Virus record (IMG/VR): IMGVR_UViG_3300036828_000667
Coordinates: 1 to 64,000 of that record
Reading direction: 5' to 3' (one strand)
From: a virus
Length of the DNA stretch: 64,000 nt
Every line of letters begins with the position of its first letter. Positions within the stretch are counted from its first letter, which is position 1. A program made the position numbers and the translations under genes. The notes beneath the pieces are model-generated. The model made no database searches and had not been told where the DNA came from. It saw only the letters and a program-made list of their open reading frames with translations. Of this stretch, positions 1 through 64,000 are shown piece by piece.

Positions 1-132
1 AAGCTTTGTTTAGAAAGCTAGAAGGACAGTCTATAATGAATCGCCATTGGGCTCTGTAGGACCTTGCACGCACCCTAGAAAAGTCAAAATTGCCGTTCAT
101 TGAGGAGTGATCCTAGTAGAAGAGGGGAACCC

Positions 133-774
133 ATGGGAAGAGCTAGAAGAGACTTCACAAACCAACGCTTTGGTAGACTGGTCGTAATCGAAGCGACTGA
201 TGAAAAAACCAGTAACGGTGCTGTTAAATGGCTATGCCTTTGCGACTGTGGCAACACTACACGAACTCGTAGTGACCAACTCTCATCTGGTAAGATACAA
301 TCATGTGGTTGCTTATACGTTAACGATCTTACCAACAAACGTTTCGGACAATTAATAGCTCTTTATCCTACAGACCAACGCGCAAGCAATAGGACAATCA
401 TATGGGAATGTATTTGTGATTGCGGAAATACAACCCTAGTTCCTACTGACAGCTTATTATCTGGGAACACACAGTCATGTGGATGCTTTCTACCATCTAC
501 TATACACGGCAGGTGCTATACATCTGAGTATAGCAGCTGGAAAAACATGATCCAACGATGCTCAAATCCAAATTCCATAAACTACAAAGATTATGGAGGT
601 AGAGGCATCGTGGTATGCCAACGTTGGATGACCTTTGAGAATTTCTACGACGACATGGGAGACAAGCCAACACCAGAGCATACCATAGAGCGTAACGATA
701 ATGATGGCAATTATGAGAAATCAAACTGTCGCTGGGCTACGCCGTGGGAACAAGCACAAAACAGAAGGTCTTAG
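133..774 (+). CDS. HNH-like homing endonuclease with two zinc-finger repeats
   Basis: Putative site-specific DNA-binding or homing endonuclease. The N-terminal half holds two copies of a module with W-C-x-CDCGN followed about 20 residues later by SCGC, giving two Cys4 zinc sites. The C-terminal half carries YGGRGI, a CxRW block, a DMG block and NCRWAT, a domain common in phage HNH-type proteins and seen again in the gene at 57930-58568. The ATG at 133 follows a GAGGGG ribosome-binding site; the longer frame opens with TTG at 100 and is less likely. It is the only plus-strand gene in the left arm and converges on its neighbour with a 4-nt stop overlap, typical of an inserted selfish gene. The family is recognised; the nuclease activity is inferred. 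Confidence 0.7.
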   Translation: MGRARRDFTNQRFGRLVVIEATDEKTSNGAVKWLCLCDCGNTTRTRSDQLSSGKIQSCGCLYVNDLTNKRFGQLIALYPTDQRASNRTIIWECICDCGNTTLVPTDSLLSGNTQSCGCFLPSTIHGRCYTSEYSSWKNMIQRCSNPNSINYKDYGGRGIVVCQRWMTFENFYDDMGDKPTPEHTIERNDNDGNYEKSNCRWATPWEQAQNRRS

Positions 775-1247
775 ATCATATCTCTATTCAGATGATGCTG
801 AGAGATTACATCTTCTATCTTCATATATTCTAAACCAGCAAGGTGTCTATCCAATGACTCTTTGTCCATTTGTCGCAAGTCATCGAGGACGGTCTTGAAT
901 AGCTCCTCAATGCCATTGATATACGTATGTTTCGGAATGTAGATACCTAAACTGTTCATATCAGTATAATCAACTACGACTACTCTTTGCTGAAGTAGCT
1001 TGTCCCGTAATCTCTCATAAGTGTCTCTATTACGAATGTACAGTTGCCATATCTTGTCAACTGCCCAGTAACTTGCAGCGTAGGAAAGATCATTCCCATA
1101 CTCAGTTATCAATACAAGCTCTGGTGAAAAGTATTCGTGACTAAGAATACCTTTAGGCTCATAGGGGCCTTCTTTTAAGGTAGTCTGAGCAACGCCATCT
1201 ATATTTCTAGGAGGAATAGGCCTTAAGCCACCTTCTCCAGTGGTCAT
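771..1247 (-). CDS. hypothetical protein downstream of portal
   Basis: 158-aa soluble protein of no family I recognise. Its ATG overlaps the stop of the portal gene by 4 nt (ATGA), so translation is probably coupled to portal synthesis and a virion-assembly role is a reasonable guess. The C-terminal half is rich in charged residues and probably helical. Confidence 0.55.
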   Translation of the reverse strand: MTTGEGGLRPIPPRNIDGVAQTTLKEGPYEPKGILSHEYFSPELVLITEYGNDLSYAASYWAVDKIWQLYIRNRDTYERLRDKLLQQRVVVVDYTDMNSLGIYIPKHTYINGIEELFKTVLDDLRQMDKESLDRHLAGLEYMKIEDVISQHHLNRDMI

Positions 1248-2944
1248 GCGGCAAACCTCTCCAGTCTACGGAAGCCTTTCTCACTATCCGAACGACGTAG
1301 ATTTTCAGCTAGCACTCTAAGCTTTGACTTCAAGGGGTAGAAGTCTAAGTCTCTCGAAGAACGAAGTACTACATAATCCTGACTCGCTCCAGGCACTGCT
1401 CCTATACCACTAGCGCTAAACATCTTAGCTACATTACGGGGCATACCTAGAGTCACTAGTAAGTTGGCGTACAAATCTCCTTGGGCAGCTGGCATAACAG
1501 GTTGGCCACTCTGCGGATCTGTCGTAGCACTACTGGTTCTCCACGTGTTGATAAGAAGACCAGCCGTTTCAGCAATTTTGGCGTAACCATCAATCATCGT
1601 AAGAGCTAGTTGCGGAGGCTTCTTTATTCCTACAGTAACTTCAAAGTTTGATATGTCAGCTTTAGCGACATAGGTGGCAATAACTAGACATAACCTAACT
1701 AGACCCTCAGACCAAGCATTCTGATAATGAATTAATTTCCTGGCGAACACGACATCCTGAGCTTGTAGTGCTGAACCTCTATCAGTTGCAGTTCTATCGG
1801 CTAGAAGATATCCTTTTGGAATACCCGATGATTGGATAGCTTTATCTCTGAAGTACTCAACATCCTCCACACTACTAAGATCAACGTTTGAAGATAACTT
1901 TTCCGCCGCAAAGCCCTGGTCTGAGGGCATGAACAAGACATCTGTTAGACCTGGAGTTTTACCATAAGTCTTCGTACCAAGAGAGGTATCCTTAAATATG
2001 ATATTTTTGAATTGTGCCTTTAGAGCCTGTATTTTCTGTGCCGCCTGGACAGGGTTCGTACTGCCAGTAGGAATCTTTAGCACAAGTCGTTCTACTCGAC
2101 TCGCTCTGGAAAGAGCTAGTAGTGCTTCCAATGTAACTAGATGGTCAAAGTCAATTCTCATACCTTCCAAAAGTGATCTTCCGTACGGTCTGAAGTCTTG
2201 ATCAAATACGGTCATCTGGACAAATTCCCAGGGCTGTAATATCTTCTTACGTCTACCAGATGATGTTGGATTTTTCACCCATCTATTAAACTTGTCGTCT
2301 AGCCTATACCCTACCGCCAGATGGCCTCCGTCCTTAGGAATAACAGCTTCCCATTGGAGGGGATCAATGTATTCCAATCCTATATCAGTAACGTCGGTCT
2401 CTGGCTCTGGACGAGGTAATTCTATCTTGATACCAAGATCACCGTATTTGATTTGGTTTCTAATATAAGACCGACTACGCTTGATAATCTCATTCTTATC
2501 AAGCACAGCCATAACTTGAGCACCAACTGCTCTATCGTTAAATTTAATTGCTATAGGATCTTCGACAAAGCCAACTGCTAGACATTCATCGGCGTAAGTA
2601 TCTAAAGAAATACAAGCCTCGGCCATCGCATCGTCCATAATCTTATAGGTCTGAACACGTCTGTTTCTTTCGTTCTCAACTCGGGACTTACCAACTGTTT
2701 CCTCTAACCAGTGGTCAATGAACTGAAGCTTGATCTCGCCTTGTTGATTACTCAGGTCTATGTTCGGAGGAAGAGAAACATAGCTTCCATCGTCAGCCTG
2801 GACAACCTGAAGACCTAAGCGACCCGCTAATCCGGCAATACGATCTGGAGAGAGAGTGACCGTCTCCATAATGCTTGTCCCTGGAGTCCTCTGTACATTA
2901 GGTCCAGGTCCTAGCTGTGGTACAATTTCGTCATACCAGGGCAT
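1244..2944 (-). CDS. portal vertex protein (T4 gp20-like)
   Basis: Dodecameric portal through which DNA is packaged and to which the neck and tail attach. The protein (about 566 aa) shows the T4-type portal signature: PYGRSLLE near residue 254, a long helix with LSRASRVERLVLKI, then an EDVEYFRDK block and SSGIPKGYLL near residues 360-380, as in gp20 proteins. Length agrees with the family. An AGGAG site lies just before the ATG at 2944 (MPWYDEI), so the 18 extra residues upstream are probably not translated. This is the strongest evidence that the window is a tailed phage. No terminase or capsid gene is visible, so they must lie outside the window. Confidence 0.85.
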   Translation of the reverse strand: MPWYDEIVPQLGPGPNVQRTPGTSIMETVTLSPDRIAGLAGRLGLQVVQADDGSYVSLPPNIDLSNQQGEIKLQFIDHWLEETVGKSRVENERNRRVQTYKIMDDAMAEACISLDTYADECLAVGFVEDPIAIKFNDRAVGAQVMAVLDKNEIIKRSRSYIRNQIKYGDLGIKIELPRPEPETDVTDIGLEYIDPLQWEAVIPKDGGHLAVGYRLDDKFNRWVKNPTSSGRRKKILQPWEFVQMTVFDQDFRPYGRSLLEGMRIDFDHLVTLEALLALSRASRVERLVLKIPTGSTNPVQAAQKIQALKAQFKNIIFKDTSLGTKTYGKTPGLTDVLFMPSDQGFAAEKLSSNVDLSSVEDVEYFRDKAIQSSGIPKGYLLADRTATDRGSALQAQDVVFARKLIHYQNAWSEGLVRLCLVIATYVAKADISNFEVTVGIKKPPQLALTMIDGYAKIAETAGLLINTWRTSSATTDPQSGQPVMPAAQGDLYANLLVTLGMPRNVAKMFSASGIGAVPGASQDYVVLRSSRDLDFYPLKSKLRVLAENLRRSDSEKGFRRLERFAA

Positions 2945-2952
2945 TATATCTC

Positions 2953-3438
2953 CTATCGGGCATAGCGATGGGGAGAATCCTTGTCGCTTATATACCACTC
3001 GAATTTCACTTTTGAAACAGGATCTTGTGCGATGATGTGAGCTTCAGAACCTGTAACCAATGCAGCTACCGCATATATCTTATTGTGATCCTGCTGTACT
3101 CCTTCAAACGCTAATATACGTGCGTTGATACAGCTAGTTATCGCATACTCTGAGAACTTTGAAAGATATATTCTACTGGATAGAAACAACAAGGTAGGTA
3201 TTTCTATCCTATTAGATACATTAAATTGACCTGAATTGATCCTTGGGTCACCAAGAACCTTGACGTTTATACGAAACTCACCACGACTTTCTTTCTTATA
3301 ATCTGTAATCTGGACTACGTCATTCCGAGAGAACGGTTTATCTGCAAGAATGCAAAAAGTATGATTTACAAACCCGTATTCATAGCTATGTAATCCATGG
3401 AAGTTCTTGCTACTGGAATAAATTAGGAAAGCGTACAT
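2953..3438 (-). CDS. hypothetical protein between fiber and portal genes
   Basis: 161-aa protein, probably beta-rich, with no recognised domain. Its start overlaps the stop of the upstream fiber-like gene and it ends 9 nt before the portal start, so it belongs to the same transcript. A virion component is a guess from position. Confidence 0.5.
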   Translation of the reverse strand: MYAFLIYSSSKNFHGLHSYEYGFVNHTFCILADKPFSRNDVVQITDYKKESRGEFRINVKVLGDPRINSGQFNVSNRIEIPTLLFLSSRIYLSKFSEYAITSCINARILAFEGVQQDHNKIYAVAALVTGSEAHIIAQDPVSKVKFEWYISDKDSPHRYAR

Positions 3439-4547
3439 CAGATATTTTGAGTCATTCTGGCGTGGATTAAACCAGATGTCTCAACAAAATACTCTATCAT
3501 ACTTGAAGTATTAGCGACTGCGTATATTAATGTTTGAGTAGTCCCTGGCGCGTGTGCATAAGGCATATAATTAAACGGTGGCTGAGGAATACTTAACGTA
3601 TGAGGAGTTGGGCCTTGCTTCACGATAATAAATCCTGTCTGTCCAGGTTTAGCGTTAATAATAGAAGATACAGTAGAATTACCTGAAGCCACACTATAGG
3701 TGGCATTTTTAAATAAATTGAAGTCCCATACAACAGAAGATGCCCAATTTATAGCAACGGGAGTCATAGAATTCCAAAACACGTCGGTTGATATAAGTTT
3801 CTGTGCAGTAGCATTAAGCAGCTGTTGTAAATTAGCAATTGCTGAAGGATCAATATTGCCATATGCCAAGCTATTGAGAACGGCCAGAATACCTAGACCT
3901 AAGTTACCTCTTGCAACGGATGCTGTACTATAAAGCTCGGACAAGTTATTAGTTGGAATTAGGAAATTATTAGTATTCTGTGTAGCAGCTGATCCTAATC
4001 CCAGGTTTGATCTAGCTGCTGACTGACTAGATAAATCACCAAGGTTGTTACCTGCGATCAGCGCAGGCCCTTGCTCGACAATAGTCCAGTTACGCGCACC
4101 GTCACTCTCGACAACCAAATAACTGAAACGTTTATTTAACATCACAGCTGAGTTTAAACCATCAATAAAATCAGAACCGGCTGGAGCCACTGCTATAGGA
4201 AACTGACCAATCACACCAGCTAAATCAACTATCCTCCGACGCTGCCCTGGTGCCACAGAGTTAGCTTGGGTTAATGTCCAGGTCCTACCAGTTGAAAGCG
4301 CAGCTTGACTTACTAACTCAAAATCACTAGGCTTCATATTTATATTGATATCACCAACATAAGTAATGAGGCCTGTGCCTGATTTCGTTAATAGATAAGT
4401 TACTAGATCGCTAAAAGTCCCACCAAAAGTATTCCATGGGCCAATAGGATTCCCATTGACATCTAGAGGTCCATACCCCATACCAAAACGGTCTGTATCT
4501 TGGTATGGAGCCCTAGCTCTGGTGAAACCGTCAATGGTTTGTCCCAT
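3438..4547 (-). CDS. tail fiber-like protein
   Basis: 369-aa protein with the repeat typical of phage tail fibers: NNLGDLSSQSAARSNLGLG and a second copy around NNLSELYSTASVARGNLGLG near residues 165-220. Such segments form trimeric fiber shafts. The N-terminus is rich in Gly/Pro and the C-terminus in Ser/Thr, with no transmembrane segment. It sits directly upstream of the 161-aa and portal genes and directly downstream of the 1577-aa repeat protein. Role in host attachment is inferred from the repeat. Confidence 0.7.
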   Translation of the reverse strand: MGQTIDGFTRARAPYQDTDRFGMGYGPLDVNGNPIGPWNTFGGTFSDLVTYLLTKSGTGLITYVGDININMKPSDFELVSQAALSTGRTWTLTQANSVAPGQRRRIVDLAGVIGQFPIAVAPAGSDFIDGLNSAVMLNKRFSYLVVESDGARNWTIVEQGPALIAGNNLGDLSSQSAARSNLGLGSAATQNTNNFLIPTNNLSELYSTASVARGNLGLGILAVLNSLAYGNIDPSAIANLQQLLNATAQKLISTDVFWNSMTPVAINWASSVVWDFNLFKNATYSVASGNSTVSSIINAKPGQTGFIIVKQGPTPHTLSIPQPPFNYMPYAHAPGTTQTLIYAVANTSSMIEYFVETSGLIHARMTQNI

Positions 4548-4550
4548 TCC

Positions 4551-7500
4551 TTAAGCTCCGGTCAAGAGGATAACAGCCCTCTGTATAAGACTACGAACTT
4601 TTCTAAAAACACTGATAACTGAATCTTGTACTATAATAAACGTCTTACCATAACGAGTAGAAGCAGTAGCAATTACTGGAGTTACCCAACTCATAGCTCG
4701 ATGGTATATTATACCCTGTTGTACCTTATTACGAACGACAAATCCAATACGCTTAAGCGTAGTACGAGGAACTGTCAAACGACTAGTAATTCTAACTCTG
4801 ATCGATTTCAAAGAAGTCTTACTAACAAACAACGTCTCAAACCAATGAATGGCTACAGACTTATGGTACCCAAAGCTTCTAGTGATCTTCTGGGGGGAAT
4901 AAAACACGCGGACAAAATAATAGGTTACATTTCTACTTAGCTTCTCAGAAACTGTGATCCTAATATGTTTTAGTACTGCCTTTCCTAACATAAACAGCTG
5001 AGCCGATCGAACAATAATTGATTTAGCCTTTCTAGTAGAAATTACATAAGCAAGATGAACATCAGTTACAATCCGCACAGGCTTTAGCATAGTACGACGC
5101 AAACTCGACAGCATATGCTGTGTAAATATTACAGGCTTACCAATAAGGCTTTTAACTATCTCATGGATAGAAATCCGAATTGTCTTTTGCAACGCCTTAG
5201 CTAGGCTAATACGTTCAATGAACCTGATCCCAAGAGACCTGTTGGTGACTCTGGTCAGAGTAATAGGTACAATAGTAACGATACGTAAAACCCTACTTGT
5301 AAAGGAACGTGATATAGTTATAATTTGTTCTTGGAATCCAATTATCTTTGACGCAACTCTTGATAAGGTTAATCTCTCTGGAGTACGAACCAGCGTGCGC
5401 CAATTCGCAGACTTGATCAAATCTAATGTTTGATCTATGTCTATGAATAGCTTACCTTTACTAGTTCTTACGAACTGTAATAACTCGTGTATCGTTACCT
5501 TCAACGTCTTCGAGATAACAACAGTAAAACTATACAACTGACTAGACGCAAACAACACCAAATGTGACGTTCTTACTACAATGAGAACGTTTTCAACAGT
5601 TGATAGATTAAATACCTTATAGACTGCTGGTCTAAATACCGTAGTACGCGAACTCTGTATAAACGCGAAATACTTAGACCCAACTCTAGAGAACGACATC
5701 ACAGGCCGCGTAATGAAAGAGAATAGCTTATTAGTAGCTTTGGTAAAGTCTAGCCTATAACTTGATATCAGAGTAATGTATTTGACTATCAGATTCGTAG
5801 AAGTAGTAACTTCGTTAGTTATATAAGAGAAGACCTTAATACTACTCTTAACCAAGCGAAGCTGTTCAACAGACTGTATATTAAATATCCTGTAAAACAG
5901 TTTGATCAGTTTGACAGGTTGATTAGTGACTAGTCCGAAGATCTTAGTATATGATCTAATTATAGAAGATACAACAGACAGACTAAAGGAAAACGACGAT
6001 TTAAATATCATTTTCGTTGAAGTAAACGTACTTACTGAAGTAATCTGGATGATCTTAACGGCTCTCTCAGTGGCTTTCCATAACTGAGAGTGTTGTATGA
6101 CCAATCTAAACTGAGCAGCTGGCTGCTTAGCTACCAACGAGAGTGTCTGGCCCATAGAGACTAGGTTCTGAAATGATGTGAACTGTATCGATGTAGTCGT
6201 TGCAACAATCTCACTCGAAAAATCAAGAATAATTCTAGCGATAATCTTTCCAGTAGAAATGATCTGATTTGTAATAACAAGTATCGAACCAGGTAGAGCT
6301 TTCGCTATCAAGAAAACCTGACCAGTAATAAGCGAAGGAGTCTTGATATAGATTCTTAGAACAGATAACACTTCAGAAGACCCGAACAAAAACTGGGGAA
6401 AGTAACTTAGCCTAGCTCTAGTTAGTAACATAGAGATAGAGGATGTAATTAGAGTCAATCTATTGAGCACTCTTATGTAAATAATACTTTCTCTTGTAGC
6501 AAAGTTGATAGAACTAGACGGCACGCGTATGATAGAAATAGCCTCAGATACTGTAAGTGCCAATGTTCTGAAGAAGGAGCTTACCCGAGTAGTCGAGATG
6601 ATTTGACTAGATAAGACTGGAAATACTCTACCTCTTTGGAAAAAGAGAACGAGTGAGAGAGCACTAGACATAGTTGCAACAATTGGAGCTATAAACTTGA
6701 ATAGAGCCGTCCTAACTGTGACTGCTTCTTTAGATATGTACGAGAACACAAGATCATACTGCTTAGGCTTTGTAACACGGGTATATAGAAGAATAATTTT
6801 ATTGGTGACCTTGCTAGTAGTAGCTGTAGCAGATACAAAAAATGTAGAAACCACTTGACGAACACGCGTTATGCCGAGATGTTGAGAAAGGACAACACCC
6901 ACACGTGCTGGGATAGCCCTTGTGATTCCCATCAACTCGGACAAGACAATCCCGAAAATCTTGTATGGGTTCTTAGAAATACTAAGAGACTGGACCATAG
7001 AAAATGCAGACAATCTACCAGAAAACTTGATACTAGAAATGGTCTCCTGACTTAGAAAATTTCTTACTACAATAAGACTTTTGGTAAACCTGAAATTCTC
7101 TGAGTTGATAATAACAACGTTTTTCGAAACATATGAAGCATAGCTGACAACCTGACTACTAAAAACCTGAATTATCGCTACCGGAAGTGTATGCAAGCCC
7201 TTGACAGCAGATACTACTAAAAGACTTCCGGTCTGGACAGTTCGCATTAAGCGAAGAGTCATATATCCTTTAGCAGTTAGCAGATTATTAGTAACAAACG
7301 ACGCCTGATATTTATAGATAGGAGCTAGCTCGGTAACTATCGAAGATATGCTAAATATAATCTTTGATCGAAGTGATTTAAAGAATTTGATCACCTGACC
7401 TATAGTGACGCTAATACTACGAGACACATACTTTATGAGAGACACTAGACTAGAGCTAGAAACATTAACAAATTTCAACAAAGAAATACGTCTAGTTATT

Positions 7501-9284
7501 ATCTCTAGTGTGGAGAAGAGCACTACCCTAACAGGACTAGTTCCCTTTGTGACACTCTCACCAACTTTGAACAAAAACGGCTTACTGGGACCTCGAATAA
7601 CTACTAACAAAACCGAGATGGCGTAGGGTAAAATCCTACTAATATATCTAATAAAAGAGATTACTTGGGACGACGTCAGCACAGTAGTTTTCGATACAAT
7701 AGCAGTTCTAGTGACTTTTTCTGGTGAAGAGAAAAGTCTAGTAAGAGATGGACTAGATAGCCTTGTAACAGATTCATGGACTGAGAATAAAATTGTTCTT
7801 CTTAAGCTTCTAGTAACTGCCAGCACAACAGAAATCGGGTTAACAACGACAGGTATCTTTTTAGTAGATAACTTGATACCAGTTACAAGCTGGGCAGACT
7901 TAATAGATAGCTTACCTGTAACGTTCTTCGTTACGAAGTTAGCCCCAGTGAGTGTAGAGTACGTAGATAGCGTCGATCTCAGTGCAATATTTGATTTAAA
8001 AGTCTGAACAGTAGCTATGCTGGTTTCAAATACTGAACTCAGCTTAGCTAAACCTTTAGCGATTCTAATAGTCTCATTAGAGTATATTGAAATCAGCTTA
8101 GCAGTCATTCCTCCAATGAACTTTTGAGAAACAACAGACACAGTCATACTAGGTATTGCTGTCGTTACTGTACCGGTACTAAAATCACTAGAAAAGTCTT
8201 TGTTGAAATCGCCTCCAGCGGTATCAACCATAAAGTCGGCAGAGTTAAAATCAATAGAGCTAAAATCAACAACACTACCGCCAGCACTACCGGCATTAGT
8301 AAACGATATTAGCTTAGAGAGCACTACCTTAATAGCTCTGATAGTCAATACACTAGTCTCGGTTATCGAAACTTGTTTCTGTCTAGCTAACATCCTAGCA
8401 GTTTGAAGTATTTCAGATGTAGCTATTGAAAGCTGTCTTTGTGTAACTGAGGCTATTATACGTTGAACAGTCAAGACTTCACGAGACTGTATCAGCAACT
8501 GCTTAATAGTAGATGTTCCAGTAAGTTTAGCGTAAATAATAGATACAGCCATACTAGGTATTACTGTCGTCGCTGTACCAGTACTAAAATCACTAGAAAA
8601 GTCTTTGTTGAAATCGCCTCCAGTACTAGACGTACCACTAGCACCAGCATTAGTAAATGATATTAGCTTAGGTAACTTCCTAATAGCTTGAAATATTTCA
8701 GACGTAGCTATTGAAAGCTGTCTCTGTGTAACCAAGGCTCTTATACGTTGGACAGTTAAGACTTCGCCAGAATACAACAACAGTTGTCTTACATTAGGTA
8801 TTCCGGTAAATTTAGCAGGAATAATAGATATAGTCATACTAGGTATAGTTGCTGTACCAGTACTAAAATCACTAGAAAAGTCTTTGTTGAAATCACCTCC
8901 AGTACTAGAAGCACCACCACCAGAATTGAGGAAGGATATCAGCTTTGATGTAGATGCTCCTACTACCTTAGCAGCTTGGACAGTAAACCTAACAGGTTGA
9001 GCAATCGAGATCAGCTTCGGTACATTAGCAGCTGTTCGCTTGACAGTTTGAACAGTTAATACACTTGAATGAGCAACCGAGATTAGCTTTGGTGTAACTA
9101 ACGCTTTTATTCGTTGGACAGTTAATACTGCACTAGAGTGTAACGAGACCAGCTTAGGAGTAGATGCCCCAGCACTGATCCTAGTGGCAGTGATAGATAC
9201 AATGCTTGACTCAGTAACCGCCAGTTTACCAGTTACATTTTTTGTTACTTGACTAGCCCCAGTGACTACCTGTCCAATGGGCAT
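4551..9284 (-). CDS. giant repetitive Ser/Thr/Val/Ile protein, putative tail fiber or adhesin
   Basis: 1577 aa made almost entirely of degenerate repeats of about 18-26 residues alternating hydrophobic beta-type positions with Ser/Thr and Lys/Arg, for example SEVLTVQRIRALVTQRQLSI. It is strongly basic with very few Asp residues. Three near-identical inserts with the core GGDFNKDFSSDFSTG lie at about residues 127-143, 225-245 and 365-385, and a TKNVTGKL motif recurs. The same repeat type is found in the 1306-aa protein at 21105-25025 and at the C-terminus of the next gene. I know no named family. A stacked-beta fiber or surface-binding shaft is inferred from the phage structural context. Long minus-strand frames rule out a chance ORF. 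Confidence 0.7.
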   Translation of the reverse strand: MPIGQVVTGASQVTKNVTGKLAVTESSIVSITATRISAGASTPKLVSLHSSAVLTVQRIKALVTPKLISVAHSSVLTVQTVKRTAANVPKLISIAQPVRFTVQAAKVVGASTSKLISFLNSGGGASSTGGDFNKDFSSDFSTGTATIPSMTISIIPAKFTGIPNVRQLLLYSGEVLTVQRIRALVTQRQLSIATSEIFQAIRKLPKLISFTNAGASGTSSTGGDFNKDFSSDFSTGTATTVIPSMAVSIIYAKLTGTSTIKQLLIQSREVLTVQRIIASVTQRQLSIATSEILQTARMLARQKQVSITETSVLTIRAIKVVLSKLISFTNAGSAGGSVVDFSSIDFNSADFMVDTAGGDFNKDFSSDFSTGTVTTAIPSMTVSVVSQKFIGGMTAKLISIYSNETIRIAKGLAKLSSVFETSIATVQTFKSNIALRSTLSTYSTLTGANFVTKNVTGKLSIKSAQLVTGIKLSTKKIPVVVNPISVVLAVTRSLRRTILFSVHESVTRLSSPSLTRLFSSPEKVTRTAIVSKTTVLTSSQVISFIRYISRILPYAISVLLVVIRGPSKPFLFKVGESVTKGTSPVRVVLFSTLEIITRRISLLKFVNVSSSSLVSLIKYVSRSISVTIGQVIKFFKSLRSKIIFSISSIVTELAPIYKYQASFVTNNLLTAKGYMTLRLMRTVQTGSLLVVSAVKGLHTLPVAIIQVFSSQVVSYASYVSKNVVIINSENFRFTKSLIVVRNFLSQETISSIKFSGRLSAFSMVQSLSISKNPYKIFGIVLSELMGITRAIPARVGVVLSQHLGITRVRQVVSTFFVSATATTSKVTNKIILLYTRVTKPKQYDLVFSYISKEAVTVRTALFKFIAPIVATMSSALSLVLFFQRGRVFPVLSSQIISTTRVSSFFRTLALTVSEAISIIRVPSSSINFATRESIIYIRVLNRLTLITSSISMLLTRARLSYFPQFLFGSSEVLSVLRIYIKTPSLITGQVFLIAKALPGSILVITNQIISTGKIIARIILDFSSEIVATTTSIQFTSFQNLVSMGQTLSLVAKQPAAQFRLVIQHSQLWKATERAVKIIQITSVSTFTSTKMIFKSSFSFSLSVVSSIIRSYTKIFGLVTNQPVKLIKLFYRIFNIQSVEQLRLVKSSIKVFSYITNEVTTSTNLIVKYITLISSYRLDFTKATNKLFSFITRPVMSFSRVGSKYFAFIQSSRTTVFRPAVYKVFNLSTVENVLIVVRTSHLVLFASSQLYSFTVVISKTLKVTIHELLQFVRTSKGKLFIDIDQTLDLIKSANWRTLVRTPERLTLSRVASKIIGFQEQIITISRSFTSRVLRIVTIVPITLTRVTNRSLGIRFIERISLAKALQKTIRISIHEIVKSLIGKPVIFTQHMLSSLRRTMLKPVRIVTDVHLAYVISTRKAKSIIVRSAQLFMLGKAVLKHIRITVSEKLSRNVTYYFVRVFYSPQKITRSFGYHKSVAIHWFETLFVSKTSLKSIRVRITSRLTVPRTTLKRIGFVVRNKVQQGIIYHRAMSWVTPVIATASTRYGKTFIIVQDSVISVFRKVRSLIQRAVILLTGA

Positions 9285-10096
9285 TAAAGTATTATCACTT
9301 TATTGATTGTCTTTGGGACACTCACTGACTCAGTAGACTGCATAGGCAATACCCTCCCCAGCTGAGCAGCCTTACTAAGGCTGACAAACTCAGGTGACGT
9401 AGAGCCTATAGTCTTATTAAGTCCCAAACGCTTTGATATAATCTCTGGCGAAGTAAAGTCATACTCACGTTGATAGGCAACAGCCGCAGGTTTGAACGAA
9501 ACCAGCATTACCGTAAAAGTCCGAGAAGTAATCGTTGGATTATAGGTAACTGAATTGGTAGAAGAAACAACAATAGATCCGCCTCTAACCGATACACTAT
9601 TATTTGCTGCTACTATACTATCAAATGGTATAGCCCAACCACTAGGTTGATTAAAAGTATCAGATGTCCCTGTAGTACCCGTATATACACAACCAAATAA
9701 AGCTTCATTAGATGAAGTTAGGGGTCCAGATGAAACCGATGGAGTAGTAGAAGTCCCGCCAACCAAAGCAGGGTTTGCATCAGTTAGAAAAGGACCACCT
9801 GTAACGGACCCGATAGCTAATGCAAGAGCACTAGCAGAAGAAGCTCTTGTCCAAGTTATCTTCTGACCAGCGTTTATTGCTATACAATTGTGACATACCC
9901 AAAGGTAAGCCCCACTACCCGAATTAAGTAACTGATAAGTATTTCCTACATCATCACCAAGAGAAACAGACGCTTGCCCTGAAATACCAGCAGCACAAAT
10001 CGAAGCCCCTGCTGGAATATTATTTGGTAACGTCCTAGATATAGTCAGTCCTGATAAAGCACTTGCACCTCCTTGGTCTGCAATTACTATCGCCAT
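9284..10096 (-). CDS. virion protein with beta domain and repeat C-terminus
   Basis: 270 aa. The N-terminal ~200 residues look like a beta-sandwich (Gly/Ser/Thr-rich, alternating strands). The last ~55 residues switch to the SxExxSxxK-type repeat that fills the neighbouring 1577-aa protein, for example TSPEFVSLSKAAQLGRVL. It may cap or attach to that protein, or be a shortened relative of the 1306-aa protein, which has the same order of a beta domain followed by repeats. Stop and start abut the 1577-aa gene. Confidence 0.6.
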   Translation of the reverse strand: MAIVIADQGGASALSGLTISRTLPNNIPAGASICAAGISGQASVSLGDDVGNTYQLLNSGSGAYLWVCHNCIAINAGQKITWTRASSASALALAIGSVTGGPFLTDANPALVGGTSTTPSVSSGPLTSSNEALFGCVYTGTTGTSDTFNQPSGWAIPFDSIVAANNSVSVRGGSIVVSSTNSVTYNPTITSRTFTVMLVSFKPAAVAYQREYDFTSPEIISKRLGLNKTIGSTSPEFVSLSKAAQLGRVLPMQSTESVSVPKTINKVIIL

Positions 10097-10761
10097 ACAT
10101 ACAATCCCCAGAAGGTCGCTTCACTTAAAGCCCTAGGCACTACCTCTGGGTCCAAACTACCTATCTCCAATTCTTCGAAACCAACGTCCTTGATCAGTTT
10201 TTGAATGTCAATACCATCATTAGCCCATCCCCTCTCTAGAGTAGGAACAACTCTAGTTACATTGTTGACGACAAACATCTTGGCACCTGGGAAGAGGGAA
10301 TCCCTTATAGTCCTGAGATCTTCTTCAGGATCGAGACAATGCTGTAGAACCCATACAACGACAGCAAGATCAAACTTCATATGTTTCCTAATCATATCAA
10401 ATGATTTCGGAGAACAAGCGAAGAAGCTATCGTCATCTACATGATGGGCTGCAAAGCCTCTCATACTAGAACTTATGTCAACCCCTATGGCTGTGCAGTT
10501 ACTCTTGCTTATCAGTTCCTTGGAGATCCTTCCTATCCCACAACCATAGTCCAAAACAAACCTTTCTCCGGCGTCGAGTTTGACCTTAGAAAGGATCAGG
10601 TCGGTCAGGTATGGAGTTTCCCTAATCCACCTTTCTTTAGAGCTTTGATCAAACTCTGTAGTAAGGATAACATTTCTAGCCTGTTCCATACTAGGAACGT
10701 TGAAAACACCAGGATAATAAGTAGCCTCATCGTAAGCAGGCATAGTCATGTTGGTTTCCAT
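10087..10761 (-). CDS. class I SAM-dependent methyltransferase
   Basis: 224 aa. Motif I of Rossmann-fold methyltransferases, VLDYGCGIGR, is at residues 69-78; an acidic motif II (GVDIS) and motif IV-like WVLQHCLDPEEDL follow. The substrate is unknown. It lies between a GIY-YIG gene and fiber genes, beside a glycosyltransferase-like gene, so modification of a sugar or of a virion protein is possible, but DNA methylation cannot be excluded. The start overlaps the upstream gene by 16 nt; ATG codons at residues 5 and 7 are alternatives. Confidence 0.75.
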   Translation of the reverse strand: METNMTMPAYDEATYYPGVFNVPSMEQARNVILTTEFDQSSKERWIRETPYLTDLILSKVKLDAGERFVLDYGCGIGRISKELISKSNCTAIGVDISSSMRGFAAHHVDDDSFFACSPKSFDMIRKHMKFDLAVVVWVLQHCLDPEEDLRTIRDSLFPGAKMFVVNNVTRVVPTLERGWANDGIDIQKLIKDVGFEELEIGSLDPEVVPRALSEATFWGLYVWR

Positions 10762-11549
10762 AGTGCTAACCTAGGTGACGCTATCCCCATAACAACCTTA
10801 CCTTCCTTTTCTAATTGTTTTAACGCTAAATAAGCATTGTCACGACCAAATGGACATTTATCAGCAATTTGCTGAGTAGTTTCCCACTCTCCTGACATAA
10901 CAGCTAAAACAGCCTTAGCTCTAGTCCCACGATTCTGAGCTTTCTTGGAAGCAGAAATTCTCTTACCGATCTCGACAAATTCACCTGAAGCTTTCTTCTC
11001 AGCTATTACTCTATTACGAGCATCGCTCATTTTAGCTAGAGTCTCGTCAGAGTGCTTAGTACCTATACGATGGTGAGGTACCCAACCAGATTTGTTGGCC
11101 GGACTACTCTCACGGGCTACTGCAGCATTTCCTTTCCAAACTTCTTTTTGCGCCTCTGTTGGCAAAGGATTATTAATCCAATGCTCACGCATTGTTTGAC
11201 TAATTTTATCCTGGACTTCTGGAGTAAGACCAGGATGTACAGTCATATGAACATTATACCTAGGACTTAGAGTATCTATATAAAACTGTTCTCTTACAAA
11301 TCTATCCCTAACCTTACACTCTTCCAAAAATCTAATCTTAAATCCTACTCCTTCAAACTCATTCCAGGATTTCTGAAACTCAGGACTGGAATGGTCATTT
11401 CTTTTTAGTGTATTTGTATGTAATCGAAACCTTTCCTCTAAGGTCATAGTAGTTGAACCTACATAGCATTCTCCTCTCGGGGCATTATCTCGTGAGATCT
11501 TGTAGATAAAAGCAGTAGTTCTTACTCTTTTCTTACTGTTATCAACCAT
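10746..11549 (-). CDS. GIY-YIG homing endonuclease with winged-helix C-terminus
   Basis: 267 aa. The GIY-YIG nuclease domain is at residues 13-100: FIYKI, CYVGST about 10 residues on, Arg in the EERFRLH helix and catalytic Glu in REQFYIDTLSPRYNV. The middle contains NUMOD3-like segments (ARNRVIAEKKASGEF region) and the last ~60 residues look like a winged helix (TTQQIADKCPF...ALKQLEKEGKVV). Homing endonucleases nick or cut a specific site to spread. The AAGGAG ribosome-binding site is buried in a hairpin (11552-11588), which suggests translational repression. No intron boundary was found. Confidence 0.85.
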   Translation of the reverse strand: MVDNSKKRVRTTAFIYKISRDNAPRGECYVGSTTMTLEERFRLHTNTLKRNDHSSPEFQKSWNEFEGVGFKIRFLEECKVRDRFVREQFYIDTLSPRYNVHMTVHPGLTPEVQDKISQTMREHWINNPLPTEAQKEVWKGNAAVARESSPANKSGWVPHHRIGTKHSDETLAKMSDARNRVIAEKKASGEFVEIGKRISASKKAQNRGTRAKAVLAVMSGEWETTQQIADKCPFGRDNAYLALKQLEKEGKVVMGIASPRLALWKPT

Positions 11550-11551
11550 TT

Positions 11552-11588
11552 GGGTACTCCTTGCATCAGACTCTCTGCAAGCGTACCC
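11552..11588 (-). promoter_or_regulatory. hairpin sequestering the GIY-YIG ribosome-binding site
   Basis: On the minus strand GGGTAC pairs with GTACCC and, inside it, CTTGCA pairs with TGCAAG, leaving a 10-nt loop. The Shine-Dalgarno AAGGAG lies in the 3' arm immediately before the ATG of the endonuclease. A second nested structure (GGCTGT/ACAGCC enclosing CCCGAT/ATCGGG) lies just upstream. The base pairing is seen directly; repression of translation is inferred by analogy with T4 homing endonuclease mRNAs. Confidence 0.6.
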
Positions 11589-11679
11589 ATAGCCAAATCA
11601 CGCACCGGCTGTCTACTGATCCCCGATTGTTATCGGGTTGTACTACAGCCTCAACAACCCTAGCTAACCCCTTGATTTC

Positions 11680-12369
11680 TCAATTGAATTGGTCCTTAAA
11701 AGTAAAATTGATACTATCGCCAATACTGACTGCGATACCAGCAAAGTCAGCATGAGCAAACATCGACCCACCTCCAGGCAAAGTAGCTGGCCAAGGCGAG
11801 GCAGTGGCACCTCCTAAGCCAGGGCCATACTGATAAGCACCACCATCACCACCCGGAGTAAACGACGTACCTACAGGCCAGCCAGAAGCAGTTGATCCAA
11901 GCTGTGCTCTAACAACAGTGACAACCGCAGCAGTCTGACCCGCAGTGACCAGAACAACTTCGTTGCCTATCTGAGCATAGTAGTTAAGAGCAGTTGGACC
12001 TGTCTGTGCACCAAGACTTATAGACGTGGTACCAGATGCAATGGAGACAGCAAGAGTCGTGGTTGGTGAGTTAGTACCAGAGTCGAACAAGCCAGCTTCC
12101 GAGATGGTTTTAATAGCAGCTGCTGTTATCGATCCAGTTACCTGATAAGTATCAGCCAACTGAGCGGTAGTGATTTGCACAGACGTACCAGTCGCCCTAG
12201 CCTCAGATGCAGGAAGGAAAAGGTTCACATCCGAGTTAGTTGAACCCGTTATAGTAGGAGCAGCATTCGCACCACCCCAGCCAATGAATTTTGGCTCAGT
12301 GCCATTACCCTTCAGCTTGTTGGTGATGATCGACCGGCCACTGTAGGTCGCAGTTGCGTTATTCGTCAT
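11680..12369 (-). CDS. putative virion structural protein
   Basis: 229 aa, Ala/Gly/Thr-rich and beta-type, with FIGWGG near residue 28 and KTISEAGLFDS near residue 107. Both motifs recur in phage tail or decoration proteins that begin by describing a lattice-like strand and carry an ItEaGlF core. Upstream of the GIY-YIG gene and downstream of the TPR-glycosyltransferase gene. Exact role unknown. Confidence 0.6.
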   Translation of the reverse strand: MTNNATATYSGRSIITNKLKGNGTEPKFIGWGGANAAPTITGSTNSDVNLFLPASEARATGTSVQITTAQLADTYQVTGSITAAAIKTISEAGLFDSGTNSPTTTLAVSIASGTTSISLGAQTGPTALNYYAQIGNEVVLVTAGQTAAVVTVVRAQLGSTASGWPVGTSFTPGGDGGAYQYGPGLGGATASPWPATLPGGGSMFAHADFAGIAVSIGDSINFTFKDQFN

Positions 12370-12375
12370 GGAGTG

Positions 12376-13767
12376 TCATCCTTGTTTCTCCAGAAAGGAC
12401 CGAGAATACTTTTTCAATTCTGACTTTACTTGTTCCAGTGGGGGAATCCAGTTACCTGGGGAAGATTGACGGAATATTCTAACTGAAGGATACCAACACG
12501 ATGTATCTCCCTCATGAAGCCATATCCAGTACGGATTTGTAGATAGTAGAAGCCAAGTCGGGACTCCCATTGATCCCGCCAAATGAGCAATCGAGGTACA
12601 TGTTGTGACAACGAGATCCAAGTTTAAGAGAGTCATAGCCGTTCCAATATATCCTTTAGAAGCCATAACATTTCCAATATCTAAACATAACTCCTCTGCG
12701 CCATTATCTCTAATAGCTTGACTACCTTCCCCGACTTGTAAACTATATAACGAAATATCGGGATTTTCAGCTAGTTCAAGTAAGAACTCAAAAGGTATCC
12801 TTCTATCATTATCGGAATCATTCTCAGGATTACCAGACCACCTGATCCCTACCTTAAGGGACTTGGTTTTAGGACAGAGAACGCCGCCTTTCCTAAACGC
12901 CAGGACTAGGTCTTTATCCGGCTCTACTCTTGCTCTAATGAAACCAGGATCTGGCGGTACATTATCAGGCATTGACTTATGAAACTTCGCTAGGCTCATT
13001 AGAAACAAAGCATAATCAGCTTTAACATCTCTATATGGAGTTTCCATTTCAAGGAATTCAATATGATGTCTGTAGCACCACATCAGCTTCTGGCAGTCAG
13101 GTAGAGTGACGTGCAAAATCCTACAGTCTGGATAAGTCTCCTTCAGCCACACAAGATATCTAGAAAAAAGGATTCTGTCTCCCGTTCCTTGCTCACCATG
13201 AATGAGAATGGTCTTTCCATTCAAGTCTTCGCCGTTCCACATAGGAAATAGTAACTTGGGGTATTGATAAATCCCCGTGGCATGCATTCTGCATTCGTAG
13301 TATTCAAATCCCTTATCCCATTGCCCTGTCTTTAGGTAAAACAGTGCAAGACTCCACTTAGCCAACATATACTCTGGATTCAACCGGATGGATTCTTTAA
13401 ACTGTAACTCTGCCTCGTCAAGCATGCCCATAGAAGACATAACAAGTCCCATATTGCCATGACAGACAACAGTAGGTCTCATAGACAATGATCTTTGAAG
13501 AACATCATATGCTAGCTTATAGTCTCCATAGTTCCAAAGACTAGCACCTAAGTCACACCAAATATCAGGATCATCCGGTAGTAACTCAGCTGACCTCTTC
13601 AGAGCAATAACTGCCGATAAAAAATGTTTTCTACTTTTACAGTTGTTTCCGTAATTATGCAGAGTAGAAGCGATCTCAGAGATAAGAACACTCTCAGATC
13701 CCTTTACCTTCTGAATAAGCTCCGGCTTTTTGATTCTGACTTGAGGAACGGAAGGCAGCTGTCTCAT
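12376..13767 (-). CDS. TPR-containing glycosyltransferase-like protein
   Basis: 463 aa. Tetratricopeptide-type helices fill about residues 25-170 (for example DDPDIWCDLGASLWNYGDYK and LNPEYMLAKWSLALFYLKTG). The C-terminal half matches the GT-B fold of family-9-like transferases: ILIHGEQGTGDRILFSRYL, then KVGIRWSGNP and a nucleotide-sugar binding end TTCTSIAHLAGSMGVPTWLLL. TPR plus this domain is known in bacteria and phages. The likely role is glycosylation of a virion or host surface component; acceptor and donor are unknown. Confidence 0.8.
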   Translation of the reverse strand: MRQLPSVPQVRIKKPELIQKVKGSESVLISEIASTLHNYGNNCKSRKHFLSAVIALKRSAELLPDDPDIWCDLGASLWNYGDYKLAYDVLQRSLSMRPTVVCHGNMGLVMSSMGMLDEAELQFKESIRLNPEYMLAKWSLALFYLKTGQWDKGFEYYECRMHATGIYQYPKLLFPMWNGEDLNGKTILIHGEQGTGDRILFSRYLVWLKETYPDCRILHVTLPDCQKLMWCYRHHIEFLEMETPYRDVKADYALFLMSLAKFHKSMPDNVPPDPGFIRARVEPDKDLVLAFRKGGVLCPKTKSLKVGIRWSGNPENDSDNDRRIPFEFLLELAENPDISLYSLQVGEGSQAIRDNGAEELCLDIGNVMASKGYIGTAMTLLNLDLVVTTCTSIAHLAGSMGVPTWLLLSTNPYWIWLHEGDTSCWYPSVRIFRQSSPGNWIPPLEQVKSELKKYSRSFLEKQG

Positions 13768-13772
13768 AGTGT

Positions 13773-14042
13773 TTAAGCTGCCTTAGGTGTTTCCGTATTA
13801 GCAGTCTCTTCAAGCTCCACCGTAACGAGTATCTTAGCACCCTGCTTGAATAACTGTTCTGCTACAGCAACTTCCTCCCCAACAAATCGGAAAGTTGGAG
13901 TTCCGTGTCTCGGATTAGCGCTAACCAGTTCTATCTCCATGCAATCCACCATAGCGTTGATGGGCTTGCCCTCGAACTCAACCCTGACCGGGGCGGATGT
14001 CATGCTGACGCTGTGAACATGGAATGGGACTTTCAAAGCCAT
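13773..14042 (-). CDS. hypothetical small protein
   Basis: 89 aa from ATG 14042, preceded by GAGAGGG; the frame extends 7 codons further but without a better site. Short beta-rich domain ending in an acidic and Thr-rich tail. No family recognised. It lies in the structural run between two small genes. Confidence 0.5.
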   Translation of the reverse strand: MALKVPFHVHSVSMTSAPVRVEFEGKPINAMVDCMEIELVSANPRHGTPTFRFVGEEVAVAEQLFKQGAKILVTVELEETANTETPKAA

Positions 14043-14059
14043 GATTAACCCTCTCTCTC

Positions 14060-14362
14060 TCACTTCTTGATTAGACTTTTCACTTTTTCAACCAACCGTC
14101 GGAATGATCCCTGAAGTTTCCACTCCCTGGACCATATTTCACCTAAGTCTGTAGTCTCCGGTCTTAAAGCACCACAACAAGGACATACAGGTCCTACACT
14201 CCTACCAGCCCAAAGTGGCTTAAAAACCTGAGGATAATTTTTGGCAAAAGATTCATTATTCTGGTAAACTCCCGGAGCGTGACACTTCTGGCAAGCTCTG
14301 GATACTGACGCTGAAAGAGACTGACGACGTATAATAGCGTTAGTTACATATTGAGTAGTCAT
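14060..14362 (-). CDS. zinc-ribbon protein
   Basis: 100 aa. CQKC near residue 24 and CPCC near residue 59 form a plausible Cys4 zinc ribbon; the C-terminus is basic (RRLVEKVKSLIKK), fitting nucleic-acid or protein binding. No further assignment can be made. Short spacers to both neighbours on the minus strand. Confidence 0.55.
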   Translation of the reverse strand: MTTQYVTNAIIRRQSLSASVSRACQKCHAPGVYQNNESFAKNYPQVFKPLWAGRSVGPVCPCCGALRPETTDLGEIWSREWKLQGSFRRLVEKVKSLIKK

Positions 14363-14386
14363 AGTCTTATTCCCCTTGTAGTCATA

Positions 14387-14806
14387 TTACGTTAGACCAG
14401 CGGCTAGAGAGCTAGGTTGGAACTGCAGCGTATCCCCATCCTGGATAAGCTTAGGATTAGCCAGCGGACCCATCGCCCAGCAGTTACCCAAAGTCAGCCC
14501 ATCCCAAATGAGCCCATAAATAACAGTTCCCCAGTCCCCACCATTTGCTGTAAACTGTATGAGCGTTGTATTAACACACTGTCCAGGATTACCTGACGCA
14601 GGTGAGAACGTAACTGATTTCCTAGAGTATCCTTTACCAACAGGTTCTGTGACCCCGCCAGCCGTAGAGGTAGGTACTGTAGTAGACAATCCTATAAACC
14701 AAGTCGTAGGTCTGGTATTTGGTCCTGACATAGAAACAGTCGTATACGCCCAATTTAAAATCGCTAACTGTGCAAAATTAGAGAACTGAGATATATTTGT
14801 TGGCAC
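14387..14806 (-). CDS. putative tail fiber or virion protein
   Basis: 139 aa. It matches a widespread phage virion pattern: a WFIGLSTT start, GKGYSRKSVTFSPASG, then WGTVIYGLIWDGLTLGNCW and a closing GDTLQF segment. Such proteins are small tail or appendage components. The stop of the upstream gene touches its start. Confidence 0.65.
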   Translation of the reverse strand: MPTNISQFSNFAQLAILNWAYTTVSMSGPNTRPTTWFIGLSTTVPTSTAGGVTEPVGKGYSRKSVTFSPASGNPGQCVNTTLIQFTANGGDWGTVIYGLIWDGLTLGNCWAMGPLANPKLIQDGDTLQFQPSSLAAGLT

Positions 14807-15288
14807 TAGAACTCTCCATATTGCAATAGCTGGTAGTCAGGACTAACTACGCTGATCTTCACACTTGCTCCACCGTCGATCGTAGTAAGGATGATGAAGT
14901 CATTGCCAAAAGCAGTTAACTGGGGGGCGACCCCATATGGTGTAGTCGAGTTAGCAGGCCAGTGTTGAATTACAAACGTTCCTTGATTGTAGATATCTAA
15001 ATGTACCCTTCCAAGATAAGGTGGAGGAGGCCAGTTATGAACAACAAAGGAGGTGATATCGTCTTGAAGAATAAGTCTGACGTACTCACCGAGGCTCCTA
15101 TCTATAACGAGATCAGGACCCTGAGAAAGAACCTGCTGAGAAAGTATAGATACCGTATTAAAGACCGCTACCGGTGGTACAATCCCTGCCGGACCTAAAG
15201 GTATAACATTGATCTCTTCATTATCAAGCGTAATCTCTATGAGAGTAAGAGTATCGCTTATATCAATAACAGTTACATCATCGGACAT
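14806..15288 (-). CDS. putative virion protein with collagen-like GPAG
   Basis: 160 aa, hydrophobic beta-type, beginning with acidic alternating strands (DVTVIDISDTLTLIEITL) then PLGPAGIVPP. No catalytic motif. It overlaps the preceding gene by 11 nt, so the two are translationally coupled. Probably a small fiber or appendage subunit. Confidence 0.5.
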   Translation of the reverse strand: MSDDVTVIDISDTLTLIEITLDNEEINVIPLGPAGIVPPVAVFNTVSILSQQVLSQGPDLVIDRSLGEYVRLILQDDITSFVVHNWPPPPYLGRVHLDIYNQGTFVIQHWPANSTTPYGVAPQLTAFGNDFIILTTIDGGASVKISVVSPDYQLLQYGEF

Positions 15289-15658
15289 ATAAATTCCGGA
15301 CTGGCTGTACCAGCAACCCTGTCGCTACCCCGTCATTATTATCAATGTAAAACTTCAAGATCGGTCGCTGAGGAAGCGGGCTAACCCTAAGTACTTCGAA
15401 TACGATCCTACCTACACCCAAAAAATCTGTATCCGCAGGAGTCAAAGAAATAGACAACTGACTGGTATCAGCCATGAGATGCATTCGCGACGTAAGATCA
15501 AGGTTATTATTTGGTAGATTAACCCTTTGAACCCTACCATTCAAAGTCCAAGTTGCAAGTGACTGGGGAACTGGAGGATCACCTACTACAAATTGGAATA
15601 TCGAAGACCAAGCAGCATTTATTTGCATCTTTTGGGCGACATATCTACGAGTACCCAC
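15278..15658 (-). CDS. hypothetical virion-region protein
   Basis: 126 aa, beta-rich, containing SLTPADTDFLGVGRIVFEV, which resembles short phage neck or decoration proteins. No confident family. In an overlapping block of small minus-strand genes. Confidence 0.5.
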   Translation of the reverse strand: MGTRRYVAQKMQINAAWSSIFQFVVGDPPVPQSLATWTLNGRVQRVNLPNNNLDLTSRMHLMADTSQLSISLTPADTDFLGVGRIVFEVLRVSPLPQRPILKFYIDNNDGVATGLLVQPVRNLYVR

Positions 15659-15912
15659 TATATAGAATCCTTTACGAAATAAAAAATCTTGCCATCATAG
15701 TATAACATACCTCCACCATCGGTAATATCCACACCAAATTCATGACCATTTATCATAGCACGCTGTCCGTGAGTGTCCGGGAAAAATACAAACGGGTCAC
15801 ATACCCCATTATTTATGTTACCAACAAATATTACAGTACTAGGGTGATTAGGAGCCTGTATTTGCTGAAGGTAAGCACACGTCATAAATGCGATCGTAGT
15901 AAACATCGTCAC
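15658..15912 (-). CDS. hypothetical small protein
   Basis: 84 aa with a hydrophobic N-terminus (FTTIAFMTCAYLQQI) that might be a signal or weak membrane segment, then a Gly/Asp-rich body. No known family. Overlaps both neighbours by a few bases. Confidence 0.4.
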   Translation of the reverse strand: MTMFTTIAFMTCAYLQQIQAPNHPSTVIFVGNINNGVCDPFVFFPDTHGQRAMINGHEFGVDITDGGGMLYYDGKIFYFVKDSI

Positions 15913-16100
15913 GGGTTTATCCTTATACGTACATTTGCTTGGGATGACGCCCCTCTCATAATATCAGCTATAGACTTATCAAAATCAATATAGAGAAAAC
16001 CATCCCTAGAAGTATATCTGACTTGATTGCCAGACACAGTAAGGCTTCCCCCTGTAAACGATTCATACTCTTGTAGTAGTCTTAGAACGTGACTATCCAT
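15909..16100 (-). CDS. hypothetical small protein
   Basis: 63 aa. The ATG at 16100 overlaps the stop of the upstream gene as TAATG, so this start is preferred to the one 10 codons upstream. Body carries TSRDGFLYIDFDKSIADIM. No family recognised. Confidence 0.45.
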   Translation of the reverse strand: MDSHVLRLLQEYESFTGGSLTVSGNQVRYTSRDGFLYIDFDKSIADIMRGASSQANVRIRINP

Positions 16101-16618
16101 TAGATATGGACTGTCGCTTTTACAACACAAGTATGAGTAGTCGCATGAGTCGCAGGATCTTCATGATACTGAACAGAGACCATATTAAACCCACGCTCTT
16201 TCAAAGCAGCATTAATAGCGTGTTGTGTCTTTTGAAAATCAACCTGACTAAGTCCCGTACAGGTGATGATGAAACTATCTCCGGTTTTACCGTTGGGCAC
16301 GCCCACGGCATTCGCACAGCCACTAGCATGGAATGCACTGATAGCATCAGCCAATGTAGCCGCTTCTTTAATACCCTGGATACTTTCCCGAATAATCTTT
16401 TTCGCTGGAGTCAACAACATGGACATGCTTTCATCTCCTATCCATTTTGAGTCGTGTACCTTCCAAGGACCATACTTTTTATTTCCCGCAGCATTTACTT
16501 CTTTTTCAGCACGACTTCGCAACTGATGTTCAGTATCAGAATTTCTTACACTAGCTGTCTTATGAAGAGTCATTTTGTGCCCTTGTGGGGTCTTAAGAAC
16601 AATCCACAATTGGGCCAT
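16100..16618 (-). CDS. hypothetical protein
   Basis: 172 aa, mixed alpha/beta, basic N-terminal half and a His-rich C-terminus (YHEDPATHATTHTCVV). No family recognised. First gene of the small overlapping block; a pentamer array lies just upstream, so this may be the head of a transcription unit. Confidence 0.5.
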   Translation of the reverse strand: MAQLWIVLKTPQGHKMTLHKTASVRNSDTEHQLRSRAEKEVNAAGNKKYGPWKVHDSKWIGDESMSMLLTPAKKIIRESIQGIKEAATLADAISAFHASGCANAVGVPNGKTGDSFIITCTGLSQVDFQKTQHAINAALKERGFNMVSVQYHEDPATHATTHTCVVKATVHI

Positions 16619-16676
16619 GGTTACTCCAGAACAAGACGCTTGACATTGGGTCTAGGCATGGTACCGTGGCGATGTG

Positions 16677-16761
16677 CACACCGAACCGGAGCATACCTAC
16701 CCACGCCTTCCCGCGCCATTCCAAACCATACCCAACCTACCCTCACCACACCGCACCATAC
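16677..16761 (-). repeat. GNNNG pentamer array, 17 units
   Basis: Read on the minus strand from 16761: GTATG-GTGCG-GTGTG-GTGAG and on, every fifth base G, 17 units without a phase break. It fills the gap between the 266-aa gene and the 172-aa gene. No hairpin precedes it. Longest and cleanest copy in the left arm. Confidence 0.85.
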
Positions 16762-16777
16762 TATTACCTAGTACATA

Positions 16778-17578
16778 CTACCCACTGTGAGGCAGGCTCA
16801 CCCCAACATTTGGAAGAACGGGCGAGACATCCGATGGACGCACCACACCAGCAGTCGCATTTGGCTGGACGTTCACGGGTGCGGTAACTGGCACTAAACC
16901 ACCAGCGTTCGGCCCTGTATAGTTGACTTGCTCGATATCAAGAATCGATACATTACTATAATCTTTTTCCTGTGCGACTCTCATAGCAATAGACTTGGCC
17001 TCTTCTGGAGAAGAAGCTCTAATCGATAGGTGCTCCGTTCGTGGCGTTTCTGTCTCCGGAGTCGAATACTGAATTTTCACGGCGAACGTATAGAGCCCTC
17101 CCGGAGCAGTGAGAGTAGGATCGTGACCTGCGAAGTCTTCACCAAACACAGCCACATGCACTGAACGCCTCATGGCATTTTCACTTATTTTCATGACTTG
17201 GGTTCCTGTCGTTACGATACAAGAATCACTGTAATGCGGTGACAGTTCCCAAGGAACATTAACACCGATATAGTTCAACGCTCTGGTGAGAATATCCCTA
17301 GGATTGTCTACACCGTATTGTTTAGCTAAAGTCCTAACCAAACTCCCTTGTGAGGTGTCATTGACCAAGGCCATGACATCCTCGACTGGCAAGTGATCTC
17401 CTCTTGCAATAGCATCAGTACTCGGATCACTAGGATCAGTATCAGGAGTACCAGGACGCTTAGACATCAGATGAATAGGGAGTGCATCTGAAAATGCGCA
17501 TATAAACTGGAAATCTCTTCGCGAGAAGTCATCTCCTAACATTCTTAATCTATCCCACACACGTAATGTCGTCACCAT
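16778..17578 (-). CDS. hypothetical protein
   Basis: 266 aa. N-terminal part is helical and charged; the middle (RSVHVAVFGEDF, YTFAVKIQYSTPETET) is beta-rich; the tail is Pro/Val-rich and low complexity. No family recognised. It lies between an HNH gene and a pentamer array. Confidence 0.45.
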   Translation of the reverse strand: MVTTLRVWDRLRMLGDDFSRRDFQFICAFSDALPIHLMSKRPGTPDTDPSDPSTDAIARGDHLPVEDVMALVNDTSQGSLVRTLAKQYGVDNPRDILTRALNYIGVNVPWELSPHYSDSCIVTTGTQVMKISENAMRRSVHVAVFGEDFAGHDPTLTAPGGLYTFAVKIQYSTPETETPRTEHLSIRASSPEEAKSIAMRVAQEKDYSNVSILDIEQVNYTGPNAGGLVPVTAPVNVQPNATAGVVRPSDVSPVLPNVGVSLPHSG

Positions 17579-17606
17579 GACGTTTTCTCCAAAAATGAGA
17601 CGTACA

Positions 17607-18134
17607 CTACTCTACCCAGTTTTTACCACTCCGAATATAAGAAATCATAACATGACTAACTCCAAATTCTGCTGCTAAACTCGTATTAATACCCCAATAG
17701 TGAGAACGAGACCTAATATCATCAACTTGTGATCGCGTAAGCTTTGAATTGCCGTTGCGTTGACCTTTCCCACTAGTTCCGTGTTCAATCTGGTCTTTCA
17801 CATTTTTTTCATGAGTATCCCATTTAATATTTTCAGGCCAGCGGTTATCAGAAGGATTTCCATTAAGATGACGACATTCTTGCCCAGGTGGACAAGGACC
17901 ATAAAACGCATTCAGGATAAGAGCATGAACTCTATATGTCTCCAACTTCCTTTCTTCGCCCTTCCACCGTCCAACTGTCATATACCCATCAGAGTTAGAT
18001 GTTAATTTTCTAAACTCAATCTCTTTTATAGTACGATTCTTAAACCTTCCTCCAGGAAGTACCCTAACACGACCACGATTTGAGACCTGATGGAACGGCC
18101 AACTCTCGATATCTTTCCAAATCTCTTCAGTCAC
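17607..18134 (-). CDS. NUMOD4/HNH homing endonuclease
   Basis: 175 aa from GTG 18134, which sits 6-7 nt after an AGGAGGG site; the frame is open for 27 more codons upstream. NUMOD4-like start (EIWKDIESWPFHQVSNRGRV), then an HNH core with CRHLNGNPSDNRWPENIKW near residues 85-105, and a C-terminal HTH-like segment (NTSLAAEFGVSHVMISYI) for target recognition. The same domain order occurs in the gene at 39402-39920. Confidence 0.8.
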   Translation of the reverse strand: MTEEIWKDIESWPFHQVSNRGRVRVLPGGRFKNRTIKEIEFRKLTSNSDGYMTVGRWKGEERKLETYRVHALILNAFYGPCPPGQECRHLNGNPSDNRWPENIKWDTHEKNVKDQIEHGTSGKGQRNGNSKLTRSQVDDIRSRSHYWGINTSLAAEFGVSHVMISYIRSGKNWVE

Positions 18135-18281
18135 TGTGATCCCTCCTAGTTTTACAGTCGTAGTTTTACAAACAGAAAAATCGGCGGCTGGCGGGAGACC
18201 GCCTTCCTCCGTCAAATAACCGCCAATCCATGGAGATTTAGTCCAACGTACTCCTGTTGTACGATCGACGCAAGAGGGAAT

Positions 18282-18767
18282 TCACTTCTCAGGCTTGGGT
18301 TTTGGCTTGGGGTTATAGTGCGGCTCGATAAGCTTCAGTATTTTGTGCAATCTGACTATAGCTCTATCTAACTCTTCATCCTTATCTTCTTTGATCCCTC
18401 TCAATTCCTTCAACTTACCGACTGCATGAGTTAGAGCAGCGTGAGCTAAAGTCTTACTGATACTAAGACTTGTACCAAGATGTTCAATCTGATGATGCAA
18501 ATGTGTCTCTACATCCCCAGGCGCAATATCTATATGAGCGGCATGCGTAATCCCCGTAATTACTGCACTGGCAAGAACTGATTTATGATGTTCCTTTACA
18601 GTTCCAAGAACCTTGCTAGCAGCACTGTGAACTGCCTGCTGTCCCTTACCGTTAACAAAACCGTTTATTCTAGATTTAATATCAGGTGACTTTGGACGAT
18701 CCCCCATTGTACCAAACATATATTGATCTTTTTCTATGAAGTCCAAAACACTAAGAACATAGCTCAT
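18282..18767 (-). CDS. hypothetical helical protein
   Basis: 161 aa, His- and Ala-rich helices (GITHAAHIDIAPGDVETHLHH), ending in a KPKPKPEK tail. It overlaps the stop-start of the 215-aa gene by 4 nt, so they are coupled. No family recognised. Confidence 0.5.
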   Translation of the reverse strand: MSYVLSVLDFIEKDQYMFGTMGDRPKSPDIKSRINGFVNGKGQQAVHSAASKVLGTVKEHHKSVLASAVITGITHAAHIDIAPGDVETHLHHQIEHLGTSLSISKTLAHAALTHAVGKLKELRGIKEDKDEELDRAIVRLHKILKLIEPHYNPKPKPKPEK

Positions 18768-19411
18768 TGAGATCCACCGTTCTTGGCCAGCATGTTGGAA
18801 AGTTCACGTGGACTCTTGCTTAGGTCACTAGTGCCAGCATCAGTAGTATCAGGTGCAGACATCTGATTTTGTATTCCTGTTGTCCCTAGAAGGCTAGTAG
18901 CACCTGTAGTGAGAGAAGATTGGGGCGTTGTCGTAGGAGGGTTGATACCTATAGATGATTGATCTAAGCCAGGACTAATAGGAGGCCTATTCAGGTTATT
19001 GGGACCGACATCGCCGGTCTGATGTTGACCCGTCAAGGACGGTTGACGTAAGCCCGTAGGTGGCTCACTGGATACAGAATTCGTTGTAGTCGTAGATCGA
19101 CTAGAAATATTCCCTAGGTCAGTCGTAGGATTATCATCAGAATAAGTCTTACCAATAAGCTCTCTGAGAACGGAAGAAACTGGGGAAGAGAAACTGGTCA
19201 AGGACTCACCTCGCTTCCTGCTATAAAACGCCGCGAGAGCTTGTTGTCTACGCTTAGCCTTGGACTTTCCCTTAAATCTGGGATCATCGCTGTTAACGAA
19301 GTCCTTTATCCAGGCACCAGCACCACTAGACACTGATAAGGGCATATCTTTACTCCTAGTCACATTACTACGTTGACCAACCATATTAATTGTATTGAGA
19401 ATATAACGCAC
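18764..19411 (-). CDS. putative prohead or assembly protein
   Basis: 215 aa from a GTG start with a GAGG site. Residues about 30-70 contain WIKDFVNSDDPRFKGKSKAK followed by RRQQALAAFYSRKRG, a motif seen in phage prohead-core or scaffold-type proteins. The rest is Ser/Thr/Pro/Gln-rich and disordered. The tandem structured-RNA element lies in its 5' untranslated region. Function inferred weakly. Confidence 0.5.
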   Translation of the reverse strand: MRYILNTINMVGQRSNVTRSKDMPLSVSSGAGAWIKDFVNSDDPRFKGKSKAKRRQQALAAFYSRKRGESLTSFSSPVSSVLRELIGKTYSDDNPTTDLGNISSRSTTTTNSVSSEPPTGLRQPSLTGQHQTGDVGPNNLNRPPISPGLDQSSIGINPPTTTPQSSLTTGATSLLGTTGIQNQMSAPDTTDAGTSDLSKSPRELSNMLAKNGGSQ

Positions 19412-19437
19412 TTAAACATACCTCATTTTCCAGAATG

Positions 19438-19724
19438 TCTCGGGCAAGAGGTATAAGGCAGCGCTGTCTCTAGTTGCCTCTACCTCTTGCCCGCCGTGGG
19501 TCCTTTAGAGGATATGCACTAGGAGCTTCTCGGGTTTATCCTCCAAAGGCACGGGAGTGATCTCGGACAAAGCAGCACAAGGTACAGATACCTTTCCAGA
19601 TGATTCCTTCCTTGTACTACTTTGTCCGCCGTGGTCCCGAAACTAGTATGCGAAAAACGATCACTTAGCACTACGAGCACTGCGAGTACCTTGTGAAATC
19701 GATTTCTAATTTCAGGCACGGGAG
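19438..19724 (-). ncRNA. tandem pair of structured RNA units (unknown class)
   Basis: Two units (about 19438-19557 and 19561-19724) share the plus-strand layout TCTCGG-stem-CCGCCGTGG-stem-GGCACGGGAG. Unit 1: CGGGCAAGAGGTA pairs perfectly with TACCTCTTGCCCG, then CCGTG pairs with CACGG around a 13-bp stem with one mismatch. Unit 2 keeps the junction bases while the stems differ (CGGACAAAG/CTTTGTCCG and CCGTG/CACGG). Different stems with the same pairing indicate selected structure. Flanking genes are minus strand, so the transcript would be the reverse complement. Confidence 0.55.
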
Positions 19725-19726
19725 CT

Positions 19727-19918
19727 TCATTTAATAATCCGTTTCAAGTCAGGAACTTTCCTCTTATTTCGCAATCTCAATTCACTCAACCGGTTCATTA
19801 CCGCCCTTTCGTTACGTCCCCTTGAATTAAGAGACATAGCCAAACAGGCAGGATCTACCTTGACTTTGTCATTATGCCACTGCTTAAGAAATTCATCGTC
19901 CTCTTTAGACCACTTCAT
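19727..19918 (-). CDS. SANT/Myb-like small DNA-binding protein
   Basis: 63 aa from ATG 19918, which overlaps the upstream stop (TGAAATG). Pattern KWSKEDDEFLKQW, a central helix and RNERAVMNRLSELRLR resembles a single Myb/SANT repeat with a basic C-terminus. DNA binding is inferred. The longer frame overlaps the upstream gene fully and is less likely. Confidence 0.5.
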   Translation of the reverse strand: MKWSKEDDEFLKQWHNDKVKVDPACLAMSLNSRGRNERAVMNRLSELRLRNKRKVPDLKRIIK

Positions 19919-19919
19919 T

Positions 19920-20213
19920 TCACTTGGTCTCAGACTCCAGTGGACGTAATGGAGGTAATGGTACTGTTTCGGTTTCGTCCGATTGTAATCCGAAAGTGGT
20001 ATTACTTCTATTACCACTTATACATTGCGACAGTAATGTGTGAATTGACGCAAGATCACGACTACGTACATCAGCTTGCTTTACCAACGCAAAATAGATC
20101 AAGCCCAATAGAGCCATGTTCATGACTACTAGAGCAAGGGATAATGGCTGCGATTTAAGAGAATCCATGAAACTGGCAGCAGCCTTACCAGCCTCTTCAA
20201 CAGGACCAGTCAT
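19920..20213 (-). CDS. small membrane protein (possible holin-type)
   Basis: 97 aa with one transmembrane segment at about residues 24-44 (LSLALVVMNMALLGLIYFAL) after a short N-terminal helix, and a soluble C-terminus with a Pro-rich end. Size and topology allow a lysis or membrane accessory role, but no endolysin is seen nearby, so this stays open. Confidence 0.5.
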   Translation of the reverse strand: MTGPVEEAGKAAASFMDSLKSQPLSLALVVMNMALLGLIYFALVKQADVRSRDLASIHTLLSQCISGNRSNTTFGLQSDETETVPLPPLRPLESETK

Positions 20214-20219
20214 TGGTTA

Positions 20220-20492
20220 TCATCCTGTAGGATGCTTAGAAGCATCTTCAGGTGTCTTTGCCTTATGGTGTTCTTCAGGTGCTTTTGCTTTATGGTCTTC
20301 AGGCTTCTTTGCCTTTACAGGCTCCTCGGGCGGGGGAGGCTCAACATGAACCGGGTAGACCGGCTGATCGTCAACGCCCTCGGGCTGATCGCCGAGCGTG
20401 TGGATCACGGGCCTAATCATCTCGTCCCGAGAATGACGATATTCTGGGAACCCACCATCAGCACCCACGATCTTTTCAACGTATTGAGCCAT
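20220..20492 (-). CDS. acidic/Pro-rich hypothetical protein
   Basis: 90 aa. C-terminal half is low complexity, with Pro-rich segments and a repeated K-A-K-x-P-E-[DE]-H-x-K-A-K unit. Likely disordered. No family recognised. Confidence 0.45.
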   Translation of the reverse strand: MAQYVEKIVGADGGFPEYRHSRDEMIRPVIHTLGDQPEGVDDQPVYPVHVEPPPPEEPVKAKKPEDHKAKAPEEHHKAKTPEDASKHPTG

Positions 20493-20547
20493 TGGTCATC
20501 TCCTTTGTTGACAAGACTACCTCAATAGGTGTTAAAAGCTTCTTCTA

Positions 20548-20616
20548 CGGACCATTCCGATCCGAAGCCAGCCCCACCGTGCCTATCCCCTCCCCAGCGA
20601 ACCGAACCACACACAC
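20548..20616 (-). repeat. GNNNG pentamer array, 14 units with one 4-nt unit
   Basis: On the minus strand from 20616: GTGTG-TGTG-GTTCG-GTTCG, then ten more units. A single 1-nt slip occurs after the first unit. Preceded by TAAA, like other copies that lack a hairpin. Confidence 0.75.
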
Positions 20617-20626
20617 TTTATCACGA

Positions 20627-20836
20627 TCACACACTATCCTGGGGCACGTCTCTAACTCTAGTCCAAGAATCACTACTCTTGGTATAGAACCAAACGCTAG
20701 CGTCGTCACACAAAGCGACTATCGGATTAACTTCGGACCCCTGTGAAACCTGGACAACTTTTCTAGTCTTACCAGGAGGATTAGGTTGCTGAGGTGCCAT
20801 GTTCATCCAACCTTCTATCCATACGCGTGTCATCAT
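20627..20836 (-). CDS. hypothetical small protein
   Basis: 69 aa; a WFYTKSSDSWTRVRDVP end suggests a small beta domain such as those in fiber-associated proteins. Start at 20836 follows AAGGACAAGG; ATG at 20800 is an alternative with AGAAGG upstream. Confidence 0.45.
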   Translation of the reverse strand: MMTRVWIEGWMNMAPQQPNPPGKTRKVVQVSQGSEVNPIVALCDDASVWFYTKSSDSWTRVRDVPQDSV

Positions 20837-20846
20837 GACCTTGTCC

Positions 20847-21083
20847 TTAGATGGTGTGGCGTATTAAATACTTTCCAACTAGAAAACATAGTTCATTTAC
20901 TATCAGACAGGTAACAATCACTGTAATGCCAGTAAGAGTACCAACACCCGCTTTCTGCAATAGAACGGCAGCAACAATTGCAAGTACCAACCCAAGGAGG
21001 ACAAGTACTACCAATGAGCGCTGAAGTCCTTGTAGAAAGCCCGTGACTCCGCTTATCCCTAGTAACGTAAAGGTAAGTTTCAT
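20847..21083 (-). CDS. small membrane protein with two transmembrane segments
   Basis: 78 aa, nearly all hydrophobic: segments at about residues 22-44 and 48-70 with a short turn. Holin-like in size and topology, yet no lysin gene adjoins. Start ATG 21083 follows a GGGGAAAC ribosome site. Confidence 0.5.
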   Translation of the reverse strand: MKLTFTLLGISGVTGFLQGLQRSLVVLVLLGLVLAIVAAVLLQKAGVGTLTGITVIVTCLIVNELCFLVGKYLIRHTI

Positions 21084-21104
21084 ATTGTTTCCCCATTGTT
21101 ACAG

Positions 21105-24100
21105 TCACGCAGCCATTTTAGTTTTAAAGGTGTACTCAATACGCCCTTTAACTGTAATATAAGCAGATGGATCAGCTGACCTAATCCATACGATCTCACG
21201 ATCGGCTATCAAGTGTATATCGCCTTGATTGTCTACCGAGTATGGCATAGTCGGAGTGATATCAAGTGATGGAGTATATGCTATGAAACACTCACCACGT
21301 CTGACTTCAAGAACTATGCCTATTGCAATATCTTGAACTAATCCAGACGCTATAGGTATCCAATCGCCCTTGACGTTGATCCACTCAAACGACAACATTC
21401 CCCCAGGCTGGAGGAAGTTTGGAAGATACCAGAATTTATTGGTAACGTATCCCCAGACTTGAGAAGTCTTAATATAAGCTAGAACACCACGTAGCTTACC
21501 AGCAATCGTAGTAACCAACGATCTACTATATAGAGATAGAGTTAGATAGACTGATCTAGATCCTTGGACAACCTGTGTCTGAGAAAGACGGATTAGTACC
21601 TCAATAGCAGTTTTAAGGAAATTCTGATTGATAACGATATTGACAATATGAGCCACAGTACCCTTAACTAATAAAATAGAAGAGTCGTATATCAATACGA
21701 TCTTAGCACGGTTCGGCCTGGGAAGCAAGAGGATTTCCCCTGAGACAAGGCCTACCCTCTTGACGACCGAAACAAGTCGCTGCACACTCTCAGCCTGAAT
21801 AAACGACACCAGCCTTCTGGCAATAGAGCTTCTCGTTATAATCTGAGACTGGAAGAGTAAGAACTGGCGAAGAGACGATCTGAGAGAGACCAACGTCTCT
21901 GGACTTACTACAGACAAAGACCTTGTAAATAGCTTACCAAAAGAACTGGTTAACACCCCATGACTAACAAACGTAGCTAGCCTGGACAACAGCTTAACAG
22001 CAGACACCAACTCAGATTGAGTCACAGCAATGATTCGACTTGGTATCTTTCCTATCGCAACGACACTAGAGTTTATAAAAGAGAGTGTCCTGTAGAATGA
22101 GACCATAGCAACTCTAGTAACAATCTCAGGATGCAATATGGATACGGTTTTTAGAAATGCTCTTTGGTTAAACTGAGTAACCACTTCGTGGCTAACGAAG
22201 GAAGCCAGTCTACCTGTCAGTCTAATCAATGAGTAGAGTTGAGACTGAGTGAGTGTTGTAAGCCGACCGACAACCCTAGAGACCGAAGCGACCTGCGACT
22301 GAGCAAATACTGCTAGCTCTGGACGCGTAACCTGACGAGTAATCAGTTGTCCAATCAGTGTAGACAAGGTCTTAAAAAATGCCTTCTGATTGAACTGAGT
22401 TACAATCTCGGGACTAGAGAACTGTTTGATCCTACTAAATACCTTAACTAGACTAATAGCTTCACTTGAAACCAGAGACCTTATACTAGTAATCGCTCTA
22501 GCGGACGACAGTATCTGAGACTGTTGAAATATCCCGTAAGCTGTATTCCTGGTAGACATAAGTATGGATATAGCTGTATGAACTATTATAGTTCTACTTG
22601 TCAAAGTTATATGTGTAATGAATTCTCCAGTCGAGAAGGTAAAGGTTTTGGTAGTTGAAATTGCCCTAGTGAAAATTTGTGGATTCGTAGTTAGAATCGA
22701 CTGTAGTTTAGTTCTGATAGCTGAATAAGTCAGAACTTCTGCGAGTGTAGTCTTGACGATCTTAACAGCCTGACGTACGGCTGTAAGAGCTTCACTGCTG
22801 GTAGCGACGATCGACCGAGTGACAACCCTAACTAAGAAGACGGCTTCAGAGCTAGCCAACGTCAACATACGCGAAGACAGCCTAACCAGAGACAAGAATT
22901 CAGAACTGGTTAAGGTAACAGTCCTAAAGAACGTTTTGATTTGACTTAAAGACAAACTCTCACTAATCGATAGGGTAACTACTCTAAACCTACTAGAGAC
23001 CCTGGCTAATGTCAGAGACTCAGGACTTGCAGTAGTTATAACATGAGAAACACTACCTATAACATCTGCATACAATTCAGAACTAGTAATAGATATTGTA
23101 CGTAGTAAGCTCTTGACTCTAGTCAGGGTTAATACTTCATTGGTAATCACTGTTATAATACGGGAAATACTACCTATTACGTCTGCATACAATTGAGAGC
23201 TAACAAGAGATATGAGTTTTTGGTTTACTACTACACCGGACTGAAACTGCGTAACTGCAGTTACTAGTTCTCCAATCGAGAATACCCTGAATCTACCAGG
23301 AATCTTAGCTAGTGTAAGTGTTTCTCCACTAACGACAGCTACGATATGTGAAATGCTACGTATTATACCAGCATACAATTCAGAGCTAGTAAGAGTTATG
23401 GTACGTAGTAAGCTCTTGACTCTAGTCAGGGTTAATACTTCACTGCTAGTAACTATTATAATATGAGAAATACTACCTATAACATCTGCATACAATTGAG
23501 AGCTAGTAAGATATATCGTGCGTAGTAGACTCTTAATTCTAGTCAGAGTCAGTACTTCATTGCTAGTCACTGTTATGATATGAGAAACACTATCTATTAC
23601 ATCAGAGTAGAATTCGGAACTGGTAATAGATACGATATGAATATACTGTCTAACTGTAGTTATCGTCTCGACTATCGACAACGTGATTGTTCTAAACTTA
23701 CTTGAAATCCTAGCGAGTGTAAGTATCTCTGGACTAGAAATCTGTAAGAACTTGGCAGTAATCTTTGCAGTAACTCTAGAGACTAATTCAGGATCGACGA
23801 AGACCAGCATCTTAGTAACTGATCTAATAAGATACACAGCCGAAGAATTGAAGAAAACCGTAACTCTCGATATGCTCATAACAAATTTTGATAGACTAGG
23901 TTGAATAACAAGTAACTTACCTGTTACGTTCTTATTAACGAAGTTAGCCCCAGTAATCATAGAAAGCATAGGGTTAATCGTAACAAGCTTTCGAGTACCA
24001 AAGGTTTGATACGTTGGAATAGCAGTTAGTGTCTCCGCAATCGACAACGTAACCGTCCTAAACCTACTAGAAATGCTGAATAGCGTAAACGCCTCTGGAT

Positions 24101-25025
24101 TAAATACGCCTAAAACTCTAGATATATTCGATATCCTAGTAAGACTCTCAGAACTCGTTAAAGTTATTGTCCTAAAACTCTGTACAGATCGTATACCAGT
24201 AACTACCTGATGTGAAGTTATAGTAGTAATTGCTTTCTGACGTAGAATAGATCGTATACCAGTAACTGCCGGATGTGAAGTTATAGTAGTAATTGCTTTC
24301 TGACGTAGAATAGATCGTATACCAGTAACTGCCAGATGCAAAGGTGCAACTGTTATCGGCAGTTGGGTTACAACTGGACCACCACCACCAGAAAAATCAG
24401 GTGTAACAATAGTAGCTGTACCAATTCTAAATAGTACGTCAGAGCTACCGTTAGCACTTGCTGTAGTCAGTACCCATTCAAGCTGAATGAACAAATACTC
24501 ATTACTCAATACTATAGGAGATCCGCTGTTCATAACAATCGTTATACTAGAATTAGTGTCTACAGTAGTTGATAAGGTAATATTCGCACATTGAAAAGTT
24601 GCTTGTAACTTAGTAGCTGCAGAACCATCGGCATTTGCCGATTTCCATACCTGGGCAGCAATATTCCCAATAGCGCCAGCTACAGTAGCACGCATATTAA
24701 AATTAAAAGTCCAAGCTGTGCCTGCAAAAGTACCTGTATATGCCGGAGTTATAAAACTATCACCAGCCCCAGCATTAGTAGCATCACTACCTTTTGTTGG
24801 ACCGGAAGAAAAAATACCAATTGGATCAGTAAAAGCAGAAGCTGAAGAAGTAGATGATGCGCCTAACCTAGAAGCAAAATATGGCGTACTAGTAGAAGTA
24901 GTACCTACAAGCCAGCCATAGGTGGAGTTGGCTGCAGTCGGAGCAGTACCGCCATCTTGTAATTGACCAAAGAAATTAGGTGACGGAGCAGCCGTACCAA
25001 GGATATACAGTGTTTTAATAGCCAC
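21105..25025 (-). CDS. giant repetitive protein with N- and C-terminal domains, putative fiber
   Basis: 1306 aa. Residues 1-215 form a beta-type domain (Gly/Ser/Thr-rich). About residues 230-1180 consist of 18-20-residue repeats such as TSSELYADVIGSISHIITV and SSEVLTLTRVKSLLRTI. The last ~120 residues change to a mixed domain with Trp and acidic residues (FLQPGGMLSFEWINVKGDW), which could be a receptor-binding or capping end. Shares the TKNVTGKL-type motif and repeat style with the 1577-aa protein. GTG start at 25025 directly abuts a 14-codon ORF. The fiber role is inferred. Confidence 0.65.
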   Translation of the reverse strand: MAIKTLYILGTAAPSPNFFGQLQDGGTAPTAANSTYGWLVGTTSTSTPYFASRLGASSTSSASAFTDPIGIFSSGPTKGSDATNAGAGDSFITPAYTGTFAGTAWTFNFNMRATVAGAIGNIAAQVWKSANADGSAATKLQATFQCANITLSTTVDTNSSITIVMNSGSPIVLSNEYLFIQLEWVLTTASANGSSDVLFRIGTATIVTPDFSGGGGPVVTQLPITVAPLHLAVTGIRSILRQKAITTITSHPAVTGIRSILRQKAITTITSHQVVTGIRSVQSFRTITLTSSESLTRISNISRVLGVFNPEAFTLFSISSRFRTVTLSIAETLTAIPTYQTFGTRKLVTINPMLSMITGANFVNKNVTGKLLVIQPSLSKFVMSISRVTVFFNSSAVYLIRSVTKMLVFVDPELVSRVTAKITAKFLQISSPEILTLARISSKFRTITLSIVETITTVRQYIHIVSITSSEFYSDVIDSVSHIITVTSNEVLTLTRIKSLLRTIYLTSSQLYADVIGSISHIIIVTSSEVLTLTRVKSLLRTITLTSSELYAGIIRSISHIVAVVSGETLTLAKIPGRFRVFSIGELVTAVTQFQSGVVVNQKLISLVSSQLYADVIGSISRIITVITNEVLTLTRVKSLLRTISITSSELYADVIGSVSHVITTASPESLTLARVSSRFRVVTLSISESLSLSQIKTFFRTVTLTSSEFLSLVRLSSRMLTLASSEAVFLVRVVTRSIVATSSEALTAVRQAVKIVKTTLAEVLTYSAIRTKLQSILTTNPQIFTRAISTTKTFTFSTGEFITHITLTSRTIIVHTAISILMSTRNTAYGIFQQSQILSSARAITSIRSLVSSEAISLVKVFSRIKQFSSPEIVTQFNQKAFFKTLSTLIGQLITRQVTRPELAVFAQSQVASVSRVVGRLTTLTQSQLYSLIRLTGRLASFVSHEVVTQFNQRAFLKTVSILHPEIVTRVAMVSFYRTLSFINSSVVAIGKIPSRIIAVTQSELVSAVKLLSRLATFVSHGVLTSSFGKLFTRSLSVVSPETLVSLRSSLRQFLLFQSQIITRSSIARRLVSFIQAESVQRLVSVVKRVGLVSGEILLLPRPNRAKIVLIYDSSILLVKGTVAHIVNIVINQNFLKTAIEVLIRLSQTQVVQGSRSVYLTLSLYSRSLVTTIAGKLRGVLAYIKTSQVWGYVTNKFWYLPNFLQPGGMLSFEWINVKGDWIPIASGLVQDIAIGIVLEVRRGECFIAYTPSLDITPTMPYSVDNQGDIHLIADREIVWIRSADPSAYITVKGRIEYTFKTKMAA

Positions 25026-25070
25026 TTAGTCAATCCAAGTAAAACTATATGTAGACCTTACCCAAGGCAT
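25026..25070 (-). CDS. 14-codon ORF abutting the giant fiber gene
   Basis: ATG at 25070 to TAA at 25026 (MPWVRSTYSFTWID). The stop touches the GTG start of the 1306-aa gene (TAAGTG), which would allow translational coupling. No strong ribosome site beyond GAGAGA. Could be a real micropeptide or chance. Confidence 0.25.
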   Translation of the reverse strand: MPWVRSTYSFTWID

Positions 25071-25081
25071 TACACATCTCT

Positions 25082-25783
25082 CTAAGACACGTTCCACTGA
25101 GTCTGAGTAGGCCAGCTGTATACGAGAGGCCATGGTAATGTTGGAGGAGTAAACCCACCTACAGGAAATATCGCTGTATTTGATATTCTGAGTTCGTCAA
25201 TGTAACCATTAAAAGGAGAGCCAGCAGTAGGGAAGACACTATTTCCTATTCCTACGCTAGCGGTTGCAGTACCAATATTCTGAGTGCTAACACCACTCCC
25301 GCTTGCTGACGGTACGCCATTAAGAAACCCAGTTACGTTATTAGAACTGTCTCTTTGCCATGCGACGTGATACCACGTACCTGTAACAGGTGTAAAATCA
25401 ATATGAAAAAAGTGAGTACCGGGTTGATCACTGAAATACAAATTAAGACCACCCCCTGTAATCCAATTGATAATATTAGTACCCATACCTAACATACATA
25501 TATTACCAGCTGTTGAATTCCAATTAACCCAAAAATCAAAAGTAAAAGGCGAACCAGACGGGAAATAGAAATCAGGACTAGGATCTATGGCTAAACCATC
25601 ATAATTACCACCTGTAGTGCAATTTAGTGATCCACTACCAAAGTAAGCGTTACTAGATATTGTACCGACACCTCCCTGAACACTGTATGGCGCTACATTG
25701 TGTCCATTACCAGAGACATCAGTAAAGGTGCTAGAACCTGGGGGACCATCGAAATGGCAAACGAACAGAGGATTAGTAGCCAT
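25082..25783 (-). CDS. LamG/concanavalin-like carbohydrate-binding protein
   Basis: 233 aa with a laminin-G-like lectin fold: LFVCHFDG start, FGSGSLNC, FTFDFWVNWN, WYHVAWQRDSSNNVTGFLNG and YIDELRISNTAIF, the standard order of strands in LamG domains. Phages use such domains on spikes and fibers to bind surface sugars. Its start overlaps the stop of the following 1010-aa spike. Confidence 0.85.
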   Translation of the reverse strand: MATNPLFVCHFDGPPGSSTFTDVSGNGHNVAPYSVQGGVGTISSNAYFGSGSLNCTTGGNYDGLAIDPSPDFYFPSGSPFTFDFWVNWNSTAGNICMLGMGTNIINWITGGGLNLYFSDQPGTHFFHIDFTPVTGTWYHVAWQRDSSNNVTGFLNGVPSASGSGVSTQNIGTATASVGIGNSVFPTAGSPFNGYIDELRISNTAIFPVGGFTPPTLPWPLVYSWPTQTQWNVS

Positions 25784-28700
25784 TATGAAGCATAACCATA
25801 GGACGAGCCATCGGCTATGATCTTAGAATGATCATCAGTAGTCCCCAACCATTGCCAGCAGTTAAACTTTGTGATCCCTTGGTCAGTTTTAAGAAAAACA
25901 TCTACGATTGGAGTCTGGGATAGAGGACCGCCTTGGCCTCCTCCAGTTGCTCCAGTCATACTGAACGAAACAACATCAGATAACCAATTAGCAAAACCTG
26001 AAAAGGAGTCAGCACCAACCCCACCACTCGGACCAGTTCTAGTAATAGTTCTTAACCCAGCCTGAGTTAGATCAATAGTAGCTGTAAAGTTGTTCTGGAT
26101 TAAATTGGAATCAAAAGCATTTGATGTTATACTAAAACGAAGACTGCTTGAACCTGTATAGATTGCTGGTCTGAGCACGTTTATGAGAAACGTATCAACG
26201 TTTCCCCACAAAATCATAGCATCAACGTAACCTGCGATAGACTCTTGCCAACCAAAGAATTCACGACGGCCTCGACTGAACAAAGGATCTTCAATAGAGC
26301 CATTTAGATCAGCAATCATACGTCCGCCTGTATTTCCAAATGCTGTCAACCTAGGCATTGGATGAGGACGGAATTTCAGAGCATTAGACACAGCAGTAAC
26401 AGTACCAGTAGCCGCAGAAAGATTAACTGGAGAACCGCCTTTCGAGGTGGCTACTTGAAATTGTCCCGTTGTCATACCAGCTGATAACACATAAAATGTC
26501 GTACTTTGATCAACAGGAAAAGTGCCGGTTGTTGTAAAATGGACAGGAGTATCAACAGATAAACTATGACCTGACCACAAAACAAAATTACCAGAAAATG
26601 TAACTGTAGATTTAGTACTGTTTCCAACAGGCTTTGATGTTAGAGTCGTCTCGAAACAGAAGTTGTTACTACCATCAGTAAAGATATTACCAACCATAAA
26701 TGGAGCACCCATATTCGCATGGACGCCTGCCATATCAGTAACAAACATTTTATGACCAGGAATAGCCCATTGGTTTATATTAGCCATTGAAGTGAGCGGA
26801 ATACGGAATGTACCATTGTCCCACGTGAACCTCTCGATCATATTATAAATCGCGGTAGGGCCGTTAGCATCGTCGAAGCGAGTAACAATATCAACTTTGT
26901 TAATTTCATTACCAAGCAATAAACAACTCTCTGTCACACCAAAAGTAGGACCAAATACCATATTTTGAATTTTACTTTCTTTGAACACGTTTCTTTTGAC
27001 AGTACCATACATACCAGCAAATTTGCAACCTTGTACACTAAGAACATTAGTAGCAGCACTAGCAAGATTAAGGCTAATATTTGTACCCTCGCAATGTTTA
27101 TATTCTAAATATTCTATGTTCTTATCTACCTCAATCCCGGTATTATCACCACAAACTCGACATCGTTCGAAGATCACACGTTTAGAGGTGCTAGGTTGTA
27201 ACCCCTGGCCATCTAAGGCACAGTCCTCAAATTTGACGAATCTGCCAGTCGCTATACTAGGTCCCCAGGGCTCTAAGGCACGAAAACCTCTAAATATTTG
27301 CTCTTGATCCCAGCCTGCACCCAACGCATAAATACCAGCTGGTCCTATTGGAGCATATTGATTTCCTCCGTCATTAGTACCAGGAAAAATCATAGGCCAT
27401 TTAGCTGAGAAGCTACAATACGTAGGTTCACTAATAGTGACAGCACCAGAAGAGTTAATCGCTATGATCTTGACATACTGACACACACCAAAATTAGGTG
27501 GGTTTGAGGCATTTACAACACTAGGATCAACAGGATTAGCTACATAGAAATTTTGTGTGTCTATCCCAGCAACTCGAATCCATTGACCAACATAAAAAAG
27601 ATTATATCTAGTAGGATCTTTAAGCTGGAGAACTGTAGAACCATGCTGGACTGAGTTGATAAGAGCCCACTGTCCAAAAGCAGCAGCATCAGTATTACCA
27701 CAGGATAACTGATCAAATACCGCACCATAAGCCTCTATAAGCATTTTCCTCTGAGAACCACTTCCTGGAACATAAGCGATTTCGTGAGGAAATCTATAAT
27801 ATCCAGGAGGAATAACAGTCTTCACCCACTCTCTATTCAGTGGAGTAACAAACAATGGATTAGAGAAACCAGTGTGATTACCCTGACCACCATCTGAAAA
27901 TGTAATAACTGATCCACCTGGAGTAGTTGATATCTTGAACGAAGTCCCAGGAACAAGCCCAGTTGCTGAAGCATAGAATAATGTAAGCTTGCATGGTTGA
28001 GTAGGTGAAATAAGGTTTTGAGGTAATGCTTGATCTGATACAAAGCAAACTGGAGTATTAGCTGTGATGTTATGACCGCTCCATTGTACGTCTGAGCCTG
28101 AGAACGTCACAGGACCATAAATGCCTGAAGCACCTCCGCTAGTGCTGACTGGCACGTTAGGAGGACTAGGAAGGACACCTCCGACTTGCCATGCATTATC
28201 AGCTGAGAATGAAAACGTATCCTTCGTGAAGTGTTGTCCAGGAGTACCTTGTGTGTAGTCGAGTACATAGTATGGCTGAAGAAGAGTTATTCCTGATGGG
28301 GCTGGCATACCTCCAGGTATGAAACAAAAACAGTCATTGCGTCTCATATCATGGTTAGGCCAATGAACGACAGTCGTACCGCCGCTATCGATAGTTACAG
28401 GATAACTACCACTTCTAACTTGCCGAGAGATCGAAGATGCCCAATCCCACCAAGGACCAGAAGTACCATCTATCACTTGATTCCATGTGACACCGTCCCC
28501 ATGAACCCCATAATCTCCAACATTCAATACAGGTAACTGTCCGGTAACTCTTTCCCAGTATTTACCGTCAGCAGACTGGACATTGTTAAACATTGGTCCT
28601 TGTGTTGTAGCTGGTTTCCAGAAACAGAAACCTTCCTTGTCACCAATCCCCAATGTGACTACGAAGCTCATACCAGGGTCTAATGTAGCTGCCTGTAACT

Positions 28701-28815
28701 GAGCAATAGAATCAAATGGGATAATCATACTAAGCAAAGTCCGCATAGTAGCGGCACTAATAGCTCCAGTACCAGTCGTCGGCAGACTTGAGTTTATGAC
28801 ATCACGAACTGTCAT
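25783..28815 (-). CDS. tail spike, beta-helix type (paralog 1)
   Basis: 1010 aa. N-terminal ~100 residues are a short attachment domain (PMFNNVQSADGKYWERVTG); the centre has a beta-solenoid look with NVGDYGVHGDGVTWNQV and repeated short strands, and two copies of a V-T-F-S-G-x-x-V-x-W-x-x-H block linked to fiber-style Gly/Ser loops. Homologous along its length to the next gene. Likely a trimeric spike that binds or cleaves host polysaccharide; no catalytic residues were pinned down. Confidence 0.7.
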   Translation of the reverse strand: MTVRDVINSSLPTTGTGAISAATMRTLLSMIIPFDSIAQLQAATLDPGMSFVVTLGIGDKEGFCFWKPATTQGPMFNNVQSADGKYWERVTGQLPVLNVGDYGVHGDGVTWNQVIDGTSGPWWDWASSISRQVRSGSYPVTIDSGGTTVVHWPNHDMRRNDCFCFIPGGMPAPSGITLLQPYYVLDYTQGTPGQHFTKDTFSFSADNAWQVGGVLPSPPNVPVSTSGGASGIYGPVTFSGSDVQWSGHNITANTPVCFVSDQALPQNLISPTQPCKLTLFYASATGLVPGTSFKISTTPGGSVITFSDGGQGNHTGFSNPLFVTPLNREWVKTVIPPGYYRFPHEIAYVPGSGSQRKMLIEAYGAVFDQLSCGNTDAAAFGQWALINSVQHGSTVLQLKDPTRYNLFYVGQWIRVAGIDTQNFYVANPVDPSVVNASNPPNFGVCQYVKIIAINSSGAVTISEPTYCSFSAKWPMIFPGTNDGGNQYAPIGPAGIYALGAGWDQEQIFRGFRALEPWGPSIATGRFVKFEDCALDGQGLQPSTSKRVIFERCRVCGDNTGIEVDKNIEYLEYKHCEGTNISLNLASAATNVLSVQGCKFAGMYGTVKRNVFKESKIQNMVFGPTFGVTESCLLLGNEINKVDIVTRFDDANGPTAIYNMIERFTWDNGTFRIPLTSMANINQWAIPGHKMFVTDMAGVHANMGAPFMVGNIFTDGSNNFCFETTLTSKPVGNSTKSTVTFSGNFVLWSGHSLSVDTPVHFTTTGTFPVDQSTTFYVLSAGMTTGQFQVATSKGGSPVNLSAATGTVTAVSNALKFRPHPMPRLTAFGNTGGRMIADLNGSIEDPLFSRGRREFFGWQESIAGYVDAMILWGNVDTFLINVLRPAIYTGSSSLRFSITSNAFDSNLIQNNFTATIDLTQAGLRTITRTGPSGGVGADSFSGFANWLSDVVSFSMTGATGGGQGGPLSQTPIVDVFLKTDQGITKFNCWQWLGTTDDHSKIIADGSSYGYAS

Positions 28816-28830
28816 CAGAGATTTTCCTGG

Positions 28831-31800
28831 TTAAGAGGCATACCCGTAGCAAGCGCCGTCGGCTATGATCTTAGAATGATCGTCCACAGTCCCTAACCAT
28901 TGCCAACAGTTAAGCTTAGTGATTCCTTGGTCAGTTTTAAGAAAAACATCTACGATTGGAGTGGCGTTAAGAGGACCACCCTGACCTCCTCCAGATGCTC
29001 CAATCTGCCATATCCCTATGTAATCAGATAACCAATTAGCAAAACCTGGGAAAGGAAGTGAGTCTGCTCCGATTGGAGTACTTGTAGTAGTTCTAGTAAT
29101 AGTTCTAAGTCCTGGTTGGGTTAGATCAATCGTGGCTGTGAAATTGTTCTGGATCAGAAGAGAGTCAAAAGCATTAGCTGACATATTCAAACGAAGACCG
29201 CTTGAACCTACATAAGTCGCTGGTCTGATCACGTTTATAAGGAAAGTATCTACGTTTCCCCAAAGTTGAATTCCATCAGTATATTGACCAGTATTTCCAT
29301 CTGACCAACCAAAGATCTGACGACGACCTCTACTGAATAGCGGCTCTTCGATAAGAGAGCCACACATATCACTAATCCCTCGTCCGCCTGTATTTGCAAG
29401 TGCTGTTAGTCGAGACGTGGGATGAGGACGGAATTTAAGAGCGTTAGATACCCCTGTATGAGTACCAGAACCTCCAGTGAAAGTAACAGGTGAACCTCCC
29501 TTGGAAGTGGCTACTTGGAAAGTTCCTGTAGTTAAGCCAGCTGATAATACATAGAGAGGAAAGCTTTGATTAAACCCAGAAGGCAAAGTTCCTGTCGTAA
29601 GGAAAAAGACCGGAGTATTAACAGGCAAGTTATGATTTGCCCATTGAACATTCGTACCAGAAAACGTAACTGTAGCTTTAGTAGTGTTCCCTACAGGCTT
29701 GGAAGAAAGAGTCGTCTCAAAACAGAAGTTACCACTACCATCGTTATAAACATTTCCAATTACAAATGGCATACCCATATTTTGAAATGCACCTGCCATA
29801 TCAGTGACAAAACACTTATTACCAGGAACACACCACTGATTTATAGGCCCCATCGCGGTAAACGGAATACTAAATGTGCCGTTATTGTACGTAAATCTTT
29901 CAATCATATTAACAATAGGATTTACCATACCAGCATCATCGAAACGATTAACAGTATCAATATAACGTATTTCGTTACCAAACAACAAACAGTTATCTGA
30001 CATTCCAAATGTAGGGCCAAAAACCATGGTACCGAGTTTACTATCTTTAACAATAGTTCTTTTTACTGTACCTCCTACGGTATAAAATTTAGAACCTTGT
30101 ATACTGAGAATATTATTACAAGCACTAGCAATATTTAGAGAAATTTTATCACCTTCAATATGAGTATATTCATCATGCTCAGAGAGTTTGTCCACTTCAA
30201 TCCCGGTATTGTAACCACAAACTTGACCACGTTCAAAAACTGTACGTCTAGATGACCCTGGTTGAACTCCTTGACCTTCCATTCTAACATCAAAAATATG
30301 CATAGTCCTCCCGTTAGAACTCTGAGGACCCCATGGTTCTAGCGAACGCATGCCAAAAGATACAATATCACAATCCCATCCTGGACCCATACCATAAATA
30401 CATGCTGGACCACTCCCAGGTATACTATCATCTGACATACCCGGATAAATCAAAGGCCATTTAGCTGAATAAGTATAAGCTGTAGGCTCGCTAATACCAA
30501 TGGCTCCAGATGAATTAACTGACGTGATCTTGACGTATTGAAAAACCTGTAGATTGATCGGCCATGAGTCAGGCCCTTGACTCGTAGGCGGAGCTTGATA
30601 ATGATTCTGTAAGTCCAAACCACCAATAAAAATCCATTGACCAACATAAAAACGATTATACCTAGTAGGATCTTTTAGCTGAAGTGTCGTAGCACCATTC
30701 TGGACTGAATTGATAAAACCCCAAGCTTTAGGATTCTGCATAATAACAGAACTACCATCAGTATTACCAACACCAGTAGAATCAAATATAGCACCATAGC
30801 TTTCCATAACCATTTTTCTCTGAGAACCACTCCCAGACTGTGCAGCAGACTCATGAGGCATTCTATAGTATCCAGGAGGAATAACGCTCTTCACCCACTC
30901 CCTATTCAGTGGGGTAATAAACACAGGATTAGAGTAACCAGTAGCATTACCAGAGCCACCATCTGTAAACGTAATAGGAGACCCACCTGGAGTAGACGAG
31001 ATTTTAAATGAAGTCCCTGCAACAAGTCCTGTCGATAAGGCATAGAAAAGCTGAAGTTTGCATGGTTGATTAGGTGGAATTAAAATCTGAGGTAATGCTG
31101 CATCTGAAGTAAAGCACACAGGTGTATTAGCTATGATATTATGTCCACTCCATTGCACATCTGATCCTGAGAACGTCACAGGACCAAAGATGCCCGAAGC
31201 ACCTCCAGTAGTACTAACAGGTACATTAGGAGGACTAGGCAAAAGACCACCGACTTGCCATGCATTGTCAGCAGAAAAGGCAAAGCTATCTCTGGTAAAG
31301 TATTGTCCAGGAGTACCTTGTCCCAGATCGAGTACAAAATATGGTTTGAGAAGAGTAAGTCCAGTTGGGAGTGTCATCCCTCCTGGTATGAAGCAAAAGC
31401 AATCGTTACGCCTCATATCATGCTTGGGCCAGTGAATGACCGTAGTACCTCCACTGTCAATAGTAGCTGGGAAACTCCCTCCTCTGTTCCGTCGAGTGAT
31501 TGTAGCTGAAAAATCCCACCATGGACCCGACGAACCATCATCTACTTGATTCCATGTAACACCATCACCATGAATTCCGTATTGTCCAACATTCAAAACT
31601 GGTAATTGACCTGTAACTCTTTCCCAGTATTTACCATCGGCAGACTGGATGTTATTGAACATTGGACCTTGGGTAGTAGCTGGTTTCCAGAAAGAGAAAC
31701 CTTGCTTATCACCTATCCCTAATGTTACTACGAAGCTAATCCCTGAATCTAAGGTTGCTTGTTGTAGTAGAGTAACAGAATCAAACTGAACGATCATACT

Positions 31801-31884
31801 AAGCAAGTTACGCATAACAGCAGCAGTAATAGCTCCAGCACCACTACTTGGAAGATACGAATTTATGACATCACGTGTTGTCAT
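28831..31884 (-). CDS. tail spike, beta-helix type (paralog 2)
   Basis: 1017 aa, similar to the preceding spike from start to end (same N-terminus with PMFNNIQSADGKYWERVTG, same VTFSG block, same C-terminal IIADGACYGYAS versus IIADGSSYGYAS). Central loops differ most, as expected if the two recognise different surface sugars. Tandem duplication with 15 nt between genes. Confidence 0.7.
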   Translation of the reverse strand: MTTRDVINSYLPSSGAGAITAAVMRNLLSMIVQFDSVTLLQQATLDSGISFVVTLGIGDKQGFSFWKPATTQGPMFNNIQSADGKYWERVTGQLPVLNVGQYGIHGDGVTWNQVDDGSSGPWWDFSATITRRNRGGSFPATIDSGGTTVIHWPKHDMRRNDCFCFIPGGMTLPTGLTLLKPYFVLDLGQGTPGQYFTRDSFAFSADNAWQVGGLLPSPPNVPVSTTGGASGIFGPVTFSGSDVQWSGHNIIANTPVCFTSDAALPQILIPPNQPCKLQLFYALSTGLVAGTSFKISSTPGGSPITFTDGGSGNATGYSNPVFITPLNREWVKSVIPPGYYRMPHESAAQSGSGSQRKMVMESYGAIFDSTGVGNTDGSSVIMQNPKAWGFINSVQNGATTLQLKDPTRYNRFYVGQWIFIGGLDLQNHYQAPPTSQGPDSWPINLQVFQYVKITSVNSSGAIGISEPTAYTYSAKWPLIYPGMSDDSIPGSGPACIYGMGPGWDCDIVSFGMRSLEPWGPQSSNGRTMHIFDVRMEGQGVQPGSSRRTVFERGQVCGYNTGIEVDKLSEHDEYTHIEGDKISLNIASACNNILSIQGSKFYTVGGTVKRTIVKDSKLGTMVFGPTFGMSDNCLLFGNEIRYIDTVNRFDDAGMVNPIVNMIERFTYNNGTFSIPFTAMGPINQWCVPGNKCFVTDMAGAFQNMGMPFVIGNVYNDGSGNFCFETTLSSKPVGNTTKATVTFSGTNVQWANHNLPVNTPVFFLTTGTLPSGFNQSFPLYVLSAGLTTGTFQVATSKGGSPVTFTGGSGTHTGVSNALKFRPHPTSRLTALANTGGRGISDMCGSLIEEPLFSRGRRQIFGWSDGNTGQYTDGIQLWGNVDTFLINVIRPATYVGSSGLRLNMSANAFDSLLIQNNFTATIDLTQPGLRTITRTTTSTPIGADSLPFPGFANWLSDYIGIWQIGASGGGQGGPLNATPIVDVFLKTDQGITKLNCWQWLGTVDDHSKIIADGACYGYAS

Positions 31885-32204
31885 CAGACCATCCTGATTT
31901 CACCGTGCTCTACAAAGAAGTGAGCACGACATCCACTGAGTAGTAGTATTGAACTAGAGTTTGCTTTTAACGAGAGATCGTAGAAGCTATGTCCTACGAA
32001 CTCCCACCGACCGGGCTTAGGATGAATAGTCAAAGGGACATGAGTTCGCCAGCAAATGACGATATGAGTATTATTCGTAGTGAAACATTTAGGACACTTG
32101 AAAAGAATGCCATCACTATCGACTACCAACGTACTTGAAATACAACGCCAAGCCTCCTCGGATTCCAACTTTATAAATTCCGGCTCTAAATCAGTTAGTT
32201 TCAC
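31884..32204 (-). CDS. DUF6527-like protein
   Basis: 106 aa. It matches a small phage family: MKLTDLEPEF start, FKCPKCF zinc-type pair, a VICWR block, PGRWEFVGHSFYDL, SSSILLLSGC and a final Phe-Val/His-Gly pair. Function unknown. It overlaps the spike start (ATGA). Confidence 0.75.
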   Translation of the reverse strand: MKLTDLEPEFIKLESEEAWRCISSTLVVDSDGILFKCPKCFTTNNTHIVICWRTHVPLTIHPKPGRWEFVGHSFYDLSLKANSSSILLLSGCRAHFFVEHGEIRMV

Positions 32205-32212
32205 AGCTTAAC

Positions 32213-33670
32213 CTAGTGATACCGCCAACTAGCGCCGTCACACAAAACAGATGATATCGTCGATCCAGTCGTACCTACCGCTGCATTATATGTAGGTGAT
32301 GCAACTCCATTAGAAATCTTGACAGCTTGTCCAATAAGAGCCGCCGAAGGTGTTGGCAAAGATGCTATCGTATATAGATACTCTGGATAATTTCCATATA
32401 TTAAATGATTTGTACCACTATTAACGATATTATTACCAAGGTTCGAAAACGTATTACCAGTGATCAAGACCTTAGTTGAACCCGACTGTAGAAATATACC
32501 TGTCCCCGCTGGCGTAGAATCTGAATTATAGAATACATTTCCTGATATCACACTTGACCATGTAACTGCTTCCTGCACAGCTACTCCATTATTGGTACTG
32601 CCATTATGAAGTATAACGAAAACATTGTTGATGATTGAGAACCCCCCTATTCCTACCTCCAGAGCAATTCCAACTGAATTGGCAGGGTCCATATAAAACG
32701 TACTTCCGTTAATAGTTACTTGCGACATAGATGATTCTAAACGAACACCACCTCCATTACTACCACCAGCATTAAATTGACAGCCGACAACAGCTAGCTC
32801 GGCTTGGTTTACTAACCCGGGTGGCGCACGAATACCGTAAGTAACGCCTGTAAAATTACAGGAAGTAAACGCAAGTCCTTGGGTATAATTTCCGTATACT
32901 ACTCCAGTACCTAGTAAGTTAAAGGTTGATCCAATAAAGTTATGAGCAACTGGAAACGTTGATGAAGTACCTTGTACGATAACACCCGTGCCGAGAGTCT
33001 GCCATAAACTAGGCGGCCCTGGTCCGTGGAAAATATCCCCTATCCAATTGATATTATTCAATCCATTAATGATTACACCTGTAGTCCAATAGTTAGGACC
33101 AATCGAGTAGCCACCATTACCACGTACAGCAATTCCAGATATCTCACTTACCGGACCATAGCCAGGAGTCGAAGTAGCCTGTCCCTGATTCACCTGGATA
33201 GCGTATCCTCCAGATGCTCCAGCAGTACCAGTGGTAATCGAGAAATCCTTGAAGTGAATACTATTCTGTTGGCTTTGCAGATTGATATTAAATCCAATCC
33301 CAACAGTTGGGAATGTCAACTCAGTTGCTTCGGCTCCATCACCAACAATCACCAAGCTATCTGTAGATGAAGTAGTAGACCAAGTATTCGGTGTTGTTGA
33401 GAACAGATACTTTCCAGCTGGAAAGTAGATACACTTACCTGTAGTAGAAGCAGGAAATCCAGCTATGGCAGCATTATATGCTGGAGTATTGTCCGTTAAG
33501 TTATCTCCTTTACCTCCATAAGCAGTAATATCTACACGTTTTTGATCAAGCAAGATAGCCGAAGAGTTCACTATATCATGCAGAATACCTCTAACAGCAA
33601 CAGCGGTGTTAGCTTGACCAGAAGGAAGATTAGTGTCAATCTCAGAATTAAGCGCTGATTGTGACTTCAC
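32213..33670 (-). CDS. pectate-lyase-fold tail spike
   Basis: 485 aa from GTG. The beta-helix opening DITAYGGKGDNLTDNTPAYN with CIYFPAGKYLF is typical of Pectate_lyase_3 spikes. Parallel beta-helix rungs rich in Asn/Gly/Ser follow (VTINGSTF, GNVFYNSDSTP, ITGNTFSNLGN). Probably a third receptor-binding or polysaccharide-degrading spike. The C-terminal ~60 residues form a short capping domain. Start choice is uncertain because the upstream ribosome site is weak. Confidence 0.8.
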   Translation of the reverse strand: MKSQSALNSEIDTNLPSGQANTAVAVRGILHDIVNSSAILLDQKRVDITAYGGKGDNLTDNTPAYNAAIAGFPASTTGKCIYFPAGKYLFSTTPNTWSTTSSTDSLVIVGDGAEATELTFPTVGIGFNINLQSQQNSIHFKDFSITTGTAGASGGYAIQVNQGQATSTPGYGPVSEISGIAVRGNGGYSIGPNYWTTGVIINGLNNINWIGDIFHGPGPPSLWQTLGTGVIVQGTSSTFPVAHNFIGSTFNLLGTGVVYGNYTQGLAFTSCNFTGVTYGIRAPPGLVNQAELAVVGCQFNAGGSNGGGVRLESSMSQVTINGSTFYMDPANSVGIALEVGIGGFSIINNVFVILHNGSTNNGVAVQEAVTWSSVISGNVFYNSDSTPAGTGIFLQSGSTKVLITGNTFSNLGNNIVNSGTNHLIYGNYPEYLYTIASLPTPSAALIGQAVKISNGVASPTYNAAVGTTGSTISSVLCDGASWRYH

Positions 33671-33714
33671 TGCATAAGCTCATTAGACCTGTACCTGTGA
33701 CTTCGATAGGAGTT

Positions 33715-34278
33715 TCAAGGTGCGGCTTCATATACGCCAGAAGCCACAAATTCATATGGAGGAATAATATTAAACATAAGACCAATAGCAGACGGACTCG
33801 TCAAACCAGGAACAATCGCTATCGCAGTAGCATTAGCTCTAGCTATTCCAAACAACGCATTCCATTGAGAGTCGTCAGCACTGCCTGTAGCATGATAAAC
33901 TGCACTCGTAGAAAACATGAAGTTAGTCTTAACAGGCAAATCTACATACGCGTTGCTAACCCAGTTAGCACTTCGAGGTCCACTAACCTGGACTACAAAT
34001 TCAAAGCATATTGTAGTACCTAGCTTTCTATATCTGCCAATAGCCGTATAGATTATACCAGTAGCTAATGTACCTGTACCAGCAGAATTCCTATATCCAA
34101 ACATCGTAGGAGTATACGATTGCCAAGGAGCAAAGTTACCATCAATTGTAAGATCACCGTGTATGTGTACATTCTTTCGAACTAGTAAGTTTCGATTTAC
34201 ATTGAGATCCAGGAAAGGATGTGTCTGCTCGCTAGCCCCTGGTTGGGTCCATGAGGGTCGCCAACCCTTAGTTGACAT
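33715..34278 (-). CDS. tail fiber C-terminal domain protein
   Basis: 187 aa. HIHGDLTIDGNFAPWQSYTPT followed by a Gly-rich beta domain (GRYRKLGTTICFEFVV) is a pattern common in fiber tips and trimerising fiber proteins. Likely a small receptor-binding subunit encoded after the spikes. Confidence 0.65.
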   Translation of the reverse strand: MSTKGWRPSWTQPGASEQTHPFLDLNVNRNLLVRKNVHIHGDLTIDGNFAPWQSYTPTMFGYRNSAGTGTLATGIIYTAIGRYRKLGTTICFEFVVQVSGPRSANWVSNAYVDLPVKTNFMFSTSAVYHATGSADDSQWNALFGIARANATAIAIVPGLTSPSAIGLMFNIIPPYEFVASGVYEAAP

Positions 34279-34437
34279 AACCGCTCACCACACCTAACCC
34301 CAAGGGGAGGCTCTGGACGGGCTTTCCCGTGGCCCTGTGGGGGGTAGCTGGGGAGCCGGAAATCTGCACTGGCGGGCTTCTAAGCAGAGCCTGGACCCAC
34401 TTGCCATCCAATAGATCCATGGGGTAAGAACAATATG

Positions 34438-34512
34438 CATACCGCCCCTCTCCAGGCCGCTGCACGGCATACCGAACCGCCCCTGCCCTGACCAAAGCAC
34501 ACCGCACCATAC
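34438..34512 (-). repeat. GNNNG pentamer array, 15 units
   Basis: Minus strand from 34512: GTATG-GTGCG-GTGTG-CTTTG and on to GTATG at 34438; all 15 units in phase, preceded by AAA. The rest of 34279-34537 is G+C-rich; an 87-codon frame crosses it but has no convincing start and is rejected. Confidence 0.85.
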
Positions 34513-34537
34513 TTTCTCCCTTTTTCATCACCCAACT

Positions 34538-34906
34538 TTATTCCTTTTTATTGAGACAAGCCTTGTCATCAGGGTATCGGCCACAGAAAGCTTTTGCTTG
34601 TTCCATGATCCAATCACGTCCCTGGTCTTGTGACATATCTTTCCAGCTTTTAGTAACTGTCACGGTCTTAGTTCTGTATTGAATAGTAGGTTTAGGAGTA
34701 GGCTTAGGTTCACGGTATTCACGCTCACGATGATGAACTATCGGTCTGGTAGTATGGTGTCTTGGTTCAGATGTTGGCTGTCGTTCCCGATACTCAGGTT
34801 GCTGAAACGACTGCCAGCAGCCCCACATCCACTGTGGACAGTTCTGGGCGTGAACTGGGCTGACCCCAAACAGGATGAAGACAATAGCTCCGATGACTAC
34901 TTTCAT
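34538..34906 (-). CDS. secreted Pro/Arg-rich protein with signal peptide
   Basis: 122 aa. Signal peptide at residues 1-20 (KVVIGAIVFILFGVSPVHAQ), then a Trp/Cys segment and a low-complexity Pro/Arg/Lys/His linker, and a C-terminal DWIMEQAKAFCGRYPDDKAC with two Cys. Periplasmic or outer-surface action in the infected cell is inferred; family not recognised. Confidence 0.6.
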   Translation of the reverse strand: MKVVIGAIVFILFGVSPVHAQNCPQWMWGCWQSFQQPEYRERQPTSEPRHHTTRPIVHHREREYREPKPTPKPTIQYRTKTVTVTKSWKDMSQDQGRDWIMEQAKAFCGRYPDDKACLNKKE

Positions 34907-34924
34907 TTACTCACCAATCTGTCT

Positions 34925-35005
34925 TCAACCAAAGAAAAAGTAGATAAGCAAAAGAGCCAACACCACAAAAAACAATATAGGAAAAAAAATCGGATTATAG
35001 TTCAT
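34925..35005 (-). CDS. 26-aa membrane micropeptide
   Basis: ATG 35005 to TGA 34925; after MNYNPIF it is one run of hydrophobic residues (LFFVVLALLLIYFFF). AGGA lies 7-8 nt before the ATG. Probably a real single-pass membrane peptide; its role is unknown. Confidence 0.5.
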   Translation of the reverse strand: MNYNPIFFPILFFVVLALLLIYFFFG

Positions 35006-35014
35006 CTTATAATC

Positions 35015-35308
35015 CTAGCTCCCTATGATCTTCCACGCGGTTCCGTTATAATAAACTAAAACATGGTTTGACCCACCACCAACCACAACAGTCGAAACAG
35101 TAGTAACTGTCGCATCGGTCACAGGCATGACCATGCCCTCACTTGGTCCTACAGGTAAACCTGACACTAACCCAGCTACAGGAAAATCACATGTATTCAT
35201 ATTATGAAGAGTAGCTTTAAGCCCAGTAACATTAGTACTGGCGTAAATGTTTGGCGTAACGTTAGCTTCGATTTGTCCATCGATATCAGACTTTAGAAAA
35301 GCAGCCAT
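35015..35308 (-). CDS. putative fiber-tip protein
   Basis: 97 aa ending in NHVLVYYNGTAWKIIG after a Thr/Val/Asp beta segment; the close paralog at 42462-42659 ends in VFFNGTAWVVG. Such short proteins form tips of phage appendages. Function is inferred from this terminal motif. Confidence 0.6.
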   Translation of the reverse strand: MAAFLKSDIDGQIEANVTPNIYASTNVTGLKATLHNMNTCDFPVAGLVSGLPVGPSEGMVMPVTDATVTTVSTVVVGGGSNHVLVYYNGTAWKIIGS

Positions 35309-35509
35309 CTAGGTCTCCTTTTGTTGAGTCACGATCTTGGTGATTTCTCTAACAATCGAATGGTATGGACTACCATCATATTCTTCATTGAACTGATTAC
35401 TCAGTCCAACTGCCTCTTCTTTCGAATACGGTCCCTGACAGTTCATCACAGGTTTACTATCAGTATCATGATCAATAATGAGAATAACAAAAGCTGTTTC
35501 CAGTTTCAT
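35309..35509 (-). CDS. hypothetical small protein
   Basis: 66 aa, short alpha/beta protein (VILIIDHDTDSKPV ... YSKEEAVGLSNQFNEEYDG). No family recognised. Lies directly upstream of the fiber-tip gene. Confidence 0.4.
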   Translation of the reverse strand: MKLETAFVILIIDHDTDSKPVMNCQGPYSKEEAVGLSNQFNEEYDGSPYHSIVREITKIVTQQKET

Positions 35510-35512
35510 GAT

Positions 35513-35953
35513 TTAGAAGTCCGCCCCCTGACACTCAATATCTATTTCTTTACCAGTACTTACAGCAGCAATCATACATCTGACCTGGAGAAGATCAGTT
35601 GGATTGAGAAACACAAAAGCCTGGCCAGTTTCGTCTAGTGGCAATGCTGATATGGAATTGAGTAGACTTACCGAAGGTACTGTGCCAATATATCCAGCAT
35701 TGGCTGGGACAGTCACAGTCCCAAGAGGTGTGAAGCCTACTGAGGAGGAGCCTTGATCTGTGATCCCAATCTGAATATCGTGTGCAGACGTATCGTTGTT
35801 GGACGCAATCACAGCATATACTTTGGTAGGGGCTGTACTTCCATTGGTAATTCCACCTAGAGCAACAGTAACTAGATTAAGAGCACTGGTGGGAAGTATC
35901 TTCCCTTTCTGACTCCAAGGAGTCTGTAACGCTGTTGGGACCATATTAACCAT
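35513..35953 (-). CDS. putative virion protein
   Basis: 146 aa beta-sandwich-like protein (TKVYAVIASNNDTSAHDIQI, FVFLNPTDLLQVRCMI). Resembles small phage head or tail decoration proteins, but the match is weak. Confidence 0.45.
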   Translation of the reverse strand: MVNMVPTALQTPWSQKGKILPTSALNLVTVALGGITNGSTAPTKVYAVIASNNDTSAHDIQIGITDQGSSSVGFTPLGTVTVPANAGYIGTVPSVSLLNSISALPLDETGQAFVFLNPTDLLQVRCMIAAVSTGKEIDIECQGADF

Positions 35954-35997
35954 TAAAGTATCTCCATCTGTTTCAATTTACAGTTGGACTTTTTCAA

Positions 35998-36285
35998 TCA
36001 TGCGAGCCAAATCTCACTCCTATTGTCTAAGGTAATAAGCCCGCTATTAGAGATTGCTTCAATACGATGATATCCAAAAGAATACTTATCGTTTATTGGA
36101 TAACTGGGACAATCAATCTGATTAGAAGTAATCGTAATCCAGTCTCCGGCGTTGAAACCAGACGGAAGAACTGGTACCTTGTCTAGAACTATCTTCTTTA
36201 CAGGCATCAGGGAGCTTGCCCTGACAATAGCAGGAGCTACGAAGAGAGATCCCAATCCAATAAGAAGAGAACGACGAGCAATCAT
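35998..36285 (-). CDS. secreted protein with twin-arginine-like signal
   Basis: 95 aa. N-terminus MIARRSLLIGLGSLFVAPA with cleavage-like ending near Ala-Ser is a twin-arginine-type signal, followed by a small beta domain (SFGYHRIEAISNSGLITLDN). Export through Tat is inferred; I have seen this signal in several phages but the function is unknown. Confidence 0.6.
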   Translation of the reverse strand: MIARRSLLIGLGSLFVAPAIVRASSLMPVKKIVLDKVPVLPSGFNAGDWITITSNQIDCPSYPINDKYSFGYHRIEAISNSGLITLDNRSEIWLA

Positions 36286-36327
36286 GGCCTTTCCTTACAA
36301 CATTAGAAGAACCTTACCGGCATAACG

Positions 36328-36900
36328 TCATGCGCCTAAGACTTTACGCATTCGTTTTTTAAACTCAGGTTGTTTCAATCTAGCCTGATAATGCGTTATT
36401 GCATTTGGATTTTCAAAAGTATGAACACGATGAAGATTTTCAGGGTCATAAATAATATGAGAGAAGGAGCCTACATCCTCTTCCTGATTTTTATAACGTA
36501 CCGAAGATATCCCTTTATTCTTAAGCAACCTTCCAACAATAGAGTCATGATCATGAGGATGATTTTTAAGACTAGCCTGAAGATTCTCATGTTCATTCTT
36601 GGTAATCGTACCCATAGAGTGTAATTTTTTGACAATATGAGGAGCAGGAGATTCATCTCCCCAGGTGTCTTCAACGTCAATAGACTTACCTGACGGTTTA
36701 TATTTGTAAGCACGAATCTCAGTATCATGCCTACTCCCAACACCTTGGATTATATTTTTTGCTGCATCAATCGATCCAAAATGTGATCCAGGATTGGGAG
36801 CACCAAACTTCTTATATGTCCCGTGATAAAGGAGGGTGTCCCAAGAAGATTCGGCTAGTCTAGCATCTACTAAACTACGAATGATGTCTATCGTTCCCAT
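36328..36900 (-). CDS. putative ADP-ribosyltransferase-like protein
   Basis: 190 aa. LYHGTYKKF at residues 24-32 and HFGSIDAAKN at 40-49 match the H-Y and helix elements of ART/PARP-like folds; FSHIIYDPENL at 146-156 resembles the end motif of this fold. A catalytic Glu has not been placed with confidence. Such enzymes in phages (T4 Alt, ModA) modify host proteins; an effector role here is inference. Confidence 0.5.
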   Translation of the reverse strand: MGTIDIIRSLVDARLAESSWDTLLYHGTYKKFGAPNPGSHFGSIDAAKNIIQGVGSRHDTEIRAYKYKPSGKSIDVEDTWGDESPAPHIVKKLHSMGTITKNEHENLQASLKNHPHDHDSIVGRLLKNKGISSVRYKNQEEDVGSFSHIIYDPENLHRVHTFENPNAITHYQARLKQPEFKKRMRKVLGA

Positions 36901-36954
36901 TTACCGCTCCTGTCAACTTAGGACCGATGGAGATCTTGGTAACTCTATGTTATG

Positions 36955-37176
36955 TTACCTTCCCCAGTTTCTTACTGTAATACAGAACGATATGACAGCC
37001 AATGCAATGGCTAGACAGATTTTGTATACAGTCCAATCCAGATTGGTGTCGCGGACTACATCCAACATACTAGAAAAGCAGAATGCGAGAGCGAGGATCA
37101 TACCTATGACTGCTACACGCTCTCTATACAGAATGACACTATCCTGCCTTGTCATATACGAGTCTGACTGTTCCAT
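36955..37176 (-). CDS. small two-TM membrane protein
   Basis: 73 aa from ATG 37176, two hydrophobic helices (VAVIGMILALAFCFSSML and ICLAIALAVISFCITV). The long frame starts two codons earlier with TTG. It overlaps the end of the next gene by about 38 nt. Confidence 0.5.
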   Translation of the reverse strand: MEQSDSYMTRQDSVILYRERVAVIGMILALAFCFSSMLDVVRDTNLDWTVYKICLAIALAVISFCITVRNWGR

Positions 37177-37324
37177 GGCCAATCAACCTATGATAATTGA
37201 TCAAACCCTCTCTTACTAACTCTAACTTATCGAAGGATAGTATCTGTTCGGCAATCACCAGTTTCTTCCCAAAGTCAACGTATATAACATCCGAGGTAGA
37301 TACGAATGGTTTTTGATCACACAC
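37139..37324 (-). CDS. hypothetical protein, probable GTG start
   Basis: 61 aa if translated from GTG at 37324, overlapping the previous stop by a few bases. The frame extends upstream but that part overlaps the 107-aa gene fully. Body ISYVDFGKKLVIAEQILSFD-like, no family recognised. Start is uncertain. Confidence 0.35.
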   Translation of the reverse strand: MCDQKPFVSTSDVIYVDFGKKLVIAEQILSFDKLELVREGLINYHRLIGHGTVRLVYDKAG

Positions 37325-37640
37325 TTTCGTCGTCCAGAAATTTGAGCTTTGGTAATGTTGGTTTCTTCTTATTCCTTCTCCCAGATGAGAGCCCTTCATT
37401 CGCACGAAGAATTTTAAGAACATAAAGATCTTTTTTTGATATGAATCCATAGTCAGGGTAGATCCCATGTCTTTCTCGAAATGCATTAATCCTATTCATT
37501 CCGTCCTGAGATACATACTTATTGCGATGACGCCTGTGAATACTAAGCGTTGACTCTGTTGGCTTTAAAAAAGGAACTGAGCACTTCCTAGGACCAATCT
37601 GGTCCAGACCAGCTTTAAGGTTCTTAGACATGGGGATCAC
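37317..37640 (-). CDS. basic hypothetical protein
   Basis: 107 aa, Lys/Arg-rich with a central FRERHGIYPDYGFISKKDLY; probable nucleic-acid binding. Start GTG 37640 or ATG 37631. Both this gene and the 70-aa gene upstream end at the same GAAAGTGTGTGATC junction. Confidence 0.4.
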   Translation of the reverse strand: MIPMSKNLKAGLDQIGPRKCSVPFLKPTESTLSIHRRHRNKYVSQDGMNRINAFRERHGIYPDYGFISKKDLYVLKILRANEGLSSGRRNKKKPTLPKLKFLDDESV

Positions 37641-37849
37641 ACACTTTCATTGAAATCCTTCTGCGGTCCTCTCTGTCTTTTCGGCTGACCATATTGCCGT
37701 ATAGCAATATCACTAACTGTAGCTATATTGGTGTTGTGTATCCTAGCAATATTCCTAAGAAGTTCCTTGTTAGAATACCTTTTGACTATATCGTGTTTTT
37801 CACTATCAGTGAATTTACGCACTCGTCTGAACTTCTTGACGTAAGGCAT
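37637..37849 (-). CDS. helix-turn-helix-like small protein
   Basis: 70 aa, basic. Residues about 12-50 (FTDSEKHDIVKRYSNKEL, then RNIARIHNTNIATVSDIAIR) fit a short HTH. A DNA-binding regulator is possible. No family name. Confidence 0.45.
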   Translation of the reverse strand: MPYVKKFRRVRKFTDSEKHDIVKRYSNKELLRNIARIHNTNIATVSDIAIRQYGQPKRQRGPQKDFNESV

Positions 37850-37850
37850 G

Positions 37851-38045
37851 CTAGCTCTCGTCTGGTAGTTTAAGCTTGTCCCTTCTGGCCATCACTTTGA
37901 TTGTTTTAGCGATAAGAGGTACATCCTCAGGCGAACAGTTCAGTTTCTCTAATGCTCTTCTGAAATAATGATCGAAGTGACTGTGGTGAATACCAGTTAG
38001 CCTACATATTCTCGCTTTGTAAGCTTTGTTGAGATTAAGGGACAT
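37851..38045 (-). CDS. small basic protein
   Basis: 64 aa from ATG 38045, preceded by AAGG with 8-nt spacing; the longer frame upstream overlaps the 171-aa gene and is rejected. Body RICRLTGIHHSHFDHYFRRA is helical and basic. Unknown role. Confidence 0.5.
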   Translation of the reverse strand: MSLNLNKAYKARICRLTGIHHSHFDHYFRRALEKLNCSPEDVPLIAKTIKVMARRDKLKLPDES

Positions 38046-38055
38046 TGTTACAGCC

Positions 38056-38571
38056 TTATTGAGACCGGTAGCCCAGCTGATCAAGTCTACTCGATATGTT
38101 ACTGTAGACAAGATTGTCGATACCCGTAATATAGTCCAGCGTTTTGTTATGACAGTTGAAAGCGAACACACGCCATGTAACCTTATTAGTTAAGGCTAAT
38201 AGATCGGTCCCGAAGACCTCGACAAAGGATAGGAACAGACTAGCGTTATCAGACTTAGCACTATAGTATTGGCTTAAGACAAACTCATCAAACTCCTCCG
38301 AAAAAGCGGAGAACACCTTCAGAGCAAAACTAGAAATATCAGGAGTGTTATCAGGAACACGGATATCGACTGGGATATCTAGCTTATAGATAAGAGGTGC
38401 AGCCTTATCAAGACCATCTATCTCAGCTTCTTTGAGAGAGATACCACGAGAAACTGGGGAAAGGAATAACCTGCAATCAGCCTTGTCAAGGATCAAAGAG
38501 AGTTCATCGATCTCGGTGTAATCTGTAATTACAGTACCATCAGAAAACTGTACGACTTTATTACAACTCAT
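38056..38571 (-). CDS. hypothetical acidic protein
   Basis: 171 aa, acidic N-terminus, alternate alpha and beta segments, no motif I recognise. Starts 4 nt inside the HNH-AP2 gene (ATGA overlap), so the HNH insertion has not split it. Confidence 0.45.
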   Translation of the reverse strand: MSCNKVVQFSDGTVITDYTEIDELSLILDKADCRLFLSPVSRGISLKEAEIDGLDKAAPLIYKLDIPVDIRVPDNTPDISSFALKVFSAFSEEFDEFVLSQYYSAKSDNASLFLSFVEVFGTDLLALTNKVTWRVFAFNCHNKTLDYITGIDNLVYSNISSRLDQLGYRSQ

Positions 38572-39077
38572 TCCGATCTAGTCTCAGTACAAGCATAAGG
38601 TCCAGCTATACGATTAGCTGCCTCAACATAAGCTTGATGCGCTTCGTCTGGCGTATTAAATGTACCAAGACAAATGTATTTATTATCACGCTTGATTCTA
38701 GCCTGCCATCTATTACCGTTAGCCACTACACCTTTCAGTCCACTGGTAGTATTCTTACGCACACTGTTATAACGATTTTGCGAAGTAGTTGCTGGACGTA
38801 GGTTTGTCCAAATATTATTTGCCTTATTCCTATCTTTGTGATCAATTTCATCTTCTGGCCATTCTCCTTTCATCCACAACCAGATGATACGATGTACCTT
38901 ATAATCCTGTCCTTGATATCTAACTACCACATATCCGAACTTATGAATACGACCTGCCTTAGATCCTATAGGAGTGTTCTTCCTAGGCCTTATTGTCCAG
39001 ATCAGATCACCGGTCAATGGATTGTAATGAAAAATCTCTCTGACAGTATCTGCTGTCAGATCATTTACATATTCCAT
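38568..39077 (-). CDS. HNH-AP2 homing endonuclease
   Basis: 169 aa. HNH core: HRIIWLWMKGEWPEDEIDHKDR with NNIWTNLRPATTSQN, near residues 60-105. It is followed by an AP2 DNA-binding domain (SGLKGVVANGNRWQARI ... IGTF..EAHQAYVEAA). Closely related to the gene at 42712-43245. Probable freestanding homing endonuclease. Confidence 0.9.
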   Translation of the reverse strand: MEYVNDLTADTVREIFHYNPLTGDLIWTIRPRKNTPIGSKAGRIHKFGYVVVRYQGQDYKVHRIIWLWMKGEWPEDEIDHKDRNKANNIWTNLRPATTSQNRYNSVRKNTTSGLKGVVANGNRWQARIKRDNKYICLGTFNTPDEAHQAYVEAANRIAGPYACTETRSE

Positions 39078-39098
39078 ATTCTGTTTTTCCTCTGATGG

Positions 39099-39269
39099 TC
39101 AATCACGGATGAAACGCTGGATGACAAGTTGATTATTTGACAAGGATGCTTTATACCTACCGTCATCGCCAATCTTTTCACAGATTTGACGAGCCTCAGA
39201 ATCAGTAACACTGTCCTCCTTGATCCCAAGTTGAACTTTAGTCACGTGATCCGCTGACACTAGCACCAT
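39099..39269 (-). CDS. 56-aa protein related to an HNH C-terminal extension
   Basis: ATG 39269 to TGA 39099. Its C-terminal half (EARQICEKIGDDGRYKASLS, NNQLVIQ) matches the end of the HNH protein at 39402-39920 (RARQIVEQIANNRSFKAGLS, NDKLIIQ). It looks like a small standalone copy of that domain. Confidence 0.55.
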   Translation of the reverse strand: MVLVSADHVTKVQLGIKEDSVTDSEARQICEKIGDDGRYKASLSNNQLVIQRFIRD

Positions 39270-39311
39270 GACCTAACATCCCTCTTGACTTTCAGACTGA
39301 CCTATGCTCAC

Positions 39312-39381
39312 ATCACCACTTCACCCCGAACCGACCCGAACCATGCCACCCCGATCTGCACCCGTCCGCTCCATACCACAC
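39312..39381 (-). repeat. GNNNG pentamer array, 14 units
   Basis: Minus strand from 39381: GTGTG-GTATG-GAGCG-GACGG and on, with one unit (GTGCA) off. Preceded by TATAAAAA, shared with the copy at 42423. Confidence 0.8.
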
Positions 39382-39401
39382 TTTTTATATCACACATATA
39401 T

Positions 39402-39920
39402 TCATTCGGCGGACCACTGGATGATAAGCTTGTCGTTAGATAGACCAGCCTTGAAACTGCGATTATTGGCGATTTGTTCGACTATCTGTCTGGCACGAAC
39501 AATGGTCACTTCTTTTTCCATGATTCCTAAAGCTTCACGAATAGACTTACCTACCCGCACCTTAATCATACCACTACTCCTTGTCGTGCCATCCGAATTC
39601 AACCTACGTCTCCACTCAAGATTACTAGGACGGTTATCAAACCTAATATCATTCAGATGTTTAGCCATATACCCAGGTTTTTTAACCTGTCCAGTGAACG
39701 CAGATAATATAAACCAATGAGAAAGGTAACGACGATAGTGTTTTATAACTACCAAATAACCATCAGGGGTAAGAGTTTGTATTCTAAGTTCTGTCTTCTC
39801 TACGACTCTATGGCCAACGATACCACCCGGTAACACTCTAATACGACCATGATCAGAAGCTTGGTGATAAGGCCAATCTGGAATGTCTTTCCAGATCTCA
39901 CCCTTGTGTCCCCGAATCAT
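39402..39920 (-). CDS. NUMOD4/HNH endonuclease fused to small phage domain
   Basis: 172 aa. NUMOD4 start (EIWKDIPDWPYHQASDHGRI), HNH core (YMAKHLNDIRFDNRPSNLEW), then a linker to KVRVGKSIREAL and RARQIVEQIANNRSFKAGLS. The latter ~50 residues match the 56-aa protein at 39099-39269. It looks like an HNH cassette joined to a phage gene. Confidence 0.75.
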   Translation of the reverse strand: MIRGHKGEIWKDIPDWPYHQASDHGRIRVLPGGIVGHRVVEKTELRIQTLTPDGYLVVIKHYRRYLSHWFILSAFTGQVKKPGYMAKHLNDIRFDNRPSNLEWRRRLNSDGTTRSSGMIKVRVGKSIREALGIMEKEVTIVRARQIVEQIANNRSFKAGLSNDKLIIQWSAE

Positions 39921-40137
39921 CTTTCATACTCATGGGGGGGGGTTCCGTATCACACCATTCGGAGTGAGCATGTAATAGATCACTCTCGGCTCGTGTGAAG
40001 AATATCGTCCCACCAAGGTCACGACCTAACAATTTCTCTGCTTCGTCCCGTGGAATGTAACCTATCGGCTTTTTGTCGTCATCGGTCGCAAAGACAGAGT
40101 TCTTCCAACTCTTTTCAATAACTAGCCATTCTCTCAT
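39898..40137 (-). CDS. hypothetical small protein
   Basis: 79 aa; short alpha/beta core (IGYIPRDEAEKLLGRDLGGTIFF) and a Pro/Ser tail. No family recognised. Overlaps the HNH start by 23 nt. Confidence 0.45.
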   Translation of the reverse strand: MREWLVIEKSWKNSVFATDDDKKPIGYIPRDEAEKLLGRDLGGTIFFTRAESDLLHAHSEWCDTEPPPMSMKDDSGTQG

Positions 40138-40177
40138 CGGTCACCCCTTGACTTCCAAACCAACCCATGCTTACGTG

Positions 40178-40227
40178 ACCGTCTATCCCATCCGAACCAG
40201 TCCAATCCTATCCTATGCACACCGCAC
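40178..40227 (-). repeat. GNNNG pentamer array after a hairpin
   Basis: Minus strand from 40227: GTGCG-GTGTG-CATAG-GATAG, nine to ten units. A perfect 12-bp hairpin (40230-40257) lies directly before it on the same strand, with no U-tract between. Confidence 0.8.
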
Positions 40228-40229
40228 AG

Positions 40230-40257
40230 AATGACCTAAGAGAAATCTTAGGTCATT
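40230..40257 (-). terminator. hairpin directly before pentamer array
   Basis: AATGACCTAAGA and TCTTAGGTCATT form a perfect 12-bp stem with a 4-nt loop, just after the stop of the 70-aa gene. On the minus strand the next bases are CTGTGCGG, so there is no U-tract; on the plus strand it is followed by CGCTTTT. It may end or stabilise transcripts; no canonical intrinsic terminator on the minus strand. Confidence 0.55.
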
Positions 40258-40263
40258 CGCTTT

Positions 40264-40476
40264 TCAATCAGTGTCATAACCATCTGCGCTATAGTAGTTA
40301 TTTTCGTGGTACGGACACTCTTCTCTCATGAGAGCTAAGCAACGGCGAATAGATGCACTGCTTGTCCCATAGGACTCAACCACGTGGTCGCACCTTGAAC
40401 AAGTAACCTTGACACTGGGAACTTCCCCGTGATCACCTTCCAATTCGATTTCATCTATGGTACATTTTACCTTCAT
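40264..40476 (-). CDS. zinc-binding small phage protein
   Basis: 70 aa. CSRC near residue 26, GTSSASIRR and EECPYHENNYYS near residues 53-64 match a small Cys-rich phage family. Role unknown. A hairpin-array unit follows its stop. Confidence 0.6.
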   Translation of the reverse strand: MKVKCTIDEIELEGDHGEVPSVKVTCSRCDHVVESYGTSSASIRRCLALMREECPYHENNYYSADGYDTD

Positions 40477-40682
40477 GGCGCATCGTCAGGCCAGTATTTG
40501 AACTGGTTCCTAGATTGCCAATTATATATAGGTTGCCAGATCCCAATCTTCGCTAGTAGCTTCAAATACAATGGAGCGGCAGCATGACAAGCAACTAGCA
40601 TCTGATCGTAATGATCGTTGTGAGCCTTGATCCGGTCAAGAAAGGGAGTCTCTCCCTTCGTATGTTCACCGATTGATCCCAT
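40473..40682 (-). CDS. hypothetical small protein
   Basis: 69 aa from ATG 40682, after GGAGGGGG; the longer frame begins inside the pentamer array and is rejected. Hydrophobic helix in LYLKLLAKIGIW. No family. Overlaps the downstream gene by 4 nt. Confidence 0.5.
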   Translation of the reverse strand: MGSIGEHTKGETPFLDRIKAHNDHYDQMLVACHAAAPLYLKLLAKIGIWQPIYNWQSRNQFKYWPDDAP

Positions 40683-40719
40683 ATCCCCCTCCACTTGACT
40701 CACAAAGATTATTTGGCTA

Positions 40720-40780
40720 CTATCCAAACGCGAGCCAAACCGGTCCACTCCACGCCCCTCCTTCGCTTACCGATCCACAC
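40720..40780 (-). repeat. GNNNG pentamer array after a hairpin
   Basis: Minus strand from 40780: GTGTG-GATCG-GTAAG-CGAAG and on, ten in-phase units to 40731; after a 1-nt slip it can be extended into the upstream edge of the next gene. A 12-bp GAAA-loop hairpin lies directly upstream. Confidence 0.75.
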
Positions 40781-40782
40781 AG

Positions 40783-40810
40783 AATGGCCTGAGAGAAATC
40801 TTGGGCCATT
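40783..40810 (-). terminator. hairpin directly before pentamer array
   Basis: AATGGCCTGAGA pairs with TCTTGGGCCATT (one G.T pair) with the same GAAA loop as the hairpin at 40230-40257. On the minus strand it follows the small ORF at 40813 and runs into CTGTGTGG. No U-tract. Confidence 0.5.
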
Positions 40811-40812
40811 CG

Positions 40813-40917
40813 CTATTCCATTGCCTTCACGGTAAAGATTTCGTCAACCTGACCACCACACGTGCAAGGCCAGTATCTCATAATTTAGCATTTGCGTTCA
40901 CCACAAACCTTCGTCAT
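40813..40917 (-). pseudogene. small zinc-ribbon ORF split by an in-frame TAA
   Basis: From ATG 40917 the frame reads MTKVCGERKC, then TAA, then after 1 codon MRYWPCTCGGQVDEIFTVKAME to TAG at 40813. CxxxxC plus CxCGG would make a Cys4 ribbon if read through. It is either a mutated gene, a re-initiation at the second ATG (40881) or two micropeptides. No ribosome site for either ATG is evident. Confidence 0.35.
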
Positions 40918-40920
40918 TGT

Positions 40921-41193
40921 CTAATTCACGTTTCTGTCCACCACAATCGGGACGTTATCCAGGTCACGAGTAAGTCTAATCGTATCGTAAAAATCTCGTT
41001 CCTCGTCATCCGTAAGTGTATTACCAAACTCTCCATGTGCCAAACCAAGCTCGAATGAGTCAAGTAGTTCTGTCTTACCAAACTTCTCTACTATGTGTGC
41101 AACAACACGGTCTTTCATAGCATCGCTACCTGAGGAAAGTCGGATGAACTTTTCCCAGGTTTCGAAAGATACCATATGGCCGTACAGGTGCAT
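40921..41193 (-). CDS. hypothetical helical protein
   Basis: About 90 aa, helical and acidic (WEKFIRLSSGSDAMKDRVVA ... LTDDEERDFYDTIRL). No family recognised. Start ATG 41193 or 41175. Downstream of the G+C-rich lectin-like gene, in minus-strand order. Confidence 0.45.
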   Translation of the reverse strand: MHLYGHMVSFETWEKFIRLSSGSDAMKDRVVAHIVEKFGKTELLDSFELGLAHGEFGNTLTDDEERDFYDTIRLTRDLDNVPIVVDRNVN

Positions 41194-41271
41194 CACTCAC
41201 TGTAGCACACAGCACAACCATGTCCAGAGACTTGACACCTAGCTATGGAATGCTTGAACTACGCACCGTCG

Positions 41272-42372
41272 TCATGGCGTCGAATAGGTCCAGGTGTTGA
41301 TCAGCAACGGCGAAATCCCAGAGATGCCGGTCGCCGCTACAATACCGACCCAAGCCATGGAACCGCCAACGGCCGTTGGAATATCGATACCGGTCCAGGT
41401 ATGCGTGTAACAAGTCTCTCCGGGACAGACACCGTCGGCCGTTACATCATACATGCTGAGCGTCAGCTTGCTACCATCGTAAACGGTCGTCGCCGAGTAG
41501 ACATGCCCAGTCGTGGTGTTTTGCTTATTGCTTGGCGAATTAAGGGCCACTGGACTTGTAGAAAGCTTGTCGACACCGACATAATGATAGTTGGTGCCAC
41601 CCTCACCAGGAATACACGGCGACTGTCCCGGTGCGACATTGCCGGGCGGTTGGGTGTCGGTGCGATAAATCTGCACCGACGAATAAACGAAATCCCAGGA
41701 ACTTGCGACCAGTGGGCTGTAACTATCAAGCTCAAGAGCAAATACACGATCCGGCGGCTCCGGCTGGCTCCAGCCCTGGAAAAATCCAGCCTCGCAACCT
41801 GCACCACCCGAAAAGTGCTTGCCGTTGAAACCCGCAGGATTGTTGGTCGAATTTTGCACGACGAACGCCACATTCTGGCCGTTCGGCACAAAAGTAAACG
41901 TAGATTTGAAGGCTCTCGCGTCTACCTGCGTTTGATAGATCAGACTGGCCCCAATATGCGATAGATTGGCAGGGATCAAATTAACCTGATTGCCCGACAA
42001 TCCCATGCCGTTGGAACCGCTTGCCCAGAATTTCTGCTCGCCACCGGCACTGGGAAATTGCACCCCGCACGAGCCGGACGAAGAGAAGCCAGCCGAGCAG
42101 TCGAATGCAACGACACCCGTGGGTGGCTCGATTGGTTCGATCGGCGGCCGTTCCGGTCGGACACACGGTACTGCTGCAACGTCTACCATGCACAACTGGA
42201 GCTTCTTACCGCCGACTGCAGCATCGGAAGGACACGGCACGGCCGTACCGCCGGTAATGCAAATATTGATGGTCTGGGCATGTGCTGGCCACAACCAAAG
42301 CATTCCGCATATCGCTAACAAGACAACAAAGATGAAAAAGCTCAAAAGACGTTTTTCTTTCTGCAGATTCAT
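41272..42372 (-). CDS. L-type lectin-like secreted protein, G+C-rich
   Basis: 366 aa from ATG 42372. Signal peptide about residues 1-34 (LLSFFIFVVLLAICGML...PAHAQ), then Cys-rich linker with tandem INICITGG / LQLCMVDV segments and a lectin fold with ASLIYQTQ, FTFVPNGQNVAFVVQN, GFNGKHFSG, VFALELDSYSP and SSVQIYR, in the order seen in legume-type lectins. The G+C content is visibly higher than the neighbours, as plus-strand shadow frames also show, suggesting recent transfer. Carbohydrate binding is inferred. Confidence 0.75.
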   Translation of the reverse strand: MNLQKEKRLLSFFIFVVLLAICGMLWLWPAHAQTINICITGGTAVPCPSDAAVGGKKLQLCMVDVAAVPCVRPERPPIEPIEPPTGVVAFDCSAGFSSSGSCGVQFPSAGGEQKFWASGSNGMGLSGNQVNLIPANLSHIGASLIYQTQVDARAFKSTFTFVPNGQNVAFVVQNSTNNPAGFNGKHFSGGAGCEAGFFQGWSQPEPPDRVFALELDSYSPLVASSWDFVYSSVQIYRTDTQPPGNVAPGQSPCIPGEGGTNYHYVGVDKLSTSPVALNSPSNKQNTTTGHVYSATTVYDGSKLTLSMYDVTADGVCPGETCYTHTWTGIDIPTAVGGSMAWVGIVAATGISGISPLLINTWTYSTP

Positions 42373-42393
42373 GGCAATCCCCATTCGATTCCT

Positions 42394-42423
42394 TCAACCA
42401 GTGCACAGCGCAGCATACCGCAC
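42394..42423 (-). repeat. short GNNNG array, 5-6 units
   Basis: Minus strand from 42423: GTGCG-GTATG-CTGCG-CTGTG, then CACTG. Preceded by TATAAAAA. Shortest recognised member. Confidence 0.6.
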
Positions 42424-42461
42424 TTTTTATATCACCTAGAGAACACTACTATCATTCAGAA

Positions 42462-42659
42462 CTATCCAACAACCCACGCCGTACCATTGAAAAACACAGG
42501 CACAACCACGGCACCTCCACCAGTAAGAACCGCACCAAATGCTGGTGTTGTGGCATCCGTCACGAAGGCTCGATCACCGGGTTGGAGATTGGTAGTCGGT
42601 ATAGCCTGCAACGCCGCAACCGTATACCGCTTTTCACCGCCAAGGATGTTGGTCGCCAT
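42462..42659 (-). CDS. fiber-tip-like small protein
   Basis: 65 aa, starts after AAGGAG. VTDATTPAFGAVLTGGG and VFFNGTAWVVG are a known phage appendage pattern; paralog of the 35015-35308 gene. Confidence 0.65.
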   Translation of the reverse strand: MATNILGGEKRYTVAALQAIPTTNLQPGDRAFVTDATTPAFGAVLTGGGAVVVPVFFNGTAWVVG

Positions 42660-42711
42660 GGAGAACTCCTTTCATTTGACCTTTGAAGACTACTGTTTAA
42701 CTCTTTTTCTT

Positions 42712-43245
42712 TTATTCAAACCTAGCAAAGGAACCAGCTATACGATCAGCAGCTTCAGCATATGCCTTAGCCGCATCCTCAGGCTTATCGAAACAACCCA
42801 AGTGAATTGTTTTACCTGCGTGTCCAATACAAGCTCTCCATTTATCCTTATGACGCCAGACACCCTTAAAACCACTTGTGTTATTCTTCTGCTTTGAACG
42901 ATTATACTTATTCTGTATATCGGTTGCTGAACGGAGATTGTCCCATATATTATTAGCCCTATTTAAATCCTTATGATCAATCTCATCTTCTGGCCAGCTT
43001 CCTGTCATCCAAAGCCATATAATACGATGCACACGATAACTCTGTCCACAAATCTCAACTTGTATATACCCATCGCTGCAAAGACCACCTGCCTTGTCTC
43101 CAGCCATAGCATTACTTGATCGTCCAACTTTCCATGTAAGACAACCAGTCATTGGATCATAGTCAAATAATTGTCTGACTAACTCAAATGTCATACTTTC
43201 TTCAGGCATCTCCACGTCGTTAATAATACAGGAAAGCTCAGTCAT
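42712..43245 (-). CDS. HNH-AP2 homing endonuclease (second copy)
   Basis: 177 aa from ATG 43245. HNH core HRIIWLWMTGSWPEDEIDHKDL with NNIWDNLRSATDIQN, then AP2 domain (SGFKGVWRHKDKWRACI and IHLGCF.KPEDAAKAYAEAA). Similar to the gene at 38568. The frame is open for 47 more codons upstream but there is no better site. The same cassette in two places suggests mobility. Confidence 0.85.
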   Translation of the reverse strand: MTELSCIINDVEMPEESMTFELVRQLFDYDPMTGCLTWKVGRSSNAMAGDKAGGLCSDGYIQVEICGQSYRVHRIIWLWMTGSWPEDEIDHKDLNRANNIWDNLRSATDIQNKYNRSKQKNNTSGFKGVWRHKDKWRACIGHAGKTIHLGCFDKPEDAAKAYAEAADRIAGSFARFE

Positions 43246-43430
43246 GGTTCCAAACTTCCTAGTTTTACTATATAGTCTTATAACCCATGTTTTTAGATAG
43301 GTAAGCGTAGCTGACCTGTCATCAAAGCTGACCTGGACCCCGGCAGACCCCATCTGGCACCCTCCCGGAGCCCTCAGACTGGACAAAGACTATAAAATAA
43401 AGTTACTTTACAACAGACAGCAAGATAGAA

Positions 43431-43457
43431 ATCTCAACCAGAGTTTCTGATTGAGAT
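43431..43457 (-). terminator. intrinsic-type terminator
   Basis: ATCTCAA pairs with TTGAGAT around an inner CAGA/CTG, followed on the minus strand by TTTCTAT. It lies right after the stop of the 48-aa gene at 43461 and fits a Rho-independent terminator. Confidence 0.5.
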
Positions 43458-43460
43458 CCC

Positions 43461-43607
43461 TCACATCAACTTTCTCACAGTCTCTGCAAGTTTCTCTCGT
43501 GGTACCGAAGCCAACTGCCGGAATATATCATCGACAGGAACCTTCTTCGCCATGGCAATCTCGTTGGAAATTTCGCTGATATGGGCCAAATATTCATAAT
43601 GCGACAT
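43461..43607 (-). CDS. small protein
   Basis: 48 aa from ATG 43607 (MSHYEYLAHISEISN), after GGGAGA with 8-nt spacing. The long frame up to 43853 is not favoured because its upstream part has no ribosome site and is very basic. No family recognised. Confidence 0.4.
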   Translation of the reverse strand: MSHYEYLAHISEISNEIAMAKKVPVDDIFRQLASVPREKLAETVRKLM

Positions 43608-44010
43608 CGTAGTAGTCTCCCTTAGTGTAAGGCCATGCATGGTCGATAGGAAACCCAGGAAGGTCTCCCTTGTTGCCAACTTCATGGTCCGTACGAGGTA
43701 GCTCACCCACGGTCTCCATTCACGACCTTTTACAAAAAAGGTCTTTGCAGTGGTCAATCGATCAATCGAGCCACTGGCTATTCTCTTTGCTGTCCCACGT
43801 CGTTCTTTTCTTTGTCTGTCTGTCACTCTACTTATCGATTGGCAAGACGCCAAACCTGAGTCTTGTAGGCAAACCGGTCAACACTCATGACCCTTCAAAG
43901 GCGTGAACCTTCTCTTTAGGTCCCACCTTCAGGTCCTCCCTAGGTCCGGCCTAGATCCCTCCTTACAACACATTGCACATCTCCGACAACCATGAAAACA
44001 ACAAAAAGTT
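43608..44010. other. non-coding stretch with AGGTCC repeats
   Basis: No gene beyond the weak frame just mentioned. Three AGGTCC copies lie at 43918-43923, 43931-43936 and 43942-43947 in a C-rich run. They may be a regulatory or structural repeat; nothing else was seen. Confidence 0.3.
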
Positions 44011-44223
44011 TCAATTTTCCTCGACAGCCTCTCGGATGGCAAACTGTAGAGCTTCGATCGTAGGAATGATCTCCATTAGCTCCTCCAGGTTTGTATCAAC
44101 CAAGTCTTCATGCTGTCCGTCTTCAATCAATCTATAAGAAGTAGTCAAGGTACGTCTGAAAGAAGCGAACCTCTTGCATGTCTCAATATGGTTTTCAGCC
44201 AGTTCTATAGTTAGTTGTTTCAT
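44011..44223 (-). CDS. hypothetical acidic protein
   Basis: 70 aa, acidic helical protein (ELMEIIPTIEALQFAIREAV) preceded by an AGGAAAACC ribosome site. First gene of the minus-strand arm next to the strand switch. No family recognised. Confidence 0.5.
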   Translation of the reverse strand: MKQLTIELAENHIETCKRFASFRRTLTTSYRLIEDGQHEDLVDTNLEELMEIIPTIEALQFAIREAVEEN

Positions 44224-44667
44224 GTAGTAGGTTTTCCTGTTGTGCTAGTTTAACTGAGATAAGGGCGGTAGGTCCCCTCGATCCCTCCCCAGCCCAGCCC
44301 CTCCCGGCATTGTCAAGCCTGTACTGTGTATAACATGTGAAATTTGGCATTTGCAAGGCTTTGGGAACCATGCTACGGTATGTACCTGAAAATCGAGGTC
44401 AGACTTCCTCTGAGAAGCCTGAGTTATTACTATTGCCAAAGACCATAAGTCAAAACTACTACCAATTAACTATAGGAGATTTGCCGGTACAATTGTCCCA
44501 CCAAATCCGAATACAACTCAGAGGTGTAATTGCTTGTAATTGCTATCCTAGCCTGGGAGAGCGGTAGGGAGCCCTGTGGTTAATCCGACTCGCACCCCTA
44601 CCCTTGTCAGGCTGGTCACTGAAATCATCACCAGCGGCCTTCCCTGGAGCTTGACGGAGGGATCGAA
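44224..44667. promoter_or_regulatory. strand-switch region between the two transcription arms
   Basis: All main genes to the left are minus strand and those to the right are plus strand, so divergent promoters are expected here. A weak GNNNG copy (44274-44318, minus strand) and a minus-strand TTGACA (about 44312-44317) occur, but no clear -10 was found. A few frames exist (44245-44439, 44337-44567) but lack ribosome sites and are not called. Confidence 0.4.
44274..44318 (-). repeat. weak GNNNG array copy
   Basis: Minus strand units GCTTG, ACAAT, GCCGG, GAGGG, GCTGG and on follow the 5-nt phase loosely without the conserved GTGCG start. Low-confidence relative of the family. Confidence 0.35.
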
Positions 44668-44733
44668 ATGAAACCGATGTGGTGTAGCTACTGCGGCTCT
44701 AAGAACCATACCTATCGGCTATGCCCATTATAG
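44668..44733 (+). CDS. 21-aa CCHC zinc-knuckle micropeptide
   Basis: ATG 44668 with a GGAGG site 7 nt upstream. MKPMWCSYCGSKNHTYRLCPL has C-x2-C-x4-H-x4-C, the spacing of retroviral-type zinc knuckles. A single RNA- or DNA-binding knuckle is inferred. First gene of the plus-strand arm. Confidence 0.6.
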   Translation: MKPMWCSYCGSKNHTYRLCPL

Positions 44734-44800
44734 CATGTCCAAAGACCCATATCAGTACTGCTAACCGTGATCCAGACCATTATGTGAAGGATAAATCCTA

Positions 44801-44944
44801 ATGAACCATATGAGAAACTTTAGCACCGTTATCGATAATGGAAAAGTCCTATACATCTGGGGTAGTTCCAGGATAGTAGGATGGCTTCTGACCAACATCA
44901 TCGTAGCAATAATAGCATGGTTTGGAGTAGCTTGGATTACATAA
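44801..44944 (+). CDS. 47-aa single-TM protein
   Basis: ATG 44801 after GAAGGAT. Residues about 26-46 form a membrane helix (VGWLLTNIIVAIIAWFGVAW). N-terminus polar. Membrane accessory protein of the early block; role unknown. Confidence 0.55.
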   Translation: MNHMRNFSTVIDNGKVLYIWGSSRIVGWLLTNIIVAIIAWFGVAWIT

Positions 44945-44969
44945 GACAGCTGCGAAGGGGGAGGGGGTT

Positions 44970-45201
44970 ATGGCTTATCAGTCCATCGAAAAGTGCATTC
45001 TAGACTGTTCTGATTTAGTCAAAAGAGGCATCACGATCCACCAGAAGTGGACGTGTCACGAGCCCTAATACAATTCACTACTCAGGACGATGTGAAAAGT
45101 GTAAGAAAGCGAGTCGTATCAAGGAATGCGGCTATATAACAAGTCGAACTCTGGTAGCTGATATATCCTTGGAAAAGATCAGAATTAAAGTTATCAAATA
45201 A
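44970..45201 (+). CDS. small Cys-rich protein, apparent +1 frameshift
   Basis: Frame 1 runs from ATG 44970 (MAYQSIEKC) to TAA 45066 after GAG-CCC-TAA. Slipping +1 on CCC-T leads into a long open frame to TAA 45199, which supplies RCEKCKKASRIKEC. The joined protein would have a CxH/CxxC-type zinc ribbon of about 76 aa. CCC followed by a stop is a known slippery context for +1 shifts. Could also be an inactivating 1-bp insertion. The 45-codon second part has no start of its own. Confidence 0.45.
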
Positions 45202-45203
45202 AG

Positions 45204-45467
45204 ATGGACCGGGGAATGAAGATGGCGATGGCGAATAAAGAAGATGATGAAGAAATCAGATATGTCATCGAGCCACACAATGTCAGACCTAAACAGAAAG
45301 TCGTTACGGTCTATTGTGGTAACGAACTGATATGTTCGTTCTATATGCACTCATATGAGAATAGACAGTTCTGTGTATTTATGTCAAAGTATCTAGGCGA
45401 GGTTTACACTGATCTAAAGAATCCAATGGCACCAGGGCTTATCATTGAACTTTCCCAAAAGAAATGA
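45204..45467 (+). CDS. hypothetical small protein
   Basis: 87 aa (start at 45204; ATG at 45216 is an alternative). Beta-type middle (KVVTVYCGNELICSFYMHSY). No family recognised. Immediately follows the frameshifted gene. Confidence 0.45.
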   Translation: MDRGMKMAMANKEDDEEIRYVIEPHNVRPKQKVVTVYCGNELICSFYMHSYENRQFCVFMSKYLGEVYTDLKNPMAPGLIIELSQKK

Positions 45468-45496
45468 CACTCAGATTCGAAAGGTCAATAGATAAA

Positions 45497-45556
45497 GTAT
45501 GGTGTGGTATGCTGCGGTGTGGTTCGAGGGGCCGCGGGCTGGTTTGGTTAGGGTTG
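45497..45556 (+). repeat. GNNNG pentamer array, 12 units
   Basis: GTATG-GTGTG-GTATG-CTGCG and on, preceded by AAA. First of two tandem copies 22 nt apart; the gap includes AGTATGAACTAA. Confidence 0.85.
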
Positions 45557-45577
45557 CAGAACACAGTATGAACTAAA

Positions 45578-45632
45578 GTATGGTGCGGTATGCTGAGGAT
45601 TGCGATGGTCTGCGCTGGGTCGCTGTGCTAGG
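45578..45632 (+). repeat. GNNNG pentamer array, 11 units
   Basis: GTATG-GTGCG-GTATG-CTGAG and on, preceded by AAA. Second member of the tandem pair in the same orientation. Confidence 0.8.
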
Positions 45633-45680
45633 CAGACAAGCCATACCAAACGGTGGATTCGGAGTCAAGGGAGAATGACG

Positions 45681-45962
45681 ATGATAATAGAGCTTCCTGT
45701 CACGATCGTTTGGGACTGGGAAGGCAACCGTTCCCTCGGTAAACATCGCAGGCTACGTCGGACATTCACAGTACGCATGAGCACCCAGGATGATGCTGGA
45801 CCACTAACTTATTGCACCGAATACCCACCTAGAGAGAATTCAAGATGGCAAGTCGACCATGGTGTACTATCGACATTGCTAAGCAATGAAGCTAATAGTG
45901 AAATATGCATGCGTGCGGTAGATGATCCAGAAGGCTATGAACCACAGTATCTAAAGGAGTAG
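45681..45962 (+). CDS. hypothetical protein
   Basis: 93 aa from ATG 45681, 7 nt after GGGAG; the upstream frame begins inside the array and is rejected. Sequence IVWDWEGNRSLGKHRRL and RAVDDPEGYEPQYLKE. No family. Confidence 0.45.
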   Translation: MIIELPVTIVWDWEGNRSLGKHRRLRRTFTVRMSTQDDAGPLTYCTEYPPRENSRWQVDHGVLSTLLSNEANSEICMRAVDDPEGYEPQYLKE

Positions 45963-45965
45963 TCA

Positions 45966-46094
45966 ATGGGAACACGTAAGTCACCTAGTCGATTTGATGT
46001 GGATCTGTCAAAGTTGGACGAGGACGAACCTTTTTTTATACTCAGGGGCAATGACGAGTTGGCCGCAGAACTCGTTAGGGATGAATCACGATAA
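45966..46094 (+). CDS. 42-aa acidic micropeptide
   Basis: ATG 45966 after AAGGAG; acidic middle (SKLDEDEPFFILRGNDELAA). Overlaps the next gene by 14 nt. Role unknown. Confidence 0.5.
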   Translation: MGTRKSPSRFDVDLSKLDEDEPFFILRGNDELAAELVRDESR

Positions 46095-46161
46095 AGTTCT
46101 CGCGGCCTATCAATGTGCCGAAGACATGAGGAGGTGGAACAAGAGAAAGACACCAGACTAA
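46081..46161 (+). CDS. 26-aa micropeptide
   Basis: ATG 46081 inside the end of the previous gene after TAGGG; MNHDKVLAAYQCAEDM then basic tail RRWNKRKTPD. Possibly real but short. Confidence 0.35.
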   Translation: MNHDKVLAAYQCAEDMRRWNKRKTPD

Positions 46162-46185
46162 ACCTATTAATTTTTGGAGGGGAGA

Positions 46186-46353
46186 ATGATTACTAGGAAA
46201 GAAGTGATTAAAAGACTACAGGATCAATTACAGTGGAGGTCCCACACCGGGAGATTGATGGGGCAAGTAATGGTACCAAGAGAGCATGCTGAGTTTATAA
46301 TAGAAAACTTGATCCATCTGACAGAGCTACATCCCAACGAGAAAACATTCTAA
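46186..46353 (+). CDS. hypothetical small protein
   Basis: 55 aa from ATG 46186, with GGAGGGG just upstream. Helical (RKEVIKRLQDQLQW). No family recognised. Confidence 0.5.
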   Translation: MITRKEVIKRLQDQLQWRSHTGRLMGQVMVPREHAEFIIENLIHLTELHPNEKTF

Positions 46354-46367
46354 AATGGAGAGAACCA

Positions 46368-46877
46368 ATGCAAGCTACCTTCCACCAGTTCATCGATAAA
46401 ATCAGAGTCGAAACACTCCGAACGTTCAACGAAAATGGAAGTATACACCCAACATGGTTTTTACAAGAAGAGGATGGCCAGATCCTACTTGTGGCCACAC
46501 CATATACAGATGATCTGACAAAAGACATGGTAGACTTCGCCATTAGAGAAGCCATCAGAATTAAGCATATCCAACGCTACGCGTATATTTCAGAAGTTTG
46601 GATGGCATTTCAAAAAGATTTGACTTCACTAGAAGACTACAAGGGACTAAGACCAAGCCAAAGACCTGATCGGAAAGAAGCATTGATGTTTATAGCAGAA
46701 GACATTTCAGGAGACTATATAATGTCGTACTCTGATATCTACAGAGACTCCAAAACTGACCTTGCTATGATTGCTGAGATCAAGATAGACGGAAAAGAGG
46801 TAGACCCAGATACTCTTAAAGGACGTTTTGTAAAAATGTTCAAAGGAAGGAAGAAGCCCTCAGGCTCGCCACACTAG
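46368..46877 (+). CDS. hypothetical protein
   Basis: 169 aa with a ribosome site GGAGAG. Alpha/beta (HPTWFLQEEDGQILLVATPY, KDMVDFAIREAIR); basic tail ends in KGRKKPSGSPH. No family recognised. Close to other early genes. Confidence 0.5.
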   Translation: MQATFHQFIDKIRVETLRTFNENGSIHPTWFLQEEDGQILLVATPYTDDLTKDMVDFAIREAIRIKHIQRYAYISEVWMAFQKDLTSLEDYKGLRPSQRPDRKEALMFIAEDISGDYIMSYSDIYRDSKTDLAMIAEIKIDGKEVDPDTLKGRFVKMFKGRKKPSGSPH

Positions 46878-46929
46878 CTAGATCAGCGCTAGAAGGTTAC
46901 TGCCGAGAGCTATAGTGAAAAGGCTTCAC

Positions 46930-47088
46930 CTAATCTTCGTCCTCACAGGTTTCAGGAGTACATAGGTAGCACTCTGTCCGTCGGTGGTGAATAAACCAGC
47001 ACCTTCCGCAGTACCACTTACCGTCGTCCCCCTTCATGGGTTGAGGCTTCTCGCAGTCCCGCGGACAGTGGTAGTGATCAGCTTTCAT
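46930..47088 (-). CDS. zinc-ribbon protein
   Basis: 52 aa from ATG 47088. HCPRDCEKPQP, WYCGRCW and CYLCTPETCED give several Cys pairs and match a small phage family I recognise by its TPETC ending. Located opposite to its neighbours; a pentamer array lies upstream. Confidence 0.6.
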   Translation of the reverse strand: MKADHYHCPRDCEKPQPMKGDDGKWYCGRCWFIHHRRTECYLCTPETCEDED

Positions 47089-47187
47089 ACTCACCGCTCC
47101 GCAGAGTTCGTCTTTGACCATAATTTAGGACAGCTTTCTCCGAAGAGGACCATCCTTCCTTACCCCATATCTCCATTAAGTACAAAA

Positions 47188-47272
47188 GTATGGTGCGGTG
47201 TGCAGCGGTTAGGCATGGGATGGGCGGGCTGGCGACGGCGAGGCACGGGTTGCATTGGTGTGGGTTGGTAGG
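47188..47272 (+). repeat. GNNNG pentamer array, 17 units
   Basis: GTATG-GTGCG-GTGTG-CAGCG and on, all 17 units in phase. G-rich strand is plus although both flanking genes are minus, so it does not simply follow gene direction. Preceded by AAAA. Confidence 0.85.
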
Positions 47273-47281
47273 ATAGAGGAC

Positions 47282-47316
47282 AAAGGACCAGAAGATTAGA
47301 TATCCTCTGATCCTTT
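47282..47316 (+). other. imperfect hairpin upstream of array
   Basis: AAAGGACCAGAAGA can pair with TCCTCTGATCCTTT with two mismatches. It precedes the array at 47325 by 8 nt, the same order as at other arrays. Confidence 0.4.
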
Positions 47317-47324
47317 GAACAGAT

Positions 47325-47389
47325 GTGCGGTTTGGTATGCTGTGGGCCGGCACGGCTGGGGGTGGCGCGGGAAGGCTTGGCATGGCTTG
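47325..47389 (+). repeat. GNNNG pentamer array, 13 units
   Basis: GTGCG-GTTTG-GTATG-CTGTG and on, in phase, 13 units. Follows the imperfect hairpin. Confidence 0.85.
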
Positions 47390-47433
47390 CACCAAAAAGA
47401 CTACTACCAAACTTACCGCTAGTCAACCACTAT

Positions 47434-47847
47434 TTACCTGATACGCTGCACTAAGCAACCTTCCGATTTTGCCTGCCACGTCCCACACCACTGGCCAGCT
47501 TCAACAGGTCGCAAGATCCACTTTCGTGAATATTCCCAGATCGGAACGACCTTTTTTTCCATGACCTTCTGGCCGTTCTCGTCTAAGACGAGTTTGTTCT
47601 TTTCACCCCGCTTAGACCGTGAGATTTCCTGTGTCCCGACTTGCGTGGCAAATTTCATTTTGACCGCGGACACAGCTGAACCCAAAGTTTTCATGGGATC
47701 GGGCATCTTCTCGGTCTTAGCTGCGAAGAAGCTCTGTCCGACGCCCAATTTATCAAGAGGATATTTGGCGACCCCATTACGGTTACCACGTTTCGACTTC
47801 GGCATTTCCACCGCGTCGATGATTTCAAACGTCACTTGCTCTTCCAT
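47434..47847 (-). CDS. DUF7303-like protein
   Basis: 137 aa. VEMPKSKRGNRN, AKYPLDKLGVGQSFF and a Lys/Arg body followed by a Trp-rich end follow the pattern of a small phage family (DUF7303-like). Role unknown. A consensus-like promoter lies 90 nt upstream (47940-47968). Confidence 0.6.
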   Translation of the reverse strand: MEEQVTFEIIDAVEMPKSKRGNRNGVAKYPLDKLGVGQSFFAAKTEKMPDPMKTLGSAVSAVKMKFATQVGTQEISRSKRGEKNKLVLDENGQKVMEKKVVPIWEYSRKWILRPVEAGQWCGTWQAKSEGCLVQRIR

Positions 47848-48227
47848 TCTGTTCTCCGTCTTTTGTGAGACGGCTCTTGACCGTCCTCTGTCACCATTTT
47901 ATCTCGTCACGATCCCATTGGGACCGATTACACTCTACAAAAATAGGGTGCTCCATAGCCCTTGTCAATAGCCTAGACACTACAGGCCATTGGCTACAAA
48001 GTGCCTTGGCAGGCGTGATCTAGGCCTACTCATATCTTAAAAGCCACTAGACCAGAACATTTTAATTCCACTGGGGAGAGCCGCATTGGCCTTTTTTCCG
48101 ATGGCCCAGGCCAAGGCTCCCATGCTGCACTGCACAAAACGATTTCGAATCAACCTGCCGTCTTGACCCCCGGACCACACGGTCTACACTACCCCAAGTC
48201 GTTCCCTCTCGCAGATCGGTTGAAAAA
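47848..48227. other. 380-bp divergent intergenic region
   Basis: Between a minus-strand and a plus-strand gene. Holds one promoter (47940-47968) and an inverted TTGGCC/GGCCAA pair near 48090-48115 around a run of T. No gene is supported here. Confidence 0.4.
47940..47968 (-). promoter_or_regulatory. sigma70-type promoter for 47434-47847 gene
   Basis: Minus strand TTGACA (47963-47968), 17-nt spacer, TATTTT (47940-47945). A perfect -35 and correct spacing are seen directly; activity is inferred. Confidence 0.55.
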
Positions 48228-48479
48228 ATGACGAACAACCGGAATGACTTCGTTGACCGTGTCATGCGCATGACTTGTGGTGAAATAGAGGACTATGCCA
48301 GCCAACATAACATGACTCTAGAAAGTTTCTTGGATATGGTTTGCGACTGTATAGTAGACATGATGGACCAAGAGGTTTCAGAGCTAGCTGATAAATACGG
48401 TATTGACTCCACTAAAATGGCAGATAGCATCAAAAATATCATAGAAAAGTACCTAGCTCATAGCAGCACTAAACACTAG
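48228..48479 (+). CDS. hypothetical helical protein
   Basis: 83 aa, acidic helical protein with CGEIEDYASQHNMTLESF and SELADKYGIDST. No family recognised. Likely from the divergent promoter region upstream. Confidence 0.5.
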   Translation: MTNNRNDFVDRVMRMTCGEIEDYASQHNMTLESFLDMVCDCIVDMMDQEVSELADKYGIDSTKMADSIKNIIEKYLAHSSTKH

Positions 48480-48622
48480 TCCACCTCGACCGGTTTCACA
48501 TTTCTTAACAATGTCGAGTTCCATACACAAAACAGTTGATTGTAACAAGGGGCAAGTCTAAGATCAGAAAACTGCCTGTACAGTATAAAATCTGAATCAC
48601 CTAAATAAAGAGGGCCACAAAG

Positions 48623-49387
48623 ATGTCGGACCTTGCCCCAAAGCCAGCCGTTTATCCTCAACGAGAACCCATGGAAGACGAAATATCGGGGATTGGACTT
48701 ATCCTCGATGAAGCGATTACTTTCAAGAAGGTCCAGGATGACTTGGTAAGACTTCTGTCATCAGAATGCCCAGACGCAGGCATCTGTGCTATTCTGGACA
48801 TTTCCCAGGAACTTCTCGACAAGTTCAAGGTCAAGGTCAAAAGGAAGATCCGAAAGGTCAACGTCGACTTGGGGCTCTCCGTTAGCTCCGAGAGCAACGA
48901 AAGATCATTCTGGGAATTCGTAAAAGAGACAACTGGGGATATAGACTTACTGGGATGGCCCAGCTACTATAGTTGTATGGGCTGTGTAAGGAAAGAAGCG
49001 AACTCGATAGTCCACTCAGTAGACAAATCATTCCATCGGACCAGGGAAAGCCATGCTGGTGGAAGAGGCATCTTTTTCCAACACCCAGACCTGATCACTC
49101 TGTTAAGACTGAACTTCAGAAGAAAATACCATAGCGATATAGTCAAGTATGTAATAGACAATCAACTGAACGTATTCAAGATAACATGTAAGGAAGTTGA
49201 TAGAACCACCTTATTACCACCAGATCGGGTAAAAGGTGAACCTGTATTGATCAGAAGGATTAGGTTTATTCAGGTACAGGTTTTAGAAAACCTTTTCAGT
49301 GTTATAGTCGAAGCTCGTATGCATGCCAACCAAGTCGAACGGGATAGGCTATTGGAGATCACACCTGAAAACGTGTTTATCCTATAG
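48623..49387 (+). CDS. hypothetical protein
   Basis: 254 aa, no recognised family. Basic helical region at about residues 65-85 (KFKVKVKRKIRKVNV), Cys-containing SYYSCMGCVRK and a mixed C-terminus. Larger than most plus-strand genes. Confidence 0.5.
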   Translation: MSDLAPKPAVYPQREPMEDEISGIGLILDEAITFKKVQDDLVRLLSSECPDAGICAILDISQELLDKFKVKVKRKIRKVNVDLGLSVSSESNERSFWEFVKETTGDIDLLGWPSYYSCMGCVRKEANSIVHSVDKSFHRTRESHAGGRGIFFQHPDLITLLRLNFRRKYHSDIVKYVIDNQLNVFKITCKEVDRTTLLPPDRVKGEPVLIRRIRFIQVQVLENLFSVIVEARMHANQVERDRLLEITPENVFIL

Positions 49388-49461
49388 TTTATGCCGACTG
49401 ATATCCCTAAAGGATTGATGTCGGTTCGGAAGGTTGGACTTGCGCCTAGGATGGAGAATAC

Positions 49462-49494
49462 CCAGGAGGATTGGCAAGATCCTTGGTTACCTGG
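49462..49494 (+). other. stable hairpin
   Basis: CCAGG and CCTGG enclose AGGAT/ATCCT with a 7-nt loop. It lies between two genes and, followed by AGGG-TTCAAAT-CCCT, resembles parts of a tRNA, but no complete cloverleaf is present. Confidence 0.35.
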
Positions 49495-49565
49495 AAGGGT
49501 TCAAATCCCTACATCCCTTGCCCTTAAGAAAGTTCAACCTTCCACCAAAAATAGGGGAAAGACCT

Positions 49566-49805
49566 TTGAAGAAAGAAAAGAAGGAGAAGGAGAACAAGGC
49601 ATATACTATAGCCGACGAACTATCCAATTGGCTAACTAAAAACAAAGTAGATATAGGTGATGCTATCGATGCCATGGCTAGGTTAATAGGATTGGCTGTA
49701 GGTGTCAGCGTAGACTATGAGGAAATAGAAACCATACTACAGAATATCTACAAGGAAAGTCTCAAAGCGGCGTACTTTTCGTATAAAAAGAATCAAGCTA
49801 ACTAG
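49566..49805 (+). CDS. hypothetical protein, probable TTG start
   Basis: 79 aa if started at TTG 49566, 8 nt after AGGGG. The upstream frame (from 49434) covers the hairpin and is unlikely to be translated. Lys/Glu-rich start then a helical body (SNWLTKNKVDIGDAI, VSVDYEEIETILQNI). No family. Confidence 0.45.
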   Translation: MKKEKKEKENKAYTIADELSNWLTKNKVDIGDAIDAMARLIGLAVGVSVDYEEIETILQNIYKESLKAAYFSYKKNQAN

Positions 49806-49848
49806 ACCAGTATAACAATGGGAGGCTACAATGAAAAAAAGTGTAAGT

Positions 49849-49877
49849 GGGGCTGGTGACTTACCACCAGCCCCTTT
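49849..49877 (+). terminator. intrinsic terminator
   Basis: GGGGCTGGTG and CACCAGCCCC form a 10-bp stem with a 6-nt loop, then TTT. An array starts 36 nt later. A 38-codon frame with GGGAGG in front (49831-49947) runs through the stem and is not called. Confidence 0.6.
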
Positions 49878-49912
49878 GGACTACGCTGTCTCTTATTCTC
49901 AGGGACTAAATT

Positions 49913-49977
49913 GTGCGGTTTGGCCTGCAGCGGAGCGGATAGGCTAGGTTCGGATAGGCAAGGAAAGGCGTGGTATG
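49913..49977 (+). repeat. GNNNG pentamer array, 13 units
   Basis: GTGCG-GTTTG-GCCTG-CAGCG and on, 13 units in phase; downstream of a terminator. Confidence 0.85.
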
Positions 49978-50057
49978 AACAATCACTCCCTTAGCCTAGC
50001 TCACAAAAGCTGTCAAGGTTCTTTTCGATGTACTTACCACCTTGGGTGAAGGTCGAC

Positions 50058-50552
50058 ATGATTGCACTGAAAAATAGAAAACGGTTATCACAGTTGGTCA
50101 GGATGCTAAGTTCTGGCCATCAAGGTGAAGCAATGGCAGCCAGAGACGCTGTTCAAAAAATCTGTTCTTTTAACGATCTAGCAGATTTGATCGAGAGTGG
50201 TAGTGATTTTAAAAAAGCAGAATTGCAGTTCGTGTACGACTCAGGACATGAGGATGGATTCAAAAAAGGTTTTGAAAAAGGGCTTCAAGAAGGAAAACTC
50301 GGTAGTAATAGCTCACGTCCTCCTCCCAGTTCTCATAAGAAGGGCGACATTTTCTTCGACATTGGCGATAAACCTGACATAATTAAAGAAAAGATACAAT
50401 TTTGTCAAAAGCATAAAGATAGACTCAGAAAAGATAGGGAAAAAGAATTCATCGCCAATATAGTTAATTGGACCACGGTTTTAAATAGACCTCTAACTCC
50501 AGGTCAAGAGAACTGGCTAAACGATATATACGCCAGACTAGGGGGTAAATAA
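50058..50552 (+). CDS. conserved phage protein of unknown function
   Basis: 164 aa from ATG 50058 after GAAGG. RLSQLVRMLSSGHQGEAMAA and RPLTPGQENWLNDIYARLGG match a phage family that often lies beside DNA-processing genes. Basic central region. Function unknown. Confidence 0.6.
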   Translation: MIALKNRKRLSQLVRMLSSGHQGEAMAARDAVQKICSFNDLADLIESGSDFKKAELQFVYDSGHEDGFKKGFEKGLQEGKLGSNSSRPPPSSHKKGDIFFDIGDKPDIIKEKIQFCQKHKDRLRKDREKEFIANIVNWTTVLNRPLTPGQENWLNDIYARLGGK

Positions 50553-50553
50553 T

Positions 50554-50739
50554 ATGAAAACAATTACTACAAATGACGCACTTGATCTCACTCGTAAAAG
50601 AGCCTACGAGCTAATAGAAGAACACACACTTTCAATACCTTACAGTGAGCTTATACCCACAGAACAACTAGTAAGTCGTGTACTCATGGAACTAGTAGCT
50701 AAGTACTTAAAACAGGAACTGGGGAGGACTCCTAAATGA
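50554..50739 (+). CDS. small helical protein
   Basis: 61 aa, follows the previous gene by 1 nt. ELIEEHTLSIPYSELIPTEQ; predicted helical. Overlaps the next start by 4 nt. No family recognised. Confidence 0.45.
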   Translation: MKTITTNDALDLTRKRAYELIEEHTLSIPYSELIPTEQLVSRVLMELVAKYLKQELGRTPK

Positions 50740-51068
50740 AGCTAGAGAAAGTCATATCAGAAGCCGTCGAGAACATCCTTACCAATAACTTCGAAATTAT
50801 TGATAAGCAAATAGTCAGACTTGTAGAGAACGAAGTGATGAAGGCCCTAGAACAACTTCTTAAGGATAGGATAAGAACTAAGGTAATAGAGATCATCGAA
50901 GAACATAGCCAAAGGATCATTGAGAGGTCCCAAGAAATACTTCTAGTATACGAAGGTGGGGATTCTGATCTCAAAGAGGTAAATAACGTAGCCGAAAAAC
51001 ATCTAGACCAAGTTGAGGCTGATATGAGAAATAAAGTACAAAGAAAAAAGGGAACTACAGAGGAGTGA
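50736..51068 (+). CDS. coiled-coil-like protein
   Basis: 110 aa, strongly charged helices throughout (VLSKVIEIIEEHSQRII-type heptads; EKHLDQVEADMRNKVQ). Likely a coiled coil. Coupled to neighbours by overlapping start and stop codons. Confidence 0.5.
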   Translation: MKLEKVISEAVENILTNNFEIIDKQIVRLVENEVMKALEQLLKDRIRTKVIEIIEEHSQRIIERSQEILLVYEGGDSDLKEVNNVAEKHLDQVEADMRNKVQRKKGTTEE

Positions 51069-51071
51069 CCC

Positions 51072-51311
51072 ATGCCTATGGGACCTGACGACCATCTGGT
51101 TGAAACAATCAAGAACGTCCTCTGGAAAGATGAAGAATTACTGGATAGGGCTATTCATAAGATAATAGAAAAGAGAATACATTTCATACTAGAACAGCAC
51201 ATAAACAATGGTTTGTCATCTAGACATATTTCAGAAGTTCTAGATGAATACATAACTTACCATATCAAAAGAATTCTCAGTTCGACTTTGGAACTGGAGG
51301 GAAAGGAGTAG
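51072..51311 (+). CDS. small helical protein
   Basis: 79 aa, acidic N-terminus and amphipathic helices (LDRAIHKIIEKRIHFILEQH). Related in style to the preceding gene; the two may form a complex. No family. Confidence 0.45.
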   Translation: MPMGPDDHLVETIKNVLWKDEELLDRAIHKIIEKRIHFILEQHINNGLSSRHISEVLDEYITYHIKRILSSTLELEGKE

Positions 51312-51362
51312 TGGTTCACGATTTGGTCTTTTTGCCATTATTTAAACAGTAGGGAGGTCTAG

Positions 51363-51401
51363 ATGTTGGCCGGCCCCTTTGGTAGAGTAGAGGCGATATG
51401 A
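51363..51401 (+). CDS. 12-codon leader coupled to GIY-YIG gene
   Basis: ATG 51363 after GGGAGGTC encodes MLAGPFGRVEAI and ends in ATGA, which overlaps the start of the GIY-YIG gene. Translation of the leader would place ribosomes on the next start, a likely control device. The peptide itself may have no function. Confidence 0.4.
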   Translation: MLAGPFGRVEAI

Positions 51402-51871
51402 CTATTTACACTATCTACCATGTTCCTAATATAAAAGTAGGAGCAACCGATAATTTAAAAACTAGAATGGCTAGATACAAGTCTAGATACAAGGAGGTTG
51501 AGATAGAAATACTCTTGAAAATGAGATTCGAACAAGTACCAGAATATGCAAGATGGTATATAGTAGGAACTTATGAATGGATATTTGCTGATATGTATGG
51601 ATACCCTAGAGGTTTTCATTACTATATCAGCAGATATAGTAATAGAGTAAAACAAAGTCCATATAGCACTTTAGAACAAATTAAGTCTAATTACGGGAAA
51701 CAACATGCAAATGATTACTTTAATCAAATTACTGTAACAAACGAAACACTATGGAAATTCCTATCGTTGCTTTTAAATCAACAAAGTTACATAGAGAGAC
51801 TTGTCAAAGAGATATTCCCAAATTCTTCTCCTCAATCCTTTCCTCTGGCACTCTTTCTCTTCACCAGCTAG
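51398..51871 (+). CDS. GIY-YIG-like endonuclease (divergent)
   Basis: 157 aa. YTIYHVPNIKVGATDNLKTR has the GIY-YIG strand order with the Tyr and Gly of the core reduced to IYHVPN..KVG, then Arg in a helix, Glu in YEWIFADMYGYPRG. The C-terminus is a helical region. Probably a homing-type nuclease. Confidence 0.6.
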   Translation: MTIYTIYHVPNIKVGATDNLKTRMARYKSRYKEVEIEILLKMRFEQVPEYARWYIVGTYEWIFADMYGYPRGFHYYISRYSNRVKQSPYSTLEQIKSNYGKQHANDYFNQITVTNETLWKFLSLLLNQQSYIERLVKEIFPNSSPQSFPLALFLFTS

Positions 51872-52019
51872 TTAAATCACCAGTTAGTTAAGTCAGTAAA
51901 AGACGAGGGGAGTATGAGGGGAGTTTTTCAATAGTTTGTCAATTCTACTTAGGTATAGGTTTATATCACACTATGTTACAAACTGTAAGAATGGGATATA
52001 CTTTAGACACGACAAAAAG

Positions 52020-52042
52020 CCCCATTAGACTATGTCTAGGGG
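52020..52042 (+). terminator. hairpin with T-rich tail
   Basis: CCCC/GGGG and TAGAC/GTCTA form a stem with a 3-nt loop and a 2-nt bulge, followed by TTTATGG. Possible terminator in the gap 51872-52105, which holds no gene. Confidence 0.4.
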
Positions 52043-52105
52043 TTTATGGTCATTTGGGGGTTGTTTTTAGGATGTAAGGAGGTGCTGTTGTGGATAGCCT
52101 CTTGG

Positions 52106-52127
52106 TTTTATCAGGCGCCTGATAAAA
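52106..52127. terminator. 22-bp perfect palindrome
   Basis: TTTTATCAGGCGCCTGATAA, followed by AA, is a perfect inverted repeat with T-tracts on both strands. It ends on the stop codon of the minus-strand ORF at 52111 and could be a bidirectional terminator. Confidence 0.45.
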
Positions 52128-52305
52128 TTCCCTGGATTACCTGCGGTGCACCACCGTAACCCAGTATGGTTAGGAGAATAGCTTCCCCCTGGAATACAGG
52201 GGCCTGCTCGTCTATTAAAGATCCACGGGCCAGACCGTCAGTCGCTGGATTTTTCTCACCGTGGTAGCAGCCATGGCAGTCGCCGTTAGGTCGGCCCCAT
52301 GGCAC
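52111..52305 (-). CDS. hypothetical minus-strand protein
   Basis: 64 aa; G+C-richer than the neighbours, no ribosome site evident. A YGGAPQVIQGILSG end resembles a phage motif, but the gene is doubtful. Opposite to the plus-strand run. Confidence 0.35.
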   Translation of the reverse strand: MPWGRPNGDCHGCYHGEKNPATDGLARGSLIDEQAPVFQGEAILLTILGYGGAPQVIQGILSGA

Positions 52306-52381
52306 CGCTGTAACTCGCGGGTAAACGCATCTTCCATATTAGAAAACGAACTGCTAGTCAACATCACTTGGAGATAAAATT

Positions 52382-52436
52382 GTGCGGTATGGGATGCATG
52401 GGGCAGGTCCGGCAGGGTAAGCGTCGGGGTGGGGTG
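52382..52436 (+). repeat. GNNNG pentamer array, 11 units
   Basis: GTGCG-GTATG-GGATG-CATGG and on, 11 units, ending at GGGTG. Upstream of a small basic gene whose frame starts inside it, hence the later start chosen for that gene. Confidence 0.8.
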
Positions 52437-52520
52437 GACAAAGCTTCATTACTATCATTGCAATCCATTGTCAAGAAGTCTAAAATCAAGCCTCCCGTCC
52501 TCCCCTGGCTGGAGCATAGG

Positions 52521-52715
52521 ATGAAAAAAGGCCCATATCGCAGAAGAACCCTTGTCAGAAAATACAGGTTTCATCCCTATGAGAATTTTGAGTCAGGTAA
52601 GGGATGGAACCTTCCCCATAACAGAAAAAGGGTAAAGAAACATCATGGTCCAGCACTAAATAAACTAGGTCAATTAAGACGTTTTTGGATTACTGTTACA
52701 AGAACATACAGATGA
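52521..52715 (+). CDS. very basic small protein
   Basis: 64 aa from ATG 52521, 7 nt after GGAG; the upstream part of the frame overlaps the pentamer array. Arg/Lys-rich (RRTLVRKYRFHPYENF, HNRKRVKKHHGPAL), likely RNA or DNA binding. No family. Confidence 0.5.
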   Translation: MKKGPYRRRTLVRKYRFHPYENFESGKGWNLPHNRKRVKKHHGPALNKLGQLRRFWITVTRTYR

Positions 52716-53077
52716 AAGACCTTACCTATCTCGACAAATACAGAATGCCTATCCCTGAGGTCTGCCTTGTAGGAAGTGGTACAGTCGACCTAAAGTTCAA
52801 CGGAGCCTTTGCATTTGCCATAAAAGGTGTTAGTGTTGTGGTAATAGCAGGACGCGGTAAGGGATGGGATCACGTATCAGTCTCTTGTGAAAACAGAACT
52901 CCAACTTGGGAAGAAATGGAAACGGTCAAGAGGATGTTCTTCAAAGACGATGAAGTAGCCATGCAATTGCATGTAGCTGTTGAGGATCACATCAATATGC
53001 ACCCTTATTGTCTTCATTTATGGCGCAGTTACAATAAGCTTAGGCCAATTCCACTTCCACCAAAAGGATTCGTGTAA
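52712..53077 (+). CDS. DUF7694-like protein
   Basis: 121 aa from ATG 52712 (overlaps the previous stop). WDHVSVSCENRTPTWEEMET and MFFKDDEVAMQLHV with a final MHPYCLHLWR match the DUF7694 phage family. Function unknown. Confidence 0.7.
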   Translation: MKDLTYLDKYRMPIPEVCLVGSGTVDLKFNGAFAFAIKGVSVVVIAGRGKGWDHVSVSCENRTPTWEEMETVKRMFFKDDEVAMQLHVAVEDHINMHPYCLHLWRSYNKLRPIPLPPKGFV

Positions 53078-53331
53078 TGAAACGAGCAGATTTCGTTAGA
53101 GCCTACGCAAATCGTTCTGGACTATCAGATAAGTGGGCAAACATAGGGTTGATAGATAGACATGATGGCTGGGTATTTGTAGCTCTGCCTTGTGTATGTG
53201 GTGAAGATGGTTGTCAGGGATGGGCCATGCTCTCAGCTGAGCAAGTCTTACACCACTTACAATTCAATGCTCCTGATGGGCTACGTGAAGCCTATATGAA
53301 ATCTGTTGAAGACGAGGAAGCAAAGACATAG
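53077..53331 (+). CDS. small Cys-containing protein
   Basis: 84 aa; CVCGEDGCQGWAM near residues 39-51 is a conserved phage motif and could bind zinc. Start and stop overlap neighbours (TAATG). Role unknown. Confidence 0.6.
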   Translation: MKRADFVRAYANRSGLSDKWANIGLIDRHDGWVFVALPCVCGEDGCQGWAMLSAEQVLHHLQFNAPDGLREAYMKSVEDEEAKT

Positions 53332-53343
53332 GCATGAATTGAT

Positions 53344-53613
53344 ATGAAGTATAGGCATTACAAACTACCGCAAAGAGGATATAGACACGACTGGAATGAA
53401 GCCAGAAGAATTCACGTATTTCTTCTAAGATGTGAAGGATTGTCATATGGAGAAATTGCATTACGTCTTGGTGTAACCAGACAAGCAGCTAGAGAAATGT
53501 ATCGTAGAGCAGCCCATATGTTAATGTGGGCATGGCGACATATACTACAACCTCATACAATGATAGACCCAGAGTGTAGACTAGAGGCAGAGGAACATGA
53601 GAGCGACGAATAA
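53344..53613 (+). CDS. HTH protein (sigma region 4-like)
   Basis: 89 aa. RCEGLSYGEIALRLGVTRQA and REMYRRAAHMLMWAW fit a helix-turn-helix with a terminal amphipathic helix. DNA binding is likely. Overlaps the next gene by 17 nt. Confidence 0.6.
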   Translation: MKYRHYKLPQRGYRHDWNEARRIHVFLLRCEGLSYGEIALRLGVTRQAAREMYRRAAHMLMWAWRHILQPHTMIDPECRLEAEEHESDE

Positions 53614-53812
53614 CCGTGACTTCCACCCAGTACCGATTTTAGGTGGAGATCACTGTCCGAAGTGTGGTAACATCATGCAAAGGTACACTCATAACCCAAA
53701 GTGGAAGCCTCTCCCTGGCCGTGGCTTCTACAAACACTGGGATCGGTGCATAGACTGTCGGCGATATTACAATCCAGCTGATGCCTATGTTAAAGGAAGT
53801 AAAGATGAGTGA
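53597..53812 (+). CDS. zinc-ribbon protein
   Basis: 71 aa, CPKCG near residue 20 and CIDCRRYYNP near residue 51: a Cys4 ribbon typical of phage transcription accessory proteins. Overlaps neighbours on both sides. Confidence 0.6.
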   Translation: MRATNNRDFHPVPILGGDHCPKCGNIMQRYTHNPKWKPLPGRGFYKHWDRCIDCRRYYNPADAYVKGSKDE

Positions 53813-53993
53813 TGATTGTAAAAAGCGTCAACTTGCAATGCTCATGATTGATGAAATAGAAAAATCATTGGCACGTGGCACTAAACATTACAACAAGAGT
53901 GGGAAGTTGCTAAAGACACCTAAGGCTGTCTTAGAATGCTTACTTAAAGACGGAAGTGTTGAACTCAAGTATAGGAAAGAGAAGGATGAATAG
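53805..53993 (+). CDS. small basic protein
   Basis: 62 aa from ATG 53805, after AAGGAAG. MSDDCKKRQLAMLMIDEIE and a basic tail. The longer frame upstream overlaps the previous gene. No family recognised. Confidence 0.5.
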   Translation: MSDDCKKRQLAMLMIDEIEKSLARGTKHYNKSGKLLKTPKAVLECLLKDGSVELKYRKEKDE

Positions 53994-54198
53994 TGTAGTC
54001 AAATTACTGATAGAAATAGCTGGGGAGGTTGGAAGTGCTGTTGTGTTTGTAGCTGGTCTAAGAGCCTTAGCACTTTCTGTAGTTACAGAAGTAACCTCAA
54101 CTTCCCCAGAGGAACGTGGTAAGATAAATAATCTGATAATCAAAGCAATGGTGTTTATCGCAATTGCTTTTTCATTTCTCATACATACAAGACTATAG
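53986..54198 (+). CDS. small membrane protein
   Basis: 70 aa from ATG 53986. Two hydrophobic segments (GSAVVFVAGLRALALSVV and AMVFIAIAFSFLIH), so one or two membrane passes. Follows GAGAAGG. Confidence 0.55.
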   Translation: MNSVVKLLIEIAGEVGSAVVFVAGLRALALSVVTEVTSTSPEERGKINNLIIKAMVFIAIAFSFLIHTRL

Positions 54199-54206
54199 GA
54201 GTCGAA

Positions 54207-54587
54207 ATGAAGCTAGTTGGATGTGTGGTTCTCTTATCGGTAGTCTTCTCCCCAGTTGCCTATTCTGAATTTGTCCCTGGTAATGTGTTTATTGAAAGCT
54301 GTAACAACCCTAGTCCTGAACGTCAGGCAGCTTGTATAGGTTTTACGGCAGGGGTTACCGATAGCTATCTCAGGTCTGGTCAATTTTGCTTACCACCAAA
54401 TGTTACTCCAAAAGAGATTTCAGATTTCACGAAGTACTACATCAACAAAACTGTTTCAATCCGCAATCAATCAGCCCTCATGATGGTGCTGTATGCATTG
54501 AAATCACGGTGGCCGTGTGTTAATAGTGGACCACGGATGGTCTTCCAACTACCTCCCCAGTTCCAGTTTCAATTCCGTGGGTTCTAA
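54207..54587 (+). CDS. secreted Rap1a/Tai-like protein
   Basis: 126 aa. Signal peptide 1-19 (VGCVVLLSVVFSPVAYS). The mature domain carries the Rap1a/Tai-type pattern: C near residue 32, C-x-G-x-x-G near residues 43-47 (AACIGFTAGVTDSYL), C in RSGQFCLPPNVT and a final C after WPC. Rap1a/Tai proteins are T6SS amidase immunity proteins; the phage role could be to block a periplasmic toxin. The family match is by eye. Confidence 0.65.
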   Translation: MKLVGCVVLLSVVFSPVAYSEFVPGNVFIESCNNPSPERQAACIGFTAGVTDSYLRSGQFCLPPNVTPKEISDFTKYYINKTVSIRNQSALMMVLYALKSRWPCVNSGPRMVFQLPPQFQFQFRGF

Positions 54588-54599
54588 AGGAACAGTACG

Positions 54600-54863
54600 A
54601 TGATGACAAAAATCTACCTGATCGACCCGGGGGCATCAGACGGTTATCCTGGTCTTGTAAAAGAAATTGTCAGAGAGAACATCGAAGCGTTCGATATTGT
54701 CGAGTACACGAATTTATATGGAAAACATGGGTATTACGTGTTTGACGGCATGGTAAAAGATGATATCGTTTACAGACGGGTGATTCGCGTCGCTAGAATT
54801 GCAGAAAAGAAGGAACAAAAGAATGGCCAAGGCGGTCAGACGACCTCCGAAGGGACACCATGA
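54600..54863 (+). CDS. hypothetical small protein
   Basis: 87 aa (second ATG at 54603 possible). Beta-rich start (KIYLIDPGASDGYPGL), Gly-rich loop (LYGKHGYYVFDGM), basic and polar tail. No family. Overlaps the next gene. Confidence 0.45.
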   Translation: MMTKIYLIDPGASDGYPGLVKEIVRENIEAFDIVEYTNLYGKHGYYVFDGMVKDDIVYRRVIRVARIAEKKEQKNGQGGQTTSEGTP

Positions 54864-55062
54864 TGGCAGTGGAATAAAACTTGCTGTCAAATTTACACCG
54901 AAGCTTTTTAAAAGAATAAACGAACGGGCAACCAAACATAACAAAAACTTTTCAGAAATCGTGAATGAGACTTGTGAATGTGGTCTATTATGCTTGGAAG
55001 AATCGGAGCGGGACGAGCCTAATTATAAGACAGTGGTGAGCCAACATGAAGATCGGGCCTAG
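54823..55062 (+). CDS. ribbon-helix-helix-like protein
   Basis: 79 aa from ATG 54823 after AAGGAAC. Basic N-terminus, then IKLAVKFTPKLFKRINERAT and FSEIVNETCECG, a strand-helix-helix order like Arc/MetJ repressors. A DNA-binding regulator is inferred. Confidence 0.5.
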   Translation: MAKAVRRPPKGHHDGSGIKLAVKFTPKLFKRINERATKHNKNFSEIVNETCECGLLCLEESERDEPNYKTVVSQHEDRA

Positions 55063-55096
55063 GTTCTAAAGCTTCCTGGACAGCCTAGGTCTGACG

Positions 55097-55143
55097 GTGG
55101 AGGAGTACAGGACTATACCTTAGTGCCCCCAGTACTCCTCCAC
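55097..55143 (+). terminator. 12-bp hairpin in intergenic gap
   Basis: GTGGAGGAGTAC pairs with GTACTCCTCCAC (23-nt loop). A second short hairpin follows at 55153-55185. No U-tract. Possible terminator or processing signal. Confidence 0.4.
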
Positions 55144-55212
55144 TACACTATAAGGAATCCCATAGCAAATGACGAAGGGGGTTCCTAAACTGTAACACTA
55201 GGAGTAACTAAC

Positions 55213-55803
55213 ATGATGAAGCAAACCTCGTTGGCAAGGCATATAACCGTAGAGATTCCTAGTGAGAACTCAGCTGATGTTGACTTTCTTCATGAGCTAG
55301 AAGAAGCTCATGACCACGACAATTTGAAAGACGTAGGTGCTGGTGTCGAGAAAGCATTCAAGGACAGAGTTGAAAAAGAGTTCTCAGGACAAGACATTAC
55401 ACCAAAGACACGGGCGTCCATCACAGACTTCTGTATATATTTAATGTCGATTGCAAAATTTTACGGTTATGATCTTTTACTAGGTGGGTTTATTACTACT
55501 GTTCACGAAGACATGTTTTCTGTACGAACTCAACCTACCAAAGGGATTACGGCTCTCATAGAGTCAACGTTCACGTATTTTGACGATGAGGGAAACTATA
55601 AACTCACTGCCAATGGTTTCATGAGAAGGGATTGGGCAACTGCCCCAGACGATCCAGTCAGCCGACGTAATCAGATCCTGAGAGATAACAACGATATTTT
55701 TCCCGGATTGCAATACAGTAATGCCAACACCAATAAGCTCCATATTCATATAGAAATAACAGGACAGTTCCCGCTATTAATCCTCCCAGTTACCTACCAA
55801 TAA
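55213..55803 (+). CDS. hypothetical protein with repeated C-terminal domain
   Basis: 196 aa. N-terminal half is acidic and helical; the C-terminal ~85 residues (FTYFDDEGNYKLTANGFMRRDW... RNQILRDNN) are repeated in the next gene. No family. Role unknown. Confidence 0.5.
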   Translation: MMKQTSLARHITVEIPSENSADVDFLHELEEAHDHDNLKDVGAGVEKAFKDRVEKEFSGQDITPKTRASITDFCIYLMSIAKFYGYDLLLGGFITTVHEDMFSVRTQPTKGITALIESTFTYFDDEGNYKLTANGFMRRDWATAPDDPVSRRNQILRDNNDIFPGLQYSNANTNKLHIHIEITGQFPLLILPVTYQ

Positions 55804-55837
55804 ATTATAGGGGCTGGGAAGATGGGGGGATTATTGT

Positions 55838-56098
55838 ATGTCCAATGTAATCAACTTACCTATAATGGTAAGAGCGAGATTCTCTTATTTTAATACCAAA
55901 GGTATATTTCAATTATCAGCAGACGGTCATATGAGGCAAGATTGGGCTACTCACTCCAATCTGCCACGGCCTAGACGTACCCAAATCATCCAAGACAATA
56001 AAGGAATGCCAGGAATGCCTGGAAGGGCTTCCGCGTATTTCATACATATTGTCACACAGGATAAGAAACGAACTCTCGTACTTCCGGAGACACCTTGA
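55838..56098 (+). CDS. paralog of the previous C-terminal domain
   Basis: 86 aa, single domain: RFSYFNTKGIFQLSADGHMRQDW and RRTQIIQDNKG match the C-terminus of the 196-aa protein. A partial tandem duplication. Confidence 0.55.
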   Translation: MSNVINLPIMVRARFSYFNTKGIFQLSADGHMRQDWATHSNLPRPRRTQIIQDNKGMPGMPGRASAYFIHIVTQDKKRTLVLPETP

Positions 56099-56188
56099 AC
56101 AGGGAGGAAAATCAGAACTCAACATGAACAACAAGCAGAAAACCGTAATCACCTATAGATGAAATACTCTAAGGATCGGAGACAAACC

Positions 56189-56437
56189 ATGGATCACGCT
56201 GAACTTCTTGCTAACCTCAATACAGCACTAGACAACTTCGTGAACAGTAGTGATGGAACTAAGCAAGAACTGAAAGATGATCTCGAAGACTTTCGAGACG
56301 ATATAGACGGACGTATCATGGCCCTGGAAGAAGAAATCGAGGAGGAGCAAGGCGAAGATACAGATGAAGATGAAGGAGATGACGGTGAGGAAGCGCCGAT
56401 TGTAGAAACGGGAGAAATGGGAGAAGAGCCGAAGTAA
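56189..56437 (+). CDS. acidic small protein
   Basis: 82 aa from ATG 56189, after GGAGACAAACC. Helical start then a Glu/Asp run (EEEIEEEQGEDTDEDEGDD). Probably disordered; could mimic DNA. No family. Confidence 0.5.
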   Translation: MDHAELLANLNTALDNFVNSSDGTKQELKDDLEDFRDDIDGRIMALEEEIEEEQGEDTDEDEGDDGEEAPIVETGEMGEEPK

Positions 56438-56445
56438 TAGAGATT

Positions 56446-56483
56446 AAGTCATCCTCTGTTTTTGAAATGACAGAGGATGACTT
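56446..56483 (+). terminator. 13-bp hairpin directly before array
   Basis: AAGTCATCCTCTG and CAGAGGATGACTT form a perfect stem with a 12-nt loop. The next bases are GTGCG, so an array follows with no U-tract. Confidence 0.55.
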
Positions 56484-56543
56484 GTGCGGTTTGGTTAGGA
56501 ATGCAGTGGCTCGGCAGGGTTCGCTTCGGTTTGGTATGGTTCG
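56484..56543 (+). repeat. GNNNG pentamer array, 12 units
   Basis: GTGCG-GTTTG-GTTAG-GAATG and on, 12 units without a phase break; it starts at the hairpin. Confidence 0.9.
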
Positions 56544-56592
56544 AACATGCGGGACGTAGCAGAACTTGACCGTCTTGTCAAATGGGTGCAAA

Positions 56593-57183
56593 ATGTCCAA
56601 GAAGTTCTCAATATCAGTGGACCATAATGCATTAAGGCAATTTCCGTTTCTGGATCGACTCCAGAAACAACAATTCCCCATTTCAACCCTCAATGAAGTT
56701 ATGTACGTTCTTGAAAATAGACCTGAAGGATTCAAAATCGAGTTGGTTTATAGTGTATTGAAAGTGTCGTTAATTAACGTCAATAGAGACACCAATGACG
56801 ACTACTTGGGATTGCCGAAGATTGAAGGTCAGTTGAAAGACCTGTGTGATGTGATCAGAGAGACCACGTCATATGGAACACGTGGGGGAGTCGACCCAAG
56901 GACACAAATATATTATAGTAGGAAGTCGTCTATTCTACAGGGTAGTAACCTTAGTGATGATGCTCTGATAGCTCCTAATTATGTTTCTAATAGAGGTTTG
57001 AGAAAACGCCATCCTCTTGATCTTGTGTCCACAGAAGAGGTCGTTAAAAGAAGGGAACTTGCTAACCGACACTGGCAAGAACAGAAAAAAGAGCAACGAA
57101 GAAAACAACAGTCCAGTATCAACTCAAAAATCCGGAATGCTCAGGACTTTTTGACAAGAAGCAATTTTGACAAGAAGCAATAA
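56593..57183 (+). CDS. hypothetical protein
   Basis: 196 aa from ATG 56593 (the upstream 9 codons lie between array and start). Beta/alpha mix with an extended basic C-terminus (QEQKKEQRRKQQSSINSKIR). No family recognised. Flanked by arrays on both sides. Confidence 0.5.
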   Translation: MSKKFSISVDHNALRQFPFLDRLQKQQFPISTLNEVMYVLENRPEGFKIELVYSVLKVSLINVNRDTNDDYLGLPKIEGQLKDLCDVIRETTSYGTRGGVDPRTQIYYSRKSSILQGSNLSDDALIAPNYVSNRGLRKRHPLDLVSTEEVVKRRELANRHWQEQKKEQRRKQQSSINSKIRNAQDFLTRSNFDKKQ

Positions 57184-57202
57184 TAATGTTAACCTTCTTC
57201 GG

Positions 57203-57262
57203 CGAACCGGTCCAATCCGAACCGACCCTATCCCTACCGGACCCTTGCACAGCATACCGCAC
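57203..57262 (-). repeat. GNNNG pentamer array, 12 units
   Basis: Minus strand from 57262: GTGCG-GTATG-CTGTG-CAAGG and on, 12 units. Here the G-rich strand is opposite to both flanking genes, and a hairpin lies on the array's conserved side. Confidence 0.85.
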
Positions 57263-57266
57263 ATCT

Positions 57267-57299
57267 ACCCCTCAGGCTGTATTACACAGCCTGAGGGGT
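57267..57299 (+). terminator. 13-bp hairpin upstream of 198-aa gene
   Basis: ACCCCTCAGGCTG pairs with CAGCCTGAGGGGT (7-nt loop). On the plus strand it is followed by a T-rich TTATTATTATT; read on the minus strand it runs into the array. Could act as a terminator for the upstream gene. Confidence 0.5.
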
Positions 57300-57321
57300 T
57301 ATTATTATTAGGAGGTTAGAG

Positions 57322-57918
57322 ATGGTGACCAAAGAAATGGTAGATGAGTTCTGTAAGCATCTGATTGATGAAGGAAAGATCGTAGAAGCTGGGTGGCTAG
57401 GCTTTAAAATCATGGTGCTTGAACCTGTTGATCTCTCGGAGAATCAAGTCGAAGATATGAAAATGGCATTCTTTGGTGGTGCTTATCATCTGTTCACGTC
57501 GATGACAAGGATGTTAGACCCTGGCAAAGAGCCGTCAGACAATGACATAAAGCGTATAGATCAAATCAATACAGAGCTTGAAGCATTCGTAGGAGTGTTT
57601 GAAGAAGAGCTAAGGAAACGTCAACAGAAACCACCTATATCAGAAGATCCAGCACCAACTCTAGGTGATGCGCCTATCGAACAAGAGTATCGTAGTAAAA
57701 TGCAAGCTGTTGCCATGACCTTAGATAAATTCTTCAATGGCGAGCTTGAAGGAAACGACAGACACACCGGATTTGTCCTACTAGTATTCCCCTTTGAAGA
57801 AAGGGAAGGACGGTGTAACTTCATTTCAAATGGTGCTGATCGAGAGGATGTAGTCACACTTTTCAAAGAAATGATCCAAAAATTTTCTGGCCAACCAGAT
57901 ATAGTTGGACATGCTTAA
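57322..57918 (+). CDS. conserved phage protein
   Basis: 198 aa. EAGWLGFKIMVLE, MKMAFFGGAYHLFTSM and LDPGKEPSDNDIK, then a C-terminal half with GFVLLVFPFEEREGRCNFIS and DVVTLFKEMIQKFSGQP: both are common phage segments. Function unknown. Confidence 0.65.
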   Translation: MVTKEMVDEFCKHLIDEGKIVEAGWLGFKIMVLEPVDLSENQVEDMKMAFFGGAYHLFTSMTRMLDPGKEPSDNDIKRIDQINTELEAFVGVFEEELRKRQQKPPISEDPAPTLGDAPIEQEYRSKMQAVAMTLDKFFNGELEGNDRHTGFVLLVFPFEEREGRCNFISNGADREDVVTLFKEMIQKFSGQPDIVGHA

Positions 57919-57929
57919 GGAGGTTAACA

Positions 57930-58568
57930 ATGACCAAAAAGGGACCGCCTAACGTTTTTTGTCTACTATGCAATGAAGGATTTGGAAACAATGTTCATCT
58001 AGGTCGTCACGTACTGCAAATGCATGGAATTAACTTTGCCGATTATGATTGGTACAAAGTACAGAATAACATCGAACCACCTTGCTGTGCCAATTGTCAA
58101 GGTCCAGCAAAGATACACTCAGGTCGATATATAAAATTTTGCAGCACTGAGTGTAGTAGCGCCGGCCATATGATTTCTGACGAAGCTAGAGAAAGAGTTG
58201 CGAAGAGTGCGAAGCTAGTAGGTCTAGCAAATCGTACACATGGCGAAAGTAGTAAAGATAATCTGACACCTGAATATAGAGCGTATCACAGTATGCTCTC
58301 ACGATGCTTGAACTCAGCTGACGCACGCTATCCTAATTATGGCGGGAGAGGCATCAAAATCTGTGACCGTTGGCTTGGTGAAAATGGCTTCCGCCATTTT
58401 CTTGAAGATATGGGACGTAGACCGTCTAGCGACTTATCTCTTGATCGCTATCCCAACAATAATGGAAATTATGAGCCAAACAACTGCCGTTGGGCAACAC
58501 GTAGCCAGCAACAGCGTAATAAGAGTCGTGTAAAATCACTAGACAATCCTCCCGATATACTACCATGA
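57930..58568 (+). CDS. zinc-finger HNH-like homing endonuclease
   Basis: 212 aa. C2H2-type finger (FCLLCNEGF ... HVLQMHG) and a Cys-rich block (CCANCQGPAKIHSGRYIKFC) in the first ~70 residues; the C-terminus has YGGRGIKICDRW, LDRYPNNNGNYE and NCRWAT as in the gene at 133-774. Probably a selfish endonuclease inserted between early genes. Confidence 0.7.
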   Translation: MTKKGPPNVFCLLCNEGFGNNVHLGRHVLQMHGINFADYDWYKVQNNIEPPCCANCQGPAKIHSGRYIKFCSTECSSAGHMISDEARERVAKSAKLVGLANRTHGESSKDNLTPEYRAYHSMLSRCLNSADARYPNYGGRGIKICDRWLGENGFRHFLEDMGRRPSSDLSLDRYPNNNGNYEPNNCRWATRSQQQRNKSRVKSLDNPPDILP

Positions 58569-59140
58569 AATCAAAAACAATAAAACTTATCAGGAACCGT
58601 AACGTCCCCTTACCTGGGGACGTATATATTAAGAGGCTTGCTGTGTATCGTGTCGTCATGTACGATGAGACTAACGATACTACACTATTCGCTACCACTA
58701 ACGATATCATTACTATCTATGGTCAAATACCACGGTTGGAGATAAGAAAAAACGACTTTTACCCTTGTCCCTACCAGCTACTAGGTCCTGCCATTCAGGT
58801 ATTCGAACTAGATGAAAAATACAGTGAAAAGAGTCTAGTAAACCTACAAGACTATCGCTTACAGCATGTCAAAACATATGAGAGGATCGGCCTACCTGAA
58901 TTGTTTGAAGACATTGAAGACGCAAGGACTAGAGTTTACACAGTGCCAGACGAGCAAGGAGAACAATTTCCTGGACTGAAAGGAAAGTCGTTCCAGGTAT
59001 TGGTACCTTTCATGTGCATCTCAAAAGGGACATATAAAGAACGTTATCAGACACTTGACTTGCCAGCTGATAAGGGGTATTTCAAAGCAATGAGATATAC
59101 GGCATGGCCAATCTTCTACGTCCCCAGTAGATTTGAATAA
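58565..59140 (+). CDS. hypothetical protein
   Basis: 191 aa, alpha/beta with several aromatic residues (RLAVYRVVMYDETND, RYTAWPIFYVPSRFE). Start overlaps the previous stop by 4 nt. No family recognised. Confidence 0.45.
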   Translation: MKSKTIKLIRNRNVPLPGDVYIKRLAVYRVVMYDETNDTTLFATTNDIITIYGQIPRLEIRKNDFYPCPYQLLGPAIQVFELDEKYSEKSLVNLQDYRLQHVKTYERIGLPELFEDIEDARTRVYTVPDEQGEQFPGLKGKSFQVLVPFMCISKGTYKERYQTLDLPADKGYFKAMRYTAWPIFYVPSRFE

Positions 59141-59215
59141 TCACTTGCGTCGTACCATCAGAGATGATAGGGAGCCAATCATGACATTCCTGGTGACGTG
59201 ATATGAGGTAATTAT

Positions 59216-59422
59216 ATGAGACGGTCAGATGATTTGCTGATACTTTTAATTCGAGAACACCATATACAACTATCACCAAGAACTGTGAAATCACTACTAA
59301 CTAGCATAGGTCTCTTGTCCAACAACAAATATCTAAGTGCAACTCAGGTGAAAAAGTTCAGAAAACCACGGATAAGTTCTAGTTCTAAAAAAGTAGCAGT
59401 AAAAAGAGGGAAAGTAACATGA
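59216..59422 (+). CDS. small basic protein
   Basis: 68 aa, basic C-terminus (VKKFRKPRISSSSKKVAVKR). Helical N-terminus. No family. Overlaps the next start. Confidence 0.45.
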   Translation: MRRSDDLLILLIREHHIQLSPRTVKSLLTSIGLLSNNKYLSATQVKKFRKPRISSSSKKVAVKRGKVT

Positions 59423-59661
59423 CGAAGCATGTAATGAATATTCTAGATCAAACTGGCCACACTACTATCGGATGGGATGCAGGCAACGAACAGGAAATAG
59501 CTATTGCTAAAGAAGCTTTCGATAGTGCTATAAAGAAAGGATACCATGCGTTTCACGTTATTGAAGAAAAGGGTGGAGAGACTAGACGTGGAGAACGTAT
59601 GACAAGATTTGATTCTGACGCAGAACGGATGATCCTGATGCCGCAATTACAAGGAGGTTGA
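59419..59661 (+). CDS. small conserved phage protein
   Basis: 80 aa. ILDQTGHTTIGWD, AFDSAIKKGYHAFHVIEE and FDSDAERMILMP follow a small phage family pattern. Role unknown. Confidence 0.6.
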   Translation: MTKHVMNILDQTGHTTIGWDAGNEQEIAIAKEAFDSAIKKGYHAFHVIEEKGGETRRGERMTRFDSDAERMILMPQLQGG

Positions 59662-59662
59662 T

Positions 59663-60346
59663 ATGATATTTGCCGCCTATCAACGATCTATAGGCATCTC
59701 CACACCTCTCCCACAGTCTGTAATTTTTACAATGGCCGACTCTATGACAAATACCTGTAGCTCAACCTATCCAACCTATCCAGTCTGGCATAATAACATA
59801 ATAGTTTTTAACGACAGTACTCGTACATATAGTGTATATAACCCCACCACCTGTACCAACAACACGGTTGCAAGCACCTGTTTTCCTATTATACTCCAAT
59901 GGCCAGATTGGCATGATCACATTTCTATGCCAAACATTATCCAAGAAAGGATGGAGGCAGAGAACGCTAGGCTAGAACTCCAAAGACAAGCTATTGCGGA
60001 AGCTAATAGAATTGAAATGGAGAGAGCTAAGGAAAGAAGACTTAGCTCTGAGAAGGCCAAGCAGTTACTTCTAGAACACCTAACGTCTGAACAACGTGAA
60101 ACAGTTGAGAAGAATGGATGGTTTGTTATCGAAGGTGGTCGATCGAAGAAACGTTACCGGATAAGATCCAGTGGTGTTACTGGTAATGTTGAGGAGATGG
60201 ATGGAGAAAGAGTCATAGCCAAATATTGTTGTCACATATCACATAGTTATCCACGCTCGGACCATCATCTCACCCAAAAGCTCATGCTAGAATGGGATGA
60301 AGAAACCTTCTTACGACTAGCTAATAAAACTGCGATAGGCTCATAG
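59663..60346 (+). CDS. conserved phage protein
   Basis: 227 aa. Thr/Asn/Pro-rich first part; coiled charged middle (ERMEAENARLELQRQAIAEA); C-terminal domain from AKQLLLEHLTSEQRETVEKN, with YCCHISHSY and WDEETFLRLANKT, is widely conserved in phages. Function unknown. Confidence 0.65.
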   Translation: MIFAAYQRSIGISTPLPQSVIFTMADSMTNTCSSTYPTYPVWHNNIIVFNDSTRTYSVYNPTTCTNNTVASTCFPIILQWPDWHDHISMPNIIQERMEAENARLELQRQAIAEANRIEMERAKERRLSSEKAKQLLLEHLTSEQRETVEKNGWFVIEGGRSKKRYRIRSSGVTGNVEEMDGERVIAKYCCHISHSYPRSDHHLTQKLMLEWDEETFLRLANKTAIGS

Positions 60347-60574
60347 TCTCTCAAATGACAACCAGCAACCTGTACGGTTATGCTCGGCCTTGGTGGAGAC
60401 AAGCAAGCGTAGCCTTTGATCTTTGACCAGTTCAAGAAACTCCTCGCAGTGTGGTAGTCGCAAAAACTCATTGGTTGCTTCAGTAAGATCGTCTAGGGGA
60501 ACGAATGAATCCTGCCAGTGCGCACCAATGAGCAATGTGATCTGGACTGTCAGTTCGTCTTTTTGGGTAGTCAT
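60341..60574 (-). CDS. hypothetical minus-strand protein
   Basis: 77 aa from ATG 60574 after GGCGAGAGC; convergent with the 227-aa gene and divergent from the 94-aa gene at 60617. Alpha/beta (VPLDDLTEATNEFLRL). No family. Confidence 0.45.
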   Translation of the reverse strand: MTTQKDELTVQITLLIGAHWQDSFVPLDDLTEATNEFLRLPHCEEFLELVKDQRLRLLVSTKAEHNRTGCWLSFERL

Positions 60575-60616
60575 GTGCTCTCGCCTGTAATAAGGTGTGT
60601 AAAAAGGAATGTAACA

Positions 60617-60901
60617 ATGAAAAAACGAATTATCAAGAAGGCCATGCGAAAAAATATGGTGTGGTGCACCCATGAAGTCTATGCCCCAAACATATTACCG
60701 TGTTCAGATCTTAACTGCCCCTTCAAGGAAGACAAAGCCCGCTTAGCCAAGCCAAAAGAACTCAAGCAATGCAGGTCATTTCAAATAACCAAGCCTACTG
60801 ACGAGTTCGAAAACTCGGTTAGCGTCCTCATAGCAAAGAGAAAAGCAGTACCTGAGATAATACCAGATAAAACCATTAGACGAAAGATAGCAGTCGCCTG
60901 A
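60617..60901 (+). CDS. basic hypothetical protein
   Basis: 94 aa from ATG 60617, 7-9 nt after AAGGA. Very basic N-terminus (KKRIIKKAMRKNMVW) with Cys residues (CTHEVYAP, PCSDLNC). RNA or DNA binding is possible. Divergent promoter region with the previous gene is only 42 nt. Confidence 0.5.
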   Translation: MKKRIIKKAMRKNMVWCTHEVYAPNILPCSDLNCPFKEDKARLAKPKELKQCRSFQITKPTDEFENSVSVLIAKRKAVPEIIPDKTIRRKIAVA

Positions 60902-60902
60902 G

Positions 60903-61328
60903 ATGGTGAAGATACGTAATGTCGACCTGAGTGATCTAGTCGACCAATTCAAGGACTTCACAAAAGTCCTTGGACCCGAGGAGGTCAAAATCCTCTCTGA
61001 TGCTGATCTCCTCCTACATGTTACCATACCTCATGACGAACCTGGGAAGCTAGCCTACTTAAGCAAGAGCGCTCAAATCCAATCTAAGCTCAATAACCTT
61101 CTTTCACGACTATCCTATATTTTTAATATGACCACTATCGATAGAGATAGTTATTGGGGAAACTTGATAGAATCACAAGAAGTCGAAGGCCGAGAAAAAC
61201 GATACATAGCCTTAACACGTGATCCTAAATTCAGAGATTTAGAAGAGACCAAGTCAGCCTTGGAAGTCATACGGGATCACACTAGTAGTTTACTTTGGAT
61301 ACTCAAAACCATAGCCGGGAGGCTGTAA
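60903..61328 (+). CDS. hypothetical protein
   Basis: 141 aa, mostly helical and acidic (DLSDLVDQFKDFTKVL, LYFNM-type loop, RDPKFRDLEETKSALEVI). No family recognised. Follows the previous gene by 1 nt. Confidence 0.45.
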   Translation: MVKIRNVDLSDLVDQFKDFTKVLGPEEVKILSDADLLLHVTIPHDEPGKLAYLSKSAQIQSKLNNLLSRLSYIFNMTTIDRDSYWGNLIESQEVEGREKRYIALTRDPKFRDLEETKSALEVIRDHTSSLLWILKTIAGRL

Positions 61329-61329
61329 A

Positions 61330-61611
61330 TTGGCAAAAGCAACAACGCGAGAACGTCAACCATTGACTAAGCGTGCGTTGCGTATTTATATAATAGTCAA
61401 ACAGTACGGTCCCCCAGTAGGACTTCCTATGTCCGTAGTGGACATACAGAAATATATTCCAGAAATAACCGTTGATTGTATCAGTCCACGTATGCCAGAG
61501 CTTCGTGAAAAAAGATGGCTTCTGCGTATTGGAAAAGCACCGCGTCCAAATCGAACTGGACGTTCGCAAAGCCAGTGGGTTTATAGAGTAATTAACGAGG
61601 ATGAACTTTGA
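61330..61611 (+). CDS. small winged-helix-like protein
   Basis: 93 aa from TTG 61330. Basic start, helix (RALRIYIIVKQYGPP), then PRMPELREKRWLLRIGKA, which resembles a winged helix. Regulator or DNA binder inferred. Confidence 0.45.
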   Translation: MAKATTRERQPLTKRALRIYIIVKQYGPPVGLPMSVVDIQKYIPEITVDCISPRMPELREKRWLLRIGKAPRPNRTGRSQSQWVYRVINEDEL

Positions 61612-61623
61612 GTGGCAACAGAT

Positions 61624-61649
61624 GGACGTGTAGCTCAGCGGTAGCATCA
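61624..61649 (+). pseudogene. tRNA 5'-half remnant
   Basis: GGACGTGTAGCTCAGCGGTA followed by GCATC matches the acceptor and D-arm start of many bacterial tRNAs. No anticodon or T-arm follows; the ATG of an HNH gene begins at 61649. Probably a tRNA gene cut by insertion of that gene, or a chance match. Confidence 0.4.
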
Positions 61650-62176
61650 TGGCAAAACACAATGAAGAAAATGATCTATGGTTCCTTAGCAAAATCGCAG
61701 ATGGAACCATTTCTGTATCCGAAGACGGAGAGGTCTTCAACAACAAGACAGGTAGATATATAGGCGCTCAACAAGGAGCAGGTTACCTTAAGATTTCTAT
61801 GGCAAAGAGAGTTGATGGAAAACTTGTTATTGTCCATATGCAAATCCATAGGTTAGTATGGCTACATTTCAAAGGACCTATTCCTCAGGGACTAGAAGTC
61901 AATCACAAAGATTTAAACAAATCGAACCCACGATTGTCAAATCTAGATTTACAAACACCCAAAGGGAATGCTGAACATGCCACCTTAAATGGTGTTGACC
62001 GACGCTCAAAAACAGGAGGCCATAAAAACGCTAATGCCAAATTTACACGTGAACAAGTCGAGATGCTACGGAGACAATTCAAATCGAAAGAAACCACAGT
62101 TAAAGAAATAATGATAAACTATAGTGTTTCTAAGCCAGTTGTGTATTGGATGCTGGAAGGAAGGACCTATAAATAG
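61649..62176 (+). CDS. HNH homing endonuclease (with DNA-binding C-terminus)
   Basis: 175 aa. Starts within the tRNA-like remnant with no ribosome site of its own. N-terminal domain (SVSEDGEVFNNKTGRYIGA); HNH core QIHRLVWLHFKGPIPQGLEV and NHKDLNKSNPRLSNLDLQT, near residues 68-110; HTH-like C-terminus (KFTREQVEMLRRQFKSKET). Typical mobile HNH gene. Confidence 0.75.
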   Translation: MAKHNEENDLWFLSKIADGTISVSEDGEVFNNKTGRYIGAQQGAGYLKISMAKRVDGKLVIVHMQIHRLVWLHFKGPIPQGLEVNHKDLNKSNPRLSNLDLQTPKGNAEHATLNGVDRRSKTGGHKNANAKFTREQVEMLRRQFKSKETTVKEIMINYSVSKPVVYWMLEGRTYK

Positions 62177-62201
62177 CTACTAACCTGTAGGATTTATAAC
62201 A

Positions 62202-62531
62202 ATGGTAGAATTTGGAGCGTTCATTCGCAAAGAACGAGAGGCCAGAGATATTAGCTTACGAAAGATGGCCAAGAAGATTGGTGTAAGTGCAACCTATCTA
62301 TCACAAGTGGAACTTGATAGGTTCCCACCACCAACTGAGGATAGGGTAAAGGCTATTGCCAAGATCATTGACTGTAATCCTGACTACCTACTGGCCAAAG
62401 CTGGACGGATCTCGACCGACATTTCCGACATCATTAAACGTCGTCCGATCGAGCTTTCGATGCTTATTCGAGCCGCCAAGTACTTGAGTAACGATGACAT
62501 TGCCCAATTGATTAATGCGGCGTCAGCGTAG
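62202..62531 (+). CDS. XRE-family HTH regulator
   Basis: 109 aa. The HTH is at residues 6-65: FIRKEREARDISLRKMAKKI, GVSATYLSQVE, and DYLLAKAGR. Such proteins are phage repressors or regulators. It may control the early region, but no operator was identified. Confidence 0.75.
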   Translation: MVEFGAFIRKEREARDISLRKMAKKIGVSATYLSQVELDRFPPPTEDRVKAIAKIIDCNPDYLLAKAGRISTDISDIIKRRPIELSMLIRAAKYLSNDDIAQLINAASA

Positions 62532-62625
62532 GAGCCTCACTGGTAAGTCTTTTAGGCCTGGAGGCCCTACCACCTGGCCTGTCCATAATTCGCGTCAGTG
62601 GGCTTCCAACAAAGAGGAGAGGGTA

Positions 62626-62811
62626 ATGCGTTGCGATCGGTGTCAGGGAACAGGCTGGGATCGGGCAGGAGTACACCCTGTACTTGGGCCGCTCTTCGAT
62701 TGCAACCATCCGTGTACTGAATGCGGCGGGTCAGGCATCGCCCACTGTTGCGACGGCATCTGCGAACAGCCTTCAATTGACAAGTCTATAGATGACAAGC
62801 TAACATCTTGA
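62626..62811 (+). CDS. Cys-rich zinc-binding protein
   Basis: 61 aa from ATG 62626, after GAGGAGAGGG. CDRCQGTGW and CTECGGSG are DnaJ-type CxxCxGxG zinc units; HCCDGICEQ follows. Likely a small zinc-binding protein. The longer frame upstream is rejected. Confidence 0.6.
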   Translation: MRCDRCQGTGWDRAGVHPVLGPLFDCNHPCTECGGSGIAHCCDGICEQPSIDKSIDDKLTS

Positions 62812-62813
62812 CG

Positions 62814-62878
62814 CCTACCGTACCACTCCGACGCCAACCACACCGAGCCGGTCCATACCTTTCCAAACCAAACCACAC
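62814..62878 (-). repeat. GNNNG pentamer array, 13 units
   Basis: Minus strand from 62878: GTGTG-GTTTG-GTTTG-GAAAG and on, 13 units. Preceded by AAAAAA. Between convergent genes. Confidence 0.85.
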
Positions 62879-62932
62879 TTTTTTATTACTACTAGATATT
62901 CAGGAAAGGCGAACATGAGAGGTTAGGTTAAA

Positions 62933-63085
62933 CTAACTTCGTTCTTCCTTTAGCTCAGCTACAAACTTCTTAATCAGAGTTGTTAAGGTTGGAGTGTGCT
63001 TAGCTGGAAAGTTACCAGCAAGTACCTTGGCAATAGCATACCGAATTACCTTAAACTCTTCCTCAGTTAGCTCCAACGTTATCAC
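62933..63085 (-). CDS. 50-aa helical protein
   Basis: GTG 63085 after GAGGTGCC; TAG at 62933. Helical (ELTEEEFKVIRYAIAKVLAG). Start overlaps the end of the 81-aa gene by 23 nt. No family recognised. Confidence 0.5.
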   Translation of the reverse strand: MITLELTEEEFKVIRYAIAKVLAGNFPAKHTPTLTTLIKKFVAELKEERS

Positions 63086-63308
63086 TAGGCACCTCGCCTT
63101 TCTTTATCACGCTAACCTTACTATCATCGATCTTCAGAGTAAACCTCTTATTATCCACAACTTCTCGCCATCTATTTTCCTCAATATAAGCACAGGCTTT
63201 AAGGTAGTCCGTCAAACAAAAAACATGAGTATGTATCTGTGACCAACACGGATGCTCACGGCATAAGTGTTCAATCTTGGCGGCTAACTCCCTGAGTGGT
63301 GATTGCAT
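63063..63308 (-). CDS. hypothetical small protein
   Basis: 81 aa from ATG 63308, after GGGAGG. Cys/His residues (HLCREHPCWSQIHTHVFCL) and Lys-rich end. No family. First gene of a small minus-strand pair. Confidence 0.5.
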   Translation of the reverse strand: MQSPLRELAAKIEHLCREHPCWSQIHTHVFCLTDYLKACAYIEENRWREVVDNKRFTLKIDDSKVSVIKKGEVPSDNVGAN

Positions 63309-63411
63309 ACCCAACCTCCCTTTTGTGTGACCATAAAGTTACACTTAAATTGAATCTGATTCTGGGAATTGACCTGCCAAGGCTGATAGGCGAAAACTCA
63401 TATTGCAAGGT

Positions 63412-63476
63412 CGAACCGCTGCCTTGCTTGCCAAACCGGGCCAAGCCGGCGCGGACCAAACCTCCGCACACCGCAC
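63412..63476 (-). repeat. GNNNG pentamer array, 13 units
   Basis: Minus strand from 63476: GTGCG-GTGTG-CGGAG-GTTTG and on, 13 units. It lies in a divergent gap together with a 13-bp hairpin (63477-63514), so it is not at the 3' end of any visible gene. Confidence 0.85.
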
Positions 63477-63514
63477 AATGGGAGTAGTCAAATGGCTTGC
63501 AGACTACTCCCATT
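63477..63514. other. 13-bp hairpin in divergent gap
   Basis: AATGGGAGTAGTC pairs with GACTACTCCCATT (12-nt loop). No U-tract on either strand. It abuts the array at 63476 and lies 19 nt before the next ATG. Confidence 0.55.
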
Positions 63515-63533
63515 AACACAGGAGTAAAACAAC

Positions 63534-64000
63534 ATGCTAATTTCAGTCACGATCTCCGGAATCCGACCTTTAATCCTCGACGCGTTTTCCGAGGAAGCGT
63601 TGCTTAAGGGGAAGGGAGGAAAGAGTACAGCCCAGCCCAAGGAACTGAGTCCCTTGGATCAAGCCAAGCGTAGGTTATACTATAATGGAGATGGTACCGA
63701 CGTTCCTATATTCCCAGCAGACAACCTACTCAGCTGTATCATCGCTGCCGGGCGGTTTATCAAGGTCGGGAAAAGGCAACTAACTACTCGCGACAGTACG
63801 ACAGTAACTTCATTCCTACAGATATCAGAACTATATCTTCCCATTAGGTCGATAGATGGATGGCGAGTCGACTCCAGGAGCATCGTCAACCCGTCTACAA
63901 AAGGTCGTCACATATGCTACCGTCCCATCTTTGACGACTGGGAGTTAGATTTCACGCTCGACATCGATACGAATGAAGCGAGCGACAGCTTGGTTAGACA
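63534..64000 (+). CDS. conserved phage protein (3' end beyond window)
   Basis: Starts ATG 63534 with GGAG upstream and runs open to the window end (155 aa seen). ISGIRPLILDAFSEEA, FPADNLLSCIIAAGRFIKVG and WRVDSRSIVNPSTKGRHICYR with a final RPIFDDWEL are typical of a phage protein often found beside recombination genes. Function not assigned. Truncated by the window, not by mutation. Confidence 0.6.
   Translation, partial: MLISVTISGIRPLILDAFSEEALLKGKGGKSTAQPKELSPLDQAKRRLYYNGDGTDVPIFPADNLLSCIIAAGRFIKVGKRQLTTRDSTTVTSFLQISELYLPIRSIDGWRVDSRSIVNPSTKGRHICYRPIFDDWELDFTLDIDTNEASDSLVR

Follow-up and report, generated by a model that had tools for sequence, protein, structure and literature searches.

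The locus

The stretch of DNA analysed here, called the window, comes from an uncultured phage and covers positions 1 to 64,000 (64,000 nucleotides) of the IMG/VR virus record IMGVR_UViG_3300036828_000667. On its minus strand, a 96-aa gene (19727..20017) is followed by a 215-aa gene (18764..19411). The 315-nt gap between them is bounded by the stop codon at 19727 and the next start at 19411, and holds almost nothing besides two RNA units. According to the ORF list, the 215-aa gene starts at a GTG at 19411, 26 nt past the RNA and with GAGG 5′ of the GTG; ATG 19384 is an alternative start. Neither flanking gene had a PHROGs or Pfam match, so the label of putative assembly gene that the initial annotation had given to the 215-aa gene gained no support from them. 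No relatives were traced through the 96-aa neighbour gene.

The initial annotation had also reported two adjacent units with the same junction bases at 19438-19724. Reading the letters, we found them exactly there: TCTCGG..CCGCCGTGG..GGCACGGGAG occurs at 19438-19557 and again at 19561-19724 (the second with TCTCGG from 19561), with 3 nt between the units. As had been noticed, the stems differ between the units yet are complementary within each. No exact copies of GGCACGGGAG or CCGCCGTGG were found elsewhere in the window. The strand had to be corrected. The plus strand, which had been read before, folds more weakly over the gap (z -4.0), whereas the minus-strand fold reaches -132 kcal/mol versus -90.8 +/- 4.5 in shuffles (z -9.1). 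The RNA is the minus strand and is co-directional with both flanking genes. The gap is intercistronic and, since only about 2 nt separate the stop codon of the 96-aa gene from the RNA, the latter could equally be called a 3′ UTR or a 5′ leader. Its earlier placing in the gap before the 215-aa gene was right, but the term 5′ leader only partly suits an RNA that abuts the upstream stop codon and whose homologues have mostly unrelated neighbouring genes.

Unit A (19561..19724, minus strand; fold z -6.4) is transcribed first and reads CUC, P2 hairpin, P3 hairpin, AGA. Its P2 hairpin (19629..19721) has a CCGUG/CACGG lower stem, an AC bulge at 19634-19635 and a long variable upper stem, as indicated by folds and by covariation among homologues. 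Its P3 hairpin (19564..19628), CGG...CCG, has 19 continuous pairs, and is seen as an inverted repeat (19564-19582/19610-19628) as well as in folds and covariation. Unit B (19438..19557, minus strand; fold z -7.2) is transcribed second. Folds and sequence place its P2 hairpin at 19494..19554, with the bulge ACC, which has one C more than that of the other units. Its P3 hairpin (19441..19493) is supported by folds and by a perfect inverted repeat (19441-19453/19481-19493). On the minus strand, P2 of the window units follows CCGUG-CC...GG-AC-CACGG.

Several other genes on the same strand deserve mention. Downstream of the RNA, an HNH endonuclease gene (17607-18215; PHROGs E 5e-33) possibly encodes a free-standing homing endonuclease. 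A 161-aa protein (18282-18767) had no family match; it resembles part of the minor-head-like proteins of two contigs described below, G005 (514 aa) and G001 (1375 aa), with a best E of 1e-7, and both of these contigs also carry the RNA. Two adjacent genes (25783-28815 and 28831-31884; 1010 and 1017 aa) have near-identical starts, MTVRDVINSSLP.. and MTTRDVINSYLP.., and are likely a tandem duplication of a tail-fibre-like gene; the tail-fibre-like protein of the window had no relatives among cultured phages. Very long proteins of 1577 and 1306 aa are encoded at 4551-9284 and 21105-25025. The former had no PHROGs match, and the latter is built from short degenerate repeats, e.g. LTSSEVLTLTRI.

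Homologues in other viral contigs

Scanning with sequence patterns in which the core bases were fixed and the stems were free, we found eight further units in six other viral contigs: G001 (L004, 73 kb), G002 (L014/L033, 15.2 kb), G003 (L040, 51 kb), G004 (L060, 42 kb), G005 (L061, 64 kb) and G006 (L062, 33 kb). Tandem copies occur in the window (G000), with two units, and in G002, with three. The key viral scan fixed TCCC..GCC / GGACC..GGCGG / CCGAGA and left the middle (NN) pairs of P2 and both stems open. It matched six units in five viral contigs, and all six form both helices. Some homologues had passed a filter that required pairing; the key open-stem scan is the cleanest test. The invariance of the core bases was set by the search patterns and hence is not independent evidence, whereas pairing at the free positions is.

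The search was extended beyond these contigs. When 84,980 species of bacteria and archaea were scanned with a like pattern, 81 stretches came up, with no convincing member among the 80 listed; the best covariance-model score among those scored was 24.7 bits. A covariance-model search of about 600 bacterial genomes was empty, which is weak evidence because the prefilter scored few candidates. The absence from bacterial genomes thus holds for the patterns used. Nine cultured phages with a terminase or polymerase like those of the contigs contained no member; their one weak match, with 16.5 bits and within an 888-aa gene of Microcystis phage Mel-JY33, was not counted as one. The pattern matches L199, L200 and L170 were rejected for their structure or score. 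Whole-unit BLAST against phages and plasmids gave only chance matches (E 2 or more). As the collections were scanned with exact patterns, the true spread of sequences and hosts is probably wider than what we found.

G002 (L240, 1-15218) carries a DNA polymerase gene and a possible excisionase-like gene in addition to its three RNA units. It has a 44-base terminal repeat, located within P3 of one of these units. Because of this repeat it is probably a closed circle, and it could be a satellite or a phage-plasmid.

Conserved structure and covariation

The units share one plan. From 5′ to 3′, it consists of YUC, hairpin P2 (CCNNG-CC...GG-AC-CNNGG), hairpin P3 (CGG...CCG), which abuts P2 without a linker, and AGA. 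Units are about 75-165 nt long and sometimes tandem. The invariant bases sit in the short YU(C)/AGA closing element and in the AC bulge of P2, and those that are unpaired are few (in the alignment about C6, A33, C34 and A68, to which the YU/AG closing pairs can be added). Loop sequences vary among units, and we found no recurrent pseudoknot, loop-flank or loop-loop pairing across them. Because they carry the invariant bases, the closing element and the bulge probably form a recognition site; the outer stems probably need only length and pairing.

The covariation in homologues that the initial annotation had suggested looking for was present. In the alignment of ten units, standard pairs make up 95.8% of the cells, and 14 of the 24 pairs show two-sided changes (38 cells). 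In P2, for example, the variants are CCGUG/CACGG, CCAUG/CAUGG and CCGCG/CGCGG. The covariation score was 0.50 versus 0.21 in shuffles; none of the 500 shuffles reached the observed value and no slid register came close. The alignment used (A3) omits the one extra C of the unit B bulge. A covariance model built without the window units (R1) found both of them, unit A with 43 bits (E 5.9e-9) and unit B with 41.2 bits (E 3.0e-8). In covariance-model scores, members lie at 41-63 bits and decoys at or below 24.7. An RNA class whose core stays constant while its stems vary freely is therefore well supported.

Strong palindromes in tandem copies could also belong to a DNA element, such as a recombination site or a replication or packaging hairpin. 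In the fixed register, G-U pairs far outnumber A-C mismatches (16 versus 3), which indicates that the modelled strand is the RNA. For nine of the ten units the gene strand also had the better fold z-score, and in each of the seven genomes the element and the upstream gene share a strand. We consider a DNA element barely credible on these results. REP elements are intergenic tandem hairpins with conserved stems, and integron attC sites have fixed ends, variable stems and their own core boxes. The present units resemble both in being intergenic tandem hairpins, and attC also in combining fixed ends with variable stems, but they differ from both in that the signal is at the RNA level.

Comparison with known RNAs

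The Rfam check that the initial annotation had proposed gave no match to a known class: with 4227 families at the gathering score, there were no matches in the window. Relaxed Rfam searches of the window and the homologues gave only generic miRNA-like hairpins; MIR408 and other miRNA matches were rejected, being generic long hairpins far below the gathering score. In the open-licence literature we found no description of such a motif. With the compensatory changes in homologues, the suggestion of a tandem structured RNA of unknown class was upheld. It appears to be a genuine and undescribed class of viral RNA, and what is new lies at the level of the RNA class rather than in a proven mechanism.

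Small self-cleaving ribozymes have a compact conserved core and variable helices, and some classes occur in phages. The units are like hammerhead, HDV-like/theta, twister, twister sister, pistol and hatchet ribozymes in these two respects, and their tandem copies would also suit self-cleavage of the message close to AGA or the AC bulge. A ribozyme pair had been among the initial suggestions. It is very improbable, given that Rfam ribozymes gave no match at gathering or relaxed thresholds, that so few invariant bases are unpaired and that neither a pseudoknot nor a loop contact is conserved. An example of small ribozymes in phages is given by the HDV-like theta ribozymes (PMC10879173).

If the junction and bulge are the recognition site and the stems matter only for their length, binding of a protein or a polymerase would fit better than catalysis or ligand binding. 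The exonuclease-resistant RNAs of flaviviruses have a conserved junction and variable stems, are often tandem and require a pseudoknot ring. The units share the first three of these features with them, but no conserved pseudoknot closes a ring round the 5′ end. The comparison is with the flavivirus RNAs as a class (PMC5760640).

The HK022 put RNA is a cis-acting phage RNA of about 70 nt with two stem-loops and a key junction, and it needs no phage protein (PMC9378689). Our units likewise have two adjacent stem-loops in a phage RNA, according to folds and covariation. They might thus be RNA-only antiterminators, in which the nascent two-hairpin RNA binds the host RNA polymerase and allows read-through of later pauses and terminators. 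Their position inside co-directional operons, with no co-encoded partner, would agree with such a role. However, put is located near early promoters, whereas these elements lie after stop codons, between genes of replication-type and head-gene regions. Model R1 gave no match in the HK022 genome at E 10, and hence no homology to putL/putR, and no terminator was found on the RNA strand just downstream of the element in the window. Antitermination of the put kind therefore seems unlikely.

Genomic context

In five of the seven genomes, the distance from the upstream stop codon to the RNA is 1, 3, 3, 6 or 24 nt. It is 148 nt in G003, and in G006 the element overlaps a possible 60-aa ORF. In three genomes (G000, G003 and G006), the element is followed, at a distance of 10-26 nt, by a start codon that has a Shine-Dalgarno sequence. 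In the window, neither a sigma70-like promoter nor a U-tract terminator was found on the RNA strand at the element; no U-run follows AGA, and the units therefore lack the hairpin plus U-tract of an intrinsic terminator. They have the setting of an intercistronic element, between co-directional genes of one message and close to stop and start codons.

The genes beside the element are mostly unrelated between genomes. It lies near a DNA-polymerase-like gene in G003, whose terminase shares about 50% identity with terminases of Roseobacter-type phages in the Zobellviridae, with an endolysin-like gene on one side and a head protease on the other in G005, and next to a possible excisionase or regulator in G002. 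The exception is a MazG-like gene upstream in both G001 and G006, which also have a block of replication genes in common. Here the element was kept downstream of the MazG-like gene (83-89% identical DNA), the DNA between gene and element has diverged, and good alignment beyond the gene is confined to the core stretches of the element. This pattern is what purifying selection on the core would be expected to look like. The other contigs have only scattered general phage genes in common (e.g. DNA polymerase, amidase-like protein and terminase), and no protein is common to all seven genomes.

The closeness to a ribosome-binding site in three genomes might point to a riboswitch or a translational leader of the downstream gene. 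A riboswitch would be expected to keep the same kind of downstream gene, but no kinship links the downstream genes of different genomes, and the conserved structure does not include the Shine-Dalgarno sequence. We regard this role as highly improbable.

Possible function

Our leading guess, which we hold tentatively, is a cis-acting intercistronic element for mRNA processing or protection that is recognised by a host factor. It is based on the tight positions after stop codons and before ribosome-binding sites, with neither a promoter nor a U-tract terminator in the window. The element would be carried inside polycistronic phage messages and punctuate them between genes in cis. A host factor (an RNase, an RNA-binding protein or an exonuclease) may recognise the core, and the message would then be cut at the element or protected by it. 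This would give the upstream gene a fixed 3′ terminus and let the message of the downstream gene begin cleanly just ahead of its ribosome-binding site. We infer that the partner is probably the host's because the genomes have no partner gene in common. There are points against action in cis. Phage genomes are compact, so a snug intergenic position alone does not establish it; the upstream spacing is not tight in G003 and G006; and the flanking genes, being unrelated, give no hint of a regulated function.

T7 RNase III sites and T4 processing sites are also hairpins between co-directional genes of a polycistronic phage message. To our knowledge, such processing signals share a shape but no invariant core across dissimilar phages. 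The present elements differ from them in having an invariant sequence core that is spread over dissimilar phages.

The RNA could instead act in trans. The units would be cut from the 3′ UTR and soak up, as a decoy or sponge, a host protein that binds RNA or acts in defence; tandem copies would raise the dose. The tandem copies in the window and G002 agree with this, as do the unrelated neighbouring genes in very different phages and the sequence-free stems around an invariant core, which are expected of a protein-binding module. On the other hand, the units have no promoter or terminator of their own in the window and they keep close to stop codons in most genomes. We find a trans-acting RNA rather unlikely.

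The units may belong to a class of phage RNAs, common to very dissimilar phages and absent from bacterial chromosomes, that capture a host enzyme by means of a minimal junction and bulge and without a phage protein; the enzyme could be RNA polymerase, an RNase or a defence protein. This proposal is doubtful, though not far-fetched.

Structured RNAs of phages are under-sampled, and much has been learnt about the host machinery from those that work without a phage protein, such as put. That phages with mostly unrelated genes carry one compact class of RNA, its core constant and its stems free to vary, points to one common host target. The covariance model lets annotators find such elements, and the common host target could be fished out using the RNA itself.
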